Below are positions 1-64,000 of a stretch of DNA of 64,000 bases, piece after piece. Under the pieces are notes generated by a model, which worked only from the letters and a program-made list of their open reading frames with translations, was not told the DNA's origin and made no database searches. The translations under genes were made by a program, and so were the position numbers. This DNA comes from Geothrix sp. SG200 (GTDB taxonomy: Bacteria; Acidobacteriota; Holophagae; Holophagales; Holophagaceae), in the NCBI RefSeq assembly GCF_022808935.1, contig NZ_JAKZFR010000002.1, positions 248,001 to 312,000 on the forward strand, read 5' to 3'. Numbering within the stretch: the first letter of the stretch is position 1; each line of letters begins with the position of its first letter.

Positions 1-71
1 GCAGGATGGCCGCGGGGATGAATGGACGGAGTTTCATCCCCTCCAGACAATCATGAACCGGGATGGAACGC

Positions 72-102
72 AAAAACCCCGGAGGTCATCTCCGGGGTTT
101 TT
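72..102. terminator. Bidirectional intrinsic terminator
   Basis: A perfect 12-bp stem (72-83 pairing with 91-102) encloses a 7-nt loop and is flanked by A- and T-runs inside the stem, so it can work in both directions. It lies 37 bp past the stop of the minus-strand Cys-rich gene at 139-324. It may also end a plus-strand gene lying left of the window, since only short unassignable open frames are visible in bases 1-71. Confidence 0.85.
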
Positions 103-138
103 GGTGTCTCGGCCGAGCAATGGCGCTGAAACGATGGC

Positions 139-324
139 TCAGCCCTTCTTCGGCGCGGGGGCCTTCTCCTTGGCGCAGTCGGGGCAGCCCTTGCAGGAAG
201 CGGCCTTGTTCTTTTCGCAGCAGGCCATCCTGCAGCCTTTCTTGGGCTCGGGCTTCTTCTCCTCGGCGGCGTAGCCCGCCAGGGCGAAGGAGCTTACCAG
301 GGCCAGCACCAGCATCTTCTTCAT
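139..324 (-). CDS. Small exported Cys-rich protein (61 aa)
   Basis: The protein has a typical signal peptide (MKKMLVLALVSSFALAGYA) followed by a short lysine-, proline- and alanine-rich mature chain with six cysteines: one, a CC pair, then CKGC and a single C. The ATG at 324 is chosen because GGAG sits 8 nt upstream; a longer in-frame start at 357 lacks this and would bury the signal peptide. The mature part is only about 40 residues, with clustered thiols, which suggests metal binding or disulfides in the periplasm. No family is recognised and the function is unknown. It is followed by a strong terminator at 72-102. Confidence 0.75.
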   Translation of the reverse strand: MKKMLVLALVSSFALAGYAAEEKKPEPKKGCRMACCEKNKAASCKGCPDCAKEKAPAPKKG

Positions 325-403
325 TGAATTCTCCATCATCGCGGGACACGGCCCCACCGGAGCACCATAGCCGCACCCGGGGCATTGTCCAAATGAATTG
401 GAA

Positions 404-1300
404 TCAGTGCCCGAACAGGTTCTTCAGCACCATGGCGGCCATGGCGGGGTTGGCGCCCAGCCGGCGCTTCATGTAGGCGATGGCGAACTTCCAGTCCTCC
501 GCGAAGGGGACGTAAAGGCGCATGATCTGCCCGCGCTTCACGATCTCCTGCTGGATCTCCGAGCGGGGGACGCCCATCAGCATCTGGAACTCGTAGGCGT
601 CCTTCGCCACGCCCTTCTTGTCCAGGTGCTCGATGCAGCGCCGGATCAGGGGCTCGTCGTGGGTGGCGATCTCGGGATAGTGGCCATGATCCAGCAGCAG
701 CTGCACGTACTCGAAGAGCTTCTCCTTCATGTCGCGCTTGTCCTGCAGGGCGACCTCCGCGGGCTCCCTGTAGATGCCGATGCAGATGCGCACCTTGCAG
801 GGCTTGAGGTGGAGCGCCTTGATGTCCTCGCCGGTCCGGAAGAGGCGGCTCTGCAGCACGATCCCGAAGTTGTCGAACTCGTTCCGGATGGCCTTGAACA
901 TCCGCAGGGTGACATCCGTGAAGTGCCGGTCCTCCATGTCCAGGGTGATGTGGACCCCGTGCACGGCCGCCGCGGCCACGATGCGGCGGAGGTTCTCCTG
1001 GCAGTAGGCCTCGCTCTCGTTGATGCCGAGCTGCGTGGGCTTGAGGCTGATGCTGGCGTTGCGGCGATCCTTCACCGCCTCGATCATGCGGAAGTACACC
1101 TGGACGGTGGCTTCCACGTCCTCGCGCTTGAACACCTCCTCGCCCAGCAGGTCGAGGGTCGAGTAGAGCCCGGCCTTGGTGTGGATCTCGTCGACCTTGG
1201 CGATGCCACTGGCGATGCCCTTGCCCGCGCAGTACGGCGCGGCGAAGGTGCGAACCAGGCCACCCGGCATGAGGTCCAGAACGATGCGTTTCAGATCCAC
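404..1300 (-). CDS. putA: Proline dehydrogenase (monofunctional)
   Basis: A FAD-dependent proline dehydrogenase (PRODH) that oxidises L-proline to pyrroline-5-carboxylate, the first step of proline catabolism. At 298 residues it matches the short monofunctional type rather than the large PutA fusion. The beta/alpha-barrel is recognisable from SISLKPTQLGI, the HITLDMEDR strand, EIATHDEPL, and the C-terminal RLYVPFAEDWKFAIAYMKRR signature that binds substrate. The ATG at 1300 has GGGAGG upstream. The 164-bp gap before it contains an AT-rich patch (1358-1366) that could be the promoter -10. No P5C dehydrogenase is adjacent, so the second step must be encoded elsewhere. The symbol reflects function only. 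Confidence 0.88.
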   Translation of the reverse strand: MDLKRIVLDLMPGGLVRTFAAPYCAGKGIASGIAKVDEIHTKAGLYSTLDLLGEEVFKREDVEATVQVYFRMIEAVKDRRNASISLKPTQLGINESEAYCQENLRRIVAAAAVHGVHITLDMEDRHFTDVTLRMFKAIRNEFDNFGIVLQSRLFRTGEDIKALHLKPCKVRICIGIYREPAEVALQDKRDMKEKLFEYVQLLLDHGHYPEIATHDEPLIRRCIEHLDKKGVAKDAYEFQMLMGVPRSEIQQEIVKRGQIMRLYVPFAEDWKFAIAYMKRRLGANPAMAAMVLKNLFGH

Positions 1301-1426
1301 GGTGTTCCTCCCGTCATTCCTGCGTTTCCCGGCCCTTCGACACGACCGGACAGCCCTATAAATATACCGGTCTCCGCCCGCCGCCGGGCGTCCCGCGCCG
1401 CGACATGTGACCGGGGAGACAGCACG

Positions 1427-1458
1427 AAAAAGCCCGCGGACTTTGGATCCGCGGGCTT
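1427..1458 (-). terminator. Terminator of tRNA-Lys
   Basis: An 11-bp stem (1430-1440 with 1448-1458) is followed on the minus strand by a run of Ts. It starts only 7 bp beyond the CCA end of the tRNA-Lys gene, so it most likely ends that transcript. Confidence 0.8.
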
Positions 1459-1464
1459 CTGGTC

Positions 1465-1541
1465 TGGTGGTCCCTCCCGGACTCGAACCGGGGACCCTCT
1501 GATTAAGAGTCAGATGCTCTAACCAACTGAGCTAAGGGACC
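1465..1541 (-). tRNA. tRNA-Lys (anticodon CTT)
   Basis: A complete cloverleaf folds on the minus strand: acceptor arm GGTCCCT/AGGGACC, D arm GCTC/GAGC, anticodon stem TCTGA/TCAGA with loop CTCTTAA giving anticodon CTT, and T arm CCCGG-TTCGAGT-CCGGG. The discriminator is A and CCA is encoded (1465-1467). It reads AAG lysine codons. It stands alone between trpS and proline dehydrogenase and has its own terminator. Confidence 0.97.
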
Positions 1542-1604
1542 ACGAGCAAAAGAAAGTCTACCAGGATGGAACCGGAACGCAAGCGCTCGTTCCCCGCCCC
1601 ATTC

Positions 1605-2594
1605 CTAGAGGCTGGGCATCTTCATGGCCTGACGAACCTCCAGCATCGTCTCGGCGGCCACAGCGCGGGCCCGGGCGCTGCCGTCCTCCAGCACGGCTTC
1701 CAGGTCCGCCGGGCGGGCCAGAGAGGCCTCGATCTTCTCCCGCAGGGGCTCGATGCGCTGGATCATGGCCTCGGCCACCCGTTTCTTGCAGTCGAAGCAG
1801 CCGATTCCCGCCCGGCGGCACTCGGTGTTCACCATCTGCACGGTGGCATCGTCGCTGAAGAGCTTGTGGAAGTCGAAGACGGGACAGACGTCCGGGTTGC
1901 CCGGATCTGTCTTGCGGACGCGGGCGGGATCCGAGGCCATCTGGCGCGTGCACTTCTCGAGAATGGTCGCGTTGGTATCCCGTAAGTAGATGCAGTTCCC
2001 GTAGCTTTTGGACATCTTGCGGCCATCGAGGCCGGGCACCTTGGGTGTCGGGGTGAGCACGGCTTCGGGCTCGGGGAAGACCTCCTCCTTGTAGAGGAAG
2101 TTGAAGCGGCGGAGCACCTCGCGGGCCAGCTCGATGTGGAAGAGCTGGTCTTCGCCCACGGGCACCTTGCGGGCCTTGTAGAGGATGATGTCGGCGGTCA
2201 TGAGCAGGGGGTACCCCAGGAAGCCGTAGCTGCCGAGGTCCGCCACGGCGTTCTGCAGCTTCTCCTTGTAGGTGGGCACCCGCTCCAGCCAGGAGAGCGG
2301 CGTCACCATGGACAGGAGCAGATGCAGTTCGGCGTGCTCCTTCACCAGGCTCTGGACGAAGATGGTGGCCTTCTGCGGATCGAGGCCCGCCGCGAGGTAG
2401 GTGGCCGTCAGCTCCAGCGTGGCGGGCCAGATCTCCTCCACCGCCTCGTACTTCGACGTCAGCGCGTGCCAGTCCGCGATCATGTAGAAGGCCTCGCCCT
2501 GCCCCTGGAGCCGCGTGAAGTTGTCCAGGGCTCCCACCAGGTGGCCGATGTGCTGGGAGCCCGAGGGCTGGATGCCGGAAAGGATGCGTTGCAT
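1605..2594 (-). CDS. trpS: Tryptophanyl-tRNA synthetase
   Basis: A class I aminoacyl-tRNA synthetase that charges tRNA-Trp. The 329-residue length is normal for bacterial TrpRS. The HIGH signature is at residues 15-18 and KMSKS at 192-196, both parts of the ATP site, with the typical GYPLLMTADIILY segment between them. It is the last gene of the minus-strand run mltG-tlyA-S2P-trpS, starting 25 bp after the protease stop. Confidence 0.97.
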   Translation of the reverse strand: MQRILSGIQPSGSQHIGHLVGALDNFTRLQGQGEAFYMIADWHALTSKYEAVEEIWPATLELTATYLAAGLDPQKATIFVQSLVKEHAELHLLLSMVTPLSWLERVPTYKEKLQNAVADLGSYGFLGYPLLMTADIILYKARKVPVGEDQLFHIELAREVLRRFNFLYKEEVFPEPEAVLTPTPKVPGLDGRKMSKSYGNCIYLRDTNATILEKCTRQMASDPARVRKTDPGNPDVCPVFDFHKLFSDDATVQMVNTECRRAGIGCFDCKKRVAEAMIQRIEPLREKIEASLARPADLEAVLEDGSARARAVAAETMLEVRQAMKMPSL

Positions 2595-2618
2595 GAAAGC
2601 TCCGAGGGTGCGCGTGGA

Positions 2619-3368
2619 TCAGAAATGGAGGACGAGGCGGGCGACGAGTTCGATGCCGTAGAACACCAGCCCGAACACCGGGCCCAGGACGTAGCCCAGG
2701 AGGCCCGTCAGGGCCAGCACGATGAGGATGCCGCCCATCCAGGGTTGGACCCGGTCGAACTTCGGCAGCCAGCGCCAGGGCAGGAAACCCCTAAGGATGC
2801 CCGCGCCATCCAGCGGCCCCATGGGCAGCAGGTTGAAGAGGGCCAGGCCAATGTTGATGAGCACCAGGCGACCGAGCAGAGCCAGGAAGAGGGTCGTGGT
2901 CGTGCCCAGCTGAAGCACCTGGAGGCTCTCCACCTTGCCGGCCAGGAGCGACCGGGCGAAGACCCGGAACTCCATCTCAGGCACGGGTGCCACGCCCTTC
3001 ACCACCATGAGCATGATCCCCAGGAAGACCACGGCCTGGACCAGGTTGGAGGCAGGCCCGGCGCTGGCCACGAAGGCGTAGCCCACACGCTGGGTGAACC
3101 GGCGGGTCAGCTTGCGGGGATCCACGGGCACGGGCTTGGCCCAGCCAATGAACGGGAAGCCCGTGGCCATGCCCAGCAGGGGGAACACGAAGGTGCCCAG
3201 CAGGTCCATGTGGGCGAGCGGGTTCAGCGTCATCCGGCCCAGGCGCGCCGCCGTGTCGTCCTCCAACAGGTAGGCCGCCGTGGCGTGGCTGGCCTCGTGC
3301 ACGCTCAGGCTGAAGAGGAGGGCCACATAGCTGACGAGGATGGTGGGGATGGAAAGGCTGTCGAACAC
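2619..3368 (-). CDS. Site-2 protease family (M50) membrane metalloprotease
   Basis: An integral-membrane zinc protease of the S2P/M50 family, about 249 residues with several hydrophobic helices. The HExxH zinc motif is HEASH at residues 24-28 and the third ligand is in GPLDG (D187), preceded by NLLP. There is no PDZ domain, so it is the short FPS-type rather than RseP. The GTG start at 3368 is preferred because GGAG lies 6 nt upstream and the first helix follows directly; the longer open frame runs into tlyA. The substrate is unknown; short members of this family have been linked to cleavage of membrane-tethered regulators. Confidence 0.87.
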   Translation of the reverse strand: MFDSLSIPTILVSYVALLFSLSVHEASHATAAYLLEDDTAARLGRMTLNPLAHMDLLGTFVFPLLGMATGFPFIGWAKPVPVDPRKLTRRFTQRVGYAFVASAGPASNLVQAVVFLGIMLMVVKGVAPVPEMEFRVFARSLLAGKVESLQVLQLGTTTTLFLALLGRLVLINIGLALFNLLPMGPLDGAGILRGFLPWRWLPKFDRVQPWMGGILIVLALTGLLGYVLGPVFGLVFYGIELVARLVLHF

Positions 3369-3405
3369 CTGGGCTCCGGCAATCCCCCAGTGTACAAGCT
3401 GCGGC

Positions 3406-4185
3406 TCAGAGCCCCAAAGCGGCCAGGGCGCGACCGAGGTCCCCGGCGGTGGCGCCCAGGCCCAGCCGCAGGAGGAACTCCGTGTTGCCCTCCCCCCCCT
3501 TGATGGGGCTTTCGGCCAGATCCAGCGGTCGCAGGTCGGTGCCAGCGAAGAAGGCCCAGGTCTCCTCCAGCACGCGACGGTGGACGGCGGGATCGCGGAC
3601 GATGCCCCCGGCGCCCACGTCATCGCGGCCCGCCTCGAACTGGGGCTTTACCAGCAGCACCGCCTCCGCGCCGGGCTCGAGGCTCGGCAGCACCGGCGGG
3701 ATGGCGAGCCTCAGGGAGATGAAGCTCAGGTCCGCCACGAGGAGGCTGCAGCGCTCGGGGATGGCGGCGGGATCCCAGGTGCGGAGGTTCACCTGCTCCA
3801 TGGACACCACCCGCGGATCGCTGCGGAGCTTCCAGTGGAGCTGGTTGGTGCCCACGTCGACGGCGTAGACCCTGACCGCACCCCGCTGGAGCAGGCAGTC
3901 CGTGAAGCCGCCCGTGCTGGCGCCGGCATCGAAGCAGATCCTCCCGGCGGGGTCGATGCCCCAGCGGTCCAGGGCCCCGGCCAGCTTGAGCCCGCCCCGG
4001 CTCACGTAGGGGAGGGCCTCGCCTCGCAGCCGGATGGCGGCGGCCTCATCCACGGCCGTGCCCGCCTTGGTGACGGGCCGGTCTTCCACCAGCACGTCGC
4101 CCGCGAGGATGCGGGCCTGGGCCTTGGCGCGGGTCTCGCACAGGCCGCGCTGCACGAGGAGCTGGTCCAGCCGGACCTTAGCCAC
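3406..4185 (-). CDS. tlyA: TlyA-family rRNA 2'-O-methyltransferase
   Basis: Contains an N-terminal S4 RNA-binding domain (residues about 3-60, starting KVRLDQLLVQRGLCETRAKA) followed by an FtsJ-type SAM methyltransferase domain with GASTGGFTDCLL and VDVGTNQLHW. In characterised homologs it methylates ribosomal RNA riboses; the older name is hemolysin A. The GTG at 4185 gives a 259-residue protein of normal size and overlaps the mltG stop by 8 nt, with AAGG upstream, so translational coupling is likely. An ATG at 4233 would add an unconserved leader lying inside mltG. Confidence 0.88.
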   Translation of the reverse strand: MAKVRLDQLLVQRGLCETRAKAQARILAGDVLVEDRPVTKAGTAVDEAAAIRLRGEALPYVSRGGLKLAGALDRWGIDPAGRICFDAGASTGGFTDCLLQRGAVRVYAVDVGTNQLHWKLRSDPRVVSMEQVNLRTWDPAAIPERCSLLVADLSFISLRLAIPPVLPSLEPGAEAVLLVKPQFEAGRDDVGAGGIVRDPAVHRRVLEETWAFFAGTDLRPLDLAESPIKGGEGNTEFLLRLGLGATAGDLGRALAALGL

Positions 4186-5194
4186 GAGTCGCCTTCTTCT
4201 GCCGGGCCAGTTCCTTGCGGTAGGTACCCACATTCCGGTTGTGGTCGCGCAGGTTCCCCGCGAAGCTGTGGCCGCCTCTTCCCGTAGCCACGAAATAGAG
4301 GTCCTTGCCGGAGAGCGGCTCCCTTGCCGCCGCGATGGCCGAGGGGCTAGGAACGGCGATGGGCGTGGGCGGCAGGCCCTTCACGGTGTAGGTGTTGAAG
4401 CGACTGGGCCGGCGGATGTCCTCCGGCGTGGGCGCGGTGAAGCGCAGGTCGCCGGCCATCCACCGGGCATAGAGGCTGGTGGGATCGCACTGCAGGCGCA
4501 TGCCGATCTTCAACCGCTTCAGGTAGACGCCCGCCACCTTGGGCTGTTCCTCCGGCAGCTTCGTCTCCTTCTCCACCAGGCTCGCCAGGATCAGGGTCTC
4601 GTAGGGCGGCAGCGCCCCGCCATCAAGCCTGGGACGGATCTGGGTCCGGAAGGCCTCCACCAGCATGAGCATGATCTCCTCCGGCTCCATGGCGTGGTGC
4701 AGCTTGTAGGTGGCCGGCGCGACAAGACCTTCCAGGCTTTCGGCATCCTCGAATCCGGCGGTGCGGGCAAGCCGGGGGCTCTTCCACAGGGTCCAGAAGA
4801 CCTCCTCGGGCACGAAGTCCTTGAGGCGCTTCTGCACGGCCCAGGCGTGGGCCCCCTCGGGGATGGACACGGGGGTGAAGTGGATCTCCGCCCGGCGCAG
4901 CTTCCCCGTGACGTCCGACAGGCTGGCCCGGGGCTCGAACGTGTACTCGCCGCGGATGAGCTGGAGCTTCCGGGCCCGGGCCCAGAGCTTGAAGAGCGAG
5001 GCGGACCGGATGACCCCGTCCCGCTCCAGCTGGTCGGCGATCTGATTGATGTTGGCGCCCTTCTTCACCAGTACGGTGGCCTCCTGTCGTAGGGGCCCCT
5101 GGCCCTTCCAGGCCCACCAGCCGCCCGCCACCGGAGCCGCGGCCAGGATGAGGATGGCCAGGAAGAGCCGGAGGGACATGGAAGATCGCGCCAT
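4178..5194 (-). CDS. mltG: Endolytic murein transglycosylase MltG
   Basis: A membrane-anchored lytic transglycosylase (YceG family, 338 residues) that cleaves nascent peptidoglycan glycan strands and may set their length. One N-terminal membrane helix (residues 7-28) is followed by a LysM-like region (about 40-85) and the catalytic domain with ASLVEKET, where the conserved glutamate is E208. The ATG at 5194 has GGAGG 6 nt upstream; the frame stays open far upstream but only as an antisense shadow of the permease gene. It heads the minus-strand operon with tlyA, the S2P protease and trpS, and is divergent from the permease. Confidence 0.93.
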   Translation of the reverse strand: MARSSMSLRLFLAILILAAAPVAGGWWAWKGQGPLRQEATVLVKKGANINQIADQLERDGVIRSASLFKLWARARKLQLIRGEYTFEPRASLSDVTGKLRRAEIHFTPVSIPEGAHAWAVQKRLKDFVPEEVFWTLWKSPRLARTAGFEDAESLEGLVAPATYKLHHAMEPEEIMLMLVEAFRTQIRPRLDGGALPPYETLILASLVEKETKLPEEQPKVAGVYLKRLKIGMRLQCDPTSLYARWMAGDLRFTAPTPEDIRRPSRFNTYTVKGLPPTPIAVPSPSAIAAAREPLSGKDLYFVATGRGGHSFAGNLRDHNRNVGTYRKELARQKKATRG

Positions 5195-5242
5195 GCCTCC
5201 AGAATGCCGTGATAGCGTGGATCCATCCACCCAAGGAACCCA

Positions 5243-6673
5243 ATGAGCGCCCCCGGCTACCGCCGCCACGTCGGATTGTTCTCGGCCACCATGCTCATCG
5301 CCGGCTCGATGATCGGCTCGGGCGTGTTTATCGTCGCCGCTGACATGGTGCGAACGGGGGGCTCGGGGGGCTTCCTGCTGGCGGCATGGGGGCTCACGGC
5401 CCTTCTGACCTTGTTCGCCGCCCTCAGCTACGGCGAGCTGGCGGGGATGTTCCCCCAGGCCGGCGGCCAGTACACCTACCTGCGCGAGACCTACGGCCCC
5501 GCCGTGGGCTTCCTCTACGGCTGGACCTTCTTCGTGGTCATCGAGTGCGGCACCATCGCCGCCGTGGCCGTGGGTTTCGGGAAGTACCTGGGCAGCTTCC
5601 TGCCCGCGGTCACCGACTCGGCCTGGATCGGGCCCCACCTGGACGTGCCCCTGATGAAGGTCACCCACGCCATCGCCGTGGGGCCCTACCACCTGGGCCT
5701 CACGCCTTCCCGGCTGTCCGGCATCGCCGTGGTGCTGCTGCTGAGCGCCGTGAACCTCTACGGCGTGAAGCTGGGCTCCCGCATCCAGGATCTCTTCACT
5801 GTGGCCAAGATCGGCGGCCTTGCGGCCCTGGTGCTGCTGGGCCTGCTGCTGAAGCCCGCCGTGGCCCCTTCCCAGGCCCCCTTCGTCGCCGGAGACAGCG
5901 CCGCCCTGCCCTTCCTCACGGCCCTCCTGGTGGTGCAGACCGGCAGCCTCTTCTCCGCGGACGCCTGGAACGCCATCACCTTCATCGCCGGAGAGGTGAA
6001 GGAGCCGAGGCGGACCATCCCCTACGCCCTGCTCGTGGGCACCACGCTGGTCTGCGGCCTCTACATCCTGGCCAACGCGGCCTACCTGCGGGTGCTCGGC
6101 CCCGCGGGCATCGCCCACGCCCCCCAGGACCGCGTGGGCAGCGCTGCCCTCCAGGCCCTGCTGGGCAGCGGCGGCGGACTCATCATGGCCGGCAGCATCC
6201 TGATCTCGATGTTCGGCTGCCTGAACGGGCTCATCCTCTCCGGCGCGCGCGTCTACCAGCGCATGGCGGAGGACGGCCTGTTCTATCCGAAGGCGGCCAC
6301 CCTCAACGAGCACGGGGTTCCGGGCTTCGGCCTGTGGATCCAGGCGCTCTGGACCTGCGGGCTCACCCTCACGGGCACCTACGGCCAGCTGCTGGACTTT
6401 GTGATGCTGCCCACGATCCTCTTCTACGTCCTGGCCGTGGGCGGGATCTTCCTCCTGCGCTGGCGGCGGCCCGACCTGGAGCGGCCCGTGAAGGTCTGGG
6501 GCTACCCCTTCGTTCCGGGGCTGTACCTGTTCGGCGCCATCGCCATCATCGGCGCCCTGTTCATCCACCGTCCCAGCTATTCCTGGCCTGGCCTGGCCCT
6601 GGTGGCCCTGGGCTGGCCGGTCTACCTCGCCGTGAAGCCCCGCGCCGCGGCCCCTGAAGGGAGTCTCCCATGA
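5243..6673 (+). CDS. APC-family amino acid permease
   Basis: A 476-residue polytopic membrane protein with about 12 hydrophobic helices. It opens with the conserved APC helix-1 motif (IAGSMIGSGVFI) and continues with YGELAGMFPQAGGQYTYLRE, typical of LAT-like transporters. It likely imports an amino acid by cation symport or exchange. The start ATG at 5243 has AAGGA upstream. Its stop overlaps the start of the saccharopine-dehydrogenase-like gene (ATGA), so the two are probably co-translated and may handle the same substrate, but the sequence does not fix which amino acid. Confidence 0.9.
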   Translation: MSAPGYRRHVGLFSATMLIAGSMIGSGVFIVAADMVRTGGSGGFLLAAWGLTALLTLFAALSYGELAGMFPQAGGQYTYLRETYGPAVGFLYGWTFFVVIECGTIAAVAVGFGKYLGSFLPAVTDSAWIGPHLDVPLMKVTHAIAVGPYHLGLTPSRLSGIAVVLLLSAVNLYGVKLGSRIQDLFTVAKIGGLAALVLLGLLLKPAVAPSQAPFVAGDSAALPFLTALLVVQTGSLFSADAWNAITFIAGEVKEPRRTIPYALLVGTTLVCGLYILANAAYLRVLGPAGIAHAPQDRVGSAALQALLGSGGGLIMAGSILISMFGCLNGLILSGARVYQRMAEDGLFYPKAATLNEHGVPGFGLWIQALWTCGLTLTGTYGQLLDFVMLPTILFYVLAVGGIFLLRWRRPDLERPVKVWGYPFVPGLYLFGAIAIIGALFIHRPSYSWPGLALVALGWPVYLAVKPRAAAPEGSLP

Positions 6674-7791
6674 CCCATGTCGTCGTTCTCGGAGCGGGCC
6701 GCGTCGGCGGCGCCATGGCCAAGGATCTCGCCCCGGATTTCAAGGTCACCGTGGCCGACCGCTCCGAAGCGGCCCTGGCCCGCATGCGCGGGGCGGGACT
6801 GGCCGCGCGCCCCGCAGATCTGGCCACGCCGGCCGGCGTGAAGGCTGCGGTGGCGGACGCGGAACTGGTGGTGGGTGCCGTGCCCGGCTTCATGGGCTTC
6901 GCCACGGCCCGCGCGGTGCTCGAGGCCGGCAAGCCACTGGTGGACATCTCCTTCTTCGACGAGGACTGCTTCGAGCTGGACGCCCTGGCGAAGGCAAAGG
7001 GCCTCACCGCCATCGTGGACTGCGGCGTGGCGCCGGGTTGCGGGAACATCATCCTGGGCGACACCGCTCGGCAGTGGGACCATGTGGACGCCTTCGAGTG
7101 CCTGGTGGGCGGCCTGCCTGTCGTGCGGAGCTGGCCCTTTGAATACAAAGCGGGATTCAGCCCCATCGATGTCATCGAGGAGTACACCCGGCCCGCCCGC
7201 TACGTGAAGGACGGCCATACGGTGACGCTGCCCGCGCTCTCGGAGCCGGAGCTGCTGGACTTCGAGGGCCTGGGCACCCTGGAGTCCTTCAACACCGACG
7301 GGCTGCGCAGCCTCATCCGAAGCTTCCCCCAGGTGCCGGACATGAAGGAGAAGACGCTCCGCTACCCCGGCCACATCGAGAAGATGCGCATGCTGCGGGA
7401 ATCCGGTTTCTTCCGGAAGGAGAAGCTCCAGGTGGCCGGCGTGGAGATCAGCCCGCTCGACCTGACCACCGCCCTGCTCTTCCCCATGTGGTTCATGGAG
7501 GAGGGCGACGAGGACTTCACGATCATGCGGGTCACCGTCTCCGGCCTCAAGGACGGCCAGCGCATGCGCCGGGAGCTGAACCTGCTCGACCGCTACGATC
7601 CCGTCACAAAGACCACCTCCATGGCCCGGACCACCGGCTACACCTGCACCGCCGCCGTCCGCCTCCTCGCCAGCGGCGGCTATTCGCACCAGGGCGTCAA
7701 CCCGCCGGAATTCCTGGGCCAGGAGCCCGGCGCCTGGGACTTCATCCGGGGAGAACTCGCCAAGCGCGGCGTGGTGTTCACTGAATCCTGA
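6670..7791 (+). CDS. Saccharopine dehydrogenase-like oxidoreductase
   Basis: A 373-residue NAD(P)-dependent enzyme with an N-terminal Rossmann fold (VVVLGAGRVGGAMA, residues 4-17) and the catalytic domain of the saccharopine dehydrogenase / lysine 6-dehydrogenase group (VDISFFDED, VDCGVAPGCGN, then GLPVVRSWPFEYK). Members act on lysine or related amino acids at the epsilon or alpha amino group. The ATGA overlap with the upstream amino-acid permease supports uptake plus oxidation of one amino acid; lysine is the natural guess, not proven. Its stop directly abuts the stop of the convergent rapZ-like gene. Confidence 0.85.
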   Translation: MTHVVVLGAGRVGGAMAKDLAPDFKVTVADRSEAALARMRGAGLAARPADLATPAGVKAAVADAELVVGAVPGFMGFATARAVLEAGKPLVDISFFDEDCFELDALAKAKGLTAIVDCGVAPGCGNIILGDTARQWDHVDAFECLVGGLPVVRSWPFEYKAGFSPIDVIEEYTRPARYVKDGHTVTLPALSEPELLDFEGLGTLESFNTDGLRSLIRSFPQVPDMKEKTLRYPGHIEKMRMLRESGFFRKEKLQVAGVEISPLDLTTALLFPMWFMEEGDEDFTIMRVTVSGLKDGQRMRRELNLLDRYDPVTKTTSMARTTGYTCTAAVRLLASGGYSHQGVNPPEFLGQEPGAWDFIRGELAKRGVVFTES

Positions 7792-8643
7792 TCAGCCGTT
7801 CAGCTCCCGGTGCCGCACCGTGAGGGCGGCCACATCGTTCCGGAGCCGGTGGGCGAGCAGTTCCACCAGGGCCACGGAGCGGTGCTGGCCGCCGGTGCAC
7901 CCGATGGCCAGGGTGTGGTAGGCGCGGCCCTCCTGCCGCACCAGGGGCAGGGACCAGCGCAGCCACGACTCGGCCCGCTCCAGGAACTCCCGGAAGTCCG
8001 GTGATTCCAGCAGGTATTCCTGCACGGCGGAATCGCACCCCGTAAGGGGCTTGAGGGCTTCGACATAGTAGGGGTTGGGCAGGAAGCGGGCGTCCAGCAC
8101 GACGTCCGCATCCGCCGGCACGCCCTTCTTGAACCCGAAGCTGAGGAGCCGGACCGCCGTGCCCCGGGTCGGCAGCTGGGGCACCAGGGTCGCGATGCGC
8201 TGGCGCAGGTCTGCCAGGCTCAGACCCGTGGTGTCGAGGATGGTGGTGGCCAGGGCGCGGATCGGGGCCAGCAGCTCCCGCTCCCGCTGGATGCCTTCGC
8301 CCGCGGAGCCCAGCAAGGCGAGGTGGTGGGGTCGCCGGGTTTCGGAGTACCGGCGCAGCAGTACGCTGTCGTCCGCCTCCACGAAGACCACCTGCACCGG
8401 AACCTGGCTGGCGGCCAGCCGCTCCAGCAGGGGACCGAACGCCTGCGCGAAGTCCGCCTGGCGGCTGTCCATCCCCACCACCAGCCGCTCCCGGCCGGGC
8501 CGGAGCTTCGACTCCAGCTCGATCAGGGGTTCCAGGAGCCGGGGCGGGACGTTGTCCAGGGCCGTGCAGCCGCTGTCCTCCAGCGCGCCCAGCACCGAGT
8601 GGCGGCCGGCGCCGGAGAGTCCCGTGACAACGATGAGTTCCAT
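7792..8643 (-). CDS. rapZ: RapZ/YvcJ-family RNase adapter or nucleotide-binding protein
   Basis: A 283-residue member of the RapZ (YvcJ) family. The N-terminal kinase-like half carries GLEDxGxxxxDN-type features (ALEDSGCTALDNVPPRLL) and the C-terminal half has the conserved NPYYVEALKPLTG and GCTGGQHRSV motifs that in E. coli RapZ form the RNA- and metabolite-binding domain. The P-loop is degenerate: residues 8-15 read GLSGAGRH, so the invariant lysine and following Ser/Thr are replaced by Arg and His. Nucleotide binding is therefore doubtful, while the C-terminal domain looks intact. It lies downstream of secA, separated by a repeat-armed terminator. Confidence 0.88.
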   Translation of the reverse strand: MELIVVTGLSGAGRHSVLGALEDSGCTALDNVPPRLLEPLIELESKLRPGRERLVVGMDSRQADFAQAFGPLLERLAASQVPVQVVFVEADDSVLLRRYSETRRPHHLALLGSAGEGIQRERELLAPIRALATTILDTTGLSLADLRQRIATLVPQLPTRGTAVRLLSFGFKKGVPADADVVLDARFLPNPYYVEALKPLTGCDSAVQEYLLESPDFREFLERAESWLRWSLPLVRQEGRAYHTLAIGCTGGQHRSVALVELLAHRLRNDVAALTVRHRELNG

Positions 8644-8652
8644 GGACTAGAA

Positions 8653-8752
8653 GCTATCAGCTGTCAGCTGTCAGCCATCAGTAAAAACAGCGGGCCCCAT
8701 CCGGGGCCCGCCACACTCCGTAACTGAGAGCTGTGAGCTGACGGCTGATAGC
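8653..8752. repeat. Heptad-armed hairpin element 1 (secA-rapZ)
   Basis: A 100-bp intergenic inverted repeat. The left arm (8653-8682) is built of 7-bp units, CAGCTGT twice, then CAGCCAT and CAG. The right arm (8722-8752) carries the complementary phase, CTG followed by AGAG, TGAG, ACGG and ATAG. The two arms pair imperfectly over about 30 bp. Between them lies a GC-rich intrinsic terminator (8683-8711). The right arm ends 6 bp from the secA stop codon. The same architecture recurs at 15008-15113. Confidence 0.85.
8683..8711 (-). terminator. secA intrinsic terminator (core of element 1)
   Basis: A 9-bp GC stem (8690-8698 with 8703-8711, loop ATCC) is followed on the minus strand by TG and five Ts. 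It is positioned to end secA transcription before the rapZ-like gene. Confidence 0.85.
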
Positions 8753-8758
8753 CGTAAA

Positions 8759-11377
<2,619 letters not shown>

Positions 11378-11423
11378 GGACCCGTCCAGTCGCGTAAACC
11401 ATTGATTGTAGCCTGACGGGTCC
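11378..11423 (-). promoter_or_regulatory. secA leader hairpin over the start site
   Basis: A perfect 9-bp inverted repeat (11378-11386 and 11415-11423) with a 28-nt loop lies in the secA 5' leader. In the minus-strand transcript its 3' arm (GACGGGTCC) immediately precedes the secA ATG and would occlude the ribosome-binding region. Translational control is an inference from position, as no leader peptide was identified. Confidence 0.45.
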
Positions 11424-11516
11424 CTGATTCCCAGCGGAGGTGCGGCATCCCAAGCCTCCTTGGTTGCCGAAGTTACCCTGTCCAGGCAAACTGATCGTTT
11501 GGAAAATGGAGAAACC

Positions 11517-11936
11517 ATGGCCCTCGAACGCACATTTGCCATCGTCAAGCCCGATGCCGTCAAGGACGGCCACATGGGTGAGATCCTCACCGCCATCGAG
11601 CAGAGCGGCCTGAAGATCGTGGGCCTGAAGCTCACCCGCCTCACCCCCGCCATCTGCCAGGGCTTCTACCACGAGCATGTGGGCAAGGGCTTCTACGCTG
11701 AGCTGGAGGCCTTCATGACCGAGGGCCCCGTGGCGATCATGGTGCTCGAAGGCGAGAACGCCATCCTCCGCTGGCGCGACCTCATGGGCGCCACCAACCC
11801 CGCCAACGCCGCCGAGGGCACCCTCCGCAAGCGCTTCGGCGCCAGCATCGGCCGCAACGCCACCCACGGCAGCGACAAGCCCGAGAGCGCCAAGTTCGAA
11901 GTGAGCTACTTCTTCAACGCCTTCGAGCAGTTCTGA
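11517..11936 (+). CDS. ndk: Nucleoside diphosphate kinase
   Basis: Transfers the gamma-phosphate between nucleoside tri- and diphosphates through a phospho-histidine. The 139-residue protein has the N-terminal [12 protein letters not shown] motif and the active-site segment NATHGSD with H117. The ATG at 11517 has GGAG about 6 nt upstream. It is divergent from secA across a 139-bp gap and ends at a bidirectional terminator. Confidence 0.98.
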
Positions 11937-11962
11937 TCGTTTCGGGGCGAAGCCCCCTGCGA

Positions 11963-11988
11963 AAATCGGCGCCGAACGGCGCCGATTT
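11963..11988. terminator. Bidirectional terminator between ndk and the 12016-12489 gene
   Basis: A perfect 11-bp stem (11963-11973 with 11978-11988, loop GAAC) with A/T ends sits between two convergent genes, 27 bp from each stop. Confidence 0.85.
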
Positions 11989-12015
11989 CCGTATGAACGG
12001 AAGGTGGACGGAACC

Positions 12016-12488
12016 TCACCCCTCCATCACCGCCTGCAGGGCGGCCTGGCAGAGGCGCCTCACGCCCGTCTGCAGATCCGCGCTCTGGAGGGTCTTCTCG
12101 CTGAGCCACTGGCCACCGGGCGGCGGCGGGGGCACCAGATCCTCGGGCGCCTTGGTGCGGAGCAGGTGGCTCAGGTAGAGGCGCTGCTGGCCTTCAAGGC
12201 CTTCAATGCGGAGCAGCCAGGGCGTGGGCAGGCGGCTGGTGCGCTCGTCGAACACCACCGGGAGCTTGGAGCCGTCCACGAACCGGTAGGGCATGCCCCA
12301 GCCGGCCTCGATCTGCGCGCTCAACAGGGCTGTGGGCAGGAAGCCCGGCGACCATGGGATCTGGACTGGCATGAGCAGACCCCGATTTGGCGCGTGGGGC
12401 GAGGGCACGAGCAGCACGTAGGGCGTCTGTCGGCCATGGATCAGCACGCCCTCGATGAAGGTCGTGAGATGGACCCGGCCCTCCGCCA

Positions 12489-12489
<1 letters not shown>
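12016..12489 (-). CDS. Hypothetical protein coupled to proS (157 aa)
   Basis: No family is recognised. The protein is soluble, begins MAEGRVHLTTFIEGVLIHG, contains a proline-rich segment (PPPPPGG) near residue 120 and has no signal peptide or membrane helix. Its ATG overlaps the proS stop as TGATG, so translation is probably coupled to proS. The frame remains open upstream inside proS, but that part is a shadow. Confidence 0.7.
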
Positions 12490-14330
<1,841 letters not shown>

Positions 14331-14389
14331 GGGGGCCTCGAATCTCCAAGTCTAACCCAGGCAGCGGCCACGTCCGGGCCAGGAATGCC

Positions 14390-14526
14390 GAACCACGAAA
14401 GGCCCTGCGGGCCTGCGCGAAAGCACCTGAGCGGAAAAGAACCAGGTCGCTTCCGGAGGTCAGAAGTGGGAGCCCGGGCCGAGAGTCCGGCCCCCTTTCG
14501 CGCCTTTTCGCGTGTTTCGCGGGTTC
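14390..14526. repeat. Intergenic inverted element 2 (yqeY-proS)
   Basis: Imperfect inverted arms made of short GCGAAA-type units (left 14390-14427, right 14489-14526) flank small inner hairpins. The right arm runs into the yqeY stop codon. The repeat unit differs from the CAG/CTG heptads of elements 1 and 3, but the layout (repetitive arms around inner stems, abutting a stop) is the same. Confidence 0.55.
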
Positions 14527-14974
14527 AACTCAAAAGGCTCTGCACCAGGGCGCTGGCTGCCTTGCCGTCGAAGGCGGCGCCGTGGGCGGCCTGGAGGGCC
14601 TTCATGACCTGGCCCATGTCCTTCTTCGTGCTGGCGCCGGTCTCGGCGATGGCAGCCTTCACCGCGGCCTCCAGGGCCGGGCCCTCCAGCATGGCGGGCA
14701 GGTAGGGCTTCAGCAGCTCGATCTCCGCCCGTTCCTGGGCCGCACGCTCGCTCTGCCCCACCTTCTCGAACTGGGCGATGCTGTCCTCCCGCGACTTCAC
14801 CAGGCGCTTGAGGACGGCCAGGGCGTCGGCCTCCACCAGGGTCCCCTGCGGGCCCAACCCCTTGGCCACCGCCTCGTTCTTGTAGGCAGCCAGCGCCATG
14901 CGGAGCACCTGGGTCCGGGCGGCATCCCTGGCCAGCATGGCGGTTTTCAGATCGGCCTGCAGACGGTTGAGCAT
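14525..14974 (-). CDS. yqeY: GatB/YqeY-domain protein
   Basis: A 149-residue helical protein of the YqeY family, related to the tRNA-binding C-terminal domain of GatB. Recognisable segments are LQADLKTAMLARDAARTQVLRM, the DSIAQFEKVGQ stretch, ELLKPYLPAML and the C-terminal KKDMGQVMKAL. The role of free-standing YqeY is not well established; tRNA-related function is presumed. It lies between the ferredoxin and proS, with a repeat element on each side. Confidence 0.88.
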   Translation of the reverse strand: MLNRLQADLKTAMLARDAARTQVLRMALAAYKNEAVAKGLGPQGTLVEADALAVLKRLVKSREDSIAQFEKVGQSERAAQERAEIELLKPYLPAMLEGPALEAAVKAAIAETGASTKKDMGQVMKALQAAHGAAFDGKAASALVQSLLS

Positions 14975-15007
14975 GGGACCCTCCGGGGACTTCCATGGTG
15001 ACGCAGT

Positions 15008-15113
15008 TGAGACAGTCCTCAGTCCTCAGTCTTCAGGAAAAACACCAAGCGGGCGCCCTTCGGCGCCCGCTTCGCTACTGAGGACTGAAGACTAGGGACT
15101 GACCCCTGTCTCA
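15008..15113. repeat. Heptad-armed hairpin element 3 (ferredoxin-yqeY)
   Basis: A 106-bp element of the same build as 8653-8752. Outer ends TGAGACAG (15008-15015) and CTGTCTCA (15106-15113) pair perfectly. The left arm continues as 7-bp units CAGTCCT, CAGTCCT, CAGTCTT, CAG, and the right arm (15078-15103) as CTG-phased AGGA, AAGA, GGGA units. The core is a GC-rich terminator. The right end includes the ferredoxin stop codon (15111-15113). Confidence 0.85.
15038..15072 (-). terminator. Ferredoxin intrinsic terminator (core of element 3)
   Basis: An 11-bp stem (15047-15057 with 15062-15072, loop CTTC) is followed on the minus strand by five Ts a few bases later. It sits just after the ferredoxin stop. 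The AAAAACA and GCGGGC parts match the core of element 1. Confidence 0.85.
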
Positions 15114-15365
15114 GGCTTTCTCGAACTTGATGACTTCCACAGGGCAGCCGGCCGCGGCGGCCTCGATGCTGGCCTCCAGGTCGGTGCCGAAGCTGCCGGA
15201 GAGGGGGCTCTGCTCATCCCGGTTCTCGGAATCGACGCCGTCCTCGCGCACGGAGCCGTTGATGTTGCAGCTGGTGTCGGTGACGTGGAACACGTCGGGG
15301 CACTCGGCCTCGCAGGCATTGCACACGATGCAGCCTTCGTCGATCCACACTTTGGTGATGGCCAT
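15111..15365 (-). CDS. 4Fe-4S ferredoxin
   Basis: An 84-residue electron carrier. Cysteines C12, C15 and C18 in CIVCNACEAECP plus C74 in GCPVEVIKFE fit the ligands of a single [4Fe-4S] cluster; C22 and C33 are extra. The central part (residues 40-62) is an acidic loop. The redox partner cannot be told from context. The ATG at 15365 has GAGGA upstream; the gene is divergent from thiL. Confidence 0.9.
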   Translation of the reverse strand: MAITKVWIDEGCIVCNACEAECPDVFHVTDTSCNINGSVREDGVDSENRDEQSPLSGSFGTDLEASIEAAAAGCPVEVIKFEKA

Positions 15366-15499
15366 GGTCGTCTCCTCGAGATTCAATGGGGGCCCTGGCA
15401 GGGGCGAACCCAATCAACCTAGCATCGCGCGGGCCTTGGACCAAGCATCGCCTGGCCTCCAGGGGCGTGGGAGACTGGAGTTGTGACGGAGGTCCGCCC

Positions 15500-16417
15500 A
15501 TGCGCCTGAAGGAAACGGGAATTCTTGCCCGTATCCGGGAGCTGCTGCCCGGCGGCGGCACGCTCATGGACGACTGCGGCGCCCTGCCCCCGACCCCGCC
15601 GGGCCAGACCTTGCTGGTCACCACCGACCTCATGGAGTCCGGCCAGCACTTCCGCCTGGACTGGCACCCCCCGGATCTTCTGGCCCGCAAGCTGTTGATG
15701 GCCAATCTCTCCGACCTGGATGCCTCTGGCGCCCGGCCCTTTGGCTACACCCTCACGCTGGCCCTGGGCCAGGAGATCGACGAGGACTGGTTGGAGACCT
15801 TCCTGGTGGGCCTGGCCGAGGCCTCCCGCGAAGCGGAAGTCCAGGTGCTGGGCGGCGACACCGTGGGCCGGCCCGCGGGGCTGGGCCTGGGTCTCACGGC
15901 CTTCGGCTTCGCCACCCGCTGGCTGCGCCGGGACGGCCTGCGACCTGGCGACCGGATCTTCGTGGACCAGCGCCCCGGCGCCAGCCTGCGGGGCCTCCGC
16001 AAGCTCCACACGGGCCAGCGCTGGAACCCGGCGAAGCCCGACGCGGACCTCGAGGCCCACCTGGCGCCCCGCCCTCGCCTCGGCCTGGGCCCGCTCCTGG
16101 CGGAGATTCCCGAAATCCATGCCTGCCTGGACCTGTCGGATGGCCTCAGCCGGGACCTCCGCAACCTGGCGGAGGCCTCGGGAGTCAGCATCGCCGTGGA
16201 GTCCGGCCTGGACGAGGATGCGCTGCGCGGCGGCGAGGATTACGCCCGCTGCTTCGGTGCCGCCCTGCCTCAGCGGGAATTGGAGAAGCGCCTCGGACTG
16301 CCACTGATTCCCGTGGGGGAAGTCCTCCCGCGGGGGAAATCGCCCCTCCTGGCCTATGATGGAGATTCGCTCCAGCCCCTGCCCGACCTCAGCTTCGACC
16401 ACTTCGGATCTTCATGA
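15500..16417 (+). CDS. thiL: Thiamine-monophosphate kinase
   Basis: ATP-dependent kinase that makes thiamine pyrophosphate from thiamine monophosphate. The 305-residue protein has MDDCGAL (metal and phosphate loop), the TTDLMESGQHF motif, LMANLSDLDASGARP and the C-terminal DLSDGLSRDL. The ATG at 15500 has GGAGG upstream; longer in-frame starts lie in the divergent ferredoxin promoter. First gene of a plus-strand operon with DUF2062, ybaB and recR; its stop overlaps the next start (ATGA). Confidence 0.94.
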   Translation: MRLKETGILARIRELLPGGGTLMDDCGALPPTPPGQTLLVTTDLMESGQHFRLDWHPPDLLARKLLMANLSDLDASGARPFGYTLTLALGQEIDEDWLETFLVGLAEASREAEVQVLGGDTVGRPAGLGLGLTAFGFATRWLRRDGLRPGDRIFVDQRPGASLRGLRKLHTGQRWNPAKPDADLEAHLAPRPRLGLGPLLAEIPEIHACLDLSDGLSRDLRNLAEASGVSIAVESGLDEDALRGGEDYARCFGAALPQRELEKRLGLPLIPVGEVLPRGKSPLLAYDGDSLQPLPDLSFDHFGSS

Positions 16418-16932
16418 CGCACCACGACAAGACGCACATCTGGGCCCGAACCAAGCGGTTCCTGGCAGATCCCGAGCTGGAGCCGCACCACCTGGCCTGG
16501 AGCTTCGCTCTGGGCCTCGCCATCGCCTGGAATCCGCTGCTGGGCACGCACACGGGGCTGGTCGTCCTCTTCTGCGCCCTGGTGAAGAAACTCCACCGGC
16601 CCCTCGCCTTCCTGGGCGCCTTCACCAACAACCCCTGGACCATGGTGCCCATGGCCACGGGCTCGGCCCTGTTCGGCAACGTGCTGCTGGGGCGCGGCCT
16701 GCACCTCGACCTCAGCGGCGTGGACTGGAAGAGCTTCGGCTGGCAGAGCTTCACCACCCGCGAGGGCTTCGAGGCGGCAGCCGCCATGCTCAAGCCCATC
16801 ATTCTGCCGTATCTACTGGGCGGTTTCGTGTTGAGCGCGCTGGCCATCCCCGTGGGATATTTTCTGATGCTGCGGCTGGCGCACCGCCTGCGCGGCCCGA
16901 AACCGGTACCGACCCCTCTTTCCGGAGACTGA
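16414..16932 (+). CDS. DUF2062 membrane protein
   Basis: A 172-residue protein with the DUF2062 signature: SFALGLAIAWNPLLGTHT, then FLGAFTNNPWTMVPM, then two further hydrophobic stretches (about 125-158). Two to three membrane helices are likely. Function is unknown; in other bacteria the domain occurs alone or fused to glycosyltransferases. Start overlaps the thiL stop by 4 nt. Confidence 0.85.
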   Translation: MTHHDKTHIWARTKRFLADPELEPHHLAWSFALGLAIAWNPLLGTHTGLVVLFCALVKKLHRPLAFLGAFTNNPWTMVPMATGSALFGNVLLGRGLHLDLSGVDWKSFGWQSFTTREGFEAAAAMLKPIILPYLLGGFVLSALAIPVGYFLMLRLAHRLRGPKPVPTPLSGD

Positions 16933-16933
16933 C

Positions 16934-17236
16934 ATGGACATGCGCTTCCTGATGAAACAGGCCCAGCAGATGCAGGCGAAGCTTGCCGAGGCCCAGGCCA
17001 ACCTGCGCATCGAGGGCACCGCCGGCGGCGAGCTGGTGAAGGTCACGCTGAACGGCTCCAAGGAGCTGGTGGGCCTCTCCATCGCCAAGGACGCCATGGA
17101 CCCCGAGGATCCCTCCATGCTGGAGGACCTGCTCATGGCCGCCTTCCGCGACGCCACCGCCAAGGTCGACGAGGCCATGAAGAAGCAGATGGGCGGCATG
17201 GGCGCGGGCCTGGGCATCCCGGGCCTGGGGCTCTGA
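16934..17236 (+). CDS. ybaB: YbaB/EbfC nucleoid-associated protein
   Basis: A 100-residue DNA-binding protein of the YbaB/EbfC family. The helix MKQAQQMQAKLAEAQANL and the strand GGELVKVTLNGSKELVGLSI are typical, followed by a helical region and a Gly/Met-rich tail. It forms dimers that bind DNA in characterised homologs. As in many genomes it sits directly before recR (4-bp gap). Confidence 0.93.
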   Translation: MDMRFLMKQAQQMQAKLAEAQANLRIEGTAGGELVKVTLNGSKELVGLSIAKDAMDPEDPSMLEDLLMAAFRDATAKVDEAMKKQMGGMGAGLGIPGLGL

Positions 17237-17240
17237 TCCC

Positions 17241-17837
17241 GTGAAGCTGCCGCCGCCCCTCGAGGCCGTGGTGGAGAGCCTCCAGAAGCTGCCGGGCGTG
17301 GGGGCGAAGTCCGCCCAACGCATGGCCCTGCACCTGCTCAAGGAAGGACCCGAGGCCATGGCCCACCTGGCGCACCAGCTCCAGCAGGCCGCCGACAAGG
17401 TGGGCTTCTGCCAGGTCTGCGGCGCCTTCACGGACCAGCCCACCTGCCCCATCTGCCTGGACCCGCGGCGCGACTCCTCCAGCCTCGTCATCGTGGCCGA
17501 GGCCTCCAACGTGCTCAGCTTCGAGCGCAGCGGCCACTTCCGGGGCCGCTACCACGTGCTGGGCGGCCTCATCTCTCCCCTGCGCGGCGTGGGCCCCGAC
17601 CAGCTGCGCGTGCGGGAGCTGCTCAAGCGCCTGGAGGATGGGGCCATTCAGGAGATCATCCTGGCCACCAACCCCACGGTGGACGGCGAGGCCACCGCCA
17701 GCTGGCTGGCCCGCATCCTCGAGCCCATCGGCGTCCGCACCACCCGCATCGGGCTGGGCCTCCCCATCGGCAGCGACCTCGAATACGCCGACGAGCTCAC
17801 CCTGGACCGCGCCATGGAGGGGCGCCGGCCCCTCTGA
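17241..17837 (+). CDS. recR: Recombination protein RecR
   Basis: Part of the RecFOR pathway that loads RecA at gaps. The 198-residue protein has the helix-hairpin-helix (LPGVGAKSAQRMALHLL), a Cys4 zinc finger (CQVCGAF and CPIC), and a Toprim domain (LVIVAEASNVLSFERSG; later ATNPTVDGEATA). The start is GTG at 17241. The last 68 bp of coding sequence up to near the stop (17764-17831) are perfectly duplicated at 17935-18002. Confidence 0.97.
   Translation: MKLPPPLEAVVESLQKLPGVGAKSAQRMALHLLKEGPEAMAHLAHQLQQAADKVGFCQVCGAFTDQPTCPICLDPRRDSSSLVIVAEASNVLSFERSGHFRGRYHVLGGLISPLRGVGPDQLRVRELLKRLEDGAIQEIILATNPTVDGEATASWLARILEPIGVRTTRIGLGLPIGSDLEYADELTLDRAMEGRRPL
17764..17831 (+). repeat. recR 3'-end repeat, copy A (in gene)
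   Basis: A 68-bp segment in the last codons of recR that is repeated without mismatch 171 bp downstream. It encodes the conserved IGSDLEYADELTLDRAMEGR end of the protein. Confidence 0.95.
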
Positions 17838-17934
17838 AGTCCGATGGTGCCCCTTGGACTACCCCCCGATCGCACAGCGCCCCGCGCTGTGCTCCCGCTC
17901 CCCGGCTCCGCCGGATCGCGGAGGGGGCCCCGTT

Positions 17935-18002
17935 CCATCGGCAGCGACCTCGAATACGCCGACGAGCTCACCCTGGACCGCGCCATGGAGGGGCGCCGGC
18001 CC
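17935..18002 (+). repeat. recR 3'-end repeat, copy B (non-coding)
   Basis: Exact copy of 17764-17831 in the same orientation. The 103-bp spacer between the copies (17832-17934) holds a perfect 9-bp hairpin (17872-17880 with 17884-17892). Beyond copy B the sequence differs from that after recR, so this is not a full tandem duplication. The copy could still encode a RecR-like tail ending two codons later, but it has no start or domain of its own. Confidence 0.95.
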
Positions 18003-18040
18003 ATCGGGTAGCCTTCCCTTCCTGACGGGCAGGAAGAACC

Positions 18041-18310
18041 TTCGAAGGAAGAACGCGAAGAGCGCCAAGTGGAGCTTCGCTCCTGGCAAAGGGCGCGAAG
18101 ATAGCCGACCGCCTCGGAGGAGGACACCCAGGCCTTCGGCCTCAGGTCGCGTGCAGCGCGACCTGCTTCGAGGGTGGCGGATCGAGGCGGCCCTCGAAGC
18201 CGCCCACATCCGCCACCCTCGAAGGGATGTCCGGGATGGGTCGAGGCCCCATTCGCGCTCTTCGCGCGCCCAGGGGGCGTCTTGGCGCGCTTCGCGTTCT
18301 GCTTTTCGAA
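18041..18310. repeat. Intergenic multi-hairpin element 4
   Basis: Outer imperfect inverted arms (18041-18069 and 18281-18310) made of GCGAAG-type units enclose several perfect stems: 13-nt 18130-18142, 7 bp 18144-18150/18158-18164, and a 17-bp stem 18166-18182/18208-18224 with a 25-nt loop that can itself pair. It fills most of the 484-bp gap between convergent recR and the 2Fe-2S ferredoxin, ending 11 bp from the latter's stop. No protein-coding potential is apparent in this gap. Confidence 0.75.
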
Positions 18311-18321
18311 AACGATCCGGG

Positions 18322-18603
18322 TCAGTACTTCACAGAGACATCGCCCCGGGCCCAGGCCTGGCAGGCGAGGCGCTGGTCAGGGCCTGCCTTGAGGACTTCG
18401 AGCACGCGGGTCTCGGCGTTGCCCTTCTCGCTCAGGTGGTCCGCGCCCTCGACCACGGTGACGACGCAGGTGCCGCAACGGGCGTGGCCGCCGCAGCGGT
18501 GGTTCAGGGGCACGCCGGCCCGGGCGCTGGCCGCGAGAAGCGCGGTCTCCTGCTCGCACTCGGCGCTGCCGGGTTTCTTGCCGTCGAATCGAATCGTGTG
18601 CAT
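18322..18603 (-). CDS. 2Fe-2S ferredoxin
   Basis: A 93-residue plant-type/adrenodoxin-like ferredoxin. Cluster ligands are C37, C43 and C46 (CGGHARCGTC) and C81 in RLACQAW. The N-terminal strand MHTIRFDG starts the beta-grasp fold. The ATG at 18603 gives the normal length, though no strong ribosome-binding site precedes it; an in-frame TTG lies 18 nt upstream. The partner is unknown. It is downstream of the photolyase gene on the same strand. Confidence 0.87.
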   Translation of the reverse strand: MHTIRFDGKKPGSAECEQETALLAASARAGVPLNHRCGGHARCGTCVVTVVEGADHLSEKGNAETRVLEVLKAGPDQRLACQAWARGDVSVKY

Positions 18604-18662
18604 GCAATACCCATAAGTCAATAAAGCAGAAGGGATAGCGGCGAACCGCTGCCTCCACTCTA

Positions 18663-20072
18663 TCAGGGCGCCCCTGGGCCCAGGTGGCCTTTCGCAGTGG
18701 CCAGGAACCGCTCCCGCGCGAAGGCGTGGTCCACGATGGGCTCTGGGTAGGCGAGCCGCTGACGAATCGCCTGGGGGGCCTTCCAGGGCTCGTGGATGAA
18801 GGCGGTGGGGCAGTCGGCCAGCTCCGGCACCCAGCGCCTGACATAGCGGCCCTCGGGATCGAACTTCAGCCCCTGCGAGGTGGGGTTGAAGACGCGGAAC
18901 CAGGGCTGGGCGTCGCAGCCGCAGCCGGCGCACCACTGCCAGCCGGCGTTGTTGGCCGCCCAGTCGCCGTCGGTGAGCCACTTCAGGTAGTGGGCCTCGC
19001 CGCGCCGGTAGTCGAGCAGCAGGTGCTTGGTCAGGAAGCTGGCGGCCACCATGCGGGCGCGGTTGTGGACAAAGCCTTCGGCCTTCAGCTGCCGGGCTGC
19101 GGCGTCCACCACCGGATAGCCCGTGCGGCCCTCCGTCCAGGCCTCCCAGGCGGCTGCGTCCTCGCGCCAGGGGAAGCCCTCGAACCCGCGACGGAACGGG
19201 CGCTCCAGCACCTCCGGCCACTCCCACAGCAGGTGGTGGCTGAACTCACGCCAGAGCAGCTCGTTGAGGTAGCGGCGCCCGGACTCCTCTGCTCCGGCTG
19301 CCGCCACGGCCTGCCAGAGCGCACGCACGGACAGGGTGCCGAACTTCAGATCGGCGCTGAGCCGAGAGGTGCCGGGCAGGTCCATGCGGTTCCGGCCCAC
19401 CCCGTAGTCCGCCAGAGCCGCTTCCAGGAAGGCTTTCAGGCGCTGGTGGGCCGCCCGCTCCCCACCAACCTGGAGGCGGGGATTGGGTACGAGCCCCAGC
19501 GCCTGAGGCGAAGGAATCGGCACCGTGTCGGCCCGGATGTTCGCGGGAACCGGCGGGAGCGACCGCGGGGCCGGCAGCGCCGGTTCCAGATCCAGCTTCG
19601 CCCCGCAGGCCCGGGCGAAGGGCGTGAACACCCGGAACATGCCGCCCTGCCCGTTCCGCACCGAGCCCGGCGGCAGCAGCGTTTCGCCCTCGAACAAGCG
19701 GAAGGCGATGTCCGCGCGGGCCAGGGCTTCGCCCACCCGGCGGTCGCGCTCCCGCGCGAAGGGCTCCACCCAGCGGTGGGCCAGCACCTGGTCGGCTTTC
19801 CAGGCCGCAGCCAGGCGGGGCACCACCTCCACGCTGCGACCCGGTACCACCAGCAGGCGCGATCCAAGGTGGGCCAGGTTGGCCTCCAGGGACACCAGCG
19901 ACGCCAGCAGGAACTGCATGCGGTGAGGCAGGCCCCGGACCCGCTCCGATGCAAAGAAGAAGGGATCCAGCACGAAGAGCGGGATCACCTCGCCCGCGGC
20001 GGCGGCTTCGCAGAGCGGCCCGTGGTCCGCCACGCGGAGGTCCTTGCCCCGGAACCAGACGATGCTGCGCAT
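18663..20072 (-). CDS. phrB: Deoxyribodipyrimidine photolyase (class I)
   Basis: A light-driven repair flavoprotein of the cryptochrome/photolyase family, 469 residues. The N-terminal antenna domain starts IVWFRGKDLRVADH; the FAD domain shows TSRLSADLKFGTLS, LLWREFSHHLLWEWP, PVVDAAARQL, FVHNRARMVAASFLTKHLL and WQWCAGCGCDAQPWFRVFNP. The last two motifs are typical of CPD photolyases. It belongs with the DNA-repair emphasis of this window. Confidence 0.95.
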   Translation of the reverse strand: MRSIVWFRGKDLRVADHGPLCEAAAAGEVIPLFVLDPFFFASERVRGLPHRMQFLLASLVSLEANLAHLGSRLLVVPGRSVEVVPRLAAAWKADQVLAHRWVEPFARERDRRVGEALARADIAFRLFEGETLLPPGSVRNGQGGMFRVFTPFARACGAKLDLEPALPAPRSLPPVPANIRADTVPIPSPQALGLVPNPRLQVGGERAAHQRLKAFLEAALADYGVGRNRMDLPGTSRLSADLKFGTLSVRALWQAVAAAGAEESGRRYLNELLWREFSHHLLWEWPEVLERPFRRGFEGFPWREDAAAWEAWTEGRTGYPVVDAAARQLKAEGFVHNRARMVAASFLTKHLLLDYRRGEAHYLKWLTDGDWAANNAGWQWCAGCGCDAQPWFRVFNPTSQGLKFDPEGRYVRRWVPELADCPTAFIHEPWKAPQAIRQRLAYPEPIVDHAFARERFLATAKGHLGPGAP

Positions 20073-20100
20073 GCAGAAAGCCTAGCCGGGAACGCGAAAA

Positions 20101-20442
20101 TCAGATGGCCTGGCCGCCCCGCTCCCCGGTGCGGATGCGGATGCACTCCTTCAGGTCCTGGACGAAGATCTTGCCGTCGCCCACCGCGCCGGCCCCGTGC
20201 CGGGCCGTGCGGATGATGGTGTCCACGGTGATGTCCTCGAACTCGTCGTTGCAGGCGATGGTGATCTGGACCTTGGGGATCAGGTTGGGCACGATCTTCT
20301 TGCCGCGCTGGACCATGATCTCCTGCTGCCGGCCATGGCCGCTGACCCGGGAGACGGTGATGCGCTCGATCTCGGCCTCGATGAGGGCCTCGCGGACCTC
20401 GTCGAGCTTCTCCTCGGGGATGATGGCGGTGATGAGCTTCAT
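20101..20442 (-). CDS. glnK: PII nitrogen-regulatory protein
   Basis: A PII signal protein (113 residues) that senses 2-oxoglutarate and ATP/ADP and controls AmtB. PII features are MKLITAIIPEEKLDEVREAL, the B-loop GAVGDGKIFV and the C-terminal CIRIRTGERG. The T-loop is unusual: GRQQEIMVQRGKKIVPNLIPKV, one residue shorter than E. coli GlnK, with KKI where RGAEY carries the modified tyrosine, so uridylylation at that site is not possible. The ATG at 20442 has GGAGG 6 nt upstream. It follows amtB by 19 bp, so an AmtB-regulating role is likely. Confidence 0.93.
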   Translation of the reverse strand: MKLITAIIPEEKLDEVREALIEAEIERITVSRVSGHGRQQEIMVQRGKKIVPNLIPKVQITIACNDEFEDITVDTIIRTARHGAGAVGDGKIFVQDLKECIRIRTGERGGQAI

Positions 20443-20461
20443 CAAAGCCTCCTGGTTCAGC

Positions 20462-21793
20462 CTAGTTGAGGTTGTTCAGGCCATAGGCGCGCTCGCCATG
20501 GATCTCGTGGTCGAGGCCAGTCTTCTCCACGCCCTCGGCCACGCGGAAACCGACCACCTTCTCCACCAGCCAGGCGATGAGCAGTGTCATCACCACCGAG
20601 AACACGATGGTGGTTGCCACCGCAAAGGCCTGGACCTTCAGCTGGGAGAGCAGGCCCCAGCCGGGGTGCTTGGCCGCGGCCTCGGCCCACCAGGAGCCCC
20701 GGATGAAGAAGGTGAGGCCCAGGGCACCGACGATGCCGCCGGTGCCGTGGATGCCGAAGGCGTCCAGGGAGTCGTCGTAGCCCAGCCGGTTCTTCAGCAT
20801 GATCATGCCGTAGCAGGTGCAGGAGGCGATGGCGCCGAGCGCGATGGCACCGCCCACCTGGACCACGCCCGCGGCCGGGGTGATGACCACCAGGCCCGCC
20901 AGGATGCCCGAGGCCATGCCCAGGCTGGTGGGCTTGTCCTCACGGATGATCTCGATGAGTACCCAGGTGAGTGCGCCCGCGGCCGCGGCCACCTGGGTGA
21001 CCGTGAGGGCCCGGGCGGTCTCCAGGTTCGAGGCGATGGACGAGCCCGCGTTGAAGCCGAACCAGCCCACCCACAGCAGTCCCGCGCCGATGAGGGTGAA
21101 GGTCAAGTTGTTCGGCGCCATGGCGGTCTTCGGATAGCCGTGGCGGGCCCCCAGGAACAGGGCCAGGGCCAGGCCCGCCACGCCCGAGGAGATGTGCACC
21201 ACCGTACCGCCGGCGAAGTCGATGGCTCCCTTGGCGCCGAGGTTGAAGAAGTAGCCGTCGGAGGCCCACACCCAGTGGCAGAGCGGGCAGTAAACAAGGA
21301 GCACCCAGAGCGTGATGAAGGCCACCCAGCCCCTGAAGGAGATGCGCTCGGCCACAGCCCCGGCGATCAGGGCCGGCGTGATGATGGCGAACTTGCCCTG
21401 GAACATGGCGAAGGCGTACTCGGGGACGCCGGCCGGCAGGATGGTGTGGTCGATGCCCCGCAGGAGCACCAGGTCCCGGCTCCAGCCCACCAGGCCGCCG
21501 AGGGCGTTCGGTCCGAAGCTCAGCGCGTAGCCCACCACCGTCCAGAGCACGCCCACCACGGCCATGGCCGAGAACGAATGCATCATCGTCCCCAGCACGT
21601 TCTTGGTGCGGACCAGCCCACCGTAGAACATGGCCAGCCCCGGCACCATCAGCAGCACCAAGGTGGTGGAGGTCAGCATCCACGCCGTGGTTCCCGTGTC
21701 GTTCACCGGGGCGGTCCCGGCGGCCAAGGGGAGCCCCGCGCCCAGGCCCACGCCCAGGATGGCGGCGAAACGAAGGGATCGCGTCCAGCTCAT
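20462..21793 (-). CDS. amtB: Ammonium transporter
   Basis: A trimeric inner-membrane ammonium channel, 443 residues with a signal-like first helix and about 11 membrane helices. Family motifs include FYGGLVRTKNVLGTMMHSF, DFAGGTVVHISSGVAGL with the pore histidine, WFGFNAGSS and the second-His region LDAFGIHGTGGIVGALG. The gene order amtB then PII is the reverse of the common glnK-amtB order. A perfect palindrome lies in the AT-rich upstream region. Confidence 0.96.
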   Translation of the reverse strand: MSWTRSLRFAAILGVGLGAGLPLAAGTAPVNDTGTTAWMLTSTTLVLLMVPGLAMFYGGLVRTKNVLGTMMHSFSAMAVVGVLWTVVGYALSFGPNALGGLVGWSRDLVLLRGIDHTILPAGVPEYAFAMFQGKFAIITPALIAGAVAERISFRGWVAFITLWVLLVYCPLCHWVWASDGYFFNLGAKGAIDFAGGTVVHISSGVAGLALALFLGARHGYPKTAMAPNNLTFTLIGAGLLWVGWFGFNAGSSIASNLETARALTVTQVAAAAGALTWVLIEIIREDKPTSLGMASGILAGLVVITPAAGVVQVGGAIALGAIASCTCYGMIMLKNRLGYDDSLDAFGIHGTGGIVGALGLTFFIRGSWWAEAAAKHPGWGLLSQLKVQAFAVATTIVFSVVMTLLIAWLVEKVVGFRVAEGVEKTGLDHEIHGERAYGLNNLN

Positions 21794-21857
21794 CGGTTCC
21801 TCCGGGGAAGCGAAGTGGGCCTGCCGGTGAAATTGAAGATGGAAAGTCTACCTTTGA

Positions 21858-21880
21858 ATCAATCCATTTTATGGATTGAT
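21858..21880. promoter_or_regulatory. Palindrome upstream of amtB
   Basis: A perfect 9-bp inverted repeat (ATCAATCCA, 5-nt spacer, TGGATTGAT) lies 65 bp upstream of amtB within an AT-rich island (about 21855-21910) that contrasts with the GC-rich surroundings. The size and position fit a dimeric repressor or activator site at the amtB promoter. I see no convincing sigma-54 element. Confidence 0.4.
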
Positions 21881-21989
21881 GGTCAATCATTAAAATAATT
21901 GATACACGTATAACCCGGCTCCGGGAGCCGCGGCCGGAAGCGATCCCGCTCGGTCCCTGCCCAGCCCCGCTCAGTCCCCCTCACCCCCC

Positions 21990-22502
21990 CTAGCCGTTGG
22001 CACCGCTGGCCAGGGCCACCTGCCAGAGCCCCGTGGGATCCGGATGCATGAGCCATTCGGAGACGATGGGACGTCGCGTCCACGCGCCCACTTCCAGTTC
22101 ATGATCGAGCTGCCCCGGGCTCCACCCGGCGTAGCCCAGGAAGAGGCGGTAGCGGGCCGATGAATCCGCCAGCAGGGACTCCAGCAGATCCTTGCGGTGG
22201 CTCACGAAATGGGTGAGGTCCACCACCGTGTCCTCATCCGCCGGCAGGCCGCCCTGCACCAGGAGGATGCCCCGCTGGGGGTCCACGGGGCCGCCGCGCC
22301 AGGCCGTGGCGTCTTCGGAACCTTCATACTCCAGGCCGCCCTCCTCGCCGACCTGGGCCAGCGCGAGGGGCAGGGGCCGGTTGAGGATGATCCCCAGCGC
22401 GCCTTCCTCGTCGTGTTCCACCACCAGCACCACCGTGTGCAGGAAGTTGGGGTCCAGGAGGGAAGGGCTGGCCACCAGGAGGCAGGGGGCTTCAGGCGTC
22501 AT
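21990..22502 (-). CDS. YqgE/AlgH family protein (UPF0301)
   Basis: A 170-residue protein of the UPF0301 family with LLVASPSLLDPNFLHTVVLVVEHDEEGALGIILNRP split across its first 50 residues (the family hallmark LxDxxFxxSVVxxxEHxxxGAxGxxxN) and YRLFLGYAGWSPGQLDHEL later. The biochemical role is not known. The ATG at 22502 gives the standard length; the longer open frame upstream lies antisense to the next gene. Confidence 0.9.
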   Translation of the reverse strand: MTPEAPCLLVASPSLLDPNFLHTVVLVVEHDEEGALGIILNRPLPLALAQVGEEGGLEYEGSEDATAWRGGPVDPQRGILLVQGGLPADEDTVVDLTHFVSHRKDLLESLLADSSARYRLFLGYAGWSPGQLDHELEVGAWTRRPIVSEWLMHPDPTGLWQVALASGANG

Positions 22503-22556
22503 GATGCCGAGAATGATAGCCCACGGGGCGCGCCCGGATAGCCTGGAGGGATGCGT

Positions 22557-23291
22557 ATGCCTGCACCATCCCACCTCGGCGCCCTGGGCGAAGGCCTCGC
22601 CCTGCTGCGCCGCCATCCCCTGCTCTTCCTGGGGCTGGCGTTGCTGGCCATGAGTCTCTCCCAGCTGGGGCCGGCCCTGGAACTGGCGGCCGGAGCCGGT
22701 CCCAGCCTGCCGGTCCAGGCCCTCTTCGGTCTGGCGGGCCTGTTGCCGTTGGAGATGTACTTCATTCCCAGGCTGACTGCGCAACTGGATGCGGAGCTCC
22801 GCAACCACCCGGCCAATCCCGTCGCAGCCTGGCACGACGCCTTCGAAGGCCGCTGGCTGCGCACCTTTCTGCTCCGTCTCGGCTTGAGCGTGGCCATCGG
22901 TCTGGGCCTGCTGTGCTTCCTGCTGCCCGGCATCCTCATCCTCACCCTCTTCGGCTGGGCGCCCCTGCGGATGCTGCTCCGCGGGGATTCAGTGCCGGCC
23001 GCCCTGCGCTGGAGCCAGGCCGCCATGGCGCGGAATTGGCCTCGGGTCGTCCAGGCGGTGCTCGCCCTGCTCCTGGTGGCCCTGCTCTACCAGATCGTCG
23101 CGGGCTGGGCCCTCGATCGCCTGCTGCCGCCCACGGACCCCGACCTGGGCCCCGGTGCGCTGCTTCGCCTGAAACATCCGGCCTTCTGGATCTTCAACCT
23201 GCTGGGCGGCGCCATGAACCTCTGGCTCAGCTGCTCCCTGCTGGCGCTATACCACCGGCTTGAATCCACGGTGGCCACGCCTGCGGCCTGA
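22557..23291 (+). CDS. Hypothetical polytopic membrane protein
   Basis: A 244-residue protein with about five hydrophobic segments (near residues 18-35, 55-72, 105-130, 160-185 and 210-235). The layout resembles the YciC/DUF975-type membrane families, but I cannot assign it firmly. The second ATG (22557) is chosen because GGAGGG sits 6 nt before it and directly abuts the first ATG at 22551. Its stop codon touches the stop of the convergent small gene. Confidence 0.7.
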   Translation: MPAPSHLGALGEGLALLRRHPLLFLGLALLAMSLSQLGPALELAAGAGPSLPVQALFGLAGLLPLEMYFIPRLTAQLDAELRNHPANPVAAWHDAFEGRWLRTFLLRLGLSVAIGLGLLCFLLPGILILTLFGWAPLRMLLRGDSVPAALRWSQAAMARNWPRVVQAVLALLLVALLYQIVAGWALDRLLPPTDPDLGPGALLRLKHPAFWIFNLLGGAMNLWLSCSLLALYHRLESTVATPAA

Positions 23292-23507
23292 TCATTCCTC
23301 GTCGTCGAAGAAGCCCGGATCCTCGATCTCGACCAGGTCGCCAGCCTCCAGGGCCCGCCGCTGTGCGGAGGTGAGAGGGGCTTCCGCCCAGCGCGGGTCC
23401 GTCTTGCCGTGGAGGAAGTGGGCCGAGGGCTCGGCCTCCTCGAAGGCCTCGCGGGTGCGCCAGAGGTGCACCCAGCCCACGTGGTTGATGCGGGCCCAGA
23501 CCTTCAC
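23292..23507 (-). CDS. Small hypothetical protein (71 aa)
   Basis: A soluble acidic protein (C-terminus EDPGFFDDEE) rich in Trp and Glu, with no motif I recognise. The ATG overlaps the stop of the mog-like gene as ATGA, which supports it being translated by coupling. It fills exactly the space to the convergent membrane-protein gene. Function is unknown. Confidence 0.6.
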   Translation of the reverse strand: MKVWARINHVGWVHLWRTREAFEEAEPSAHFLHGKTDPRWAEAPLTSAQRRALEAGDLVEIEDPGFFDDEE

Positions 23508-23989
23508 GTGCAGGGCCCTCCGGCGGATCCTTCCTTCCGCAGCACGGAGACGGCATGCAGAAGGAGGGGCCAGGCCAGCTGGATCTGCTCCAGGGCCGCC
23601 GCGGGGCGGCCGGAGAGGTTGAGGATCACTGTCCGTCCCGCGATGCCGCAGACGGCGCGGCTGGCGAAGGCCAAGGGATGCCCGCCCTTGGCGCGGATCA
23701 GTTCGCAGATGCCCGGTGCCTCGCGCTCCATCACACGACGCGTGGCCTCGGGTGTGGTGTCCCGGGGCCCGAAGCCCGTCCCACCGCAGGTCAGCACCAG
23801 AGGCGTGCCGGCGGCGACCGCGGCCCGGAGATCCGTCTCCAGGGCCGCGGGATCGTCCGGCATCAGCGAGGAGGTCACCGCCTTCACCCCCTGCCCCTGG
23901 AGCCAGGACGTCAGCAGAGGCGTCGACTGGTCCTGGTACTCCCCGCGCGAGGCGCGGTCCGACAGGGTGATGAGGTGGACGCGGTCCAT
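23504..23989 (-). CDS. mog: Molybdopterin adenylyltransferase (MogA/MoaB)
   Basis: Adenylylates molybdopterin before molybdenum insertion. The 161-residue protein has the family start LITLSDRASRGEYQDQ, the substrate loop TCGGTGFGPRDTTPEAT and the LNLSGRPAAALEQI segment. It could be MoaB or MogA; these cannot be separated here. No other moa/moe genes are nearby. It follows purE by 1 bp. Confidence 0.92.
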   Translation of the reverse strand: MDRVHLITLSDRASRGEYQDQSTPLLTSWLQGQGVKAVTSSLMPDDPAALETDLRAAVAAGTPLVLTCGGTGFGPRDTTPEATRRVMEREAPGICELIRAKGGHPLAFASRAVCGIAGRTVILNLSGRPAAALEQIQLAWPLLLHAVSVLRKEGSAGGPCT

Positions 23990-23990
23990 G

Positions 23991-24488
23991 TCAGGGCATC
24001 ACGAGATCGTCGTCGGCCAGGGCCTTTTCGGTCTGCGCCTTCCGGTAGGCCAGGTAGCGGTCGCGAATGCCAGCATCCGTGAGGGAGAGGATGGAGGCGG
24101 CCAGCAGCGCGGCGTTGATGGCCCCGGCCTTGCCGATGGCGAGGGTGCCGACGGGAATGCCCGAGGGCATCTGCACTGTGGAGAGCAGCGCATCCATGCC
24201 CTCCGTGGCCCAGCCCTTCATGGGCACGCCAAGCACCGGCAGGTGGGTCTTGCTGGCGCAGACGCCCGCCAGGTGCGCCGCCCCGCCCGCCGCCGCGATG
24301 ATTACCTTCATGCCCCGGCCCTCGGCGCCCTTACAGAACTCGACCACCTTCTCCGGCGTGCGGTGCGCGCTGGCCACATGGGCCTCGAAGGGGATCCCCA
24401 GCGCCTTGAGCGTCAGGGCCGTGTGCTGCATGGTCTCCCAGTCGTTCTTGGAGCCCATCAGGATGCCCACCAGGGGAGTCGTCGTCAT
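23991..24488 (-). CDS. purE: N5-carboxyaminoimidazole ribonucleotide mutase (class I PurE)
   Basis: Converts N5-CAIR to CAIR in purine synthesis. The 165-residue protein has [14 protein letters not shown], the catalytic-loop [11 protein letters not shown] and [16 protein letters not shown], and the later [39 protein letters not shown] segments typical of class I PurE. purK is not adjacent. Confidence 0.97.
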
Positions 24489-24563
24489 GGTCGCCTCTCA
24501 ATCACCAGGGGCCAGGAGGGCCGCCTTGGGAAGGGCCATTCTAGCGGAGCCTGAGACCGTGTC

Positions 24564-24989
24564 CTACCACCTCGACCACCCCAGCGCCCAGAGGACGCCC
24601 AGGAAGGCCAGGGCTTCCTGGTCATCGGAGTCCATGCGCTGGTTCCGCTCGCGAAGCTCTTCGGGACTGGGGCCGCGCATGACGACGCGGTGGGTGTCCT
24701 GAGCGGGATCCTCCAGCAGCACCCAGTCGGGGGCCGTGCGGCCCACCACGGCGGCGCCGATGCGCGGGGCGGCGCCCTGGGCGCCGGCCTTCCAGCGCAC
24801 GTCCAGGGGCTCCCACTGCCCCGCGTTCATCACGCGCCAGGAGCCTTCGGCCGGCACCGTGGCAAGGTCCAGCACCGCGTCGCGGTCCAGGAACCGCACG
24901 ATGAGCCGCGCCCGCGGCGCCGCCACAACCCCTGGCTTTCTACAGCCGAGGCCGGCCAGGAGGAGCAGTATCACCACGAGAACGCGCAT
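24564..24989 (-). CDS. Hypothetical lipoprotein
   Basis: A 141-residue protein with a lipoprotein signal (MRVLVVILLLLAGLGC, Cys16 as the lipidated residue). The mature part is small and mixed in character, ending in a hydrophobic FLGVLWALGW stretch that may be membrane-associated. The ATG at 24989 has GGAGAG upstream. Function is unknown; it lies between the amidase and purE. Confidence 0.72.
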   Translation of the reverse strand: MRVLVVILLLLAGLGCRKPGVVAAPRARLIVRFLDRDAVLDLATVPAEGSWRVMNAGQWEPLDVRWKAGAQGAAPRIGAAVVGRTAPDWVLLEDPAQDTHRVVMRGPSPEELRERNQRMDSDDQEALAFLGVLWALGWSRW

Positions 24990-25062
24990 CCGACTCTCCC
25001 GCCCCCCATTTTGAGTCTTTTCCCACCGGCGCAAAGGGCACCTTGGCGCGGTCCTCCCTAGA

Positions 25063-26757
25063 CTACTTCCGGAAGTACGCCCGGATCGCGTTCACCACGG
25101 CCACGGCGTAGCGCTCGCGGAAGCCGGGATCGCGCAGGTTGGCGGCGTCCTCCTCGTTGGTGAGGTTGGCCACTTCGATGAGGGCCTTGGTGGCACCGGT
25201 GCTGTAGCGGATGACGGCGGGGATCCACTTGCCGCCGCCGCGGTGGATGACGTTGCGGATGGGGCGGTTGGCGTGGACGGGGATGCTGTCCTTCTGGAGG
25301 GCCGTCAGCAACGCTTCCGAGAACTGGCGGGACCGGGCCTCGCCCTGAAGCTTCTCCCGGCCCGTGAAGGCCACGCGGCTCGAACGCCGCGCCTCGGCCA
25401 CGCGGCCGGTCTTGGCGCCGCCCAGGGCGAAGGTCGACGGCACCAGGGCGGCCCCGGGTACGTAGATCATCGAGCCTCGCGCCGAGGGGTGCAGGCTGTC
25501 GGCGTGGAAGCTGAGGAACAGCGTCTTCTGGGCATCGCCCCGAGTCTTCCGGAAGGCCGCGAAGAGGTCGTTGGCCAGCACCCAGCGCAGGTGGACGCTC
25601 ACCGCCGAAGGGCTCTCACCGTCCACGGCGAAGGGCGGGCTGGTGAGGATCTCCGCGGCGCGACTGGGCGTGCGGATCGATTCGCGGCTCTTGAATCCCA
25701 GACCTGGATAGCGGATGGTGCTGCTCACCTGGGCCTCGGTTTCCTCCTCCAGGAGCCGGCGCACCCGCATGGTGATGTCGTAGACGAAGTCCGATTCCCA
25801 CAGGCCGTTGGCCCGGGCGCCTGGGTCCACACCGCCGTGGCCGGCGTCCAGGATGATCCGCACGCCCTTGAGCTTGGGACCGGCTTCCACGCGCGCCGTG
25901 CGGCGGACCTCGGCGCGGACCTCGCGCTCTTCCGCCAAGCCCGAGCTGCCCTCGGACTGGAAGGGATCCGCCAAGTAGGCCACGGGGATCTTGACGAGCT
26001 GGCCGGGCTGAATGCCGCGCACGTCGGCGATGCCGCTGCGGCGGGCGATGAGGTCCGCCAGCTCGTTCACGCCCTTGGGATCCACCCGGTCCGTGTAGCG
26101 GATGACCACGCTCGAATACAGTGCCTCGCCCTTGCGCATGCGATAGGCGGCGTACTTGCCCCGGGCGTCCTCGCCGAAGGAGAGCAGCGCGCGATAGGCC
26201 GCTACGCGGGCCTCGTCGTCCAGCTCGTCCTCGGGCTGGGACCGGTCGGGCCCGCGGCCCGCGCCGCCGAGGTCTGCCGACAGCAGGTTGCGGGGGATGC
26301 GCCAGATGTCGCCTTCCCGCAGCTTTTCCGGCAGGTCGGGATTTTCAGCCATGAGCCGATCGTAATTCTGGCCGTGCCCCGTGAAGAGCGCCGCCATGGT
26401 CCAGACGGATTCCACCTCGGGGTGGCGGACAGTGTGCCGCACCTCCTCCTGCCGCCACTGGTCGTCCGGGAACAGCGCCGACAGGGCCCAGCGCTTGCCC
26501 TGGGGGCTCAGCCCCTCGAAGGCCACCCAGCCGCCGGGATCCACGCCCTTTGCCAGGAAGGCCTTCGGCAGGGCCTTCCCTTCGACGCTGAGGCTCTTGC
26601 GGAACTGGAGGCGCAGGAGGATGGGCCGGCCTTCGGGCGTGCGGGCCTGCGCTAGCACCGGCGCGGGTTCCTGCGCCACGGCGATCATGGCGGGCAGGAG
26701 CAGGACCGTCGCGCGCCTCAGGCCTGCCGGCATGCGGAGGCTCAGGCCTGCCGGCAT
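25063..26757 (-). CDS. N-acetylmuramoyl-L-alanine amidase (Amidase_3) with LysM-like modules
   Basis: A periplasmic zinc amidase that cuts the glycan-peptide bond of peptidoglycan. After a signal peptide (RRATVLLLPAMIAVAQ) come two LysM-like segments (around residues 115-165 and 210-265), then the Amidase_3 domain: ILDAGHGGVDPGA, WESDFVYDI, FLSFHADS and ALIEVANLTNEED supply the zinc ligands and catalytic glutamate. The start is uncertain: a 24-bp tandem repeat at 26717-26773 duplicates the initiation region, leaving ATGs at 26757 and 26733 and a GTG at 26778 inside the previous gene. Confidence 0.88.
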   Translation of the reverse strand: MPAGLSLRMPAGLRRATVLLLPAMIAVAQEPAPVLAQARTPEGRPILLRLQFRKSLSVEGKALPKAFLAKGVDPGGWVAFEGLSPQGKRWALSALFPDDQWRQEEVRHTVRHPEVESVWTMAALFTGHGQNYDRLMAENPDLPEKLREGDIWRIPRNLLSADLGGAGRGPDRSQPEDELDDEARVAAYRALLSFGEDARGKYAAYRMRKGEALYSSVVIRYTDRVDPKGVNELADLIARRSGIADVRGIQPGQLVKIPVAYLADPFQSEGSSGLAEEREVRAEVRRTARVEAGPKLKGVRIILDAGHGGVDPGARANGLWESDFVYDITMRVRRLLEEETEAQVSSTIRYPGLGFKSRESIRTPSRAAEILTSPPFAVDGESPSAVSVHLRWVLANDLFAAFRKTRGDAQKTLFLSFHADSLHPSARGSMIYVPGAALVPSTFALGGAKTGRVAEARRSSRVAFTGREKLQGEARSRQFSEALLTALQKDSIPVHANRPIRNVIHRGGGKWIPAVIRYSTGATKALIEVANLTNEEDAANLRDPGFRERYAVAVVNAIRAYFRK

Positions 26758-26773
26758 GCGGAGGCTCAGGCCT
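26717..26773. repeat. 24-bp tandem repeat (2.4 copies) at the amidase start
   Basis: Two perfect 24-bp units (26717-26740 and 26741-26764) and a 9-bp partial third. Each unit adds eight residues (SLRMPAGL) and a new in-frame ATG to the amidase N-terminus, and the third copy reaches the stop codon of the preceding gene. Confidence 0.95.
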
Positions 26774-27314
26774 CCCACGGGGCCTCGCCCGTGGGCAGCG
26801 CCTCGCCGGTGCGTCCGGCCCGCACCCAGGCGCGGAAGGATTCCTGGAGGCCCTCGGGATCCTCGGACCGGGCGCGGAGGAAGATCGCCAGGCGGCGCTC
26901 CAGGTGGCCGGCGCCCTCCTCCAGCAGGAAGAGGCGGTCGTGGAGCCGCTCGTGGGGGGCCTTACCGGTGCTGGGCGGCAGCTTGAGCGTACCCATGTCC
27001 AGGGTGGCGGCGTTGAGGGTGAACACCCACTCCAGGTCGCCGGAGAGGATGCGCAGCTTCATCTTCGCGGGGCGCATGCCTCGGCCGAGCGCCTCGAAGG
27101 CTTCGCGGCATTCCGAGGGGTTTCCCTTGCGGAGACTGATTTCCTTAACCTCGCCGCGCTCGGAGGCCAGCTGGATGGCATCGTCCACGAAGCAGCCGGA
27201 GCCGTCGCCGTCTTCTCCGCTGGCGCCGCCTTCGGTCATGCTCTTCATCCACAACCAGAGCAGGAACTCTTCGCCGAGAAAGCGGCCCTGCTCCATCAGT
27301 TCAAGCGGCTTCAC
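26766..27314 (-). CDS. RdgC-associated hypothetical protein
   Basis: A 182-residue soluble protein with the segment GRFLGEEFLLWLWMKS near its start, followed by a region resembling the C-terminal part of split RdgC-like systems seen in Geobacter-type genomes. That assignment is from memory of the family and is not certain. The GTG at 27314 follows the TAG of the RdgC-like gene with no gap (TAGGTG), so the two are co-translated and may form one complex. Confidence 0.6.
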   Translation of the reverse strand: MKPLELMEQGRFLGEEFLLWLWMKSMTEGGASGEDGDGSGCFVDDAIQLASERGEVKEISLRKGNPSECREAFEALGRGMRPAKMKLRILSGDLEWVFTLNAATLDMGTLKLPPSTGKAPHERLHDRLFLLEEGAGHLERRLAIFLRARSEDPEGLQESFRAWVRAGRTGEALPTGEAPWEA

Positions 27315-27926
27315 CTAGGCCTCCTCGACTTCGAGATCCAGCGGATCCAGGGCCATCAGGCCCTCCACGGGCAGTTCGGGGCACAGCCGTCCGGCCAGCA
27401 CCAGGGGCGCCAGTGGATGGACCTCGCATCCGAAGGACTTGATGAAGAGGCTCGTGAGCGCGCCCTGGGCTTTGCTGGAGGAGGCCGTGGTCCAGAGGAT
27501 CCCGCCCTTCAGGTCCCAGGCCACCTCGACCACCTTGGGCGTGGGAAGGACCTTGCGCAGCAGCTCGGCCTTCACCTCGTCCTGCAGGGAGATGCGGGCT
27601 TCCTTGCCGATGAAGGCCAGGTCCTTCTCCTTCTGGATGGTCTGCAGGCGGAGCTCCACATGAGCCTTCAGCAGCGTGGACGGCACCCGGCGCGTATCGA
27701 TGCGGAGGCCGAAGACGGCGAAGCGCTCTTGGCTGACCCAGTTCTCGTCAGGCGGGGTGATGAGCGGGTTGCGCCAGTCGCACCAGCCGATGCGCTCCTC
27801 TTCCGAGCCATCCTGGAAGGGGCGGAACTGGTCCTGCTCCAGTCCTGCCTGGAGGTCCTTGGGATCGGGCACCGGGCCCAGTACCAGGAAGCGTTTGAGG
27901 GACACGGTCCCTTGCAGCATGCTCAT
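27315..27926 (-). CDS. RdgC-like protein
   Basis: A 203-residue protein resembling the N-terminal domain of RdgC, the ring-shaped DNA-binding inhibitor of RecA. Clues are the start LQGTVSLKRFLVLG, the FRPFQDGSEEERIGWCDW stretch and FAVFGLRIDTRRVPSTLLKAHVEL over residues 35-100, followed by AELLRKVLPTPKVVEVAWDL and a beta-rich tail. It is shorter than E. coli RdgC (about 300 residues), with the remainder perhaps supplied by the next gene. The ATG overlaps the phosphatase stop (ATGA). Confidence 0.62.
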   Translation of the reverse strand: MSMLQGTVSLKRFLVLGPVPDPKDLQAGLEQDQFRPFQDGSEEERIGWCDWRNPLITPPDENWVSQERFAVFGLRIDTRRVPSTLLKAHVELRLQTIQKEKDLAFIGKEARISLQDEVKAELLRKVLPTPKVVEVAWDLKGGILWTTASSSKAQGALTSLFIKSFGCEVHPLAPLVLAGRLCPELPVEGLMALDPLDLEVEEA

Positions 27927-28855
27927 GAGGCGCCGCCTCCGAAAAGACCCCGCAGGCGGCCCCAGAACCCGCTGGCATGATCCCGGGCGTCCGGGCGCAG
28001 CAGGTCCAGGGGTTCCCCGCTCGCGGGCAGGGGAAGGGAGGGATCGTTGAGGACCAGGACCACGCCGGTGACGTTGTCACGCCCGCCCCGTGCGATGGCC
28101 TCTTCCACCAGCAGCTCCAGGCTGCGTCGGGGGCTGAGGCTCTGATCCAGCACCTCCCGGATGTGGCCGTCGCCCACCTCGCCGTGGAGCCCGTCGGAGC
28201 AGCAGAGGAGGCGGTCCCCCCGGCGCAGGGTGAGCCGGGAAAGGGCCACCTTCAGCGGCTGGGGCGAGCCCAGGGCCTGGGTGATCATGTTGCGCTGGGG
28301 ATGGGTGCGTGCCTGCTCCCGGGTGAGGGTGCCCTGGGCGACCATGTCGTTCACGAGGGTCTGGTCCTCCGTGATCTGGTGAAGCGCGCCCTGGCGCAGC
28401 AGATAGGCCCTGGAATCTCCGATCTGGGCCACGTAGGCACAGCCGCCCCAGATGACCGCGGCCGTGAGCGTGGAGCCCATGCCCCGGGCCGAGCGGTCGT
28501 CATCGGAGTAGCGCAGGACGGCATCACTGGCCTCCCGAACCGCGGCTTCCAGCGCCTTGACCAGGTCAGCCTCGCGGCCCTGGCCCGGCGCAAGCCGCCC
28601 CCAATGACCGAACAAGTAGAGGGAGATCGCCGCCAACCCCTCCCGGCTGGCGACCTCGCCGGCGGCAGCTCCGCCCATGCCGTCCGCAACAGCCACCAGC
28701 AGGCCCGGCTCGCCCACCTTCAGCGAGCTGGCGGGCGCATTGATGATGGGCTCTTCGCCATCCAACGCGCTCAGCAGGTAGGCATCTTCGTTGTTCCTCC
28801 GGACTTTGCCCGGATGGGTGATCGCGGCGAAATCGATGAGCATGAGGAATGACAA
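27923..28855 (-). CDS. PP2C-family Ser/Thr protein phosphatase
   Basis: A metal-dependent phosphatase of 310 residues. The PP2C motifs are present: HPGKVRRNNEDAYL, VAVADGMGGAAAGEVAS, GMGSTLTAAV, VAQIGDSRAYLLR, CCSDGLHGEV and GGRDNVTGVVLVL, which supply the metal-binding aspartates. The C-terminal 50 residues are extra and end in a Gly-rich GLFGGGAS. No kinase gene is in view. It starts the minus-strand run with the RdgC-like pair, and a second PP2C occurs at 36147. Confidence 0.92.
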   Translation of the reverse strand: MSFLMLIDFAAITHPGKVRRNNEDAYLLSALDGEEPIINAPASSLKVGEPGLLVAVADGMGGAAAGEVASREGLAAISLYLFGHWGRLAPGQGREADLVKALEAAVREASDAVLRYSDDDRSARGMGSTLTAAVIWGGCAYVAQIGDSRAYLLRQGALHQITEDQTLVNDMVAQGTLTREQARTHPQRNMITQALGSPQPLKVALSRLTLRRGDRLLCCSDGLHGEVGDGHIREVLDQSLSPRRSLELLVEEAIARGGRDNVTGVVLVLNDPSLPLPASGEPLDLLRPDARDHASGFWGRLRGLFGGGAS

Positions 28856-28930
28856 CCCTGGCGAGCGGCGGGTTCGAGGAGGTACGGAGGGCCCTTTCCG
28901 TTCATCATAGCGGGTGGAGGAGCGAATCTA

Positions 28931-29953
28931 ATGGCTGAAGGCCCCGCGGAAACGGATCTTCTGGACTTGTTGATCGTCGGGGCCGGCCCCGCGGGCATCG
29001 CCACCGCCGTGGAGGCGCGCCGGGCAGGCATCCAGCGCCTGCTGCTGCTGGAAAAGGGGCCCAGCCACAGCTTTTCCATCGAGAAGCTCTACACCCCCGG
29101 GAAACGGGTGGACAAGGTCTACCTGGGCCAGGACGTGGATTGCGAAGGCGCGGTCTGCATCGTCGACGGCACCCGGGAGACCGTGCTGGCGACCCTGGAC
29201 GACTTCGTGCGCCAGCACGGCCTGGAGATCCGCAGCCAGACGGAAGTCAGCCGCATCACCCCGCTGGAGGGAGGCGGGTTCGAGGCCGCGGATGCGCAAG
29301 GGGCCCTCTACCGGGCTAAGACCGTGGTCATCGCCATCGGCGTGTTCGGCCGGCCCAACAAACCGGACTACCCCATTCCGGCCAGCCTCAAGGGCCACGT
29401 CCGCTTCGACCTCACCGAGGCGATTCCCGAGGGGGAGCGCGTGCTGGTGGTGGGAGGCGGCAACACGGCGCTGGAGTACGTGGAATACCTCTATGCGGGG
29501 CATTCCGTGACCCTGGCCTACCGAGGGGTGGAGTTCACCAAGGCCAACGAGGTGAACCGCCGGATTCTCCAGGAACTGGAGGCCTCGCGCCAGGCTGCGG
29601 TCTGGCGGAACGCGGACATCACCTCACTCAGGGACACTGGGGAAACCCCGCGAGTCGAGGTTCTCTTCAAGGACGGACGGATGGCCCGATTCCACCGGGT
29701 GGTCTACGCCCTGGGCGGCGCCACACCGGAAGGATTCCTGCGCCAGGCCGGGGTGGAACTGGACGGCAGGCACCCCCAGGTGGACCACCGGTACCACTCC
29801 ACCGTCCATGGGCTCTTTCTGGCGGGCGACCTGGTGGCGGGCGGGAAAGGCTCCATCGTGAAAGCCTTCAATACCGGCCGGGCCGTAGTCTGGGAGGGGC
29901 TCTGCCAGGGGCACCTGGAATGCCGGATTCCGGGATCCGAGGCCGGGCTTTGA
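28931..29953 (+). CDS. YpdA-like FAD/NAD(P)-binding oxidoreductase
   Basis: A 340-residue flavoprotein of the thioredoxin-reductase-like group. The FAD motif is LLIVGAGPAGIATAVEA (from residue 13) and the NAD(P) motif VLVVGGGNTALEYVEYL; the C-terminal GLFLAGDLVAGGKGSIVKAF is the usual FAD-binding tail. The CxxC redox pair of true thioredoxin reductases is absent, as in YpdA, the bacillithiol-disulfide reductase, which it resembles. The physiological substrate is unknown. Confidence 0.85.
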   Translation: MAEGPAETDLLDLLIVGAGPAGIATAVEARRAGIQRLLLLEKGPSHSFSIEKLYTPGKRVDKVYLGQDVDCEGAVCIVDGTRETVLATLDDFVRQHGLEIRSQTEVSRITPLEGGGFEAADAQGALYRAKTVVIAIGVFGRPNKPDYPIPASLKGHVRFDLTEAIPEGERVLVVGGGNTALEYVEYLYAGHSVTLAYRGVEFTKANEVNRRILQELEASRQAAVWRNADITSLRDTGETPRVEVLFKDGRMARFHRVVYALGGATPEGFLRQAGVELDGRHPQVDHRYHSTVHGLFLAGDLVAGGKGSIVKAFNTGRAVVWEGLCQGHLECRIPGSEAGL

Positions 29954-30819
29954 CCGGCTGCCTCGCCATCCTCGGCCCGGGGGCCCTCGGGCTGTCTGCG
30001 GCCCAGTGGGCGGCCGAGTGCGGGCTGGACGTGCGGCTTCTGGGTAGGGATCTGGCGCATGCCCGCCACGGACTGGAAGAGGTGGAACGACGCTGGAAGC
30101 TGGCCCTGGAGAGAGGCACCCTGTCGCCCGAGGTCCATGGGCAGGCCCGGACCAGGATCCAGGTGGCCTCTTTTGGGCCGAAGGCCATGGAGGACGTGAG
30201 CATCTTCCTGGAGGCCCTACCCGAAGATCCCGCCGTGAAAGCTCCGGCCCTGGCCGAGGCCGCCCGCTGGGGCGCCGCAAACCTGCTGATGTTGTCTGGC
30301 ACCTCGGCTCTGCCCATCGCGGGCCTGGCAGAGGCCGCACAGATCCCCGGGCGTCTCCTGGGCTTCCACCTCTTCCTGCCCGTGCCCCGCATGGCGGTGG
30401 TGGAAGTCACGGTGCCTCCCGGGACCACGCCGGATCTGCTGGCCCGCGCCCAGACCCTCGGCCTGGTTCTACGCAAGCGGGTGGTGGTCGTGAGGGACCA
30501 ACCCGGATTCGCTGCGGCCCGCATGGCCCTGGCCCAGGGGTTGGAGGCCATTCGGCTGCTGGATGCCGGCGTGGCCTCCGCGGATGACCTGGATGCGCTC
30601 ATGACCCTGGGCTATGGCCACCCCACGGGGCCCCTGGAACTGTCGGACCGCGTGGGCTTGGATCTGCGCCTGCGGATCGCAGAGGGGCTCTTCCAGGGTT
30701 CTGGAGATGCCCGTTTCGAACCACCAGCCCTGCTTCGGCAGCTGGTGGCCCGAGGAGAGACCGGACGGAAAGCGGGGAAGGGTTTCTACATCTGGGACCC
30801 AGACGGGAGGCGCCTGTGA
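29950..30819 (+). CDS. 3-hydroxyacyl-CoA dehydrogenase family protein
   Basis: An NAD-dependent dehydrogenase of the 3-hydroxybutyryl-CoA type, about 289 residues. The Rossmann motif LAILGPGALGLSAA is at the N-terminus, followed by LMLSGTSALPIAGLAEAA, LLGFHLFLPVPRMAVVEV and the C-terminal domain with LMTLGYGHPTGPLELSDRVGLD and RKAGKGFYIW. The family motif FxNP(A/V) is FLPVP here, and HFFNP-type His is retained in GFHLF. The TTG at 29950 gives a TTGA overlap with the flavoprotein gene and has GAGG 7 nt upstream; an ATG at 29920 is the alternative. Confidence 0.82.
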   Translation: MTGCLAILGPGALGLSAAQWAAECGLDVRLLGRDLAHARHGLEEVERRWKLALERGTLSPEVHGQARTRIQVASFGPKAMEDVSIFLEALPEDPAVKAPALAEAARWGAANLLMLSGTSALPIAGLAEAAQIPGRLLGFHLFLPVPRMAVVEVTVPPGTTPDLLARAQTLGLVLRKRVVVVRDQPGFAAARMALAQGLEAIRLLDAGVASADDLDALMTLGYGHPTGPLELSDRVGLDLRLRIAEGLFQGSGDARFEPPALLRQLVARGETGRKAGKGFYIWDPDGRRL

Positions 30820-30968
30820 GCCCCACCATCATCGTGGTCGGAGGCCTGGTCCTCCTGTTCGTGATCTACGTCGCATATCGGATCGGCAAGGTGCTGCTGC
30901 GGGTCTTCGTGGGCCTGGCCGCGCTGGCTCTGCTAAGCTGGGGGCTCTGGAAACTGTTCCATTCCTGA
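30816..30968 (+). CDS. Small two-helix membrane protein (50 aa)
   Basis: A short gene starting with GTG at 30816, overlapping the dehydrogenase stop as GTGA, with GGGAGG about 6 nt upstream. The protein is almost wholly hydrophobic: helix 1 about residues 4-21 (TIIVVGGLVLLFVIYVAY), a basic linker RIGK, and helix 2 about 26-47. It is read in a different frame from its neighbours and its spacing is typical of an operon gene. Function is unknown. Confidence 0.7.
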   Translation: MSPTIIVVGGLVLLFVIYVAYRIGKVLLRVFVGLAALALLSWGLWKLFHS

Positions 30969-30994
30969 ATCTCCAGCCTTCCCGAGGAGCAAGC

Positions 30995-31195
30995 ATGGCC
31001 GCCATCTCCTGCACCCACTGCGGCGCCGATCTGACCGCCCCCCAAAGCGTGCGCATCGCCGAATACCACTTCGGCCGCCTGGAGAAGGTCTCCGAGGATC
31101 CCGGGTTCAAGTACCACTTCGAGCAGGCGGACAACTTCACCATCCTCTGCAACAGCTGCAAGCGCCTCGTCCGCACCCTCCCCATCACGAAGTAG
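30995..31195 (+). CDS. Small zinc-ribbon protein (66 aa)
   Basis: Two CxxC knuckles, CTHC near residue 6 and CNSC near residue 52, suggest a single structural zinc; the region between is charged and aromatic (EYHFGRLEKV, KYHFEQADNF). There is no signal peptide. The ATG at 30995 has GAGGAG upstream. No family is recognised. It is the last gene of its operon and is followed by a long perfect terminator. Confidence 0.72.
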   Translation: MAAISCTHCGADLTAPQSVRIAEYHFGRLEKVSEDPGFKYHFEQADNFTILCNSCKRLVRTLPITK

Positions 31196-31202
31196 TCCCA
31201 TT

Positions 31203-31250
31203 CCACTCAAAAGGAAACGGCCCCGATCGGGGCCGTTTCCTTTTGGGTGG
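31203..31250. terminator. Bidirectional terminator between the zinc-ribbon gene and pilQ
   Basis: A 36-bp perfect palindrome (31209-31244) with A and T ends extends with one mismatch to 31203-31250. It separates two convergent genes, 8 bp from each stop. Confidence 0.92.
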
Positions 31251-31257
31251 CGCCGGG

Positions 31258-33300
31258 CTACTGGCGCAGCACCCGCGGCGTGATGAAGATCAGCAGCTCG
31301 CTGTTCGACTCGGCCTTGGTGTCCCGGCGGAAGAGGAAGCCCAGGAGGGGAATCTTCGACAGGAAGGGAACGCCCGTCCGACCGCTGCTGTGGTTGGTGA
31401 TGTAGACGCCACCCAGCACCGCAGTGCCGCCATCCCGCACGAGCATCTGGGTTTCCAGGGCCTTGCGGAGAATGGTGGGGGTGCCGTTCACGGTGCGGCT
31501 GAAATCGGCCTCGGCCTTCTCCAGCTTGATGTCCATGATGATGGTGCCCTCGTTGGTGATCTGGGGGGTGACATCAAGTTGAAGGTTAGCGTCGATGAAC
31601 GCCACGGTGATCGCGCCTCCCTGCGCCCCACCCTGCTGGGTGGGATAGGGGATCTTCTCGCCGCTGAGGATGGTGGCCTTCTTGTTGTTCTGAGTCACAA
31701 CCTTGGGTGACGACACGATCTTCAGGGTGCCTTCGGATTCCAGGGCCTGCAGGACGGCATTGATGCTCAGACGGTTGCTGAGGAAGGAGAGCCAGAGCTC
31801 GCCAGCGGGAGCGGCGATGGACGTAACGCCAGGCATTCCCGGGGACCAGGCCACGGAGGCGTGCTGGCCTGAAGCCGTGCGATTGTACCCCTGGATGCCG
31901 TTCCAGAAGGGGGCCTGGGAACCGACCCAGGGGGTGCCGCTGGTCCCAGTGCCACCCGTGATGGAAGCGGCGGCACTGTTGGCCTGGGGCCACTTCACGC
32001 CGAACTGGCGCTGCCAGTCCTTGTTGGCTTCCACCACGCGGGCCTCGATCTGCACCTGCTGGATTTGGACATCCAGGGTGTCCAGCAGTTCGGAGATGAC
32101 GGGAATGCGGGAAGGCAGGTCCGTGATGATGAGGGTATTCGTGCGGTCGTCCAGGATGGCCGAGCCACGCTTGGTCATCATCTCCTTGAGGATCTTCTGG
32201 ACATCGCTCACCTTCGCGTAGGAGAGGGGACGGGTGATGGTCTGGAGCTCCCCCGCCAGGGCTTTCGTCTCCTCCAGCCGCTTGCGTTCCTCTTCCTCCT
32301 TCTGGAGTTTCTCGATCTTGGCGACGCGCAGGACGCCGTTCTGGATTTCCTTGCCCAGGCTGGCGTTCTTGAGGACCACGTCGAGGACCTGGTCCCAGGG
32401 GGTCTCGTTGAACTTGAACCCGTAGTTGCCCTGCACGTCCGGGTCCATCACCAGGTTCAGCTTGCCGGTGTCCGCGAGGATGCGGAGGAAGTCCCGGATA
32501 TCCGTGTTCTGGAGGTCGATGGTGATCTTGGCGCCGGTGTACTTGGTGGTGGTCTCGCCGAGGGTGCGGCCAGCGTATCGGTTGTGAGCAGGGGGCTGGG
32601 CTTTCTCGGCTTCGGGCAGCTGCACGGCTTCAGGACTCGCCACCGGAAGGGCGGTGGAGGCGGCCAGCTGAGGCAGAAGCTGGAAGGAACTTCCCATCGC
32701 CGGGAGGCTGGCCAAGGCCTTGGGGGCGGCAGGAGATGTTCCAGGATTGAGCGAGGTCACCGGGGCGGAGGCAACGACTGTGGGAGCCGAAGCCTTGACG
32801 ACCGCCGGAAGCGGCAGAGCCTCAGGGCGGTAGATGCCCTCAAGATGAGCCTGGACGGGACCCGCGCCTGGATTCAGCATCAGCTGGACCCCTTCGGGAT
32901 TGCTGCCCACCACCACCTGGGTGCCCGGAGCCACCTCGAGCACCAGCCGGGTCACCGGCTTGGGTGCCATCGAGAACTGACCGAGGCGGGCCTTCTGGAC
33001 CAGCGGGTGGGTCAGCAGGGCCAAGTCCTTCTTGGTGACGGCGGTCCCCCGCTCGACACCCGGAAGATCCAGGACCACCCGGAGGGGGCTGGAGAGCACC
33101 TGGATGGCGGGCTGTCCCGCCATGCCAGGGATTCGGAGCAGGACCTTGGCCCCCGCGCCGGCGGGTTCCAGGGTTGCTCCGGCCAGCACAGCCTTCGCGG
33201 CAGCGGTTTCCACGGTCGGCGAGGCATGGAGGGACCCCGTGTGGATCCCCGCCAGGACCACGCCCCCTGCGACCAGCAAGGAACTCAGGCGAGCATTCAT
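31258..33300 (-). CDS. pilQ: Type IV pilus secretin PilQ
   Basis: Outer-membrane secretin through which the type IV pilus passes. The 680-residue protein has a signal peptide, an N-terminal AMIN domain (about residues 45-140, VLLRIPGM...VVLDLPGV), a low-complexity Ala/Pro linker, an STN/N0 domain (ITIDLQNTDIRDFLRILAD), an N1 domain, and the secretin barrel domain (QVQIEARVVEANKDWQRQFG to PFLSKIPLLGFLFRRD). Last gene of pilMNOPQ; its ATG overlaps the pilP stop by 4 nt. Confidence 0.95.
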   Translation of the reverse strand: MNARLSSLLVAGGVVLAGIHTGSLHASPTVETAAAKAVLAGATLEPAGAGAKVLLRIPGMAGQPAIQVLSSPLRVVLDLPGVERGTAVTKKDLALLTHPLVQKARLGQFSMAPKPVTRLVLEVAPGTQVVVGSNPEGVQLMLNPGAGPVQAHLEGIYRPEALPLPAVVKASAPTVVASAPVTSLNPGTSPAAPKALASLPAMGSSFQLLPQLAASTALPVASPEAVQLPEAEKAQPPAHNRYAGRTLGETTTKYTGAKITIDLQNTDIRDFLRILADTGKLNLVMDPDVQGNYGFKFNETPWDQVLDVVLKNASLGKEIQNGVLRVAKIEKLQKEEEERKRLEETKALAGELQTITRPLSYAKVSDVQKILKEMMTKRGSAILDDRTNTLIITDLPSRIPVISELLDTLDVQIQQVQIEARVVEANKDWQRQFGVKWPQANSAAASITGGTGTSGTPWVGSQAPFWNGIQGYNRTASGQHASVAWSPGMPGVTSIAAPAGELWLSFLSNRLSINAVLQALESEGTLKIVSSPKVVTQNNKKATILSGEKIPYPTQQGGAQGGAITVAFIDANLQLDVTPQITNEGTIIMDIKLEKAEADFSRTVNGTPTILRKALETQMLVRDGGTAVLGGVYITNHSSGRTGVPFLSKIPLLGFLFRRDTKAESNSELLIFITPRVLRQ

Positions 33301-33758
33301 CGTTTACCCTCCTCACGCTTGAACGTCTTCGTGATGGTGCGGAATACAGAACGGTTGGTGGTGTTCACGTCCCATTGACGGAACGTCACGGCCTTGTCGG
33401 TGATGCTGGCAATTTCGCCATCCTTGAACCGGTGGCCGGCTGGCAGCCAGCGGACGGTTCCGCGGCTGTCGGAGACAATGGCAAAATTCTTGCCGTCTTT
33501 TCGGATCATGCCCTTGACGGAGATATCGTCGATGAGGTCGAGCGCATCGGCGGGACGGTCATCCCGGGGGGTGGAGAAGGGATCCCGCTGAATGGCGGGT
33601 TTGTAGGGCGTGATCTTGATGACGGCCACGTCCTGGGCGGGTGCTTCGGGTGCCGTCGTCGCAGCGGCGGGAGCCTCGGCGGGCTTGGCCGCTGGGCCGG
33701 TCTGAGCGGCCAGCGTGAGGCCGGCGAGCAAGGGGAGGAGTAGGAGTCGATGGATCAT
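33297..33758 (-). CDS. pilP: Type IV pilus lipoprotein-like PilP
   Basis: A 153-residue periplasmic protein with a signal sequence (MIHRLLLLPLLAGLTLAAQ) but no lipobox Cys, an Ala/Pro-rich linker and a PilP domain (PAIQRDPFSTP, DLIDDISVKGMI, WLPAGHRFKDGEIASI). PilP links the inner-membrane PilMNO complex with the secretin. Many homologs are lipoproteins; this one is not obviously so. Confidence 0.87.
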   Translation of the reverse strand: MIHRLLLLPLLAGLTLAAQTGPAAKPAEAPAAATTAPEAPAQDVAVIKITPYKPAIQRDPFSTPRDDRPADALDLIDDISVKGMIRKDGKNFAIVSDSRGTVRWLPAGHRFKDGEIASITDKAVTFRQWDVNTTNRSVFRTITKTFKREEGKR

Positions 33759-33768
33759 GGCGAGTTCC

Positions 33769-34380
33769 TCAATCCTCCTTGGCCCGGCCCTTGGCGGCTG
33801 GCGCCGGGGCGGGTTTCTTGGCGGGGGCAGCTGCGGCAGGTTCAGGGTTATAGATGAAGGCGCTGACGGTGCACTTCACCGTGGCCGGATAGACGCTGCC
33901 CTTGTCAGCCTTGCGGGTGAACTCGATGTTCGAGACGTTGATGATCTTGTCGTACCCGGAAACCAGCGAGGTGAACTGGCCGAAGGTGTGGTATCCCACC
34001 CGGAACTCAAACTCCACGGGCTTTTCCGTGTAGTAGGTGTCGCGCCGTTCGGGCTTGAGGGCAAAGGAGACCTGGTCGATGCCGGCGTCATCCGCGAGCT
34101 TCTTGATGCGGTAGGGGATCTCGCCATAGTCAGCTTCGGAGGGCATGATCTTGATCAGCTCTTCGATGCGCTTGTCCTGCTTGGCAACCTCGTCGCGCAG
34201 CTTCTCATAGCTGGCCTTGAGGAGCCGGCCCTTGTCCACCTCTGCCTGGAGGGTCTTCACCTCGGTCTGGACCGTTTCCAGCTCGCTCCGCTTCCCGCCG
34301 AGCAGGAAGTAGACCAAGCCGGCTACGACGATGCCCGCCACCGCGCCGACGCCGATCTGTTTCTGAAGCTGGGGATTCAT
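33769..34380 (-). CDS. pilO: Type IV pilus assembly protein PilO
   Basis: A 203-residue bitopic protein: one membrane helix (about 10-27), a coiled coil (ELETVQTEVKTLQAEVDKGR onward to residue about 75) and a periplasmic PilO domain. The tail is rich in Ala, Pro and Lys. It pairs with PilN to form the inner-membrane alignment complex. Position between pilN and pilP matches the usual order. Confidence 0.9.
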   Translation of the reverse strand: MNPQLQKQIGVGAVAGIVVAGLVYFLLGGKRSELETVQTEVKTLQAEVDKGRLLKASYEKLRDEVAKQDKRIEELIKIMPSEADYGEIPYRIKKLADDAGIDQVSFALKPERRDTYYTEKPVEFEFRVGYHTFGQFTSLVSGYDKIINVSNIEFTRKADKGSVYPATVKCTVSAFIYNPEPAAAAPAKKPAPAPAAKGRAKED

Positions 34381-34388
34381 GGCCTACC

Positions 34389-34988
34389 TCAGACAGCGTT
34401 CTGGAGTTCGAAGGAGATCGTGAAGTCGAAGGAGCCCGTGGTCCCGCGCTTCGCGCTCGGATAGTTGATCTTCTTGAACCAGCGGGTGCGGGACTGGAGG
34501 TTGCCGTAGAAGGCATTGATGGCCTCGAAATTCCGCCCTTGGCCCTCGATGGTGATGAGGGCCCCCTTCTGGCTGACCTTCTTGAACCACACGTCGTCCG
34601 GCAGGCTGTTCGCGAGCTCCTCCATGAGGTGCACCGGGAGCGACTGCTGCCGCTTAAGTGTGGTCATCACCTCTTCCTTCTTCTGGAGGGCGGCCTTCTT
34701 CTCGCGGAAGGTCTTCTCCAGGGCGATGTAGGGCTCGTACTGCTTCTTGTCGCGCTCCAGGTCGGCCTTCTGCTTCTCGGCCTTGGTGAGGAGGCTGTTC
34801 AGCCAGACGTAGTAGACGCCGCCGCAGGCCGCGATCGCCAGGCCCACCACCACACCGGCGATCGGCAGGCTCGAGCGGCTTCCGCCTTCACCCGTGTAGA
34901 CCTGGACGGGTTCGGCGGCCGCCTTGCTGGCCCCCTTCTTTCCCCCGGCCTGAGCCAGAGCGTCACCCAGCAGGTTGATCTTGATCAT
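34389..34988 (-). CDS. pilN: Type IV pilus assembly protein PilN
   Basis: A 199-residue protein beginning MIKINLLGDAL, the cytoplasmic tail that binds PilM. One membrane helix (about 42-62) is followed by a coiled coil and a ferredoxin-like periplasmic domain (LPDDVWFKKVSQKGALITIEG). The start overlaps the pilM stop (ATGA). Confidence 0.9.
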   Translation of the reverse strand: MIKINLLGDALAQAGGKKGASKAAAEPVQVYTGEGGSRSSLPIAGVVVGLAIAACGGVYYVWLNSLLTKAEKQKADLERDKKQYEPYIALEKTFREKKAALQKKEEVMTTLKRQQSLPVHLMEELANSLPDDVWFKKVSQKGALITIEGQGRNFEAINAFYGNLQSRTRWFKKINYPSAKRGTTGSFDFTISFELQNAV

Positions 34989-36067
34989 CGGTCCCCCACT
35001 TGGCGCAAGGCCAGCCCGACCACGACGGTGGCGCCGCCGCCGATCTCGCGAACCGTCATGGGATCCTCGGTCCGACCATCGATCTCAACGAGCTGGAAGG
35101 GATTGAAGCGGTCCACGGAAACCCGCAGCCGGTCGCCCAGCACATCCATCAGTCCGTGGATCATGGAGCCGCCCCCGCTGACGAGCACGCGATCGAGGCG
35201 GTCCACCTTGAAGCTGCTCTTGAAGAAATCGAGGGTCCGGCTAAGTTCATCCGCGAAGGCGTCGGATACGGCATTGATCGACGGCTGGACCTCGTCCGGC
35301 TGGTGCCCTTCGGCGGCCTGGTTGCGCTTCAACCGTTCGGCCCCCTCCCGAGTCACACCCCAGTCCTCCATGAGCTTCTCGGAGTAGCGGCTGCTGCCCC
35401 AGGCCATGTCACGCCAGAACACCGATTTGCCTCCCACCATCATGGTGAGGTTGGTGAAGGTGGCGCCCAGGTTGACCAGGGCGACGACCTCGTCCCGGCC
35501 ACCTCCCATGGTGTTGGCTTCATAGGTGTTCTGGATGGCGAACACATCGACGTCCACCACCTTGGGGCTGTACCCGGCCTGGGCCACGCAGCTGACGTAG
35601 GCTTCCAGCTTGTCCTTGCGGCAAGCCACCAACACCACATCCATGTTGCCGTCCGCCGCCCGCTCCTCGATGAGGTAGTAATCCAGGGCGTAGGAATCCA
35701 AACCTTGGCCGGCCGGGAAGAAGCTCTCAGCTTCCCAACGGACGGATTCCGCCAATTCCGCCTGGCTCATGAGCGGGAATGTCACTTTTTTGACCATCAC
35801 CTGCTGACCTGACACGGAGATGGCCACATCCTTGGCTTTGATTTTCTGTTCCGCCATGACTTGGCGGATAGCAGAGGCCACGGCATTACTATCCATGATG
35901 TCGCCGTCCACGATGGCATCGGGAGGAAGGGCGACCCTGCCCAGCTTCTGGAGGCGGTAGCGCGATTGGCCACCCTTTCCAATCTGCTGGAGCTCGCAGA
36001 CTTTCACTGAGCTGGATCCGATATCCAAGCCAACAAGACTTTTGGGTTTGCTTCCGAAGAGACCCAC
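34985..36067 (-). CDS. pilM: Type IV pilus ATPase-fold protein PilM
   Basis: An actin/FtsA-like cytoplasmic protein (360 residues) that docks on PilN. It starts MGLFGSKPKSLVGLDIGSSSVKV and has the second phosphate motif VLVSGGGSMIHGL. The GTG at 36067 is preferred because GAGG lies 7 nt upstream and homologs start at MGLF; an earlier GTG at 36079 has no ribosome site. It is the first gene of pilMNOPQ; the other pilus genes are not in this window. Confidence 0.93.
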   Translation of the reverse strand: MGLFGSKPKSLVGLDIGSSSVKVCELQQIGKGGQSRYRLQKLGRVALPPDAIVDGDIMDSNAVASAIRQVMAEQKIKAKDVAISVSGQQVMVKKVTFPLMSQAELAESVRWEAESFFPAGQGLDSYALDYYLIEERAADGNMDVVLVACRKDKLEAYVSCVAQAGYSPKVVDVDVFAIQNTYEANTMGGGRDEVVALVNLGATFTNLTMMVGGKSVFWRDMAWGSSRYSEKLMEDWGVTREGAERLKRNQAAEGHQPDEVQPSINAVSDAFADELSRTLDFFKSSFKVDRLDRVLVSGGGSMIHGLMDVLGDRLRVSVDRFNPFQLVEIDGRTEDPMTVREIGGGATVVVGLALRQVGDR

Positions 36068-36101
36068 CGGATGCCTCACTTGGAGAATATAGGTATTGGA
36101 G

Positions 36102-36129
36102 ATGGTAGCGCTGGAATGGGTTAGGTCAA
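36102..36129 (-). promoter_or_regulatory. Candidate promoter of pilMNOPQ
   Basis: TTGACC (36129-36124) and TACCAT (36107-36102) are separated by 16 bp and lie 35 bp before the pilM start, in the only non-coding gap of this region. The -10 match is only moderate. Confidence 0.35.
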
Positions 36130-36146
36130 GGTTAACTATTTTTGCG

Positions 36147-36914
36147 TCAGGTCAATTCAGGGCCAAGGCCGACCAGAATGGCCGTGATATTGTCCTCGCC
36201 ACCCTGCTCTCGGGCAGCCAGAACAAGTGATTCCACAGCCTCTTGAAGGTTCGAGGACTGCGTCACGATGTCCCAGATCTGTCTATCGCCGATCATTCCT
36301 GACAGGCCATCAGAGCAAAGCAAAAGTCGCTCCGTTTTGCCCAGCTCCAGGTTCTGGACTTCAATATCCAGGTCCCCCCCGTTGCCCAGCGCTTGGGTGA
36401 TGACGTTCCGGAAGGGGTGAACCCGGGCTTCGGAAGGCGTCAGGATGCCGCTTGCCACCTGCTCAGCCACCCAGCTGTGGTCCCGCGTCACCTGCCGGAT
36501 GCCGTCGGGGCCCAGTAGGTAGGCCCGGCTGTCCCCCACGTGGGCCAGGGTCACCTGCGAGTCATGAAGCAAACCCGCCACCACGGTGGAACCCATGGTC
36601 TCCCGCTCGGGGTTGCGGCGGATATCTTCGGCGATTGCGCGATCCGACAGAAGCAGCGCCGCCCTGAGCCGGTTCCCATCGTAGGAGAGGTTGGGATCGT
36701 ACTCCATGGGCCACGTCCGGTCCTTCTCCCGGGTGTCGCCCACGAACTTGGCCACGGTATCCACGACGATCTGGCTGGCCACCTCACCAGCGGCATGTCC
36801 GCCGAGCCCGTCCGCCACAACGAAAAGCCCCAGGTCCGCGTCGGCCAGGTAGCTGTCTTCGTTGTGCTTCCGGACACAACCGACATCGGTCTTGCCCGCG
36901 GCGTGGATCCTCAT
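36147..36914 (-). CDS. PP2C-family Ser/Thr protein phosphatase
   Basis: A 255-residue PP2C-type phosphatase of the compact Stp1 kind. Motifs: DVGCVRKHNEDSYL, FVVADGLGGHAAGEVAS, METMGSTVVAGLL-type core (RETMGSTVVAGLL), LAHVGDSRAYLLG, LLLCSDGLSGM and GGEDNITAILVGLG. The ATG at 36914 has AAGGG upstream; it lies just past the DnaJ-like stop, with a possible TTG overlapping that stop. It precedes the pilus operon; no cognate kinase is visible. Confidence 0.92.
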   Translation of the reverse strand: MRIHAAGKTDVGCVRKHNEDSYLADADLGLFVVADGLGGHAAGEVASQIVVDTVAKFVGDTREKDRTWPMEYDPNLSYDGNRLRAALLLSDRAIAEDIRRNPERETMGSTVVAGLLHDSQVTLAHVGDSRAYLLGPDGIRQVTRDHSWVAEQVASGILTPSEARVHPFRNVITQALGNGGDLDIEVQNLELGKTERLLLCSDGLSGMIGDRQIWDIVTQSSNLQEAVESLVLAAREQGGEDNITAILVGLGPELT

Positions 36915-36916
36915 GG

Positions 36917-37651
36917 TCAACCCTTTCCCGTCAATCGGCCCCAGAGGTCCTTCAGTTGATCCACAAGGCCCGGTTGGCCAACCGGGGGTTGGACCTTCCC
37001 CTTCTGGCCCACGGCTCCAGGAGCCCCCTTCCCGCCCCTCGGGGTGGTCTGCCGCAGTTTCGGATGGTTTGGGGCGATCTCGCGGGCGGTCTGGAGGTGG
37101 CGCTGCGCACGGGCCACCATCCCCAGCGTCTGGAAGTGGGTGGCCAGACGGAGGTGGCTGTCCACATCCCGCGGGGCCAACAGGACCGCAGCCTCCAGCG
37201 CCTTCACCACGGTGCGGAGGTCGCCGCCGCTCTGCTCCAGGATGGTGGCCAGCAACGCGTGGTACTGCGGCTTCTTGGCATCCATCCGGATCGCGTACTG
37301 GATGAGGGCCTGCGCCTGATCGACCCGGCCAGCATCAAAAGCCTCCTTTGCCAGCGTCGCCCAATCCTCGGCGGTCCGCTCCGGTGCCGCCTCGGCATCC
37401 TTTTCCTTCCCGGATGGCGTGGAGGCCGCCACCGGAGTCCTGGGCAGCTGCTGCATCGCGGCGAGGCGTTTCCCTGGATCCTTCAGGATGCTGAAGGCCT
37501 CCGCCAGATCCCGGAACCTCGCTTCGGCCTCCACCTTGGCGGCGCCGGTGTACCGGTCAGGGTGCCACTGCTTGGCCAGCCGGTGGTACGCGGCTTTGAT
37601 GTCCTCGGGAGAGGCCTCGGGAGGGATTTCCAGCACATCGAAAGGATTCAT
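36917..37651 (-). CDS. J-domain protein with TPR-like region
   Basis: A 244-residue cytoplasmic protein. Residues 1-65 form a J domain with the HPD motif in QWHPDRYTG, so it can stimulate a DnaK-type Hsp70. After a charged linker, residues about 90-185 contain helical tetratricopeptide-like repeats (AKEAFDAGRVDQAQALIQYAI; LEAAVLLAPRDVDSHLRLAT). The tail is Gly/Lys-rich. It is co-transcribed with a PP2C gene and lies upstream of pilM. Confidence 0.87.
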   Translation of the reverse strand: MNPFDVLEIPPEASPEDIKAAYHRLAKQWHPDRYTGAAKVEAEARFRDLAEAFSILKDPGKRLAAMQQLPRTPVAASTPSGKEKDAEAAPERTAEDWATLAKEAFDAGRVDQAQALIQYAIRMDAKKPQYHALLATILEQSGGDLRTVVKALEAAVLLAPRDVDSHLRLATHFQTLGMVARAQRHLQTAREIAPNHPKLRQTTPRGGKGAPGAVGQKGKVQPPVGQPGLVDQLKDLWGRLTGKG

Positions 37652-37863
37652 GGGGGTCCACAGGGCACCCTGCGCCAGCGCATCGCATGGGGATGGAAGA
37701 ACAGGGCTTGAGCAGAGGATGGTAGCCTATTTCCATCCCGCGTGCAGGCTTTTGGACCACGAAACATGGCGGAATCTCACCAGAATGCGGTGGTGGCCAG
37801 GCCCGTCCAGACTGGAAGAAGCTCCAGCGTGATGGCACAGTAGAAGGTTCCACGGGAGCGCGC

Positions 37864-39324
37864 ATGGCGTCGGGCAAGGCAATGGATTGGCGCGAAGGCC
37901 TGGATGCCGGCGACCTGTCCTCCGAAAGCCTGGTGCTTGCCGCCTTCGATCGCATCCGGGACCTGGACGGCACCCTCCACGCCGTCCTGGCCGTCGACGA
38001 GCCGCGCAGCATCGCATTGGCCCGGGAGGCCGACCGACGGATTCGATCCGGGGAGCGGACCCCGGTTCTGGGGCTTCCGATCATCCTCAAGGACAACCTC
38101 CACTGGTCCGGGCTCCCCATGACCTGCGGCTCCAGGGTGCTCGAAGGCTACGTGGCCCCCTACGACGCCACCGTGGTTCGCCGGTTGATCCAGGCGGGGG
38201 CGGTTCCCATCGCCAAGGCCAATCTGGACGAGTTCGCCATGGGCTCCAGCGGCGAATACAGCGCCTTCGCCTCCGCCCGGAACCCCTGGGACACCTCCCG
38301 GGTGCCCGGCGGCAGCAGCAGCGGCTCCGTCGTGGCCGTGGCCGCCGGATACGCGCCCCTGGCTCTGGGCAGCGACACGGGGGGGTCGGTGCGCCTGCCC
38401 GCCAGCTTCTGCAACGCGACGGCCCTGCGGCCCACCTATGGCGTCCTCAGCCGCTACGGACTCACGGCCATGGCCTCCAGTCTGGATCAGGTGGGACCCA
38501 TCGCCACCACCGCCGCGGACCTGGCTTTGGCCTTCAGCGTCATGGCCGGCGTCGATCCCCTGGACAGCACGTCGATGGACCTGCCGGGTGTGGAGCGCCT
38601 GGCCAACCTCCGTCCGCTGGACCTGAAAGGCCTCCGCATCGGCCTTCCGAGGGAGTACTTCGCGGGTGGCTTGGAACCAGGCGTCCGGACCCTCCTCGAC
38701 GCCGCCCTCCAAGTCTTCGAAAGCCAGGGCGCAAAGCTGGTGGAGGTGGACCTCCCCCATACCCGCTACGCCATCGATACCTACTACCTGCTCTGCACCA
38801 GCGAAGTCTCCAGCAACCTCAGCCGGTTCGATGGCGTGCGATACGGCCTCCGGGAACCCTCAGCCGAGGGCGGCCTGCCGGAGATGATCGCCCGAACCCG
38901 GGACACGGGCCTGGGAGATGAAGTCAAGCGCCGGATCCTCCTGGGGACCTTCTGCCTATCGAAGGGTTACTATGACGCCTTCTACATGAAGGCCCTCAAG
39001 GCGAGGGCCCTCATCGCCGCCGATTTCCATGCCGCCTTCGTCGAGGCCGATATCCTGGCCTCCCCCGTCAGCCCGGGCACCGCGTTCCCCTTCGGCGACA
39101 AGACGGACGACCCCATGTCCATGTATCTGGCCGATGTCTTCACGGTACCCACCGCCCTGGCGGGACTTCCCTGCCTGTCCATGCCGGCGGGCTTCTCCGG
39201 CGGCCTTCCGGCCGGCATCCAACTCATCGGGCCGGCCCTTTCGGATGTCCGCCTGCTGGAGGCGGCCCACGCCTTCCAGTCCCTGACCCGCCACCACCTC
39301 GAAACCCCGACCCTGTCCGCATAG
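37864..39324 (+). CDS. gatA: Asp/Glu-tRNA amidotransferase subunit A
   Basis: The amidase subunit that releases ammonia from glutamine for conversion of mischarged Asp- or Glu-tRNA. The 486-residue amidase-signature protein has the Ser-cisSer-Lys triad at K76 (ILKDN), S151 (PGGSSSGS) and S175 (GSDTGGSVRLPAS), with the spacing of characterised GatA. gatB and gatC are not adjacent. ATG at 37864 follows GGGAGCGC. Downstream it is joined by a 2-oxoacid dehydrogenase E2 gene with a 9-bp gap. Confidence 0.9.
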   Translation: MASGKAMDWREGLDAGDLSSESLVLAAFDRIRDLDGTLHAVLAVDEPRSIALAREADRRIRSGERTPVLGLPIILKDNLHWSGLPMTCGSRVLEGYVAPYDATVVRRLIQAGAVPIAKANLDEFAMGSSGEYSAFASARNPWDTSRVPGGSSSGSVVAVAAGYAPLALGSDTGGSVRLPASFCNATALRPTYGVLSRYGLTAMASSLDQVGPIATTAADLALAFSVMAGVDPLDSTSMDLPGVERLANLRPLDLKGLRIGLPREYFAGGLEPGVRTLLDAALQVFESQGAKLVEVDLPHTRYAIDTYYLLCTSEVSSNLSRFDGVRYGLREPSAEGGLPEMIARTRDTGLGDEVKRRILLGTFCLSKGYYDAFYMKALKARALIAADFHAAFVEADILASPVSPGTAFPFGDKTDDPMSMYLADVFTVPTALAGLPCLSMPAGFSGGLPAGIQLIGPALSDVRLLEAAHAFQSLTRHHLETPTLSA

Positions 39325-39333
39325 GAGCGAACC

Positions 39334-40686
39334 ATGGCCTTTGATGTCGTCATGCCCCAGATGGGCGAGAGCATTGCGGAAGCCACCGTGCTGAAGTGGC
39401 ACAAGAAGGCCGGCGATGTGATTGCCAAGGACGAGACCCTCTACGAGATCAGCACCGACAAGGTGGACGCGGAGATTCCCGCCCCCGCCGCCGGCACACT
39501 GCTGGAGATCCTCGTAGAAGTCAACGCCACCGTTCCGGTCGGCACCGTGGTGGCCCGCATCGGCGATGCCTCGGAGAAGCCCTCGGGCGCAGCCGCGCCC
39601 GTCGCGGGCGCGCCCGCCGCGGCCGCGCCCGCCGCGGCTCAAGCCCCTGTCGCCGCGCCCCCCGCCCCGCTGGCCGAGGAGGATGACAACAGCCTGGAAG
39701 GCCGCCTTCGCACCAAGAGCAGCCCCCTCGTGCGCGAGATGGCCAAGCAGCACGGCGTCGACCTCGCCAGGGTCTCAGGAAGCGGCCAGGCCGGCCGCGT
39801 CACCAAGGAGGACCTTGAAGCCTACCTGGCCAAGGGCCCTGCCACCACCCCCTCCACCCCGGCCCCCTCCATCGCCCCGGCCCTGCCCGCCGTGCATGAT
39901 CCCTCTGCGCCGACCATGGGCCTGGCGCCCAGCATGTCCATCGCCCCTGCCCCCGCCATGCCCGCCTTCGCCCCGGGCGAGCGCGTGAAGGTGGAGCCCA
40001 TGAGCCGCATGCGGAAGATCATCGCCGACAACATGGTGGCCAGCCGCCGCACCTCGGCCCACGTCTACACGGTCTTCGAGATCGACATGACCCACGTGGC
40101 CCAGCTGCGCAACAAGCACAAGAAGGCCTTCGAGGCCCAGTTCGGCACGAAGCTGAGCTTCATGCCCTTCGTGATGATGGCGGCCTGCAAGGCGCTCCGC
40201 GCCTATCCCATCGTCAACGCCTCCGTGGACGGCGACAACATCGTCTACAAGCAGGACATCAACCTCGGCATCGCCGTGAGCCTCGACTGGGGCCTCATCG
40301 TGCCCGTGGTGAAGAACGCCGACATGATGAACCTCGGCGGCCTGGCCCGCAGCCTCAACGACCTGGCGGAGCGCGCCCGCGGCAAGCAGCTCAAGCCGGA
40401 CGAGATCAGCGGCGGCACCTTCACCATCACCAACCCCGGGGTCTACGGCGACACCTTCGGCCTGCCCGTCATCAACCAGCCCCAAGTGGCCATCCAGGGC
40501 GTGGGCGCCATCGTGAAGCGCCCCGTGGTCATCACAGGCCCCGACGGCACCGACTTCATCGCCATCCGCCAGGTGATGTTCAGCAGCCTCGGCTTCGACC
40601 ATCGGATCATCGATGGCGCCATGGGCGACCTCTTCATGGCGTTTGTAAAGAAGGAGCTGGAGAACTCCACCTTCGGGTTGGAGTAG
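39334..40686 (+). CDS. 2-oxoacid dehydrogenase E2 acyltransferase
   Basis: The dihydrolipoyl acyltransferase core of a 2-oxoglutarate- or branched-chain-type dehydrogenase complex, 450 residues. The lipoyl domain carries K43 in STDKVDA, then an Ala/Pro-rich linker, an E3-binding domain (SSPLVREMAKQHGVDLARVS) and the catalytic domain ending with FDHRIIDGA (H423, D427). The exact substrate cannot be decided; E1 and E3 genes are not here. A bidirectional terminator follows. Confidence 0.92.
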   Translation: MAFDVVMPQMGESIAEATVLKWHKKAGDVIAKDETLYEISTDKVDAEIPAPAAGTLLEILVEVNATVPVGTVVARIGDASEKPSGAAAPVAGAPAAAAPAAAQAPVAAPPAPLAEEDDNSLEGRLRTKSSPLVREMAKQHGVDLARVSGSGQAGRVTKEDLEAYLAKGPATTPSTPAPSIAPALPAVHDPSAPTMGLAPSMSIAPAPAMPAFAPGERVKVEPMSRMRKIIADNMVASRRTSAHVYTVFEIDMTHVAQLRNKHKKAFEAQFGTKLSFMPFVMMAACKALRAYPIVNASVDGDNIVYKQDINLGIAVSLDWGLIVPVVKNADMMNLGGLARSLNDLAERARGKQLKPDEISGGTFTITNPGVYGDTFGLPVINQPQVAIQGVGAIVKRPVVITGPDGTDFIAIRQVMFSSLGFDHRIIDGAMGDLFMAFVKKELENSTFGLE

Positions 40687-40706
40687 ATCCTTCCTCGAGC
40701 CATGTG

Positions 40707-40732
40707 AAAAAGCGGCCGAATGGCCGCTTTTT
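40707..40732. terminator. Bidirectional terminator between E2 and dnaB
   Basis: An 11-bp perfect stem (40707-40717 with 40722-40732, loop GAAT) with five A and five T at the ends lies between two convergent genes. Confidence 0.92.
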
Positions 40733-40764
40733 CGTAAGGTGAAGAGATGGAAGGAACCGCTTCC

Positions 40765-42138
40765 TTACGCGTAGGAGGAGGTCTCCCGGACCATCTCGCG
40801 GTACATCGCATACTCGCCCTGGAAGTGCAGCTGGATGATGGCGGTGGGGCCATTGCGGTGCTTGGCCACGATGAGCTCGGCGGAGTTGTCGGGTTCCTCG
40901 TTGGCAGAGGGCATCAGCTTGCGGTGGATGAAGGCCACCATGTCCGCGTCCTGCTCGATGGCACCCGAATCGCGGAGATCGCTGAGCTGGGGCCGGCCGC
41001 CCTGACGGTGCTCCACCTCGCGGTTGAGCTGGGAGAGCACCACCACGGGAATCCCAAAGTCCTTGGCCATGAGCTTGAGGCCGCGGCTGATCTCGCCAAT
41101 GCGGACGGCCTCGTTCTGCTTAGCGCCCCGGCTGTTCTCCGGGCTGCTGAGCAGCTGGAGGTAGTCGATGATGACGAACTCCACCCGCCGGTTGCTCTGG
41201 CTGCCCTGCTTCACGATCATGTTCTGGATCTGGGGGACGGTGATGGAGGCTTGGTCGCAGATGAACAGCGGCATCTGCACCAATTCGTCCCGAGACCGCA
41301 TCACGTGGTCCAGCCGTCCAGTGGCGCGGCCGGACTGGAGGTCCTTCATGTTGGTCTGGCTCTGGGCGGCGAGCAGGCGCAGGAAGACTTCCTCGTGGCT
41401 CATCTCGAGGCTGAAGAAGGCCCCGCATTGGCCTGGACGGCCATCCCGCTCCTGGGCGGCCCGCAGGATCCAGTTGAGAGCCAGGGCTGTCTTGCCGACA
41501 CCGGGACGGGCAGCGAGGACGATGAGGTTGCCGGGCTGGAAACCCTGGGTGAGCTCGTCGAAACGCTGGAAACCGACCCGCACGCCGGGCGACAAACGTC
41601 CCTCCAGGCGATCGTGGAGGCGCTCCATGGCATCGTCCGCCACCGATTGGATGGTGAGCAGACCCTTGGCCTTGGCATCTCCCTGAGCCAGGTGGAAGAG
41701 GCTCTGGGCGGTCTGGTCCACCAGCACTTCCGGGGGTTCGTCTTCTTCCGCGGCCTGGCGCACCAGCTGGGCCCCCAGGTGGACGAGGCGACGCAGCTTG
41801 GCCTTGCGCCGGATGAGGTCCGCCAGCACCTGAGGGCGCTCCACATCCTCACCGGCCAGCAGTTCCACCAGGCCCGGATAGCCGCCCACCTTGTTCAGGC
41901 TGTCGTCCTGGTCCAGGGCATCCTTCAGGGTGAGGGAGTTGACCTCCACCTGGGCTTCGATGAGGGTGCGCAGGGCCCGGAACACAGCCCGGTGGGCCGG
42001 GTGGACGAAGTCCTCCTCGGCCAAGGCGAAGACGGCTTCGCTGGCCACGAACCCCGCGCCCGGGGCGCAGCAGGTGGCCAGGAAGGACCGTTCCGCATCA
42101 ATATCCTCCGGAAGGCGTTCCGGAAGCCAATCCGCCAT
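40765..42138 (-). CDS. dnaB: Replicative DNA helicase DnaB
   Basis: The hexameric replication-fork helicase, 457 residues. The N-terminal DnaB domain starts PEDIDAERSFLATCC (residues about 10-110) and the RecA-like domain has Walker A ARPGVGKTALALN, Walker B VEFVIIDYLQLL, VVLSQLNREVEHR and the arginine-finger region. The ATG at 42138 has AGGGG upstream; a GTG immediately before it is possible. No ribosomal or replication genes are adjacent. Confidence 0.96.
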   Translation of the reverse strand: MADWLPERLPEDIDAERSFLATCCAPGAGFVASEAVFALAEEDFVHPAHRAVFRALRTLIEAQVEVNSLTLKDALDQDDSLNKVGGYPGLVELLAGEDVERPQVLADLIRRKAKLRRLVHLGAQLVRQAAEEDEPPEVLVDQTAQSLFHLAQGDAKAKGLLTIQSVADDAMERLHDRLEGRLSPGVRVGFQRFDELTQGFQPGNLIVLAARPGVGKTALALNWILRAAQERDGRPGQCGAFFSLEMSHEEVFLRLLAAQSQTNMKDLQSGRATGRLDHVMRSRDELVQMPLFICDQASITVPQIQNMIVKQGSQSNRRVEFVIIDYLQLLSSPENSRGAKQNEAVRIGEISRGLKLMAKDFGIPVVVLSQLNREVEHRQGGRPQLSDLRDSGAIEQDADMVAFIHRKLMPSANEEPDNSAELIVAKHRNGPTAIIQLHFQGEYAMYREMVRETSSYA

Positions 42139-42155
42139 CACATCACCCCTGCCGA

Positions 42156-45100
42156 CTAGAGTCCCGGAGGAGTGTACCCCCCGCCGTCCACATCCACAAA
42201 GATCGGGTTGGTGACGGCGATGGGATAGATGCCCTTCATGATCTTGTTCCAGGGTGTTCCGGCCTGATAGGCCCCAGTGGTGGCCAGGGGCACACCCGCT
42301 TCGACCACCACCCAGGCATCCTTGCCCGTGGGCATGACCACGCCATCCAGGGTCGCCGTGCGGAGGCGGAAGTCCGTGGGAGAGGCGGTGAAGCTGCTCA
42401 TGGGCACCACCTGGGCCACCCCGTTCACGACCACGCGCACCTCATCGACCGGCACCCAGTCCGCCGCGTAGAGCGAGATGGTGATGGATACGGTGGGGGC
42501 GGGCCCGGCCACCAGCCCCCCGGAACCCACACCATTGACGGCCACGTCGAGCAAGGGGCCGGTGGAGGCCACGGCTGCGCCGCTGCGAAGGGCGGCCAGC
42601 AGGGGATCAAGGGTGTCCTGGGTCAAGGTTTCGGAACCGAGCTTCAGGTAGGTGCGGGCCAGGCCGACCGGCGTGTCATAGCTGAACTTCGAGGCGGAGA
42701 GCCCCAGCGCCTTGGTGAAGGCCGTCGGGGTCTGCTGGTTGAGCAGGGAGAACCAGTCGCTCCGGACGGCCTTGAACTCGGCGAACCAGGCGGTGGGATC
42801 CGCAGGATCGCACCCTTCGGCCCGGATCAGCTCCAGGGCATCGAAGTCCCCCTGGTGCGCGCCGAGGGACACGGGGCCGGTCTGGGTCCACCAGGCGTTC
42901 GCTCCCGATCCGAGGGGAACGGCGGGGTCGAACCCGCGGACAGTGAACAGGCCTTGCGGCCCCCGGGGCCGGTGGACGATGTTATAGCGCCCCTCCGCCT
43001 GGGTGATGAAGTCCGCCAGGGTCCAGCCCTTGGAGGGCCTGGCTCCGCCGTTGCGATCTCCGTTGGGAGCGGGCGTGAAGAGGGCCGTCACGAATCCGTC
43101 CGCCAGCGTGGAGCTGCGGGCACCGACCACCAGCGGATCGATGCCGATGGGGACGCGCTGGGCATCCGTGACCGCCGCGTTCTCGATCTCCGTCCGGAAC
43201 TCGGTCCTGAGGGCCGTCGGATCCGTCAGGTGATCCTCTTCCGTGCGGGCCACCGCATCCACCCCCTCCGCGAGGGCGGAGCTGAGCATCTCGCCCGGAT
43301 TCAAGCCACCGGTGGTCGCCTGGGTGGGGCTCGGGACATCGAAGGCCTTCCAGCCAATCGGCAGGGTCGGAGGGAGGGTCACGAAGGTATGGCTTAAATC
43401 CGTCTGGCCGTCAAAGGACTTCACGGGCAGCGCTTCCAGGTGGGACAGCGGACCGCGGGTGCCGTAGGCCAGGTAGTCTCCCGGAGGGAGGAAGACCGAA
43501 GTCCCTCCACCGGAATACCGGAAGGAGGTTCCGAAAACCTGATTTCCTGCGGTGTACTGGTAGTCCGCCACGCTCGCGCTTGAGATCACCTTGGCCTTGT
43601 AGACCCGATCGTAATATCCGGCCAGGCGGCGTGAGCGCTTCATGGAGGGATCGGCCGCTCCTCCCTGGCCGGCCAGGGTGATGCGGAGGGGATTCAGGCC
43701 ATCCATCTCCAGGGTTCCGGCCTGCCGGGCCACGAAGGTGTGCCGCTGCTGCTTGCTGCGGACCACGTTTCCTGACGTGTCCGTGACCTCGGCCCGCTCG
43801 GGACTCAGGTTCTCCGCCAACGTCCAGATCTGGCTTTTGGAAGGTGTGATGGGGGTGGGCAGGTAGGGCCGGTCGGCGTTGGATGTATTGGTGCCGAGAT
43901 ACAGCGTGTTGCTCTGGAAAGCGTTTCGCGCGGTCACCCGGTACGGCTGGCTGAGGCCCGTGCCGCTGGCATCCGCGACGGCCGGGAGGAATACGCCGAT
44001 GGGTCCGCTGGAGGAAGGGATGTCGCTGGGCTCGCGCCACTCCACGCGTTCGGTGACCCAATGGGAGGGATCGGCGTCGGTGGAGGGGTCCGCGCTAGAC
44101 CCGGTGTAGCGATCGAACCGGAACTCGGTCTGGAGCGGACCCGTGCGGGCGGCCGTACCGAACGAGTCGAACGTGAGGATGCCGTATTCGCCGCTGTGGA
44201 ACCCCAGCCGGGCCTGGACCATCTCATTGAAGACCGCGGTCGCCTGGGCTGGCTGGGTGCCTGAGATGCTGGCATTCCCGACCTCTCCGCCCAGGACGTA
44301 CAACCGGCGCCGGTAGGTCATGGGTTGTCCTGCCGGCAGGCTGGTCGCAGCGGGGCTCCCCACGACCAGTCGGCCCGGGAAGCGGGGACGGAGCTCGGTG
44401 AGCGCGGGTTGAGGATCCGAGGCCACCAGCACCTGATCCACGTCCAGCGGCAGAATGCCGAGGGTGGAGTGGGCATCCAGCGTGTCTCCGGAGGATTCCG
44501 AGCCCATGAGCGCCACCATGGGCGTCACCACGCTCGTCGTCAGAGGTGCCGTGAAGTCCGATCCCGGAATCTCCACCCCCCAGCTGCTGATCGGGGTTCC
44601 CTCGAAGGTCGTCACGGCGGGGACCACGAACCGGAATCCACCGCCATGCTGCGAAAGGAAATCCCCGAGGTTCCGGATGGGGAGGGCCGACGTTCCATCG
44701 TTGGTGATCGTGGTCTCCAGGGTGAAGTAGGTATTGGCCTTGTTCAGGGTGATCCGGTGGGCGACGCTGACTCCCAGCACCCTCCCCTGGGCATCCGTGG
44801 CCACTCCGAGCTTCCCCTTGGGATCCAGGAGGTAGCCCTGCATGTCCAGGTACACCTCGTTCACACCCGTCCCGGGCGAGTAGCGGTCGAAAACCAGCGG
44901 CAGGTCGGGGTCCTGGTTCACCACGGGACCCAGGCGCTCGACCATGTCTGTGGGCAGGGACACGCGCTTGTAGTTCTGGTCGAGGGCGACGTTGCCCACA
45001 TCGAGGATGGCGCCACCGGAGGGCGCGCCAAACTGGCCTTCCCGGTTCCCGAACGCCGCGCCGTCCACGGCGATCTGGACCGCATCGTTGCCGAGGTAGA

Positions 45101-45314
45101 AGTCTCCGGGCCCCGAGGTCGCCTTCAGGCCGTGCAGGCGATCGCCTCCGGAAGCGGGGATCTCCTCCACCGCCACCGTGGGCCGGCCCACGCCCGTGGC
45201 CCGGAAGCAGCCCGTGACGCCCCCGGCCAGGACCAGGGCCAGCGGGGCCAGGGCCAACGGGAAACGCGGGGACAGACGAGGGGAACGGACTGCGGGATCA
45301 AGGCTCATGTTCAT
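42156..45314 (-). CDS. Giant lipoprotein, degenerate CehA/McbA-like metallohydrolase
   Basis: A 1052-residue lipoprotein; the lipobox is VLAGGVTGC near residue 32. The C-terminal third follows the order of CehA/McbA-type PHP hydrolases: a region like the family's helix PEEMxxxAxxEGxDxxxxTEED, a DWFSLLN segment, then ALRSGAAVASTGPLLDVAVNG and the closing AVTNPIFVDVDGGG. The expected histidine motifs (DLHxH, TDHN and SDSH) are missing in the matching places, so metal catalysis is unlikely. The N-terminal two-thirds are beta-rich and unassigned. The start is uncertain (ATG 45314, 45308 or 45344). Confidence 0.65.
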   Translation of the reverse strand: MNMSLDPAVRSPRLSPRFPLALAPLALVLAGGVTGCFRATGVGRPTVAVEEIPASGGDRLHGLKATSGPGDFYLGNDAVQIAVDGAAFGNREGQFGAPSGGAILDVGNVALDQNYKRVSLPTDMVERLGPVVNQDPDLPLVFDRYSPGTGVNEVYLDMQGYLLDPKGKLGVATDAQGRVLGVSVAHRITLNKANTYFTLETTITNDGTSALPIRNLGDFLSQHGGGFRFVVPAVTTFEGTPISSWGVEIPGSDFTAPLTTSVVTPMVALMGSESSGDTLDAHSTLGILPLDVDQVLVASDPQPALTELRPRFPGRLVVGSPAATSLPAGQPMTYRRRLYVLGGEVGNASISGTQPAQATAVFNEMVQARLGFHSGEYGILTFDSFGTAARTGPLQTEFRFDRYTGSSADPSTDADPSHWVTERVEWREPSDIPSSSGPIGVFLPAVADASGTGLSQPYRVTARNAFQSNTLYLGTNTSNADRPYLPTPITPSKSQIWTLAENLSPERAEVTDTSGNVVRSKQQRHTFVARQAGTLEMDGLNPLRITLAGQGGAADPSMKRSRRLAGYYDRVYKAKVISSASVADYQYTAGNQVFGTSFRYSGGGTSVFLPPGDYLAYGTRGPLSHLEALPVKSFDGQTDLSHTFVTLPPTLPIGWKAFDVPSPTQATTGGLNPGEMLSSALAEGVDAVARTEEDHLTDPTALRTEFRTEIENAAVTDAQRVPIGIDPLVVGARSSTLADGFVTALFTPAPNGDRNGGARPSKGWTLADFITQAEGRYNIVHRPRGPQGLFTVRGFDPAVPLGSGANAWWTQTGPVSLGAHQGDFDALELIRAEGCDPADPTAWFAEFKAVRSDWFSLLNQQTPTAFTKALGLSASKFSYDTPVGLARTYLKLGSETLTQDTLDPLLAALRSGAAVASTGPLLDVAVNGVGSGGLVAGPAPTVSITISLYAADWVPVDEVRVVVNGVAQVVPMSSFTASPTDFRLRTATLDGVVMPTGKDAWVVVEAGVPLATTGAYQAGTPWNKIMKGIYPIAVTNPIFVDVDGGGYTPPGL

Positions 45315-45381
45315 CAAGGCGTCTCGTTCAGGCGGGAGGTCCATGGGGCTGGGGCGTACGGAAGGTCTATGCTAACTCACG

Positions 45382-46065
45382 ATGCCGATCTCCGCCTTTC
45401 TTCATCGCTTCAGGCCGCACCGGCGGACCCTGCTTCTGGCCCTGGCGCTTCTCCTCCTGGGAGACTTGCTCTGGACCCTGGGAAGGTTCCCGGCCATGCA
45501 CCACCAGCAAATCTACCGGGCTGAGGAGCTTCCGCCGATGGGCGGCCCGGTGCTCGTGCTGGGCGCCGGCGTCTACGGCGATGGCGAGCCGACCGAGCTC
45601 CTCCAGGGCCGCCTCCGCACGGCCCTGAGCCTCTACCAAAGCGGGAAGGTCCGCTGGTTCCTGGTGTCCGGCGACAATCGCCACCCCTCCTACAACGAAC
45701 CCCAGGCCATGCGACGCTGGCTGGTCAAGCAGGGCGTTCCCCCTACCCGCATCATCAGCGACTATGCCGGCTTCCGCACCTGGGACAGCCTCAAGCGCGC
45801 GCAGACCGTCTTCGGCCAGCAGAGGGTGGTCATCGTCACCTCGGACTTCCACCTGCCCCGGGCCCTCTACCTGGCCGATCACCTCGGACTGCAGGCATGG
45901 GGTGTCCCCGCCTCCACCGAGAGCCGCCCACCCGTGAATCGGATCCGCTACTGGGCCCGTGAGTACGTCGCCAGGCACCTGGCCCTCTGGGATGTCTGGT
46001 TTCCGCCGGATGCGCGGCTGGGCCCCCGGGAGCCGACCCCGGATGACTGGGACCCGGCCTCATGA
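45382..46065 (+). CDS. SanA/YdcF-like DUF218 membrane protein
   Basis: A 227-residue protein with one N-terminal membrane helix (about 16-35) and a DUF218 domain: PVLVLGAGVYGDGEPTELLQGRL, KVRWFLVSGDNRHPSYNE, VVIVTSDFHLPRALYLA. SanA and ElyC homologs act in envelope integrity in E. coli; the catalytic activity is not established. Its stop overlaps the thiolase start (ATGA). Confidence 0.85.
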   Translation: MPISAFLHRFRPHRRTLLLALALLLLGDLLWTLGRFPAMHHQQIYRAEELPPMGGPVLVLGAGVYGDGEPTELLQGRLRTALSLYQSGKVRWFLVSGDNRHPSYNEPQAMRRWLVKQGVPPTRIISDYAGFRTWDSLKRAQTVFGQQRVVIVTSDFHLPRALYLADHLGLQAWGVPASTESRPPVNRIRYWAREYVARHLALWDVWFPPDARLGPREPTPDDWDPAS

Positions 46066-47204
46066 ATGAGGCCCGCGACCTGCTGATCCTCGCCGCGGGG
46101 AGGCTTCCCCAGGGCCGGTACGGCGGCAGCCTGGCGGGCCTGGGCGCCGTGTCCCTCGGACGCGCTGCCGTGGAGGGCCTCCTGGCCCGGACGGACCTGC
46201 CCCGACCCGGCAGCCTGATCTGGGGCATGGCGCGAAGCCACACCCAGGGCATGAATCCGGCCCGCACCCTGGCCCTGCAGGCGGGCCTGCCCTGCGACAC
46301 CCCGGCGTTCACCGTGAACATGGCCTGCGGCTCCAGCCTCCAGGCCCTCATCCTCGCCGCACAACGCCTGATGGACGGCGCGGAGGCCCCGGTGCTCATC
46401 GGCGGCAGCGAAGCCATGTCGGATACGCCTCACCTGGTGCCTGGCCTGCGCTGGGGCTTCCGCATGGGTCACCGCCAGCTGCCGGACGTCATGCACCACG
46501 ACGGCCTGCGCTGCCCGGTGACCGGGCTTCTCATGGGGGAGACCATCGAGCGGCTGGCCGCCAGGCGCGGCGTCTCTCGGATCGAAGCGGACACCTGGGC
46601 GGCCGGAAGTCATCGGCGGGCCTCCCGGGCGGACTTCCGGGCGGAGCTCCTGCCCCATCCGGCGCTGGATCACGACGAATGCGTGCGCCAGGAGGTCGCG
46701 GTGGAGGATCTGGGCCGCCTGGCCCCGGTGTTCGATCCCCACGGCCAGGTCACGGCGGGGAACGCCTCGGCCCTGTCGGATGGCGCGGCGGGGCTCCTCA
46801 TCGGCCGACGTGAGCAGGCCGACGGCGCCGTTCCCCTGGCCCGGATCCTGGGGTGGAGCGAGGCCGGCGTGGACCCGCTGGACATGGGCGAGGCGCCCGT
46901 CCCTGCCGTGCGGCGCCTGCTGGCGGCCCAGAGGATGACCGTGGCGGACATCGACCTGTGGGAGCTGAACGAGGCCTTTTCGGCCCAGCTCCTGGTCTGC
47001 CAGCGGCAGCTGGGCCTGCCGGAGGACCGCCTCAACGTCGCCGGTGGCGGCGTGGCCCTGGGCCACCCCATCGGCGCTTCCGGAGCGCGCATCGTCGTGA
47101 CCCTCGTCCATCAGCTTCGCCAGCGGGGAGGAGGCCTGGGGGTGGCCACGCTCGGCATCGGCGGGGGACTGGGCTTGGCGCTGCTCCTGGAGGTTCCCGC
47201 CTAG
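46062..47204 (+). CDS. Thiolase-family protein lacking the second catalytic Cys
   Basis: A 380-residue member of the acetyl-CoA acetyltransferase/thiolase family. The acyl-accepting cysteine is present (C89 in NMACGSSLQA), as are ELNEAFSAQ and GGGVALGHPIGASGAR with H335. The last motif, normally CxGGG, reads LGIGGG, so the acid/base cysteine is replaced by G365. It may have lost condensation ability or be specialised for another step. It shares a CTAG in which both its stop and that of the convergent next gene lie. Confidence 0.85.
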   Translation: MNEARDLLILAAGRLPQGRYGGSLAGLGAVSLGRAAVEGLLARTDLPRPGSLIWGMARSHTQGMNPARTLALQAGLPCDTPAFTVNMACGSSLQALILAAQRLMDGAEAPVLIGGSEAMSDTPHLVPGLRWGFRMGHRQLPDVMHHDGLRCPVTGLLMGETIERLAARRGVSRIEADTWAAGSHRRASRADFRAELLPHPALDHDECVRQEVAVEDLGRLAPVFDPHGQVTAGNASALSDGAAGLLIGRREQADGAVPLARILGWSEAGVDPLDMGEAPVPAVRRLLAAQRMTVADIDLWELNEAFSAQLLVCQRQLGLPEDRLNVAGGGVALGHPIGASGARIVVTLVHQLRQRGGGLGVATLGIGGGLGLALLLEVPA

Positions 47205-49831
47205 CCCCCGGCCACTTCCAGCATGGCCTTCAAGGCCCGGTAATCCGTCTTTCCCGTGCCCAGGGTGGGGATCTGGTCGATCTGCCGGACCACGCGAATG
47301 TTGTGCAGGGAGGAAAGTCCCGCGGCACGGATGGCTGCGTTGGCGTCATCCCGACCGATGCCCGCCACGGAGAAGAGGATCAGGTCGGGGTTGAGGTCCT
47401 CCGTGGTGGCCTCCACTGCCAGCAGGGGCTCGACCTCGTCCTCCCCCTGGAAACGTTTGGCCAGGACCTCCTCGATGGCCGGCAGGGAGACCATCTCGCC
47501 GCCCAGCTTCACGAACCGCTTGAGGCGCCCCGCGAACACCAGCACGCCCCGCTCCTGGCGCACCAGATCCCCGGTGCGATACCAGTCCCGGCCTTCGAAG
47601 GACTCGAAGGGTGATTCCACATCGGGGTTGAGGTAGCCCGAAAAGATGCTCGGTCCGCGCACCAGGAGCATGCCAGCCTGGCCAGGCTCCACTCGGCGCC
47701 TCGCCTCCAGGTCCACGATGGCCCACTCCACGGACACCAGCGGCTTCCCGATGGTCCCGGTCCGGGGATCCTCCTCCCGGTTCACGGACACCACCGGCGA
47801 GCACTCGGTGATGCCGTAGCCTTCCAGCACGGTGGTCCTCGGCCAGCGCCGGGCCAGGGTGGCGTAGACCTGATCCGGGCATTTCTCGGCGCCCGACACC
47901 ACGATCCGAAGGGACTCCAGGTGCCGATCCTCAGCCGTGCGGAGGATCCCGCCAAGGAAGGTGGGCGTCCCCACCAGCAGCGTGGCGTGATAGGCCTCGA
48001 TGAGGCGGGCCAGCATCCGGCCTTCGGTGGGATTGGGGTGGTAGACCACCCGCAGGCCCAGCAGCAGCGGCAGGATGGTGGTGGTGGTGAGACCGAAGGC
48101 GTGGAAGGGCGGAAGACACCCCAGCACCCGCTCGTCCTCGTGGAAATGGATGGCCTGGGTGATGTCCCGGATGTTGGCCAGGATGTTTCCGTGGCTCAGG
48201 GGAACGGCCTTGGGTTGGCTTTCACTGCCGCTGGTGAAGAGCAGGGCCGCCGTGGGAGGGGCTTTGGCCGGATCGAGGGGGAACCGGCCGAGGCGCGCAC
48301 GGAGCGCGGCGGACACCTTGGTCCGCAGGGTGATGCCTTTCCCGACCTCGTCCAGCAGCAGCAGGCGGTCCCTCACGGCCGAGAGGTCCACGCCCTGGGC
48401 CTGGAGCCGATTCACCAGCGTGGACACGGTGACCACGTGCTTCACGCCCACGAGGTCCAGGCCGTAGGCCGTGCTGCGGGCCCCGGCGGTCCAGTTCACC
48501 AGCACCGGGGTCTTCCCGGCGAAGAGCAGGGCCAGGTACAGGATGCTGGCGCCTCCCGAGGCGGGCAGCATCAGGCCCACATGGGTACCCTCCAGACGCT
48601 CGAAGATGGGCTTCAGGACCAGCACCGCCGTGATGACATCTCGGTAGGTCTTCACGCCGCCGAGCTGGTCCGCCAGGACCACGCGGCCCGGATCCCGCCG
48701 CGCCTGCTTGAGGAAGACCTCGGGGATGGTGTCTCCTTCGGGCATCTCGATGGGCAGGTCCGTGCGCGAATGGAACCAGGCATGGGGCACCGCCTTGAGT
48801 TCCCCTTGGCGCAGGGAGACCGCCGCACCGGTGGCCGCCAATAGCAGATCGCCCACGGTCTGAAGCGAGGCCGGGTCACTGCAGGGATAGCCGAAGGCCT
48901 GCTCGAGCCAGATCTCCAGCTCGCGATGACCCAGGACATCCAGACCCAGGTCCTTCACGAGGTGATGGTGCTCCTGGATGTCCGGATGACCCGTCACGGC
49001 CTGCAAGTGGCGTCTCACCGCATCCCTGACCTGGGGCGGCACGCTGCGGGGATTGCCTTCCACCCGGGGCCGGGGCGGCTCGGGGAGGGTGCGGGGCGCA
49101 TGATCCCGCCAGACCAGGTAGGGCACGAAGCTGCGCGGCGTGGCGCCTTCGTTCAGGTGGGACTCCAGCACGCGGTTGATGGCCTCGCGCCCGGCCTGCA
49201 CTGGCAGGTCATGGAGTTCCTCGAAGGCCACCCGGACCTCTCGCCGCGGCATGAAGAACAGGCCATTGGCCAGCAGGTAGCCCAATCCCTTCAACAATTC
49301 AGGCCCGACGGAGGGACGCCTCCCCGACGCGGCGCTGAAGCGGCTGCCCCAGAGCCCATGCAGGCGCACCACCACCACCCGGACACCCGGGGACTGGCGG
49401 AGGATCTCCGCGACGGCGCTGTTGTCGGCGAGGTCCTGGGTCTTCTGCCGGGCCAGCCGGGCGCCTGGGAACATCAGGATGTTGCGCCCTGAGGCCAGGC
49501 GATCCGCCAGCGCCGCCAGTTCCCTGTCCAGGGCTTCCCGGGTGCGGTCCCCATGCTCCACGGGGTCTGGAAGGGGCCTGGCGCCCAGGGCCCGGGCCAG
49601 CCAGCGCATGGGCGCGGAGGCGGCATGGTCGCGGCCCATCACCAGGGTGGGCGCGAACCGCCTGTGCAGTTCCGACCCCAGGATGAAGGGATCCACCAGG
49701 CTCGGGTGGGAGGCCAGGAAGAGGATCCCCGGCTTGGCGCTCGAGGAAACGGCCTCAAGGCCCTCGGTGTGGATTCGGTAGCGCAGCCGCAACAGCGGCT
49801 GACCCAGGGCTCGGATCAGGGAATCGATCAT
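47201..49831 (-). CDS. Acyltransferase / ACP-like / acyl-AMP ligase fusion (Aas-like)
   Basis: An 876-residue fusion. Residues 1-240 are a PlsC-type acyltransferase with HPSLVD (H42, D47) but FPGA where FPEG is usual. Residues about 265-335 look like an acyl carrier domain, yet the attachment motif LGLDSL is LGLDVL, with V299 in place of serine. Residues 380-876 are an AMP-binding ligase (TSGSESQPKAVPLS, EGYGITECSPVVS, YRTGDL, GRLKRFVKLGGE). This resembles Aas, which reacylates lysophospholipid. The substrate is inferred only. Confidence 0.85.
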   Translation of the reverse strand: MIDSLIRALGQPLLRLRYRIHTEGLEAVSSSAKPGILFLASHPSLVDPFILGSELHRRFAPTLVMGRDHAASAPMRWLARALGARPLPDPVEHGDRTREALDRELAALADRLASGRNILMFPGARLARQKTQDLADNSAVAEILRQSPGVRVVVVRLHGLWGSRFSAASGRRPSVGPELLKGLGYLLANGLFFMPRREVRVAFEELHDLPVQAGREAINRVLESHLNEGATPRSFVPYLVWRDHAPRTLPEPPRPRVEGNPRSVPPQVRDAVRRHLQAVTGHPDIQEHHHLVKDLGLDVLGHRELEIWLEQAFGYPCSDPASLQTVGDLLLAATGAAVSLRQGELKAVPHAWFHSRTDLPIEMPEGDTIPEVFLKQARRDPGRVVLADQLGGVKTYRDVITAVLVLKPIFERLEGTHVGLMLPASGGASILYLALLFAGKTPVLVNWTAGARSTAYGLDLVGVKHVVTVSTLVNRLQAQGVDLSAVRDRLLLLDEVGKGITLRTKVSAALRARLGRFPLDPAKAPPTAALLFTSGSESQPKAVPLSHGNILANIRDITQAIHFHEDERVLGCLPPFHAFGLTTTTILPLLLGLRVVYHPNPTEGRMLARLIEAYHATLLVGTPTFLGGILRTAEDRHLESLRIVVSGAEKCPDQVYATLARRWPRTTVLEGYGITECSPVVSVNREEDPRTGTIGKPLVSVEWAIVDLEARRRVEPGQAGMLLVRGPSIFSGYLNPDVESPFESFEGRDWYRTGDLVRQERGVLVFAGRLKRFVKLGGEMVSLPAIEEVLAKRFQGEDEVEPLLAVEATTEDLNPDLILFSVAGIGRDDANAAIRAAGLSSLHNIRVVRQIDQIPTLGTGKTDYRALKAMLEVAGG

Positions 49832-49994
49832 CGTGGCGGAACCTAACGGCAGGATGTAGGCGGATCAAGGATTGTAGCGGGAATCCAGGAAGAGCCCCCC
49901 ACGAGGCATCCTGGGGTTTTGCGGGGAGCCCTAAACCTGGCCCGGGGCTTCTGCGAAGATGGACCAGGGCCTTCGGAGGCCCCTCGAGGATCCC

Positions 49995-50726
49995 ATGACC
50001 GACGCGCCCCTGATCCGGCTCACCGACATCACCAAGGTCTATCAGATGGGCGACATGGAAGTGCGGGCCCTGGACGGCGTGTCCATGGAGATCCGCCGGG
50101 GCGAATACGTGGCCATCATGGGCCCTTCCGGATCCGGCAAGTCCACCATGATGAACGTCATCGGCTGCCTGGACACACCCACCAGCGGCACCTACGAACT
50201 GAACGGCAAGCTGGCCTCGGCCATGACGGATGACGACCTGGCCCAGATCCGCAACGAGGAGATCGGCTTCGTCTTCCAGACCTTCAACCTGCTCGCCCGC
50301 ACCACTTCCCTCCAGAATGTCGAGCTCCCCCTGATCTACGCGGGGAAGACACCCGCCGAGCGGCACCAGATGGCCATCAAGGCCCTGGAGAACGTCGGCC
50401 TGGGCACCCGCAGCGACCACATGCCCAACCAGCTCTCCGGCGGCCAGCGCCAACGCGTGGCCATCGCCCGGGCCCTGGTGAACGATCCCTCCATCCTGCT
50501 GGCGGACGAGCCCACCGGAGCCCTGGATTCCAAGACCAGCGTGGAGATCATGGCCCTGTTCGAGGACCTCTACCAGAAGGGCAACACCATCATCCTCGTC
50601 ACCCACGAGGAGGACATCGCCCGCCACGCCCACCGCATCATCAAGCTGCGCGACGGCAAGGTCATCCACGACGAGCCGAACACGCCCATCAGCTCGGAGG
50701 AGCACCTGGCGCACCTGAATCTCTAG
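49995..50726 (+). CDS. ABC transporter ATPase (MacB/LolD type)
   Basis: A 243-residue ATPase with Walker [10 protein letters not shown], signature [15 protein letters not shown], Walker [14 protein letters not shown] and the H-loop VTHEED. This is the MacB/LolD/FtsE group that drives lipoprotein release or efflux. No permease gene is adjacent, so its partner is elsewhere. The ATG at 49995 has GAGG upstream; the longer frame begins in non-coding sequence. Confidence 0.92.
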
Positions 50727-50749
50727 CCTACCTCCGGTAGACTGGAGGC

Positions 50750-51418
50750 ATGCAGAAGCTCGTCCACGGCATCCACCAGTTCCAGACCCAGATCTTCAAG
50801 TCGCACAAGGACCTCTTCGAACGCCTGGGCAGGGATCAGGCGCCGGAGACCTTGTTCATCACCTGCTCGGACTCGCGCATCAGCCCGAACCTGATCACCC
50901 AGACCCAGCCGGGCGAGCTGTTCATCCTGCGCAACGTCGGGAACCTGGTGCCCCCCTACGAAAGCCTGGGCAGCACGGCCGCCGGCATCGAGTTCGCGGT
51001 CGCCGTCCTCCAGGTCAAGGACATCATCGTCTGCGGCCACTCCAACTGCGGCGCCATGAAGGCTCTGCTGGAGCCCGAGCAGCTGGGGCAGCTCCCCGCC
51101 ACCCGATCCTGGTTGGCCCATGCCCGCAAGACCGAGCAGATCATGTGGGAGAGCTACGGGCACCTCCAGGGCCACGAGCTGCTGCATGCCACCGTCGAGG
51201 AGAATGCGCTCGTGCAGCTGGAGAACCTCCGCAGCCACCCGGCCGTGGCCAAAGCCGTGGCCAATGGCCTGCTGCACTTGCATGCCTGGGTCTACAAGAT
51301 CGAGACCGGCGAGGTGTTCGCGTTCGATCCGGACCGGGGCCAGTACACCTCGGTCACGGGCACGGCGGGCCTGGCGCCGCTGGACACAGAGCACCGGGCC
51401 ACGGACCTGTCGATCTAG
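50750..51418 (+). CDS. Beta-class carbonic anhydrase
   Basis: A zinc enzyme interconverting CO2 and bicarbonate, 222 residues. The zinc ligands and active-site dyad are C39, D41 and R43 in CSDSR, and H97 and C100 in CGHSNCGAM. RNVGNLVPP is the usual beta-CA stretch. It has no signal peptide, so it is cytoplasmic. Confidence 0.95.
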   Translation: MQKLVHGIHQFQTQIFKSHKDLFERLGRDQAPETLFITCSDSRISPNLITQTQPGELFILRNVGNLVPPYESLGSTAAGIEFAVAVLQVKDIIVCGHSNCGAMKALLEPEQLGQLPATRSWLAHARKTEQIMWESYGHLQGHELLHATVEENALVQLENLRSHPAVAKAVANGLLHLHAWVYKIETGEVFAFDPDRGQYTSVTGTAGLAPLDTEHRATDLSI

Positions 51419-51434
51419 CCGACCGCGCTGGGGA

Positions 51435-52367
51435 TCAGATCTCCAGGCGGTCCAGGCGGTCGGGCCGGTCCCGCCAGCCCTCGTCCACCTTCACGAACAG
51501 CTCCAGCCGCACCGGGCGCTGGAGGAGCTTCCTCAGCTCGCGCTGGGCGCTCTGGCGGATGTCCTTGATCATGTCGCCCTGGCTGCCCAGCAGGATCTTG
51601 CGGTGGCCGTCGCGGTCCACCAGGATGCGCGCGGCGATGAAGACGCCCTCAGGTCCCAGATCCTCTGGATAGTCCGCGTGGCCGGGCTCGACCCACTGCT
51701 CGATGAGCACCGCCACACCGTGGGGGACCTCCTCGCGGGTCTTGCGGAGGACCTTCTCGCGGATGAACTCCGCGGCCAGGGAGCGCTCGGTCTGATCCGT
51801 GAAGGTCTCCTCGTCGTGCAGCCAGCCCGGCTGGGCGGCATCCCGCTCCAGCAGGGTCCACAGGGGATCCAGGTTCAGGCCCATCTTCGCGCCGATGGGC
51901 ACGATCTCCTTGAAGGGGAGCAGGTCCTTGTAGGTGGCCACCTTCTCCAGGAGGCGCCCCTTGGAGAGCAGGTCGATCTTGTTCAGCAGCAGGTAGGTCG
52001 GCCGCCCCATCTTCCTCAGGCGCTTGGCCAGGGCGTGCTCACCAGTGCCCAGATAGTCGTCCGCGTCCACCACCCACAGCAGCAGGTCGGCCGCTTCCAG
52101 CGCCTGCTCCACATGGGCCATCATGCGCTCGTTGAGGGCGTGCTTGGGCAGGTGGATGCCCGGCGTGTCCAGGAAGGCCAGCTGCACGTCGCCGCGGTTC
52201 ACCACGCCCAGCACCCGGGTGCGGGTGGTCTGGGGAATCTGGCTGGTGGCGGCGAGCTTCTGGCCCAGCAGGGCGTTCAGCAGGGTGGACTTGCCCGCGT
52301 TCGGCAGGCCGATGATGGCGATGGTCGCGTGACGCCGCTGCGGATCCGCGCCGGGCTGGTCAGCCAC
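51435..52367 (-). CDS. era: GTPase Era
   Basis: A ribosome-assembly GTPase with KH RNA-binding domain, about 310 residues. G1 is IIGLPNAGKST (residues 18-28), G2 is the QTTRTRVLG segment, G3 DTPGIH, G4 LLLNKIDLL, and the C-terminal KH region is GRKILLGSQG-like (HRKILLGSQGDMIKDI). The start is likely GTG at 52367 inside the lpxA end; the longer open frame is a shadow. It overlaps lpxA by 8 nt. Confidence 0.94.
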   Translation of the reverse strand: MADQPGADPQRRHATIAIIGLPNAGKSTLLNALLGQKLAATSQIPQTTRTRVLGVVNRGDVQLAFLDTPGIHLPKHALNERMMAHVEQALEAADLLLWVVDADDYLGTGEHALAKRLRKMGRPTYLLLNKIDLLSKGRLLEKVATYKDLLPFKEIVPIGAKMGLNLDPLWTLLERDAAQPGWLHDEETFTDQTERSLAAEFIREKVLRKTREEVPHGVAVLIEQWVEPGHADYPEDLGPEGVFIAARILVDRDGHRKILLGSQGDMIKDIRQSAQRELRKLLQRPVRLELFVKVDEGWRDRPDRLDRLEI

Positions 52368-53145
52368 GATGCACGCCCCGCTTGGCTTCCCGGATGAATT
52401 GCAGCAGGTAGGCCACCTCGGCCACGTGCCCCACTTCCTTCTCGGTCTGGGCCATGGCCTCCTCGCGGAGCAGCCCGGCATGGAAGAGCAGGCGGTGGGC
52501 CTTCTTCAGGGCCTCGACGACCTCCACGGGGAAGCCCTTCCGCTGGAGACCGATGGTGTTCACACCGTAGCTCTTGGTGTCGCGGGCGCCGGCGGTCTTC
52601 ATGAAGGGCAGCACGTCCTGGGTGGCCACGGTGAACCCGCCCATGAAGGCATGGTGGCCCACGCGGCAGAACTGGTGGACGGCGGAGAAGGCGCCGATGT
52701 TGCAGCCGTCCCCCACCTCCACGTGGCCGGCCAGCGTGGCGCAGTTGGCGAAGATGTTCTTGTTCCCGACGTGGCAGTCGTGGGCCACGTGGGAACCCGT
52801 CATCAGGAAGTTGTCATCGCCCAGGGTGGTCAGCCCGCCGCCGCCCTCGGTGCCGCGATGGAGGGTGCAGCCCTCCCGGATCACATTGCGGTTCCCCACC
52901 TTCAGGCGGGTGGGGGCGCCCTTGAACTTGAGGTCCTGGGGCCCCATGCCCAGGGTGGCGTGGGGGTAGATGTCGTTGTCTTCGCCGATCTCGGTATGGG
53001 GGCCGATGACGACGTGGCTGCGCAGCAGGGTGCGGGCGCCGATGACGGCGTTGCCCTCGATGACGCAGAACGGGCCCACGACCACGCCCTCGCCCAGCCG
53101 GGCCTCCGGGCTCACCACGCTGCTCGGATGGATCTGCGTGCTCAT
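52360..53145 (-). CDS. lpxA: UDP-N-acetylglucosamine acyltransferase
   Basis: The first enzyme of lipid A synthesis, adding a hydroxyacyl chain to UDP-GlcNAc. The 261-residue protein has a left-handed beta-helix of hexapeptide repeats (SSVVSPEARLGEGVVVGPF, ARTLLRSHVVIGPHTEIGED), the catalytic-His segment GSHVAHDCHVGN and a C-terminal helical part. The ATG at 53145 overlaps the fabZ stop (ATGA). The order fabZ-lpxA is common in Gram-negative bacteria. Confidence 0.97.
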   Translation of the reverse strand: MSTQIHPSSVVSPEARLGEGVVVGPFCVIEGNAVIGARTLLRSHVVIGPHTEIGEDNDIYPHATLGMGPQDLKFKGAPTRLKVGNRNVIREGCTLHRGTEGGGGLTTLGDDNFLMTGSHVAHDCHVGNKNIFANCATLAGHVEVGDGCNIGAFSAVHQFCRVGHHAFMGGFTVATQDVLPFMKTAGARDTKSYGVNTIGLQRKGFPVEVVEALKKAHRLLFHAGLLREEAMAQTEKEVGHVAEVAYLLQFIREAKRGVHRG

Positions 53146-53612
53146 CGTCCTTCTCCCTCGGCCAGGTCCATCAGCATGGACATGAATTCGGCTTCCGCGA
53201 CCTTTTGGCCATCCACGAAGGCCTCGCCGCGCATCTTGCAGATCCGGCCCTTGAGCTGGACCACCTTGACTTCCATCACCAGCTGGTCGCCGGGCAGCAC
53301 CGGCTTCCGGAACTTCGCCCCGTCGATGCCCATGAAGTAGATCACCTTGCGGGCCCGGTCCTCGATGTCCTGCAGGAGCAGGCAGCCGCCGGTCTGGGCC
53401 ATGGCCTCGAGGATGTAGACGCCGGGGAACACGGGGCGGCTCGGGAAGTGGCCCTGGAAGACCTGCTCGCTGAAGCTGATGTTCTTGAGCCCCCGGATCC
53501 ACTGCCCGGGCTCGAAATCGAGGATGCGATCCACCAGGAGGATCGGATACCGGTGGGGCAGCAGGTCCAGGATTCCTTGCAGGTCGATCGTTCGGGGTTC
53601 GCGTTCCGACAT
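53142..53612 (-). CDS. fabZ: 3-hydroxyacyl-ACP dehydratase FabZ
   Basis: Dehydrates 3-hydroxyacyl-ACP in fatty acid synthesis, 156 residues. Hot-dog fold motifs are LLPHRYPILLVDRIL (catalytic His), QGHFPSRPVFPGVYILEAMAQ (catalytic Glu) and KFRKPVLPGDQL. The ATG at 53612 has GGAG upstream. Coupled to lpxA, it supplies and competes for the same acyl-ACP pool. Confidence 0.97.
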   Translation of the reverse strand: MSEREPRTIDLQGILDLLPHRYPILLVDRILDFEPGQWIRGLKNISFSEQVFQGHFPSRPVFPGVYILEAMAQTGGCLLLQDIEDRARKVIYFMGIDGAKFRKPVLPGDQLVMEVKVVQLKGRICKMRGEAFVDGQKVAEAEFMSMLMDLAEGEGR

Positions 53613-53661
53613 GGGCACTCCAATCCTATAGGTTACCGGCTCCGCCCCCCGGCCTCCAGCC

Positions 53662-55434
53662 TCAGGATCGTCGGGCCGTGCGCTCGTAGATCCGGGCTTC
53701 GATGAACAGGTCCAGCAAACCTCGGTCCAGGGCCCCTGCCCGGGCCTCGTCCTCCAGGATGGCCAGGCTCCGCTCCACGGGCACCGCGCTCTTGTAGGGC
53801 CGATCCTGGGCCGTGAGGGCGTCGTAGACATCCGCGATGGCCATGGCCCGGCTCTGGATGGGAATATCCGGTTCCGTGAGCTTGCGGGGGTAGCCCCGGC
53901 CCGTCAGCCGCTCGTGATGGGCGTAGGCGATGTCCGGGATGCCGGCCAGATCGCGGGTCCAGGGAATCTGCTCCAGGAACCGGAAGGTATGGGTCACGTG
54001 GCTTTCGATCTCGAGGCGCTCCGTCTCGGAGAGACTGCCCTTGCGGATGCGCAGGCTGGCCAGGTCAGCGGCTTCCACCAGGGTCCTGCGCTCGCCGCTC
54101 CAGTGGGTGAAGGTGAGGTCATCCAGGAGCCCCAGCCCCTCCGCCACTTCCTGGGCCATCACCGTGGGTTCGTTGCTCTGGCGGACCAGGTGGATGAGCC
54201 GCTCCGATTCCTCCCGGCGATCCCGGATGGCGCTTTCCCAAAGGTCGATGCCTTCCCCGCCCTTCCAGGCCTGGGCCAGGGCCTCGAGGGCCTGCTCCAG
54301 TTCCCGCTGGCGCAGGCGCTGGAGGATGATCTCCAGCTGGCCGGGATCGAGCTTCTTGGCCTTCACCAGCACCTGCTCGCGGACGCCCACCTTGCCGAAG
54401 TCGTGCAGCAGGCTGGCGTAACGCAGCTCCCGCAACTGGCGGTCGCTGAAGGAGAGGCCTCCGTAGGCTCCGCTGGGCGTCGCGTTCACGGCCTCCGCGA
54501 GGCCGACGGTGAGCTCGGCGACACGCCCGGAGTGGCCGCTGGTGACCGGGTCCCGGGCCTCGATGGCCGTCACGGAAGCGGCCACGAAGCCCTCGAAGAG
54601 CCGCTCAATCTCTTCCCGGAGCTGGGCGTTCTTCACGGCCACCGCCGCCTGGCCGGCGAGGCTCTGGGCCAGCCGCTGGTCCGAGGCGGAGAAGGCGATC
54701 GCGCGCCCATCCTCATCCAGTCGGTTGAGGAGCTGCAGAACCCCGAGGATCTCGCCTTCCGTGTCCAGCATGGGCACCACGAGCATCGAGGTGGTGCGGT
54801 ACCCCGCCAGGCGGTCGAAGCTGTCGTTGAACCGGTAGGGAGCCTCGACCGGGAGGTCGTAGACATCCGGCAGGTTCAGGCATTCCTTGCAGAGGGCGAC
54901 GAAGCCCGCCAGGTTCTCCCGCGAGATGGGCAGGGCCTCACGGTGGAAGGGGAACCTTACGCGGGCGTTCTGGGTGTGGGCGAAGAGCAGCTCGGGACGG
55001 TCCTGCTCGCCGGCGAGCAGGTAGATCGACCCCGCTTCGGCGTTCAGCAGTTCCCGCGCCTTGGTGAGGATCAGATCGAGCAGCCTGTCCAGGTTCTGCT
55101 CCGAGGCCAGGGCGCGGCCCACCTCATGGAGCCGTTCCATGTCGCGGCGGTCCTGCAGCCGGGCCCAGGCGGCCCGGACCAGGGCCTCGGCGGCCTCCAG
55201 GCCCGGCCAGACCTCGCAATCAGCGAAGGTGCCGTCGCCGGGCACCCCCAGCACCACGTCGGCCCGCCCTCCCTCCACGAAGGCCAGGGCCTCCCGCAAC
55301 TCCCCGGCCACGCGGTCCAGGAGGATGCTACGGTGCTCTGGGGGGACGGCGACAGTGAAGCGCAAGGCGGATGCAGGCTCCAGGAAGGCGAAGACGAAAG
55401 TCCCGTCAGCATATCGGAATTCCCCCGCCCCCAC
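53662..55434 (-). CDS. GAF-HD-GYP domain protein (c-di-GMP phosphodiesterase-like)
   Basis: About 590 residues. A GAF domain lies around residues 115-280 (ERLHEVGRALASEQNLDRLL start) and a modified HD-GYP domain follows: GHSGRVAELTVGLAEAV, YASLLHDFGKVGVREQVL, then an insertion of about 100 residues, then ESHVTHTFRFLEQIPW and AYAHHERLTGRGYPRKLT. The GYP motif HHExxDGxGYP has T in place of D. This split HD-GYP layout occurs in a widespread subfamily; c-di-GMP hydrolysis is likely but unproven. The start is probably GTG 55434, 19 bp from the divergent gene. Confidence 0.85.
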   Translation of the reverse strand: MGAGEFRYADGTFVFAFLEPASALRFTVAVPPEHRSILLDRVAGELREALAFVEGGRADVVLGVPGDGTFADCEVWPGLEAAEALVRAAWARLQDRRDMERLHEVGRALASEQNLDRLLDLILTKARELLNAEAGSIYLLAGEQDRPELLFAHTQNARVRFPFHREALPISRENLAGFVALCKECLNLPDVYDLPVEAPYRFNDSFDRLAGYRTTSMLVVPMLDTEGEILGVLQLLNRLDEDGRAIAFSASDQRLAQSLAGQAAVAVKNAQLREEIERLFEGFVAASVTAIEARDPVTSGHSGRVAELTVGLAEAVNATPSGAYGGLSFSDRQLRELRYASLLHDFGKVGVREQVLVKAKKLDPGQLEIILQRLRQRELEQALEALAQAWKGGEGIDLWESAIRDRREESERLIHLVRQSNEPTVMAQEVAEGLGLLDDLTFTHWSGERRTLVEAADLASLRIRKGSLSETERLEIESHVTHTFRFLEQIPWTRDLAGIPDIAYAHHERLTGRGYPRKLTEPDIPIQSRAMAIADVYDALTAQDRPYKSAVPVERSLAILEDEARAGALDRGLLDLFIEARIYERTARRS

Positions 55435-55453
55435 CGCGACCTGGCAGGGATCC

Positions 55454-56626
55454 GTGGACCGCTTGGCCTGGGGCGGCCGGGGCGTGGCCCACGAAGCTGA
55501 TGGCCGACTGCTGCTGCTGGAGGCGCCGTTGGCCCTCTTCCCCGGCGAGCAGGTGGAGGCCAACGTCATCTGGAAGGCCCGCCACGGCGAAGGGCGCATC
55601 ACCCGCTGGCTCAGCCGGGACCCCCGCCGGGCCCCCGCGGAATGCCCTGTGGCCGGAACCTGCGGCGGCTGCGAGCTGTGGGAGGCCGGCCGCCACGCGC
55701 CCGAGCTGAAGCGCCAGATGGTGGCCGACCTTCTCCGTCGCCAGCTGGGCGAAGAGGTGCGTTGGGACTGGCGCCCCGCCCCGGAGGAGGCCCGCCGTCA
55801 CCGCATCCAGCTCCACTGGGACGGCTCCGCCCTGGGCTACTTCCGCCGACACAGCCATGCGCTGGTGCCCGTCTCCGCCTGTCCCGCCGCCGCGGAGCCC
55901 CTGTCCCAGGCCATCCCGCGCCTGCTGGAAGCCCTGGAGGCACGCATCCTCACCTCCCGCCCAGGCCGCTGGGAGCTGTCCACCGGCACACCCGCGAGCG
56001 AGGTGCTCGCCACGGATGAGCGGGGCCGCACCTGGCGCCTGGAGCCCGATGGGTGGCACCGCAGTGAGGAACCCCTCGCACAGCGCCTCGGCGGCATCAC
56101 GCTCCGGCATGAGCCTGGCGCCTTCTTCCAGGTGAGCCCACCCTGGGCCGCCGAGGCCTTTCGCAGCCTGCTCGAAGGCTGGAACGTGCGGGGCCGCACC
56201 CTCTACGACCTCTATGGCGGCGTGGGCCTTTTCTCCGCACTGCTCGGCAAGCGCTTCGACCACCGTGTGCTGGTCGAGTCCGGCGAGGCGGCCGTGGCCT
56301 GGGCCCGCCGCAACCTGGCGGCCCTGGGCCTGCCCTCGGAATGCCAGGTGGGCGATGTGGCCGCCTGGGTGCCCGAGGGACTGGGGCAATCCGCTGACGT
56401 GATCCTGCTGGATCCGCCCAGGGCGGGACTGGAACCGACCCTCACGGAGCGCCTCTGCGCCGCCGGAGCCGGAAAGCTCGTGCTGGTGGGCTGCGACGGC
56501 GCGGCCTTCTGCCGGGACCTGAAGCGCCTGGTGCCCGCGTGGAACCTCGAGCAGCTGGCCGTACTGGACCTCTTCCCCCTCACCAGCCACGTGGAATGCG
56601 TGGCCCTGATGGCCAAGCGGCCGTGA
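55454..56626 (+). CDS. rlmD: 23S rRNA/tRNA m5U methyltransferase (RlmD/RumA family)
   Basis: A SAM-dependent RNA uracil-5-methyltransferase, 390 residues. It has a TRAM-like N-terminal domain, iron-sulfur ligands C64, C70, C73 and C143, the SAM motif LYDLYGGVGLFSALL, ILLDPPRAGLEP, the catalytic-Cys region LVGCDGAAFCRDL and the base-motif HVECV. Whether it acts on 23S U1939, U747 or tRNA cannot be decided. The GTG at 55454 has AGGGA upstream; the longer frame lies antisense to the GAF gene. Confidence 0.9.
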   Translation: MDRLAWGGRGVAHEADGRLLLLEAPLALFPGEQVEANVIWKARHGEGRITRWLSRDPRRAPAECPVAGTCGGCELWEAGRHAPELKRQMVADLLRRQLGEEVRWDWRPAPEEARRHRIQLHWDGSALGYFRRHSHALVPVSACPAAAEPLSQAIPRLLEALEARILTSRPGRWELSTGTPASEVLATDERGRTWRLEPDGWHRSEEPLAQRLGGITLRHEPGAFFQVSPPWAAEAFRSLLEGWNVRGRTLYDLYGGVGLFSALLGKRFDHRVLVESGEAAVAWARRNLAALGLPSECQVGDVAAWVPEGLGQSADVILLDPPRAGLEPTLTERLCAAGAGKLVLVGCDGAAFCRDLKRLVPAWNLEQLAVLDLFPLTSHVECVALMAKRP

Positions 56627-56994
56627 GCGCCCCCACGAGCGCCCTCGGCCGTCACCTGCTCGTGGAATACACGGGCTGCGACACCGCCATCCTCGCGGAC
56701 CTGGAGCGGATCACCGCCGCCATGCTGGACGCCGCCCGGGCCTCCGGCGCCACCATCGTCACCCACAGCTTCCACCACTTCAGCCCTCATGGCGTCAGCG
56801 GGGCCGTGATCATCGCCGAGAGCCACCTGGCCATCCACACCTGGCCCGAGCACCACTTCGCCGCCGTGGACTTCTTCAGCTGCGGACCCGTGGACATGGA
56901 CCGAGGTCTGGCAGTCCTCCACACCGCCTTCAAGGCCGCCGGAGAAACCCGGATGACGCTGGAGCGCGGGCCCCTGCGGGCGATCCATCCCTGA
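56623..56994 (+). CDS. speD: S-adenosylmethionine decarboxylase proenzyme
   Basis: Makes decarboxylated SAM for spermidine synthesis. The 123-residue protein is the short bacterial type that self-cleaves before S67 in ESHLAIHTWPEH to form the pyruvoyl group; C87 in FFSCG and H72 are also conserved. It starts at GTG 56623, overlapping the rlmD stop (GTGA). Its last 65 bp overlap the 3' end of the convergent alkyltransferase gene. Confidence 0.95.
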   Translation: MSAPTSALGRHLLVEYTGCDTAILADLERITAAMLDAARASGATIVTHSFHHFSPHGVSGAVIIAESHLAIHTWPEHHFAAVDFFSCGPVDMDRGLAVLHTAFKAAGETRMTLERGPLRAIHP

Positions 56995-57487
56995 TCGCCC
57001 CTTCGAGCCGCAAGAGCCGCTCCTTCATCCGAAGGCCGCCGGCATAGCCCGTGAGGGTACCGTCGGCGCCGATGACGCGATGGCAGGGCACGAGGATGGA
57101 GATGGGGTTGGCGCCGTTGGCGCGGCCCACCGCCCGGCTCAGGTTCGCACCGCCCAGGGATGCCGCCAGCTGGCCGTAGCTGCGGGTCTCCCCGAAGGGG
57201 ATGCGCTGGAGCTCGGCCCAGACGCGCTGCTCGAATGGGCTTCCGTGGAGGCGGAGGGGCAGCTCGAAGGTGGTTCTCCGGCCGGCGGCGTAGGCCTCCA
57301 GCTGGTCGCGGAGGCGGGCCGCGGCGCGGGGATCCGGCGATGCCACTGGACCCAACCGGGCGACTTTCGCCAGCAGGGCTTCACGGAATTCATGACCTGC
57401 AAAACCCAGGTAGATGACGGCGCCCCTGGCGTCGAAGGCGACCTGGACGGGACCGAGAGAGGTCTCGAGGCGGTGGATTCCCGTCAT
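56930..57487 (-). CDS. ogt: Methylated-DNA-protein cysteine methyltransferase 1
   Basis: Removes O6-alkyl groups from guanine by suicide transfer to Cys. The 185-residue protein has the conserved SYGQLAASLG, the RAVGRANGANP with the arginine finger, and the active-site PCHRV with C135, followed by GYAGGLRMKERLL. The C-terminal 20 residues are Ala/Pro-rich extra. The start overlaps the Ada-AlkA stop by 4 nt (ATGA). Confidence 0.95.
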   Translation of the reverse strand: MTGIHRLETSLGPVQVAFDARGAVIYLGFAGHEFREALLAKVARLGPVASPDPRAAARLRDQLEAYAAGRRTTFELPLRLHGSPFEQRVWAELQRIPFGETRSYGQLAASLGGANLSRAVGRANGANPISILVPCHRVIGADGTLTGYAGGLRMKERLLRLEGAIRDGSPAGARAPASSGFLRRP

Positions 57488-58896
57488 GCAGGCACCCCCT
57501 TCAGGCTGGCCCAGAGGTGGAAGGTGGCGAGGCTGCGATGGGGCGCGAAGGGCGCCATGAGGCTCTTGGTTTCGGAGGGCCCCGGGCGCTCCTCGAGCTG
57601 GAACCAGCGCTGGAGGGCCAGGGTGAGCGCCGAATCCCCCACGGGCACGCAGTCCCGGAAACCCAGGCCGCGCATCAGCACGTACTGGGCCGTCCAGGGG
57701 CCGCAGCCCCGCAGGGCCAGCAGCGATGTCTCGGCCCGAGTCGCGGTCAGCAGGCTCTCCAGTTCCAAGTCGCCCCTCGCCACCAGGGCCGCGGCGTTCA
57801 GGACGTATTCGGCCTTGCGCTGCGAGAAGCGCCGGGCCGTCAGGTCCGCGGGATCCAGGGCCGCGATGGAGGCTGCGTCCGGATGCGCGATGAGGTCGCC
57901 GACGGGGGTTCCCGCCAGGCGGATCAGGTCGCGGCGGAGGGCGTAGGCGAAGGCCAGGTTCACCTGCTGGCCCAGGATGGCCCAGACCAGCGCCTCGAAG
58001 GGATCCAGAGTCAGGGGCACCCGCAGGCCCTCGCGGCCTCGGGCCAGGCGGGGATGCGCTTCTTCGAAGGAGGTGGCATCCCCGTGCCAGCCCAGCAGCC
58101 GCAGAGCCGCCCGGTGAGCTTCCGCCATGGCCTCGGGGCCACCAGCGCCCGCCAGGGACACCACCACATCTCTGGAACCGAACGCCAGGCTCAGCACCCC
58201 CGGCCGGCCGGCGAAGTGGGCGGCCTTGCGAAGGGTGTCGCCCTGCACCTGCTCGGACACGCTCTCGAGGTCCCGGCCATGGAACCGGAGCAGATCTCCG
58301 AGCCGGGTGCGCTCGGGCAGCGGCAGCATGAAGCGGTCGGAGCCCAGCAGGTCCCGATAGGCTCCGGGCGCCAGGCCCGTCTGGCGCCGGAAGGCTTCGT
58401 GGAAGCCGGAGGGGCTCTCGAAGCCCACGGCGGCCCCGAGGCCCAGCAGGGGCGTGGCGCCCTCCCGCAGCCGGGCGCAGGCGGCTCGGATGCGGGCGCC
58501 CTGGAGGAAAGCGGCGGGCTGGGTGTGGGCGTGCTCGCGGAAGAGGGTCTTCAGCTTCGTGAGCCCCACGCCGGCCGCTTCCGCCAGGGCCTCGGCCTTG
58601 GCGAAAGCGGCCGGGTCTGCCCAGGCGCGGGCCATGACCTCCTCCAGCCGGGCCAGGTCCGCGTCCTCACCCCGGTAGAAGGCGTCGGGCCGGCACCGCT
58701 TGCAGGGCCTCAGTCCGGCCGCCTGGGCGCCGGCCTCATCCAGGAAGAACCGCACGTTGCGGGCCAGGGGCTTCCGCGCCGGACAGGAAGGCAGGCAGTA
58801 GATCCCCGTGGTGAGGACGCCCGTGAGCACTCGCCCGTTGAAGGAGGCATCCTTCGCCAGGATCCGTTCGTAGAGGTGCTCGTCCGACCAGCGCAT
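57484..58896 (-). CDS. Ada-AlkA fusion: regulator / 3-methyladenine DNA glycosylase
   Basis: A 470-residue fusion. Residues 1-75 are the Ada zinc domain, with Cys at 34, 38, 65 and 68 (GIYCLPSCPA, RPCKRCRPD); C34 would accept methyl from phosphotriesters. Residues 80-180 are an AraC-type helix-turn-helix (GFESPSGFHEAFRRQTG). The rest is an AlkA-type glycosylase with the HhH (LRGCGPWTAQYVLMRGLG) and catalytic Asp in PVGDSAL. So it can sense methyl damage, regulate and excise bases. It stands among three alkyltransferase genes. Confidence 0.93.
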   Translation of the reverse strand: MRWSDEHLYERILAKDASFNGRVLTGVLTTGIYCLPSCPARKPLARNVRFFLDEAGAQAAGLRPCKRCRPDAFYRGEDADLARLEEVMARAWADPAAFAKAEALAEAAGVGLTKLKTLFREHAHTQPAAFLQGARIRAACARLREGATPLLGLGAAVGFESPSGFHEAFRRQTGLAPGAYRDLLGSDRFMLPLPERTRLGDLLRFHGRDLESVSEQVQGDTLRKAAHFAGRPGVLSLAFGSRDVVVSLAGAGGPEAMAEAHRAALRLLGWHGDATSFEEAHPRLARGREGLRVPLTLDPFEALVWAILGQQVNLAFAYALRRDLIRLAGTPVGDLIAHPDAASIAALDPADLTARRFSQRKAEYVLNAAALVARGDLELESLLTATRAETSLLALRGCGPWTAQYVLMRGLGFRDCVPVGDSALTLALQRWFQLEERPGPSETKSLMAPFAPHRSLATFHLWASLKGVPA

Positions 58897-58961
58897 GGCT
58901 CCATGCTAGGAGCCCGCTCCAGGGAAGTCCTCCGATGGGCGGCGCCGGAATTTTTTCGGCG

Positions 58962-59474
58962 TCAATCCCAGGTCAGCGGCAGCCGTGGCTGGGGTGGGGC
59001 CTTGGGCAGCACGCCCTCGAGGCGGAGCAGGAACTCCTTCATGTCCAGGCCCCCGGCATAGCCCACCAGGGATCCGTCGGAACCGATGACGCGGTGGCAG
59101 GGGATGAGGATGGAGATGGGGTTGGCGCCGCTGGCGCGGGCTGCCGCGCGGATGCATTTCTCGTCCCCCAGGCGCCGGGCCAGCTCCAGATACGAGATCG
59201 CCTGCCCATAGGGGATCTTCTGCAGCTCCTTCCAGACCCGCGCCTGGAAGTCGGTGCCTTCCGCATGCATGGGAATGTTGAAATTCCGGAGATTCCCCGA
59301 GAAGTAGGCCTCCAGCTGGCGCTTCAGGAAGGGGAGGCTCTTCGGTACAGGGCCGGTGGGAACCGGGGGAGGCTGGCCGTGCAGCCGGACCAGGTGGGAG
59401 AGGCGCCCTTCCTCGTCGAAGGCCGCGCCCAGGTCCCCGAGGGGGGTGGGCAGCAGATGTAAGGGCCCGTTCAT
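58962..59474 (-). CDS. Methylated-DNA-protein cysteine methyltransferase 2
   Basis: A second O6-alkylguanine transferase paralog, about 170 residues. It keeps SYLELARRLGDEKCIRAAARASGANPISILIPCHRV in order, with C126 as the acceptor and the arginine in IRAAARA as the finger, then GYAGGLDMKEFLLRLEG. It could start at ATG 59486 or 59474; neither has a strong ribosome-binding site, and 59474 is where the domain begins. Confidence 0.93.
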   Translation of the reverse strand: MNGPLHLLPTPLGDLGAAFDEEGRLSHLVRLHGQPPPVPTGPVPKSLPFLKRQLEAYFSGNLRNFNIPMHAEGTDFQARVWKELQKIPYGQAISYLELARRLGDEKCIRAAARASGANPISILIPCHRVIGSDGSLVGYAGGLDMKEFLLRLEGVLPKAPPQPRLPLTWD

Positions 59475-59516
59475 AGGCACCAGCATGCCAGAATCACGGT
59501 TTTTTGTTGCATTGGA

Positions 59517-59981
59517 TCAGGGATTTCGCCATCCCAGACCCGATTCCAGTTCCCGCAGGGCCCTTGGGATGGGCCCCTCGCCGGGCAGGACCACCCGGTG
59601 GCAGGGAACGAGCAGAGCGATGGGATTCGCCGCGCAGGTCATGACGATGAGGTCTTCGTCCACCCCGAGCCAGGCGGCGAGGTCGGCGGGACGGCGGAAT
59701 TGACCGTAGGGGATCGTCCTCACCGTGTCCCAGATGCGCAATTGCATGGGCGAACCCTGGGGATCCACGGGCACCGTGAACGTCCGGAGGGTTCCCGTCA
59801 GGTAGGCGTCCAGCTGGCGGTCGAGGTATCGCTTGGCCTCCCGCTGCTCCTTGGGCGGCAGCGGGCTGGTCTTGCGGGGATCGAGGCCCTCCACGGCCAG
59901 CTCGCGCAGACGCCCGCGCCCATCGAAGGCCGCACGCATCGGCCCCAGCAGGGTGTTCAGCTCGTAGTGCCAGAGGACCAT
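59517..59981 (-). CDS. Divergent alkyltransferase-like paralog 3
   Basis: A third family member, 154 residues. The active-site PCHRV is present (C127) in ANPIALLVPCHRV. The preceding helix, which normally holds the RAVG arginine finger, reads EDLIVMTCAANP, and the SYGxLA tyrosine region reads RRPADLAAW. The C-terminal GYAGGL segment is missing. It may therefore have altered substrate recognition or be a sensor/decoy rather than a standard repair protein. Confidence 0.8.
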   Translation of the reverse strand: MVLWHYELNTLLGPMRAAFDGRGRLRELAVEGLDPRKTSPLPPKEQREAKRYLDRQLDAYLTGTLRTFTVPVDPQGSPMQLRIWDTVRTIPYGQFRRPADLAAWLGVDEDLIVMTCAANPIALLVPCHRVVLPGEGPIPRALRELESGLGWRNP

Positions 59982-60015
59982 CAGGGAATCATCGCAGGGT
60001 CGTTAGACTGTTTCC

Positions 60016-60825
60016 ATGGCCACTGAACCATTTCGCCTGTCCATCATCGACTATCTGAACGCCGCTCCCCTGAACCACGGATTCAAGCATGGCCTCGGCT
60101 GGGAGCATTTCCACCTCAAGTTCCACTACCCCTCGGCCTGCGCCGACCGCCTGCGCTCCGGCGAGGTGGATGCCGGCATCGTCAGCTCCATCGAGTACTT
60201 GCGGATCCCGGACCTCCTGATCGTGCCGGGCCTCTGCATCGCCTCGCCGAAGCGGGTGCGCAGCGTGGTGATCCTTTCCAAGGTGCCGCCGGAGCAGATC
60301 CGGACCCTCGCCCTGGACACCTCCAGCCGCACCAGCGTGGTGCTGGGTCAGCTCATCCTCCGGGAGCGCTACGGCGTGAGCCCCGAGATCACGGACATGG
60401 GACCGGACCTGCCCGCCATGCTCGAAGCCCACGACGCCGCCATCATGATCGGCGATTCGGCCATGCGGGCCCCCCGGCAGGGGCTCTTCGTGCTGGATCT
60501 GGCCGAGGAATGGCACGCCTGGACGGGCCTGCCCTTCGTCTTCGCCCTGTGGCTGGTCCGGAAGAACGCCCCGCAACTGCCCGTGCCCGGCGGCGTGGCC
60601 TCCTTCTTCCACAAGAGCTACGAGATCGGCATGGCCCAGCTTCCGGCCATCATCGAGGAGGCCCGGCGCACCATCGGCTGGACCAAGATCGAGCTGCACG
60701 AGTACTTGACGGAGAACATCAGCTACACCCTGGGCGAGGCAGAACGCGAAAGCCTCGCCCTCTTCTTCGAGAAGGCCGTACGGCACGGCTTCGCGCCTGA
60801 AGAAAAGCCGCTGCGGTTCCTCTGA
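60016..60825 (+). CDS. mqnA: Chorismate dehydratase MqnA (futalosine pathway)
   Basis: The first enzyme of futalosine-route menaquinone synthesis, making 3-enolpyruvylbenzoate from chorismate. The 269-residue protein resembles a periplasmic binding fold without a signal peptide; recognisable segments are IDYLNAAPLNHGFKHG, SGEVDAGIVSSIEYLR, and IMIGDSAMRAP. It implies that the organism uses menaquinone; the later mqn genes are elsewhere. Confidence 0.9.
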   Translation: MATEPFRLSIIDYLNAAPLNHGFKHGLGWEHFHLKFHYPSACADRLRSGEVDAGIVSSIEYLRIPDLLIVPGLCIASPKRVRSVVILSKVPPEQIRTLALDTSSRTSVVLGQLILRERYGVSPEITDMGPDLPAMLEAHDAAIMIGDSAMRAPRQGLFVLDLAEEWHAWTGLPFVFALWLVRKNAPQLPVPGGVASFFHKSYEIGMAQLPAIIEEARRTIGWTKIELHEYLTENISYTLGEAERESLALFFEKAVRHGFAPEEKPLRFL

Positions 60826-60862
60826 GCACGCCCGCCACCGACACCCCCCACCAGGACACCCC

Positions 60863-62176
60863 ATGACCGACCTCGCTTCCCTCTTCCACGCCCACATCGC
60901 CGAGCGCCAGCGGACCGCCGCCGAGGCCCTGGCCGAAACGGGCTTCGACGCTCTGGTGATCTCCAGCGGCCAGGTCTACACGCACTTCGCGGACGACCAG
61001 GACGCCCCCTTCCATCCGACGCCTCACTTCGCCCACTGGTGCCCCATGGCGGGCCCCCATCACCTCCTCGTCGTCCGGCCCGGCCAACGTCCCCGCCTCA
61101 TCCGGTACGCCCCCGAGGACTTCTGGTACGAGCAACTGCCTCTGGGGAGCCCGTTCTGGGCCTCGGAATTCGACATCGAGGAGGTGGGAACGGTCGAGGA
61201 GGCCTGGAAACGCCTGGGATCGCCCGAACAGGCCGCCTACATCGGCAACGAGACGGAGCGGGCCGAGGCCGCCAATCTGGAGCTGAATCCGGCGGGCCTC
61301 ACCGCCCGCCTGGATTGGAACCGCACGAACAAGTCCGCCTATGAGGTGCAGTGCATCGAGGAGGCGACGGTGCTGGCCTCCCGGGGCCACCTGGCCGCCC
61401 GGGCCGCCTTCCTGGCCGGCGCCAGTGAGCTGGAGATCCACTACGCCTACATCCAGGCCGTCGGCATCGTCGATCACGAGATGCCCTACGGCAGCATCGT
61501 GGCCCTCAACGAGAAAGGCGCCATCCTCCACTACGAGCACAAGCGCGCCAACGTCAGGAACGGCGATGTCCTCCTCATCGATGCGGGCGCCCAGATCCGC
61601 GGCTACGCCGCCGACATCACCCGCACCGTGGCCGCCCCCCACTGCGACAGCCGCTTTGCCGACCTGGTGGCCGGCATGGTGAAGCTCGAACTCGGCCTCT
61701 GCGACGCCGTGAAGCCCGGCATGCCCTACGGGGATTTCCACCACCTGGGCCACCTGGCCATCGCGGCCCTCCTGAAGGAACACGGCATCCTCAAGGCCGA
61801 TCCCGAGGAGGCGGTGGAACTGGGCCTGAGCCGCCCCTTCTTCCCCCACGGCCTGGGCCACCACCTGGGCATCCAGGTGCATGACGTGGCCGGCCGCCAG
61901 GGCGCTCCCGACGGCACCCTGGCACCTCCGCCGCCCCAGCACCCCACCCTGCGCACCACCCGCACCATCGAGGCGGGCCAGGTGTTCACCGTGGAGCCCG
62001 GCCTCTACTTCATCCCCATGCTGCTGCGCCCCTTCCGCGAGAACGAGCACAAGGCGAGGTTCGACTGGAAGCTCATCGACGAGCTCACGCCCTGCGGCGG
62101 GATCCGCATCGAGGACAACCTGCTGGTGACCTCCTCCGGGCACCGGAACCTCACCCGGCCGCATCTGCCCAACTAG
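60863..62176 (+). CDS. pepQ: Xaa-Pro dipeptidase (M24B)
   Basis: A metal-dependent dipeptidase cleaving X-Pro, 437 residues. The pita-bread domain shows DAGAQIRGYAADITRT (two Asp ligands), HGLGHHLGIQVHD, EPGLYFIP and IRIEDNLLVTS (Glu ligands). The N-terminal domain contains AYIGNETERAEA. It starts at ATG 60863 after a 37-bp gap from mqnA. Confidence 0.93.
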   Translation: MTDLASLFHAHIAERQRTAAEALAETGFDALVISSGQVYTHFADDQDAPFHPTPHFAHWCPMAGPHHLLVVRPGQRPRLIRYAPEDFWYEQLPLGSPFWASEFDIEEVGTVEEAWKRLGSPEQAAYIGNETERAEAANLELNPAGLTARLDWNRTNKSAYEVQCIEEATVLASRGHLAARAAFLAGASELEIHYAYIQAVGIVDHEMPYGSIVALNEKGAILHYEHKRANVRNGDVLLIDAGAQIRGYAADITRTVAAPHCDSRFADLVAGMVKLELGLCDAVKPGMPYGDFHHLGHLAIAALLKEHGILKADPEEAVELGLSRPFFPHGLGHHLGIQVHDVAGRQGAPDGTLAPPPPQHPTLRTTRTIEAGQVFTVEPGLYFIPMLLRPFRENEHKARFDWKLIDELTPCGGIRIEDNLLVTSSGHRNLTRPHLPN

Positions 62177-62320
62177 CCCGCGGATCTGCCTGGATCCGGC
62201 AACCTCACCTTTTGCTTCAGTCCCATCTTGTGAGCCGGTGCGTCTTCGGGTCTGATGGGAGGGACATCCTTTTGATCTACCTCCCAATCAGGCCCCCGGC
62301 CGCCCTCCAGGAGTGACCCT

Positions 62321-62641
62321 GTGTCCGCCCAGCCCTTCGATTCCGCCCGCGACCACCGCATCACGCGTGACGAGGCCGCGAGCCTGGTCCGGAACCACCA
62401 GGTCCGCGCCGAGGCCGGCGCCCACCGCGCCTCGGCCTTCAACCGCAGCGCCTTCGAGCAGCTCCTGGCCCAGCCCGGCGCAGCCGGTATCCGCATCTAC
62501 CACGCCCGGCACGCAGACGGCTCGCCGACGATGGTGATGGTGGCGGTGGACGCCGCCGGGAAGGACCTGGACAGCGCCCAGGCGGTCTACATCCAGAACA
62601 GCCACGATTGCCCGCCCTATTGCACCGGAACCAGCCTCTAG
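62321..62641 (+). CDS. Conserved hypothetical protein (106 aa)
   Basis: A soluble 106-residue protein. ITRDEAASLVRNHQ and AFNRSAFEQLLAQPG, followed by GIRIYHARHADGSPTMVMVA and VDAAGKDL, match a family of unknown function that I recall being frequent in Bacteroidota-type genomes. It starts at GTG 62321 with CAGGAG upstream. The 144-bp gap before it holds no clear gene, only a weak stem around 62220-62260. Confidence 0.7.
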   Translation: MSAQPFDSARDHRITRDEAASLVRNHQVRAEAGAHRASAFNRSAFEQLLAQPGAAGIRIYHARHADGSPTMVMVAVDAAGKDLDSAQAVYIQNSHDCPPYCTGTSL

Positions 62642-62669
62642 GAGGACTTTTGAGGAACCTGGTGTCCCG

Positions 62670-63341
62670 GTGATCAAGCCCATCTATAGGTGGATCCTCC
62701 TCTACGTCTTCGATCCGTTCATCCTGGCGCCGATCCTCGCTTTCGTCTGGAGCCGGATCCGGGGAGGGTTTTCCCGCCCTCACTGGATGGGAAGGTTCGT
62801 CGCGGTCCAGGTCGTCGATCTGGTTCAAGGGGTCATTTTCATTGCCCTGGCCCTTTCCCACCGGAACAACCAGTGGTTCCGACATTTGTCACAGCCCGTG
62901 GTCTTCGCGGGAACGCTCTGGGTGCTCGTCAGGACCTCGCACCCGTCACCACGACGGGTGGGGCTCTACTGGGCCTGTGCTGGAATCGGCCTGCTGGCCG
63001 CCGTGGCCGGGGTGTTCGTGAACGGCCTGTTCCTGCGGAATGCGCTGTTCACCACCACCCAGTGCCTGATCTTCATCGTTCTGGGCATTTACGAACTGCG
63101 CGGGCTCGCCCTGCGGGACGATGACGAGGACCTCGCGGCCAAGCCCGAGTTCTGGCTGAACAGCGCGATCCTGATCTACGGCTCCACCACCTTGATCTTC
63201 AATGCCATTTCGAACCACTTCCTGCGTGTCCTGCCGCCCCACCTGCTCCCCCTTCCCTGGCTCGTGCATGGTCTGGTGATCGTCTTCTACGAAATCGCCC
63301 TCGCCAAGGTGTTCTTATGCAGGAAGTCCATCTCTTCCTGA
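62670..63341 (+). CDS. Hypothetical multi-helix membrane protein beside a histidine kinase
   Basis: A 223-residue protein with about six to seven hydrophobic segments and only short loops, so nearly all of it lies in the membrane. A GTG at 62670 is the likely start, with a weak ribosome-binding site. The next gene, a histidine kinase lacking a sensor domain, begins inside its last 25 bp. It may act as the sensor of that kinase. No family is recognised. Confidence 0.7.
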   Translation: MIKPIYRWILLYVFDPFILAPILAFVWSRIRGGFSRPHWMGRFVAVQVVDLVQGVIFIALALSHRNNQWFRHLSQPVVFAGTLWVLVRTSHPSPRRVGLYWACAGIGLLAAVAGVFVNGLFLRNALFTTTQCLIFIVLGIYELRGLALRDDDEDLAAKPEFWLNSAILIYGSTTLIFNAISNHFLRVLPPHLLPLPWLVHGLVIVFYEIALAKVFLCRKSISS

Positions 63342-64000
63342 TCTTCGTGCTCGCCACGTTCGTCGTGGTGGTGCTGGCATGGCTCGCGCTCTTCAGCGTG
63401 GTGTCGGCGAAGTCGCGCGTCATCCGCGAGCAGCGCAAGGCCCTGGAGGCGGAGCAGCGCCTCCGCCTGGCCCAGGAAGCCTTCATGGACAACGCGCACC
63501 ACGAGCTCCGCACGCCCGTGCAGGTGCTGGCCGGCCACCTGCAGATGGCCCGGGACCTCAGCACCAGCGAAGAACAGGTTGCGATCCTGGACCGCGCCCA
63601 GGAAACGGCCACCCGCCTGGGCCATCTGGTGCAGGGCCTCCTCGACTTCGCCAGCCTCGCCCAGGGAACCCTCACGCTGAGGCCCGGCCCGACGGACCTG
63701 GGGTCCCATCTGGCGCAGCTCGGGAAGAAGTTCGAATGCCAGGCCCGGGCCAAGGGCCTGGAGGCGAAGATCGCCATGGATCCGCTCCCCGCCCCCCTGG
63801 CCTGCGACGCGGCCCGCCTCTCCCAGGCCCTGGAGGCCCTGCTGGACAACGCGGTGGGCTTCACCGAGCGCGGTTCGGTGTCCTTCCGCATGATCGCCCG
63901 ACCCGAGGGCGGCGCCTGGCGCCTGCGCCTCGAGATCGAGGATCAGGGCCCCGGCCTGCCGCCGGACTGGGAGCGGCTTCTGAGGCCCTTCGAACAGGAG
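63317..64000 (+). CDS. Sensor histidine kinase, partial (runs off the window)
   Basis: The first 228 residues. One membrane helix (about 5-28) is followed by a HisKA domain with HHELRTPVQVLAGH, phosphate-accepting His62, and the start of the ATPase domain: LDNAVGFTERG (N box) and EIEDQGPGLP (G1). No sensor domain is present, so input may come from the preceding membrane protein. The ATG at 63317 has AAGG upstream and overlaps that gene by 25 bp. The C-terminus lies outside the window. Confidence 0.88.
   Translation, partial: MQEVHLFLIFVLATFVVVVLAWLALFSVVSAKSRVIREQRKALEAEQRLRLAQEAFMDNAHHELRTPVQVLAGHLQMARDLSTSEEQVAILDRAQETATRLGHLVQGLLDFASLAQGTLTLRPGPTDLGSHLAQLGKKFECQARAKGLEAKIAMDPLPAPLACDAARLSQALEALLDNAVGFTERGSVSFRMIARPEGGAWRLRLEIEDQGPGLPPDWERLLRPFEQE

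Follow-up and report, generated by a model that had tools for sequence, protein, structure and literature searches.

The heptad-armed elements at 8653-8752 and 15008-15113 of the window (the whole 64,000-nucleotide stretch analysed) are, in our assessment and with moderate confidence, intergenic terminators whose flanks became inverted TCAG-N3 arrays by slippage, perhaps with hairpin-templated strand switching. This reading is supported by a terminator and U-tract that, in both elements, share the strand of the two flanking genes, by the intergenic location of nearly all arrays in the genome, by the sharing of a heptad class between paired arms and by arms that change class over a conserved core.

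The element at 15008-15113 consists of two inverted arms of CAG-N4 and CTG-N4 heptads around an intrinsic terminator, in the same layout as at 8653-8752. This architecture had been proposed in a first-pass annotation and was confirmed by the sequence, an inverted-repeat search and folding. The left arm (15008-15036) adjoins yqeY and forms the 3' arm of the minus-strand transcript; its heptads read CAGTCCT CAGTCCT CAGTCTT CAG on the plus strand (15013-15036). The right arm (15078-15113) adjoins the ferredoxin gene and forms the 5' arm of that transcript, with the plus-strand heptads CTGAGGA CTGAAGA CTAGGGA CTGA (15078-15102), of which one unit is broken (CTAG). This arm ends in the stop codon of the ferredoxin gene (15111-15113). 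Between the arms, the terminator scan and the fold place a minus-strand hairpin, AAGCGGGCGCC-GAAG-GGCGCCCGCTT (15047-15072, 11 pairs counted); in the scan its stem runs from 15072 to 15047 and is followed by GGTGTTTTT. The first-pass annotation had described a GCGGGC-type terminator preceded by AAAAACA: the terminator is present, but it lies on the minus strand, where AAAAACA (15038-15044) is the complement of its U-tract, TGTTTTT. In the first element, also read on the minus strand, the arm beside rapZ (8653-8682; TCAGCTG TCAGCTG TCAGCCA TCAG on the plus strand) and the arm beside the secA stop codon (8723-8752; CTGAGAG CTGTGAG CTGACGG CTGA on the plus strand) enclose a terminator hairpin of 12 pairs, nine of them G-C (8687-8714), with the U-tract TGTTTTT towards 8681; the scan gave the stem as 8714-8687, followed by TTTT. 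Both elements fall into one frame when written as TCAG-N3, to which the earlier CAG-N4 is equivalent.

The inverted-repeat search returned arms of 29 nt for the second element (15008-15036 and 15085-15113) and of 30 nt for the first (8653-8682 and 8723-8752), 83% complementary in each case. Compared with dinucleotide shuffles, folding was strong for 15000-15120 (z of -6.9 on the plus and -8.4 on the minus strand) and for 8645-8760 (-9.7 and -8.2, respectively). The pattern TCAGN3TCAGN3TCAG occurs exactly three times in the window (8657, 8664 and 15019), each time inside one of the two elements; with up to two mismatches it occurs 12 times against 5.8 expected, a count reached in 1 of 100 shuffles. 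Other repeats were also noticed in the window. A 71-nt direct repeat (17764-17834 and 17935-18005, 99% identical) is the end of a recR-like reading frame (17241-17837, named from its translation) duplicated 171 bases downstream. At 31191-31262, a 36-nt inverted repeat without spacer, 83% complementary and centred on AAAAGGAAACGGCCCCGA/TCGGGGCCGTTTCCTTTT, forms a strong terminator-like palindrome, and a 26-nt inverted repeat at 18166-18224 (88% complementary, 7-nt loop) is not heptad-like.

Both elements lie between tandem minus-strand genes. The second separates the ferredoxin gene (15111-15413; Fer4_15/Fer4_13) from the downstream yqeY (14525-14974), and the first separates secA (8759-11551, start end provisional) from the downstream rapZ (7792-8643). 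In the terminator scan, both carry, in the orientation of the upstream gene, a G+C-rich hairpin followed by a U-tract. The scan returned three sites in 6.6 kb, no more than in shuffles, so that a match alone is weak; comparable hairpins at these sites across the genus, together with their position, add to it. Judged from its sequence, the core is likely the working part of each element, as the predicted intrinsic terminator of the ferredoxin gene and, in the first copy, of secA.

The two elements belong to a larger set, which was assessed by sequence patterns and orthologous loci; the arms differ in unit number, so that a fixed-length model would mostly recover the TCAG spacing that the patterns already catch. 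The genome contains 65 overlapping exact matches to TCAGN3TCAGN3TCAG at about 39 places, against 26 for the reversed control pattern, which itself partly hits these very arrays. Among 40 arrays examined together with their surroundings, 38 lie between genes, two of them between divergent genes. A stop codon is the nearest gene boundary for 28 of the 38, typically at a distance of 20 nt or less, and TCAG reads away from the nearest boundary in 26; these contexts are approximate, since they come from home-made gene calling with a simple codon-position score. Two classes of heptads coexist in the genome, class T (TCAGTCC, TCAGTCT and TCAGGCC) and class C (TCAGCTG, TCAGCTA and TCAGCCG), and 16 of the 31 genus genomes had inverted paired arms ("genus" and "phylum" being the groupings used by the genome search itself). 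The suggestion of a family with diverging units was therefore borne out.

Orthologous loci were compared at three sites, two of which show that arms change singly and often without compensation, and that terminators survive without them. At the ferredoxin site, heptad arms occur in the present genome, G142 and G065, and in G195, G133, G194, G106 and G177 the site holds GCTGAAACGGC..GCCGTTTCAG followed by an GAACGGGCGCC terminator. In G202 the left arm is made of heptads; in its place the close sister G027 has the hairpin GGCTGAAACGGC..GCCGTTTCC, as does much of the genus at this site, and core and right arm are nearly unchanged between the two. Between secA and rapZ, the right arm (GTTTTTACTGA...CTGATAGC) is kept in the present genome, G195, G133, G106, G182 and G209 while the left arm varies. 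It is absent in G209, one unit shorter in G195 than in G133 (whose right arms differ by one base), and in G182 a run of CTATCGG units overran the left half of the terminator hairpin, with the right arm still in place. Other species have an unrelated terminator there. On the rapZ tree, the right arm must have been gained or lost about three times; the tree is too weakly resolved to order these events further than to require at least two to three changes. At the third site, the terminator AAAAGCAACGGCGCCCC...GGGGCGCCG, present as a single copy in 21 of 47 genomes, the core is kept while the arms are of class T in G000, G053, G184 and G198 and of class C in G065, G142, G106, G182 and G205. A further palindrome resembling GGGCGGCGCATGCGCCGCCC, preceded by GACCATAGACATC, was seen in or beside heptad arms of two genus members (right arms of L208 and L209), with a looser version at two loci of the present genome (L065 and L066); the latter genome contains no match to its exact core within three mismatches. 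Likewise, the palindrome TCGGGCGGCGCATGCGCCGCCCGA, beside heptads in G178, does not recur in the present genome within three mismatches.

The two arms of an element are matched at the level of class. Among paired elements at genus loci, both arms belonged to one class in 41 of 44, although both classes coexist in single genomes; an element of the present genome with mixed arms (L067, 3555-3660; TCAG-CTG units on the left, class T on the right) is an exception. At the AAAAGCAACGGCGCCCC terminator, triplet pairing was 0.542 against 0.359 for permuted partners, a value reached in 1 of 5000 permutations, and 61% of pairs formed in register (offset 0), compared with 18-19% at an offset of 1 or 2. 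Because the tests have some elements in common, and the elements are related by descent, such permutation counts are guides and not exact probabilities. Within classes, covariation above shuffled partners was sought in three ways and not found: own partners scored 15.2 against 15.3 for cross partners in one comparison and 16.0 against 16.9 in another, and triplet pairing at the orthologous terminator was 0.511 against 0.474 in class T and 0.633 against 0.661 in class C, in tests of limited power given how little the classes vary inside. Compensatory changes in the arm stems are seen at class level and not inside classes.

These data bear on the idea that the arms form a functional structured RNA, i.e. 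a long stem, such as an RNase III or mRNA-stability element, whose pairing selection maintains in the transcript as its sequence drifts. The strong folding of both elements, the class-level compensation at the orthologous terminator and the restriction of pairing to the correct register speak for such a stem. On the transcribed strand, however, G-U pairs were not preferred over A-C in 22 elements (29 versus 49), which argues against a selected RNA stem, for which the reverse is expected; with several orthologues among these elements, the small surplus of A-C (p 0.03) does not rest on independent observations. The missing covariation within classes, the gain and loss of single arms among relatives and the arm expansion in G182, which destroys the terminator stem, also speak against it, as does Rfam, which at gathering thresholds matched a tRNA only in the whole window and nothing at the two elements. 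We consider a structured RNA unlikely. The structural selection surmised in the first-pass annotation thus retains its basis in class matching and in the one orthologous terminator at which both arms switch class, and loses it for individual base pairs, as does the proposed functional RNA. The counter-case named there, two copies only and no compensatory changes, does not describe the elements either: copies are many, and compensation exists at class level only.

On the slippage reading, the hairpin and U-tract would, as far as the sequence tells, do the work, and the heptad arms would be repeat DNA that is made, homogenised and turned over by replication slippage. The hairpin probably enables strand switching by the polymerase, with one arm serving as template for the other, which would explain why the second arm is often in the class of the first; after copying, the arms would mutate and slip independently. 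The creation and repair of hairpin arms by template switching have been described (PMC8794818, PMC7202029). In most elements a direct copying event is not visible, since within a class own arms are no more complementary than mismatched arms, and no strand-switch footprint was identified in the elements compared. In a read-through transcript the arms would pair into a long stem enclosing the terminator, which may help to insulate the neighbouring genes; the present data show no fine-scale sign that this stem is selected as RNA.

Slippage alone does not account for a constant TCAG with a varying triplet, nor for the favouring of TCAG units. The TCAG/CTGA positions are better kept than the triplet (means of 0.89 and 0.69 in 11 elements, opposite arms not being required to hold TCAG). 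In 400 kb of genus DNA, chosen by synteny and not for heptads, no tetramer is more frequent at period 7 than TCAG/CTGA, which does not occur at periods 6, 8 and 9; it is not special in a further 333 kb drawn from heptad-bearing genomes elsewhere in the phylum. A tandem-repeat search of unselected stretches found TCAG in 8 of 20 period-7 arrays. TCAG is accordingly favoured among period-7 units without being exclusive.

The constancy of TCAG beyond what slippage explains keeps alive a reading in which a nucleic-acid-binding regulator binds to the arrays, as has been suggested for the TAACTGA repeats (S1, Csp or Csr proteins). It would also suit the orientation bias of TCAG away from gene boundaries and the placement of CTGA-strand repeats directly before start codons in Beggiatoaceae, cyanobacteria and Bacteroidetes (PMC4679880). 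It leaves unexplained, however, why both arms share a class, and the same neighbouring genes, secA and the ferredoxin gene, carry or lack arrays freely across species; we regard binding sites as quite improbable.

A family of small mobile elements of the REPIN or MITE kind, inserted whole at gene ends by a transposase, would be dispersed, intergenic, bounded by inverted repeats and patchy between species, as these elements are, and could account for the swap of the whole intergenic stretch at the ferredoxin site between the present genome and its close relatives G195 and G133. REP and REPIN sequences are likewise dispersed intergenic palindromes at gene ends (PMC3733652, PMC3116915), but they lack heptad periodicity. 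REPs end in a GTAG or CGTC tag, the GTAG kind going with RAYT transposases (PMC3733652), and neither tag was found at the arm ends of the two elements. A Y1/RAYT-type transposase (PF01797) was found neither in the present genome nor in any sampled genus member that bears heptads, whereas G087 has five PF01797 copies and no match to the four-unit heptad pattern; a link to this transposase was rejected for the genus. Moreover, the terminator cores are locus-specific and conserved while the arms change, and neither fixed ends nor a target duplication was seen. Mobility of this kind is very unlikely.

In the phylum sample, four-unit TCAG arrays occurred in 45 of 149 genomes, with the further triplets TTG, TAG, GGT, AAG and ATC. 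Exact-repeat counts in heptad-bearing genomes were higher at period 7 than at periods 5, 6 and 8-11, several of the regions having been picked for heptad hits. The paired-arm form also occurs with other units: L382 of G029 (13808-13930) has an inverted CAGATCG heptad pair without TCAG, and in other phylum genomes (L147, L148, L149 and L150) nested inverted arms with 7-nt units like TCCAANG or TTGGTNC lie inside or beside TCAG arms. A collection-wide scan for exact paired arms, in which TCAG alone was scanned, found at least 119 stretches, against about 0.02 matches expected in an equal amount of random sequence (our own estimate, equal base frequencies). Some 18 phylum names appear among the 80 matches listed, which include the isolates Nostoc punctiforme, Moorena bouillonii, Paradesulfitobacterium ferrireducens, Sulfidibacter corallicola and Kiritimatiellota B12222. 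Arms in the collection matches share triplets at 0.508 against 0.312 for shuffled partners. That TCAG-N3 inverted pairs are one very widespread bacterial element type, with a constant tetramer, a class-defining triplet rewritten in both arms at once and a putative dedicated factor that makes or reads them, seems highly doubtful.

With their tandem, intergenic units of period 7, the elements belong to a known kind of repeat, the intergenic heptanucleotide repeats (long simple sequence repeats and those of the TAACTGA kind), in a paired-arm terminator form that looks undescribed. A literature search, conducted mostly outside subscription journals, found no paper on heptad-armed terminators. The TAACTGA repeats (MacGregor 2015, PMC4679880) are likewise intergenic heptanucleotides that contain CTGA (TAACTGA being the reverse complement of TCAGTTA) and are patchy over unrelated phyla. 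They were, however, described as direct copies of a single invariant heptamer, with just one inverted case in the genome concerned, whereas the arms described here are inverted, flank a terminator and vary in triplet by class; TAACTGA is not the unit here (TCAGTCC/TCT and TCAGCTG/CTA), and the CTGA part alone is shared. The GGGAATC and GGGGA(C/T)T repeats of Xanthomonas and Nostoc (Rehm 2015, PMC4692102) are also intergenic and heptameric, vary between close species and, for GGGAATC in Xanthomonas, include some inverted pairs between convergent genes, but they are G-rich, quadruplex-forming and of another unit. Long simple sequence repeats of 7 bp are over-represented among the simple repeats of bacteria, with slippage as the proposed cause (Mrazek 2007, as cited in PMC4679880 and PMC4692102); as cited there they are near-perfect, in contrast to elements that keep TCAG, vary the triplet and have paired arms. 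Rho-independent terminators share the G+C-rich hairpin and U-tract of the core, but ordinary ones, including those of many orthologues here, have no heptad arms.

Heptanucleotides have been reported as the commonest long-unit simple repeats in many bacteria, with their cause unexplained. The genus offers orthologous sites at which arms appear, switch class and expand over short branches, so that slippage, strand switching and selection for pairing can be separated. The elements also carry a warning: strong folding of inverted repeats and a conservation of "form over sequence" are no proof of a functional RNA.

Follow-up and report, generated by a model that had tools for sequence, protein, structure and literature searches.

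A predicted lipoprotein found across Holophagae descends from CehA/McbA-type PHP hydrolases and lacks their metal ligands

In the window (the whole stretch of 64,000 nucleotides from Geothrix sp. SG200 analysed here), the gene at 42156..45314 of the minus strand encodes a predicted lipoprotein of 1052 residues that descends from a CehA/McbA-type PHP hydrolase and in which the metal ligands are lost. Profile comparison, a structure model, the ligand columns and trees all support this descent, which was proposed by a first-pass annotation of the DNA. Taken as a whole, the best explanation is a lipid-anchored pseudoenzyme with a binding or scaffold role in the cell envelope, to which we assign a probability of about 0.7; the pseudoenzyme part of this explanation, taken separately, is highly probable, and from its sequence the protein would be expected to work without catalysis. 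A literature search of open-licence PMC papers returned no report on this protein or on dead forms of CehA.

The nine-ligand scheme of PHP domains (H, H, D, H, E, H, H, D, H) was taken from excerpts of PMC3666897, and an eight-column set (H, H, H, E, H, H, D, H) consists of these ligands minus ligand 3 (Asp). In a 64-row alignment (A5) of the query (P0001) and 63 of 69 full-length open reading frames, all 12 intact relatives read H, H, H, E, H, H, D, H in the eight columns, where the query has P, P, E, Q, F, R, A, K, and the ninth column (D) is occupied by G in the query. On the minus strand, the ligand-column alignment places P661 (43332..43334) and P663 (43326..43328) at His ligands 1 and 2, G669 (43308..43310) at Asp ligand 3, E693 (43236..43238) at His ligand 4, F741 (43092..43094) and R782 (42969..42971) at His ligands 6 and 7, A874 (42693..42695) at Asp ligand 8 and K876 (42687..42689) at His ligand 9; Q719 (43158..43160) replaces Glu ligand 5 in a gap-rich region where placement is uncertain. 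The earlier statement that every expected His motif is replaced is therefore correct, the query having 0/9 ligands versus 9/9 in all 12 intact relatives, and PHP hydrolysis is not expected because the metal ligands are absent. The same holds beyond the query. None of the nine ligands is present in 73 of 75 Holophagaceae rows and one in the other two, and in two other Holophagae families 9 of 16 rows have none and 7 have one, although these rows include near-duplicates (one genome under two ids; two start choices) and thus do not represent independent genomes. The single ligand of those seven non-Holophagaceae rows is always the ligand-5 Glu of the gap-rich stretch, which depends on the alignment, being found in 7/16 rows in one alignment and replaced by other residues in another. 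Within Holophagaceae, ligands 1, 2 and 3 have become Pro, Pro and Gly in 75, 74 and 75 of 75 rows, respectively, ligand 7 has become Arg in 62/75 and ligand 9 Arg or Lys in 60/75.

Homology to the CehA/McbA family resides in the C-terminal half of the protein. Pfam gives no match in the query, and the NCBIfam model CehA_McbA (NF038032) aligns to residues 880-1041 with an E value of 8.3e-15 and 55 bits, below its cut-off of 80. In profile comparison, a Holophagaceae profile of 15 rows matches seven CehA-type proteins of other genomes over 367 columns and residues 602-1051 (hhalign E 1.1e-21), and a profile of the two other Holophagae families (12 rows) matches the same seven with an E value of 2.1e-33. 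The Holophagaceae profile and that of the rest of the class align nearly end to end (E 1.7e-80). Chance likeness to CehA is ruled out by these profile matches and by the fold matches described below. The intact-relative profile matches the solved PHP protein 9etk (E 9.4e-5) with ligands 1-5 in register, which indicates that the columns counted are real PHP metal ligands. The top PDB match of that profile is a collagen-adhesion protein (6fwv, E 3.6e-5) over the middle part, the PHP match coming after it. PDB sequence searches with the query and with alignment A1 gave no match, and alignment A5 gave weak PHP matches alone, the best being 9etk (E 0.0063). The query shares with the NF038032 family, which includes the carbaryl and carbofuran hydrolases CehA and McbA, a homologous C-terminal half with a PHP barrel, but falls short of the family score and has lost the ligand His residues. 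Among the His residues described as important in excerpts of PMC8292978 are H313, H315, H453 and H495 in CehA and H467, H477 and H504 in McbA, in the enzymes' own numbering. Since the query lacks the metal site that defines the family and stays below its score cut-off, the label "metallohydrolase" does not fit it despite the predicted PHP fold and the homology.

The predicted fold is in line with this assignment. An AlphaFold2 model of the full-length protein, built on the 64-row alignment, has a mean pLDDT of 89.8 and a pTM of 0.89, and the C-terminal fold was assigned from it. The PHP barrel, whose absence would have spoken against the descent proposed by the first-pass annotation, is present in the model: residues 540-969 align by VIA-align to BVU_3505 (PDB 3e38), a two-domain PHP-like phosphoesterase, with Z 14.8 and rmsd 3.2 over 222 residues. 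The likeness to BVU_3505 is one of fold alone, identity being 17%, and this protein has 342 residues and so lacks the rest of the query protein. The 3e38 and hhalign matches place the barrel without metal ligands at residues 653-918 (42561..43358, minus strand), with approximate borders. Residues 42-355 (44250..45191, minus strand), left unassigned by the first-pass annotation, which had correctly described the N-terminal part as beta-rich, are predicted to form a galactose-mutarotase-like supersandwich as in GalM (4bze), with Z 16.5, 233 aligned residues and rmsd 3.7 in VIA-align on the model and an E value of 1.1e-7 in Foldseek. Foldseek returned GalM and 3e38 together with other supersandwich proteins, e.g., YidC. 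Galactose mutarotase catalysis uses His and Glu. The query domain has 11% identity to GalM, and within residues 44-355 no His or Glu is kept in at least 80% of the 64 rows. Since the supersandwich fold is also that of the YidC periplasmic domain and of parts of glycosidases, and since no His or Glu is kept to that extent, sugar binding by this domain is a guess. The middle part, residues 356-652 (43359..44249, minus strand), is beta-rich according to DSSP on the model; the hhalign match to intact CehA begins inside it, at residue 602, and in the relative L034 the Pfam domain CarboxypepD_reg, which bears on this part, scores below threshold (21 bits; cut-off 32.3). The C-terminal beta-rich part, residues 919-1052 (42159..42560, minus strand), is supported by the NF038032 match and the model and contains AVTNPIFVDVDG, the typical CehA/McbA sequence that the first reading had recognised; the protein terminates in AVTNPIFVDVDGGGYTPPGL. 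In a BFVD search the second-ranked match was a phage protein whose name refers to a PHP-type domain, the others being uninformative.

Relatives with an intact site and the same architecture were found outside Holophagae. A contig scan provided the loci surveyed, the best 80 of 143 relatives, among which the nearest named ones are Geothrix paludis (96%) and G. terrae (95%; phylum Acidobacteriota, class Holophagae). All 12 full-length relatives of the same architecture among the named loci of these best 80 of 143 matches keep 9/9 ligands; they belong to Myxococcota, Candidatus Binatota, Candidatus Poribacteria and unassigned bacteria. In such large secreted CehA/McbA-type proteins (e.g., L129, L131 and L124), the N-terminal region, the PHP domain and the C-terminal (T/S)NPIFVD align with the query, and in some the middle part does so too, but they have all nine ligands and no lipobox of the query's kind, whereas the query has a lipobox and no ligand. 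Seven more intact-type loci (L140, L141, L142, L145, L146, L148 and L149) read HHHEHHDH, as does L147 where its sequence is uncut. When 247 genomes of the phylum were sampled, 70 gave a match, namely 27 Holophagae, over nearly the whole profile, and 43 others, over the C-terminal part. Nineteen proteins of other Acidobacteriota families, mostly the best-scoring, were read from these 43 genomes; 18 have every ligand of the eight-column set, and the remaining one lacks one His. Two of the non-Holophagae Acidobacteriota proteins, L192 and L193, align in the N-terminal part as well, and the intact-site architecture thus exists within the same phylum. Two of the eight ligands seem to be missing in four CehA-type proteins that belong to another subfamily. 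Among the proteins read (19 from the 43 other genomes), near-complete ligand loss appears restricted to Holophagae.

The trees, from which the eight ligand columns were deliberately removed, bear on how often the site was lost. A full-length tree splits 16 dead from 20 intact proteins on a single branch with support 100/99, and a smaller one separates 20 dead from 12 intact proteins, also by one branch (98/96). A tree of the C-terminal half that includes distant CehA types and omits L145, L147 and L149 needs two changes, with one clade not being rejected (p-AU 0.293). The parting of dead and intact full-length proteins on one branch (100/99) makes a single ancient loss likely, although one split does not prove one loss because the trees are unrooted. 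A single loss near the base of the class Holophagae, followed by vertical descent, is most likely.

Since then the gene has been maintained. Of 76 other Holophagae genomes searched, 74 carry it, i.e., 46/46 of the same genus, 12/14 others of the same family and 16/16 others of the same class. Outside the class, 3 of 23 other genomes of the phylum gave a match, confined to the C-terminal part. The two genomes of the same family in which it was missed, by profile search too, both belong to genus g3 and are 89% and 71% complete. Some of the matches in Holophagae genomes are fragments at contig ends. Six Geothrix pairs compared over the PHP part have a dN of 0.010-0.130 versus a dS of 0.201-0.783, giving dN/dS of about 0.05 to 0.19. 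No internal stop codon occurs in any match of this search, inside or outside the class; in the sample of 247 genomes of the phylum, one TAA was counted in three matches, with coordinates that correspond to the end stop (G061, G067) or to the codon before the start (G063). Presence in 74/76 genomes together with purifying selection argues for a maintained pseudoenzyme rather than a decaying gene.

The loss of the metal site is accompanied by a lipoprotein signal. The coordinates 42156-45314 given by the first-pass annotation are correct, and the strand, absent from it, is minus. An alternative ATG at 45344 would give 1062 residues, and the ATG at 45314 was adopted because aligned relatives tend to have Met there. 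Both elements of a bacterial lipoprotein are present in the sequence, namely a signal peptide (residues 1-35; 45210..45314, minus strand), seen as a hydrophobic stretch ahead of the lipobox with low pLDDT in the model, and the lipobox itself, V-T-G-C36 followed by FRATG (45207..45218, minus strand), as had been noted before. The Cys is present in 88 of 91 Holophagae rows, the remaining three being partial rows without N-terminus, and hence in 88/88 dead rows that reach this column, so that the lipobox tracks the loss of the metal site. Among the 12 intact rows, none has a lipobox with C[FY][RH]xTG, and three of them have a Cys at this column in another context. Several intact relatives, their termini being read by eye, have ordinary AxA-like cleavage sites. 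According to the sorting rule for lipoproteins, Asp after the Cys bears on the membrane destination. The residue in this position is Phe or Tyr, not Asp, which suggests anchoring in the outer membrane.

From these observations a sequence of events can be proposed. The ancestor would have been secreted by means of a cleavable signal and would have combined a beta domain resembling mutarotase with a CehA/McbA-type PHP domain still active as a metallohydrolase. The metal site would have been lost, most likely once, near the base of Holophagae, and, as the same lineage carries the lipobox, a secreted hydrolase may have turned into a lipid-anchored envelope protein, which purifying selection would have kept in its dead form ever since. 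The N-terminal supersandwich and a refitted PHP pocket, in which Arg or Lys often stands in place of metal-binding His, may bind a glycan or another anionic ligand of the cell envelope. Non-enzymatic reuse in the envelope is probable because the same dead form is kept across the class; binding of a glycan or anionic ligand in particular is a tentative proposal, as is the surface location put forward in the first-pass annotation. We favour an outer-membrane lipoprotein that works by such binding, with a purely structural role as a close rival. A bolder version, in which a one-time conversion at the base of Holophagae gave rise to a lipid-anchored receptor whose cleft of Pro and Arg/Lys binds an anionic envelope or environmental ligand, and which is a core, possibly essential, part of the envelope, is doubtful.

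In a purely structural envelope protein the PHP barrel would merely hold a long beta-rich protein together and bind no ligand, which is possible but rather unlikely. Its strongly conserved barrel residues, D659, D694, F824, R851, W854 and R887, are not ligands, and conservation at the former ligand positions is on average slightly below that of the remaining barrel (mean entropy 1.18 versus 1.02), which disfavours a tightly kept new pocket. There is also a precedent in the PHP domain of E. coli Pol III, which, according to excerpts of PMC3666897, is non-catalytic, has lost ligands and is structurally important; as in the query, metal ligands are often replaced by Arg, this being the commonest replacement at 6 of 9 positions in the non-metal PHP domains of DNA polymerases. 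The Pol III domain belongs to a cytoplasmic polymerase and has 5/9 ligands replaced according to these excerpts, whereas all nine are replaced in the query, an exported lipoprotein. Against the structural reading, P661, P663 and G669 are near-invariant (44, 43 and 44 of 44 Holophagaceae rows), which suggests a specific new constraint at the old first motif. Metal-independent chemistry in the PHP pocket or the N-terminal domain, by which the protein would still be an enzyme, is improbable. Several Asp residues that might serve it (D71, D105, D123, D218, D659, D694 and D825) are retained in almost every row, but D659, D694 and D825 are kept in 12/12 intact relatives too and so mark no new site; the 21-row class alignment contains no invariant His and E1005 as its sole invariant Glu, and the residues at the old ligand positions differ from one Holophagae family to another.

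Other readings turn on the company that the gene keeps. Regulation of an active partner is a common fate of pseudoenzymes, and the genome G055 of the same family also carries a separate CehA-type protein (L045). A regulatory role in trans is still unlikely here. The search of the 3.36-Mb host genome for a paralog with intact His, suggested by the first-pass annotation, found no other member of this family, the gene being single-copy; besides it, the CehA/McbA model matches one protein there, an ordinary PHP protein whose DLHCHT and LTDHD motifs are intact. Of the window genes, 12 were tested for conserved adjacency, and none was found next to the gene in 8 loci from other Holophagae families. 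A function tied to DNA replication, very improbable, would draw on dnaB (40765..42141, minus strand; Pfam DnaB), which lies 14 bases downstream and directly follows the gene in 52/52 Holophagaceae loci, the first dnaB residue that could be aligned lying 5-132 nt beyond the gene's last sense codon. The divergent YdcF/DUF218 gene on the other side (45382..46065, plus strand; Pfam DUF218) is present in 48 of these 52 loci, the other four ending before reaching it. However, the protein has an export signal, and in the other Holophagae families neither dnaB nor YdcF/DUF218 turned up in any of 8 loci, of which L144 ends 127 nt past the gene. Neighbours there include a PEMT-like protein, GH57 and a nucleotidyl transferase in L133 and MutS_V proteins in L123, L130 and L139. 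With adjacency confined to Holophagaceae among the loci examined, it is taken as a local habit of gene order, a DnaB link was set aside, and the two genes are not thought to be functionally linked. Finally, the lost catalytic residues could be read as decay of a pseudogene, or the likeness to CehA as chance, but open frames and a dN well below dS rule out the former and the profile and fold matches the latter, leaving this reading next to no probability.

In all, a clean conversion of an enzyme into a non-enzyme is kept in 74/76 other Holophagae genomes, and intact relatives of the same architecture allow comparison. Annotation by family models may mislabel dead members as "metallohydrolase"; in fact, the relative L035 scores 96.8 bits, above the NCBIfam threshold, even though it too is without the His ligands. 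For Geothrix, an iron-reducing genus, the protein represents a testable candidate for a core envelope protein.

The order of genes around the gene for the 1,052-residue lipoprotein (window 42156-45314, minus strand), a CehA/McbA-type PHP protein without metal ligands, is fixed in the Holophagaceae. In this family of bacteria, dnaB (window 40765-42141) lies downstream of the lipoprotein gene at all 52 loci, and a divergently oriented YdcF gene (window 45382-46065) lies upstream at each of the 48 loci with sequence in that region. This arrangement of dnaB and YdcF was not found at eight loci from other families of the class Holophagae. In the Sulfidibacter-type family, a MutS domain V protein of about 600 amino acids is encoded downstream of the lipoprotein family gene at three loci (L123, L130 and L139).

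Among 14 other Holophagaceae genomes, the only ones in which no match was found are G048 and G058, both of genus g3, and because these genomes are incomplete (89% and 71% completeness, respectively) the missing match does not show a real loss. A second match to the query occurs in a genome of the same family (G060, contig C58, locus L044) and covers the C-terminal part only (E = 5.5e-7).

Several CehA-type proteins read differently from the intact HHHEHHDH in the eight ligand columns, namely L043 and L045 (both HHEEHHDM), L046 (HHDEHHDI) and L063 (HHTEHHDF). As judged from the alignment, two of the eight ligands seem to be changed in each of them, which could also reflect misalignment. Scores are nonetheless high for L043 (220 bits) and L045 (236 bits), and both contain a TolB-like propeller. 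Another CehA-type protein, L182 (genome G274, from another Acidobacteriota family), reads HHHEDHDH and lacks one of the eight ligands.

Ligand loss also bears on annotation. A dead member of the lipoprotein family in genome G063 (L035, 1852-4776) scores 96.8 bits with the CehA/McbA metallohydrolase model NF038032, over its cut-off of 80, and the ligand columns of the alignment show that its His ligands are absent. Automatic model-based naming would therefore call this protein a metallohydrolase despite the missing His ligands.
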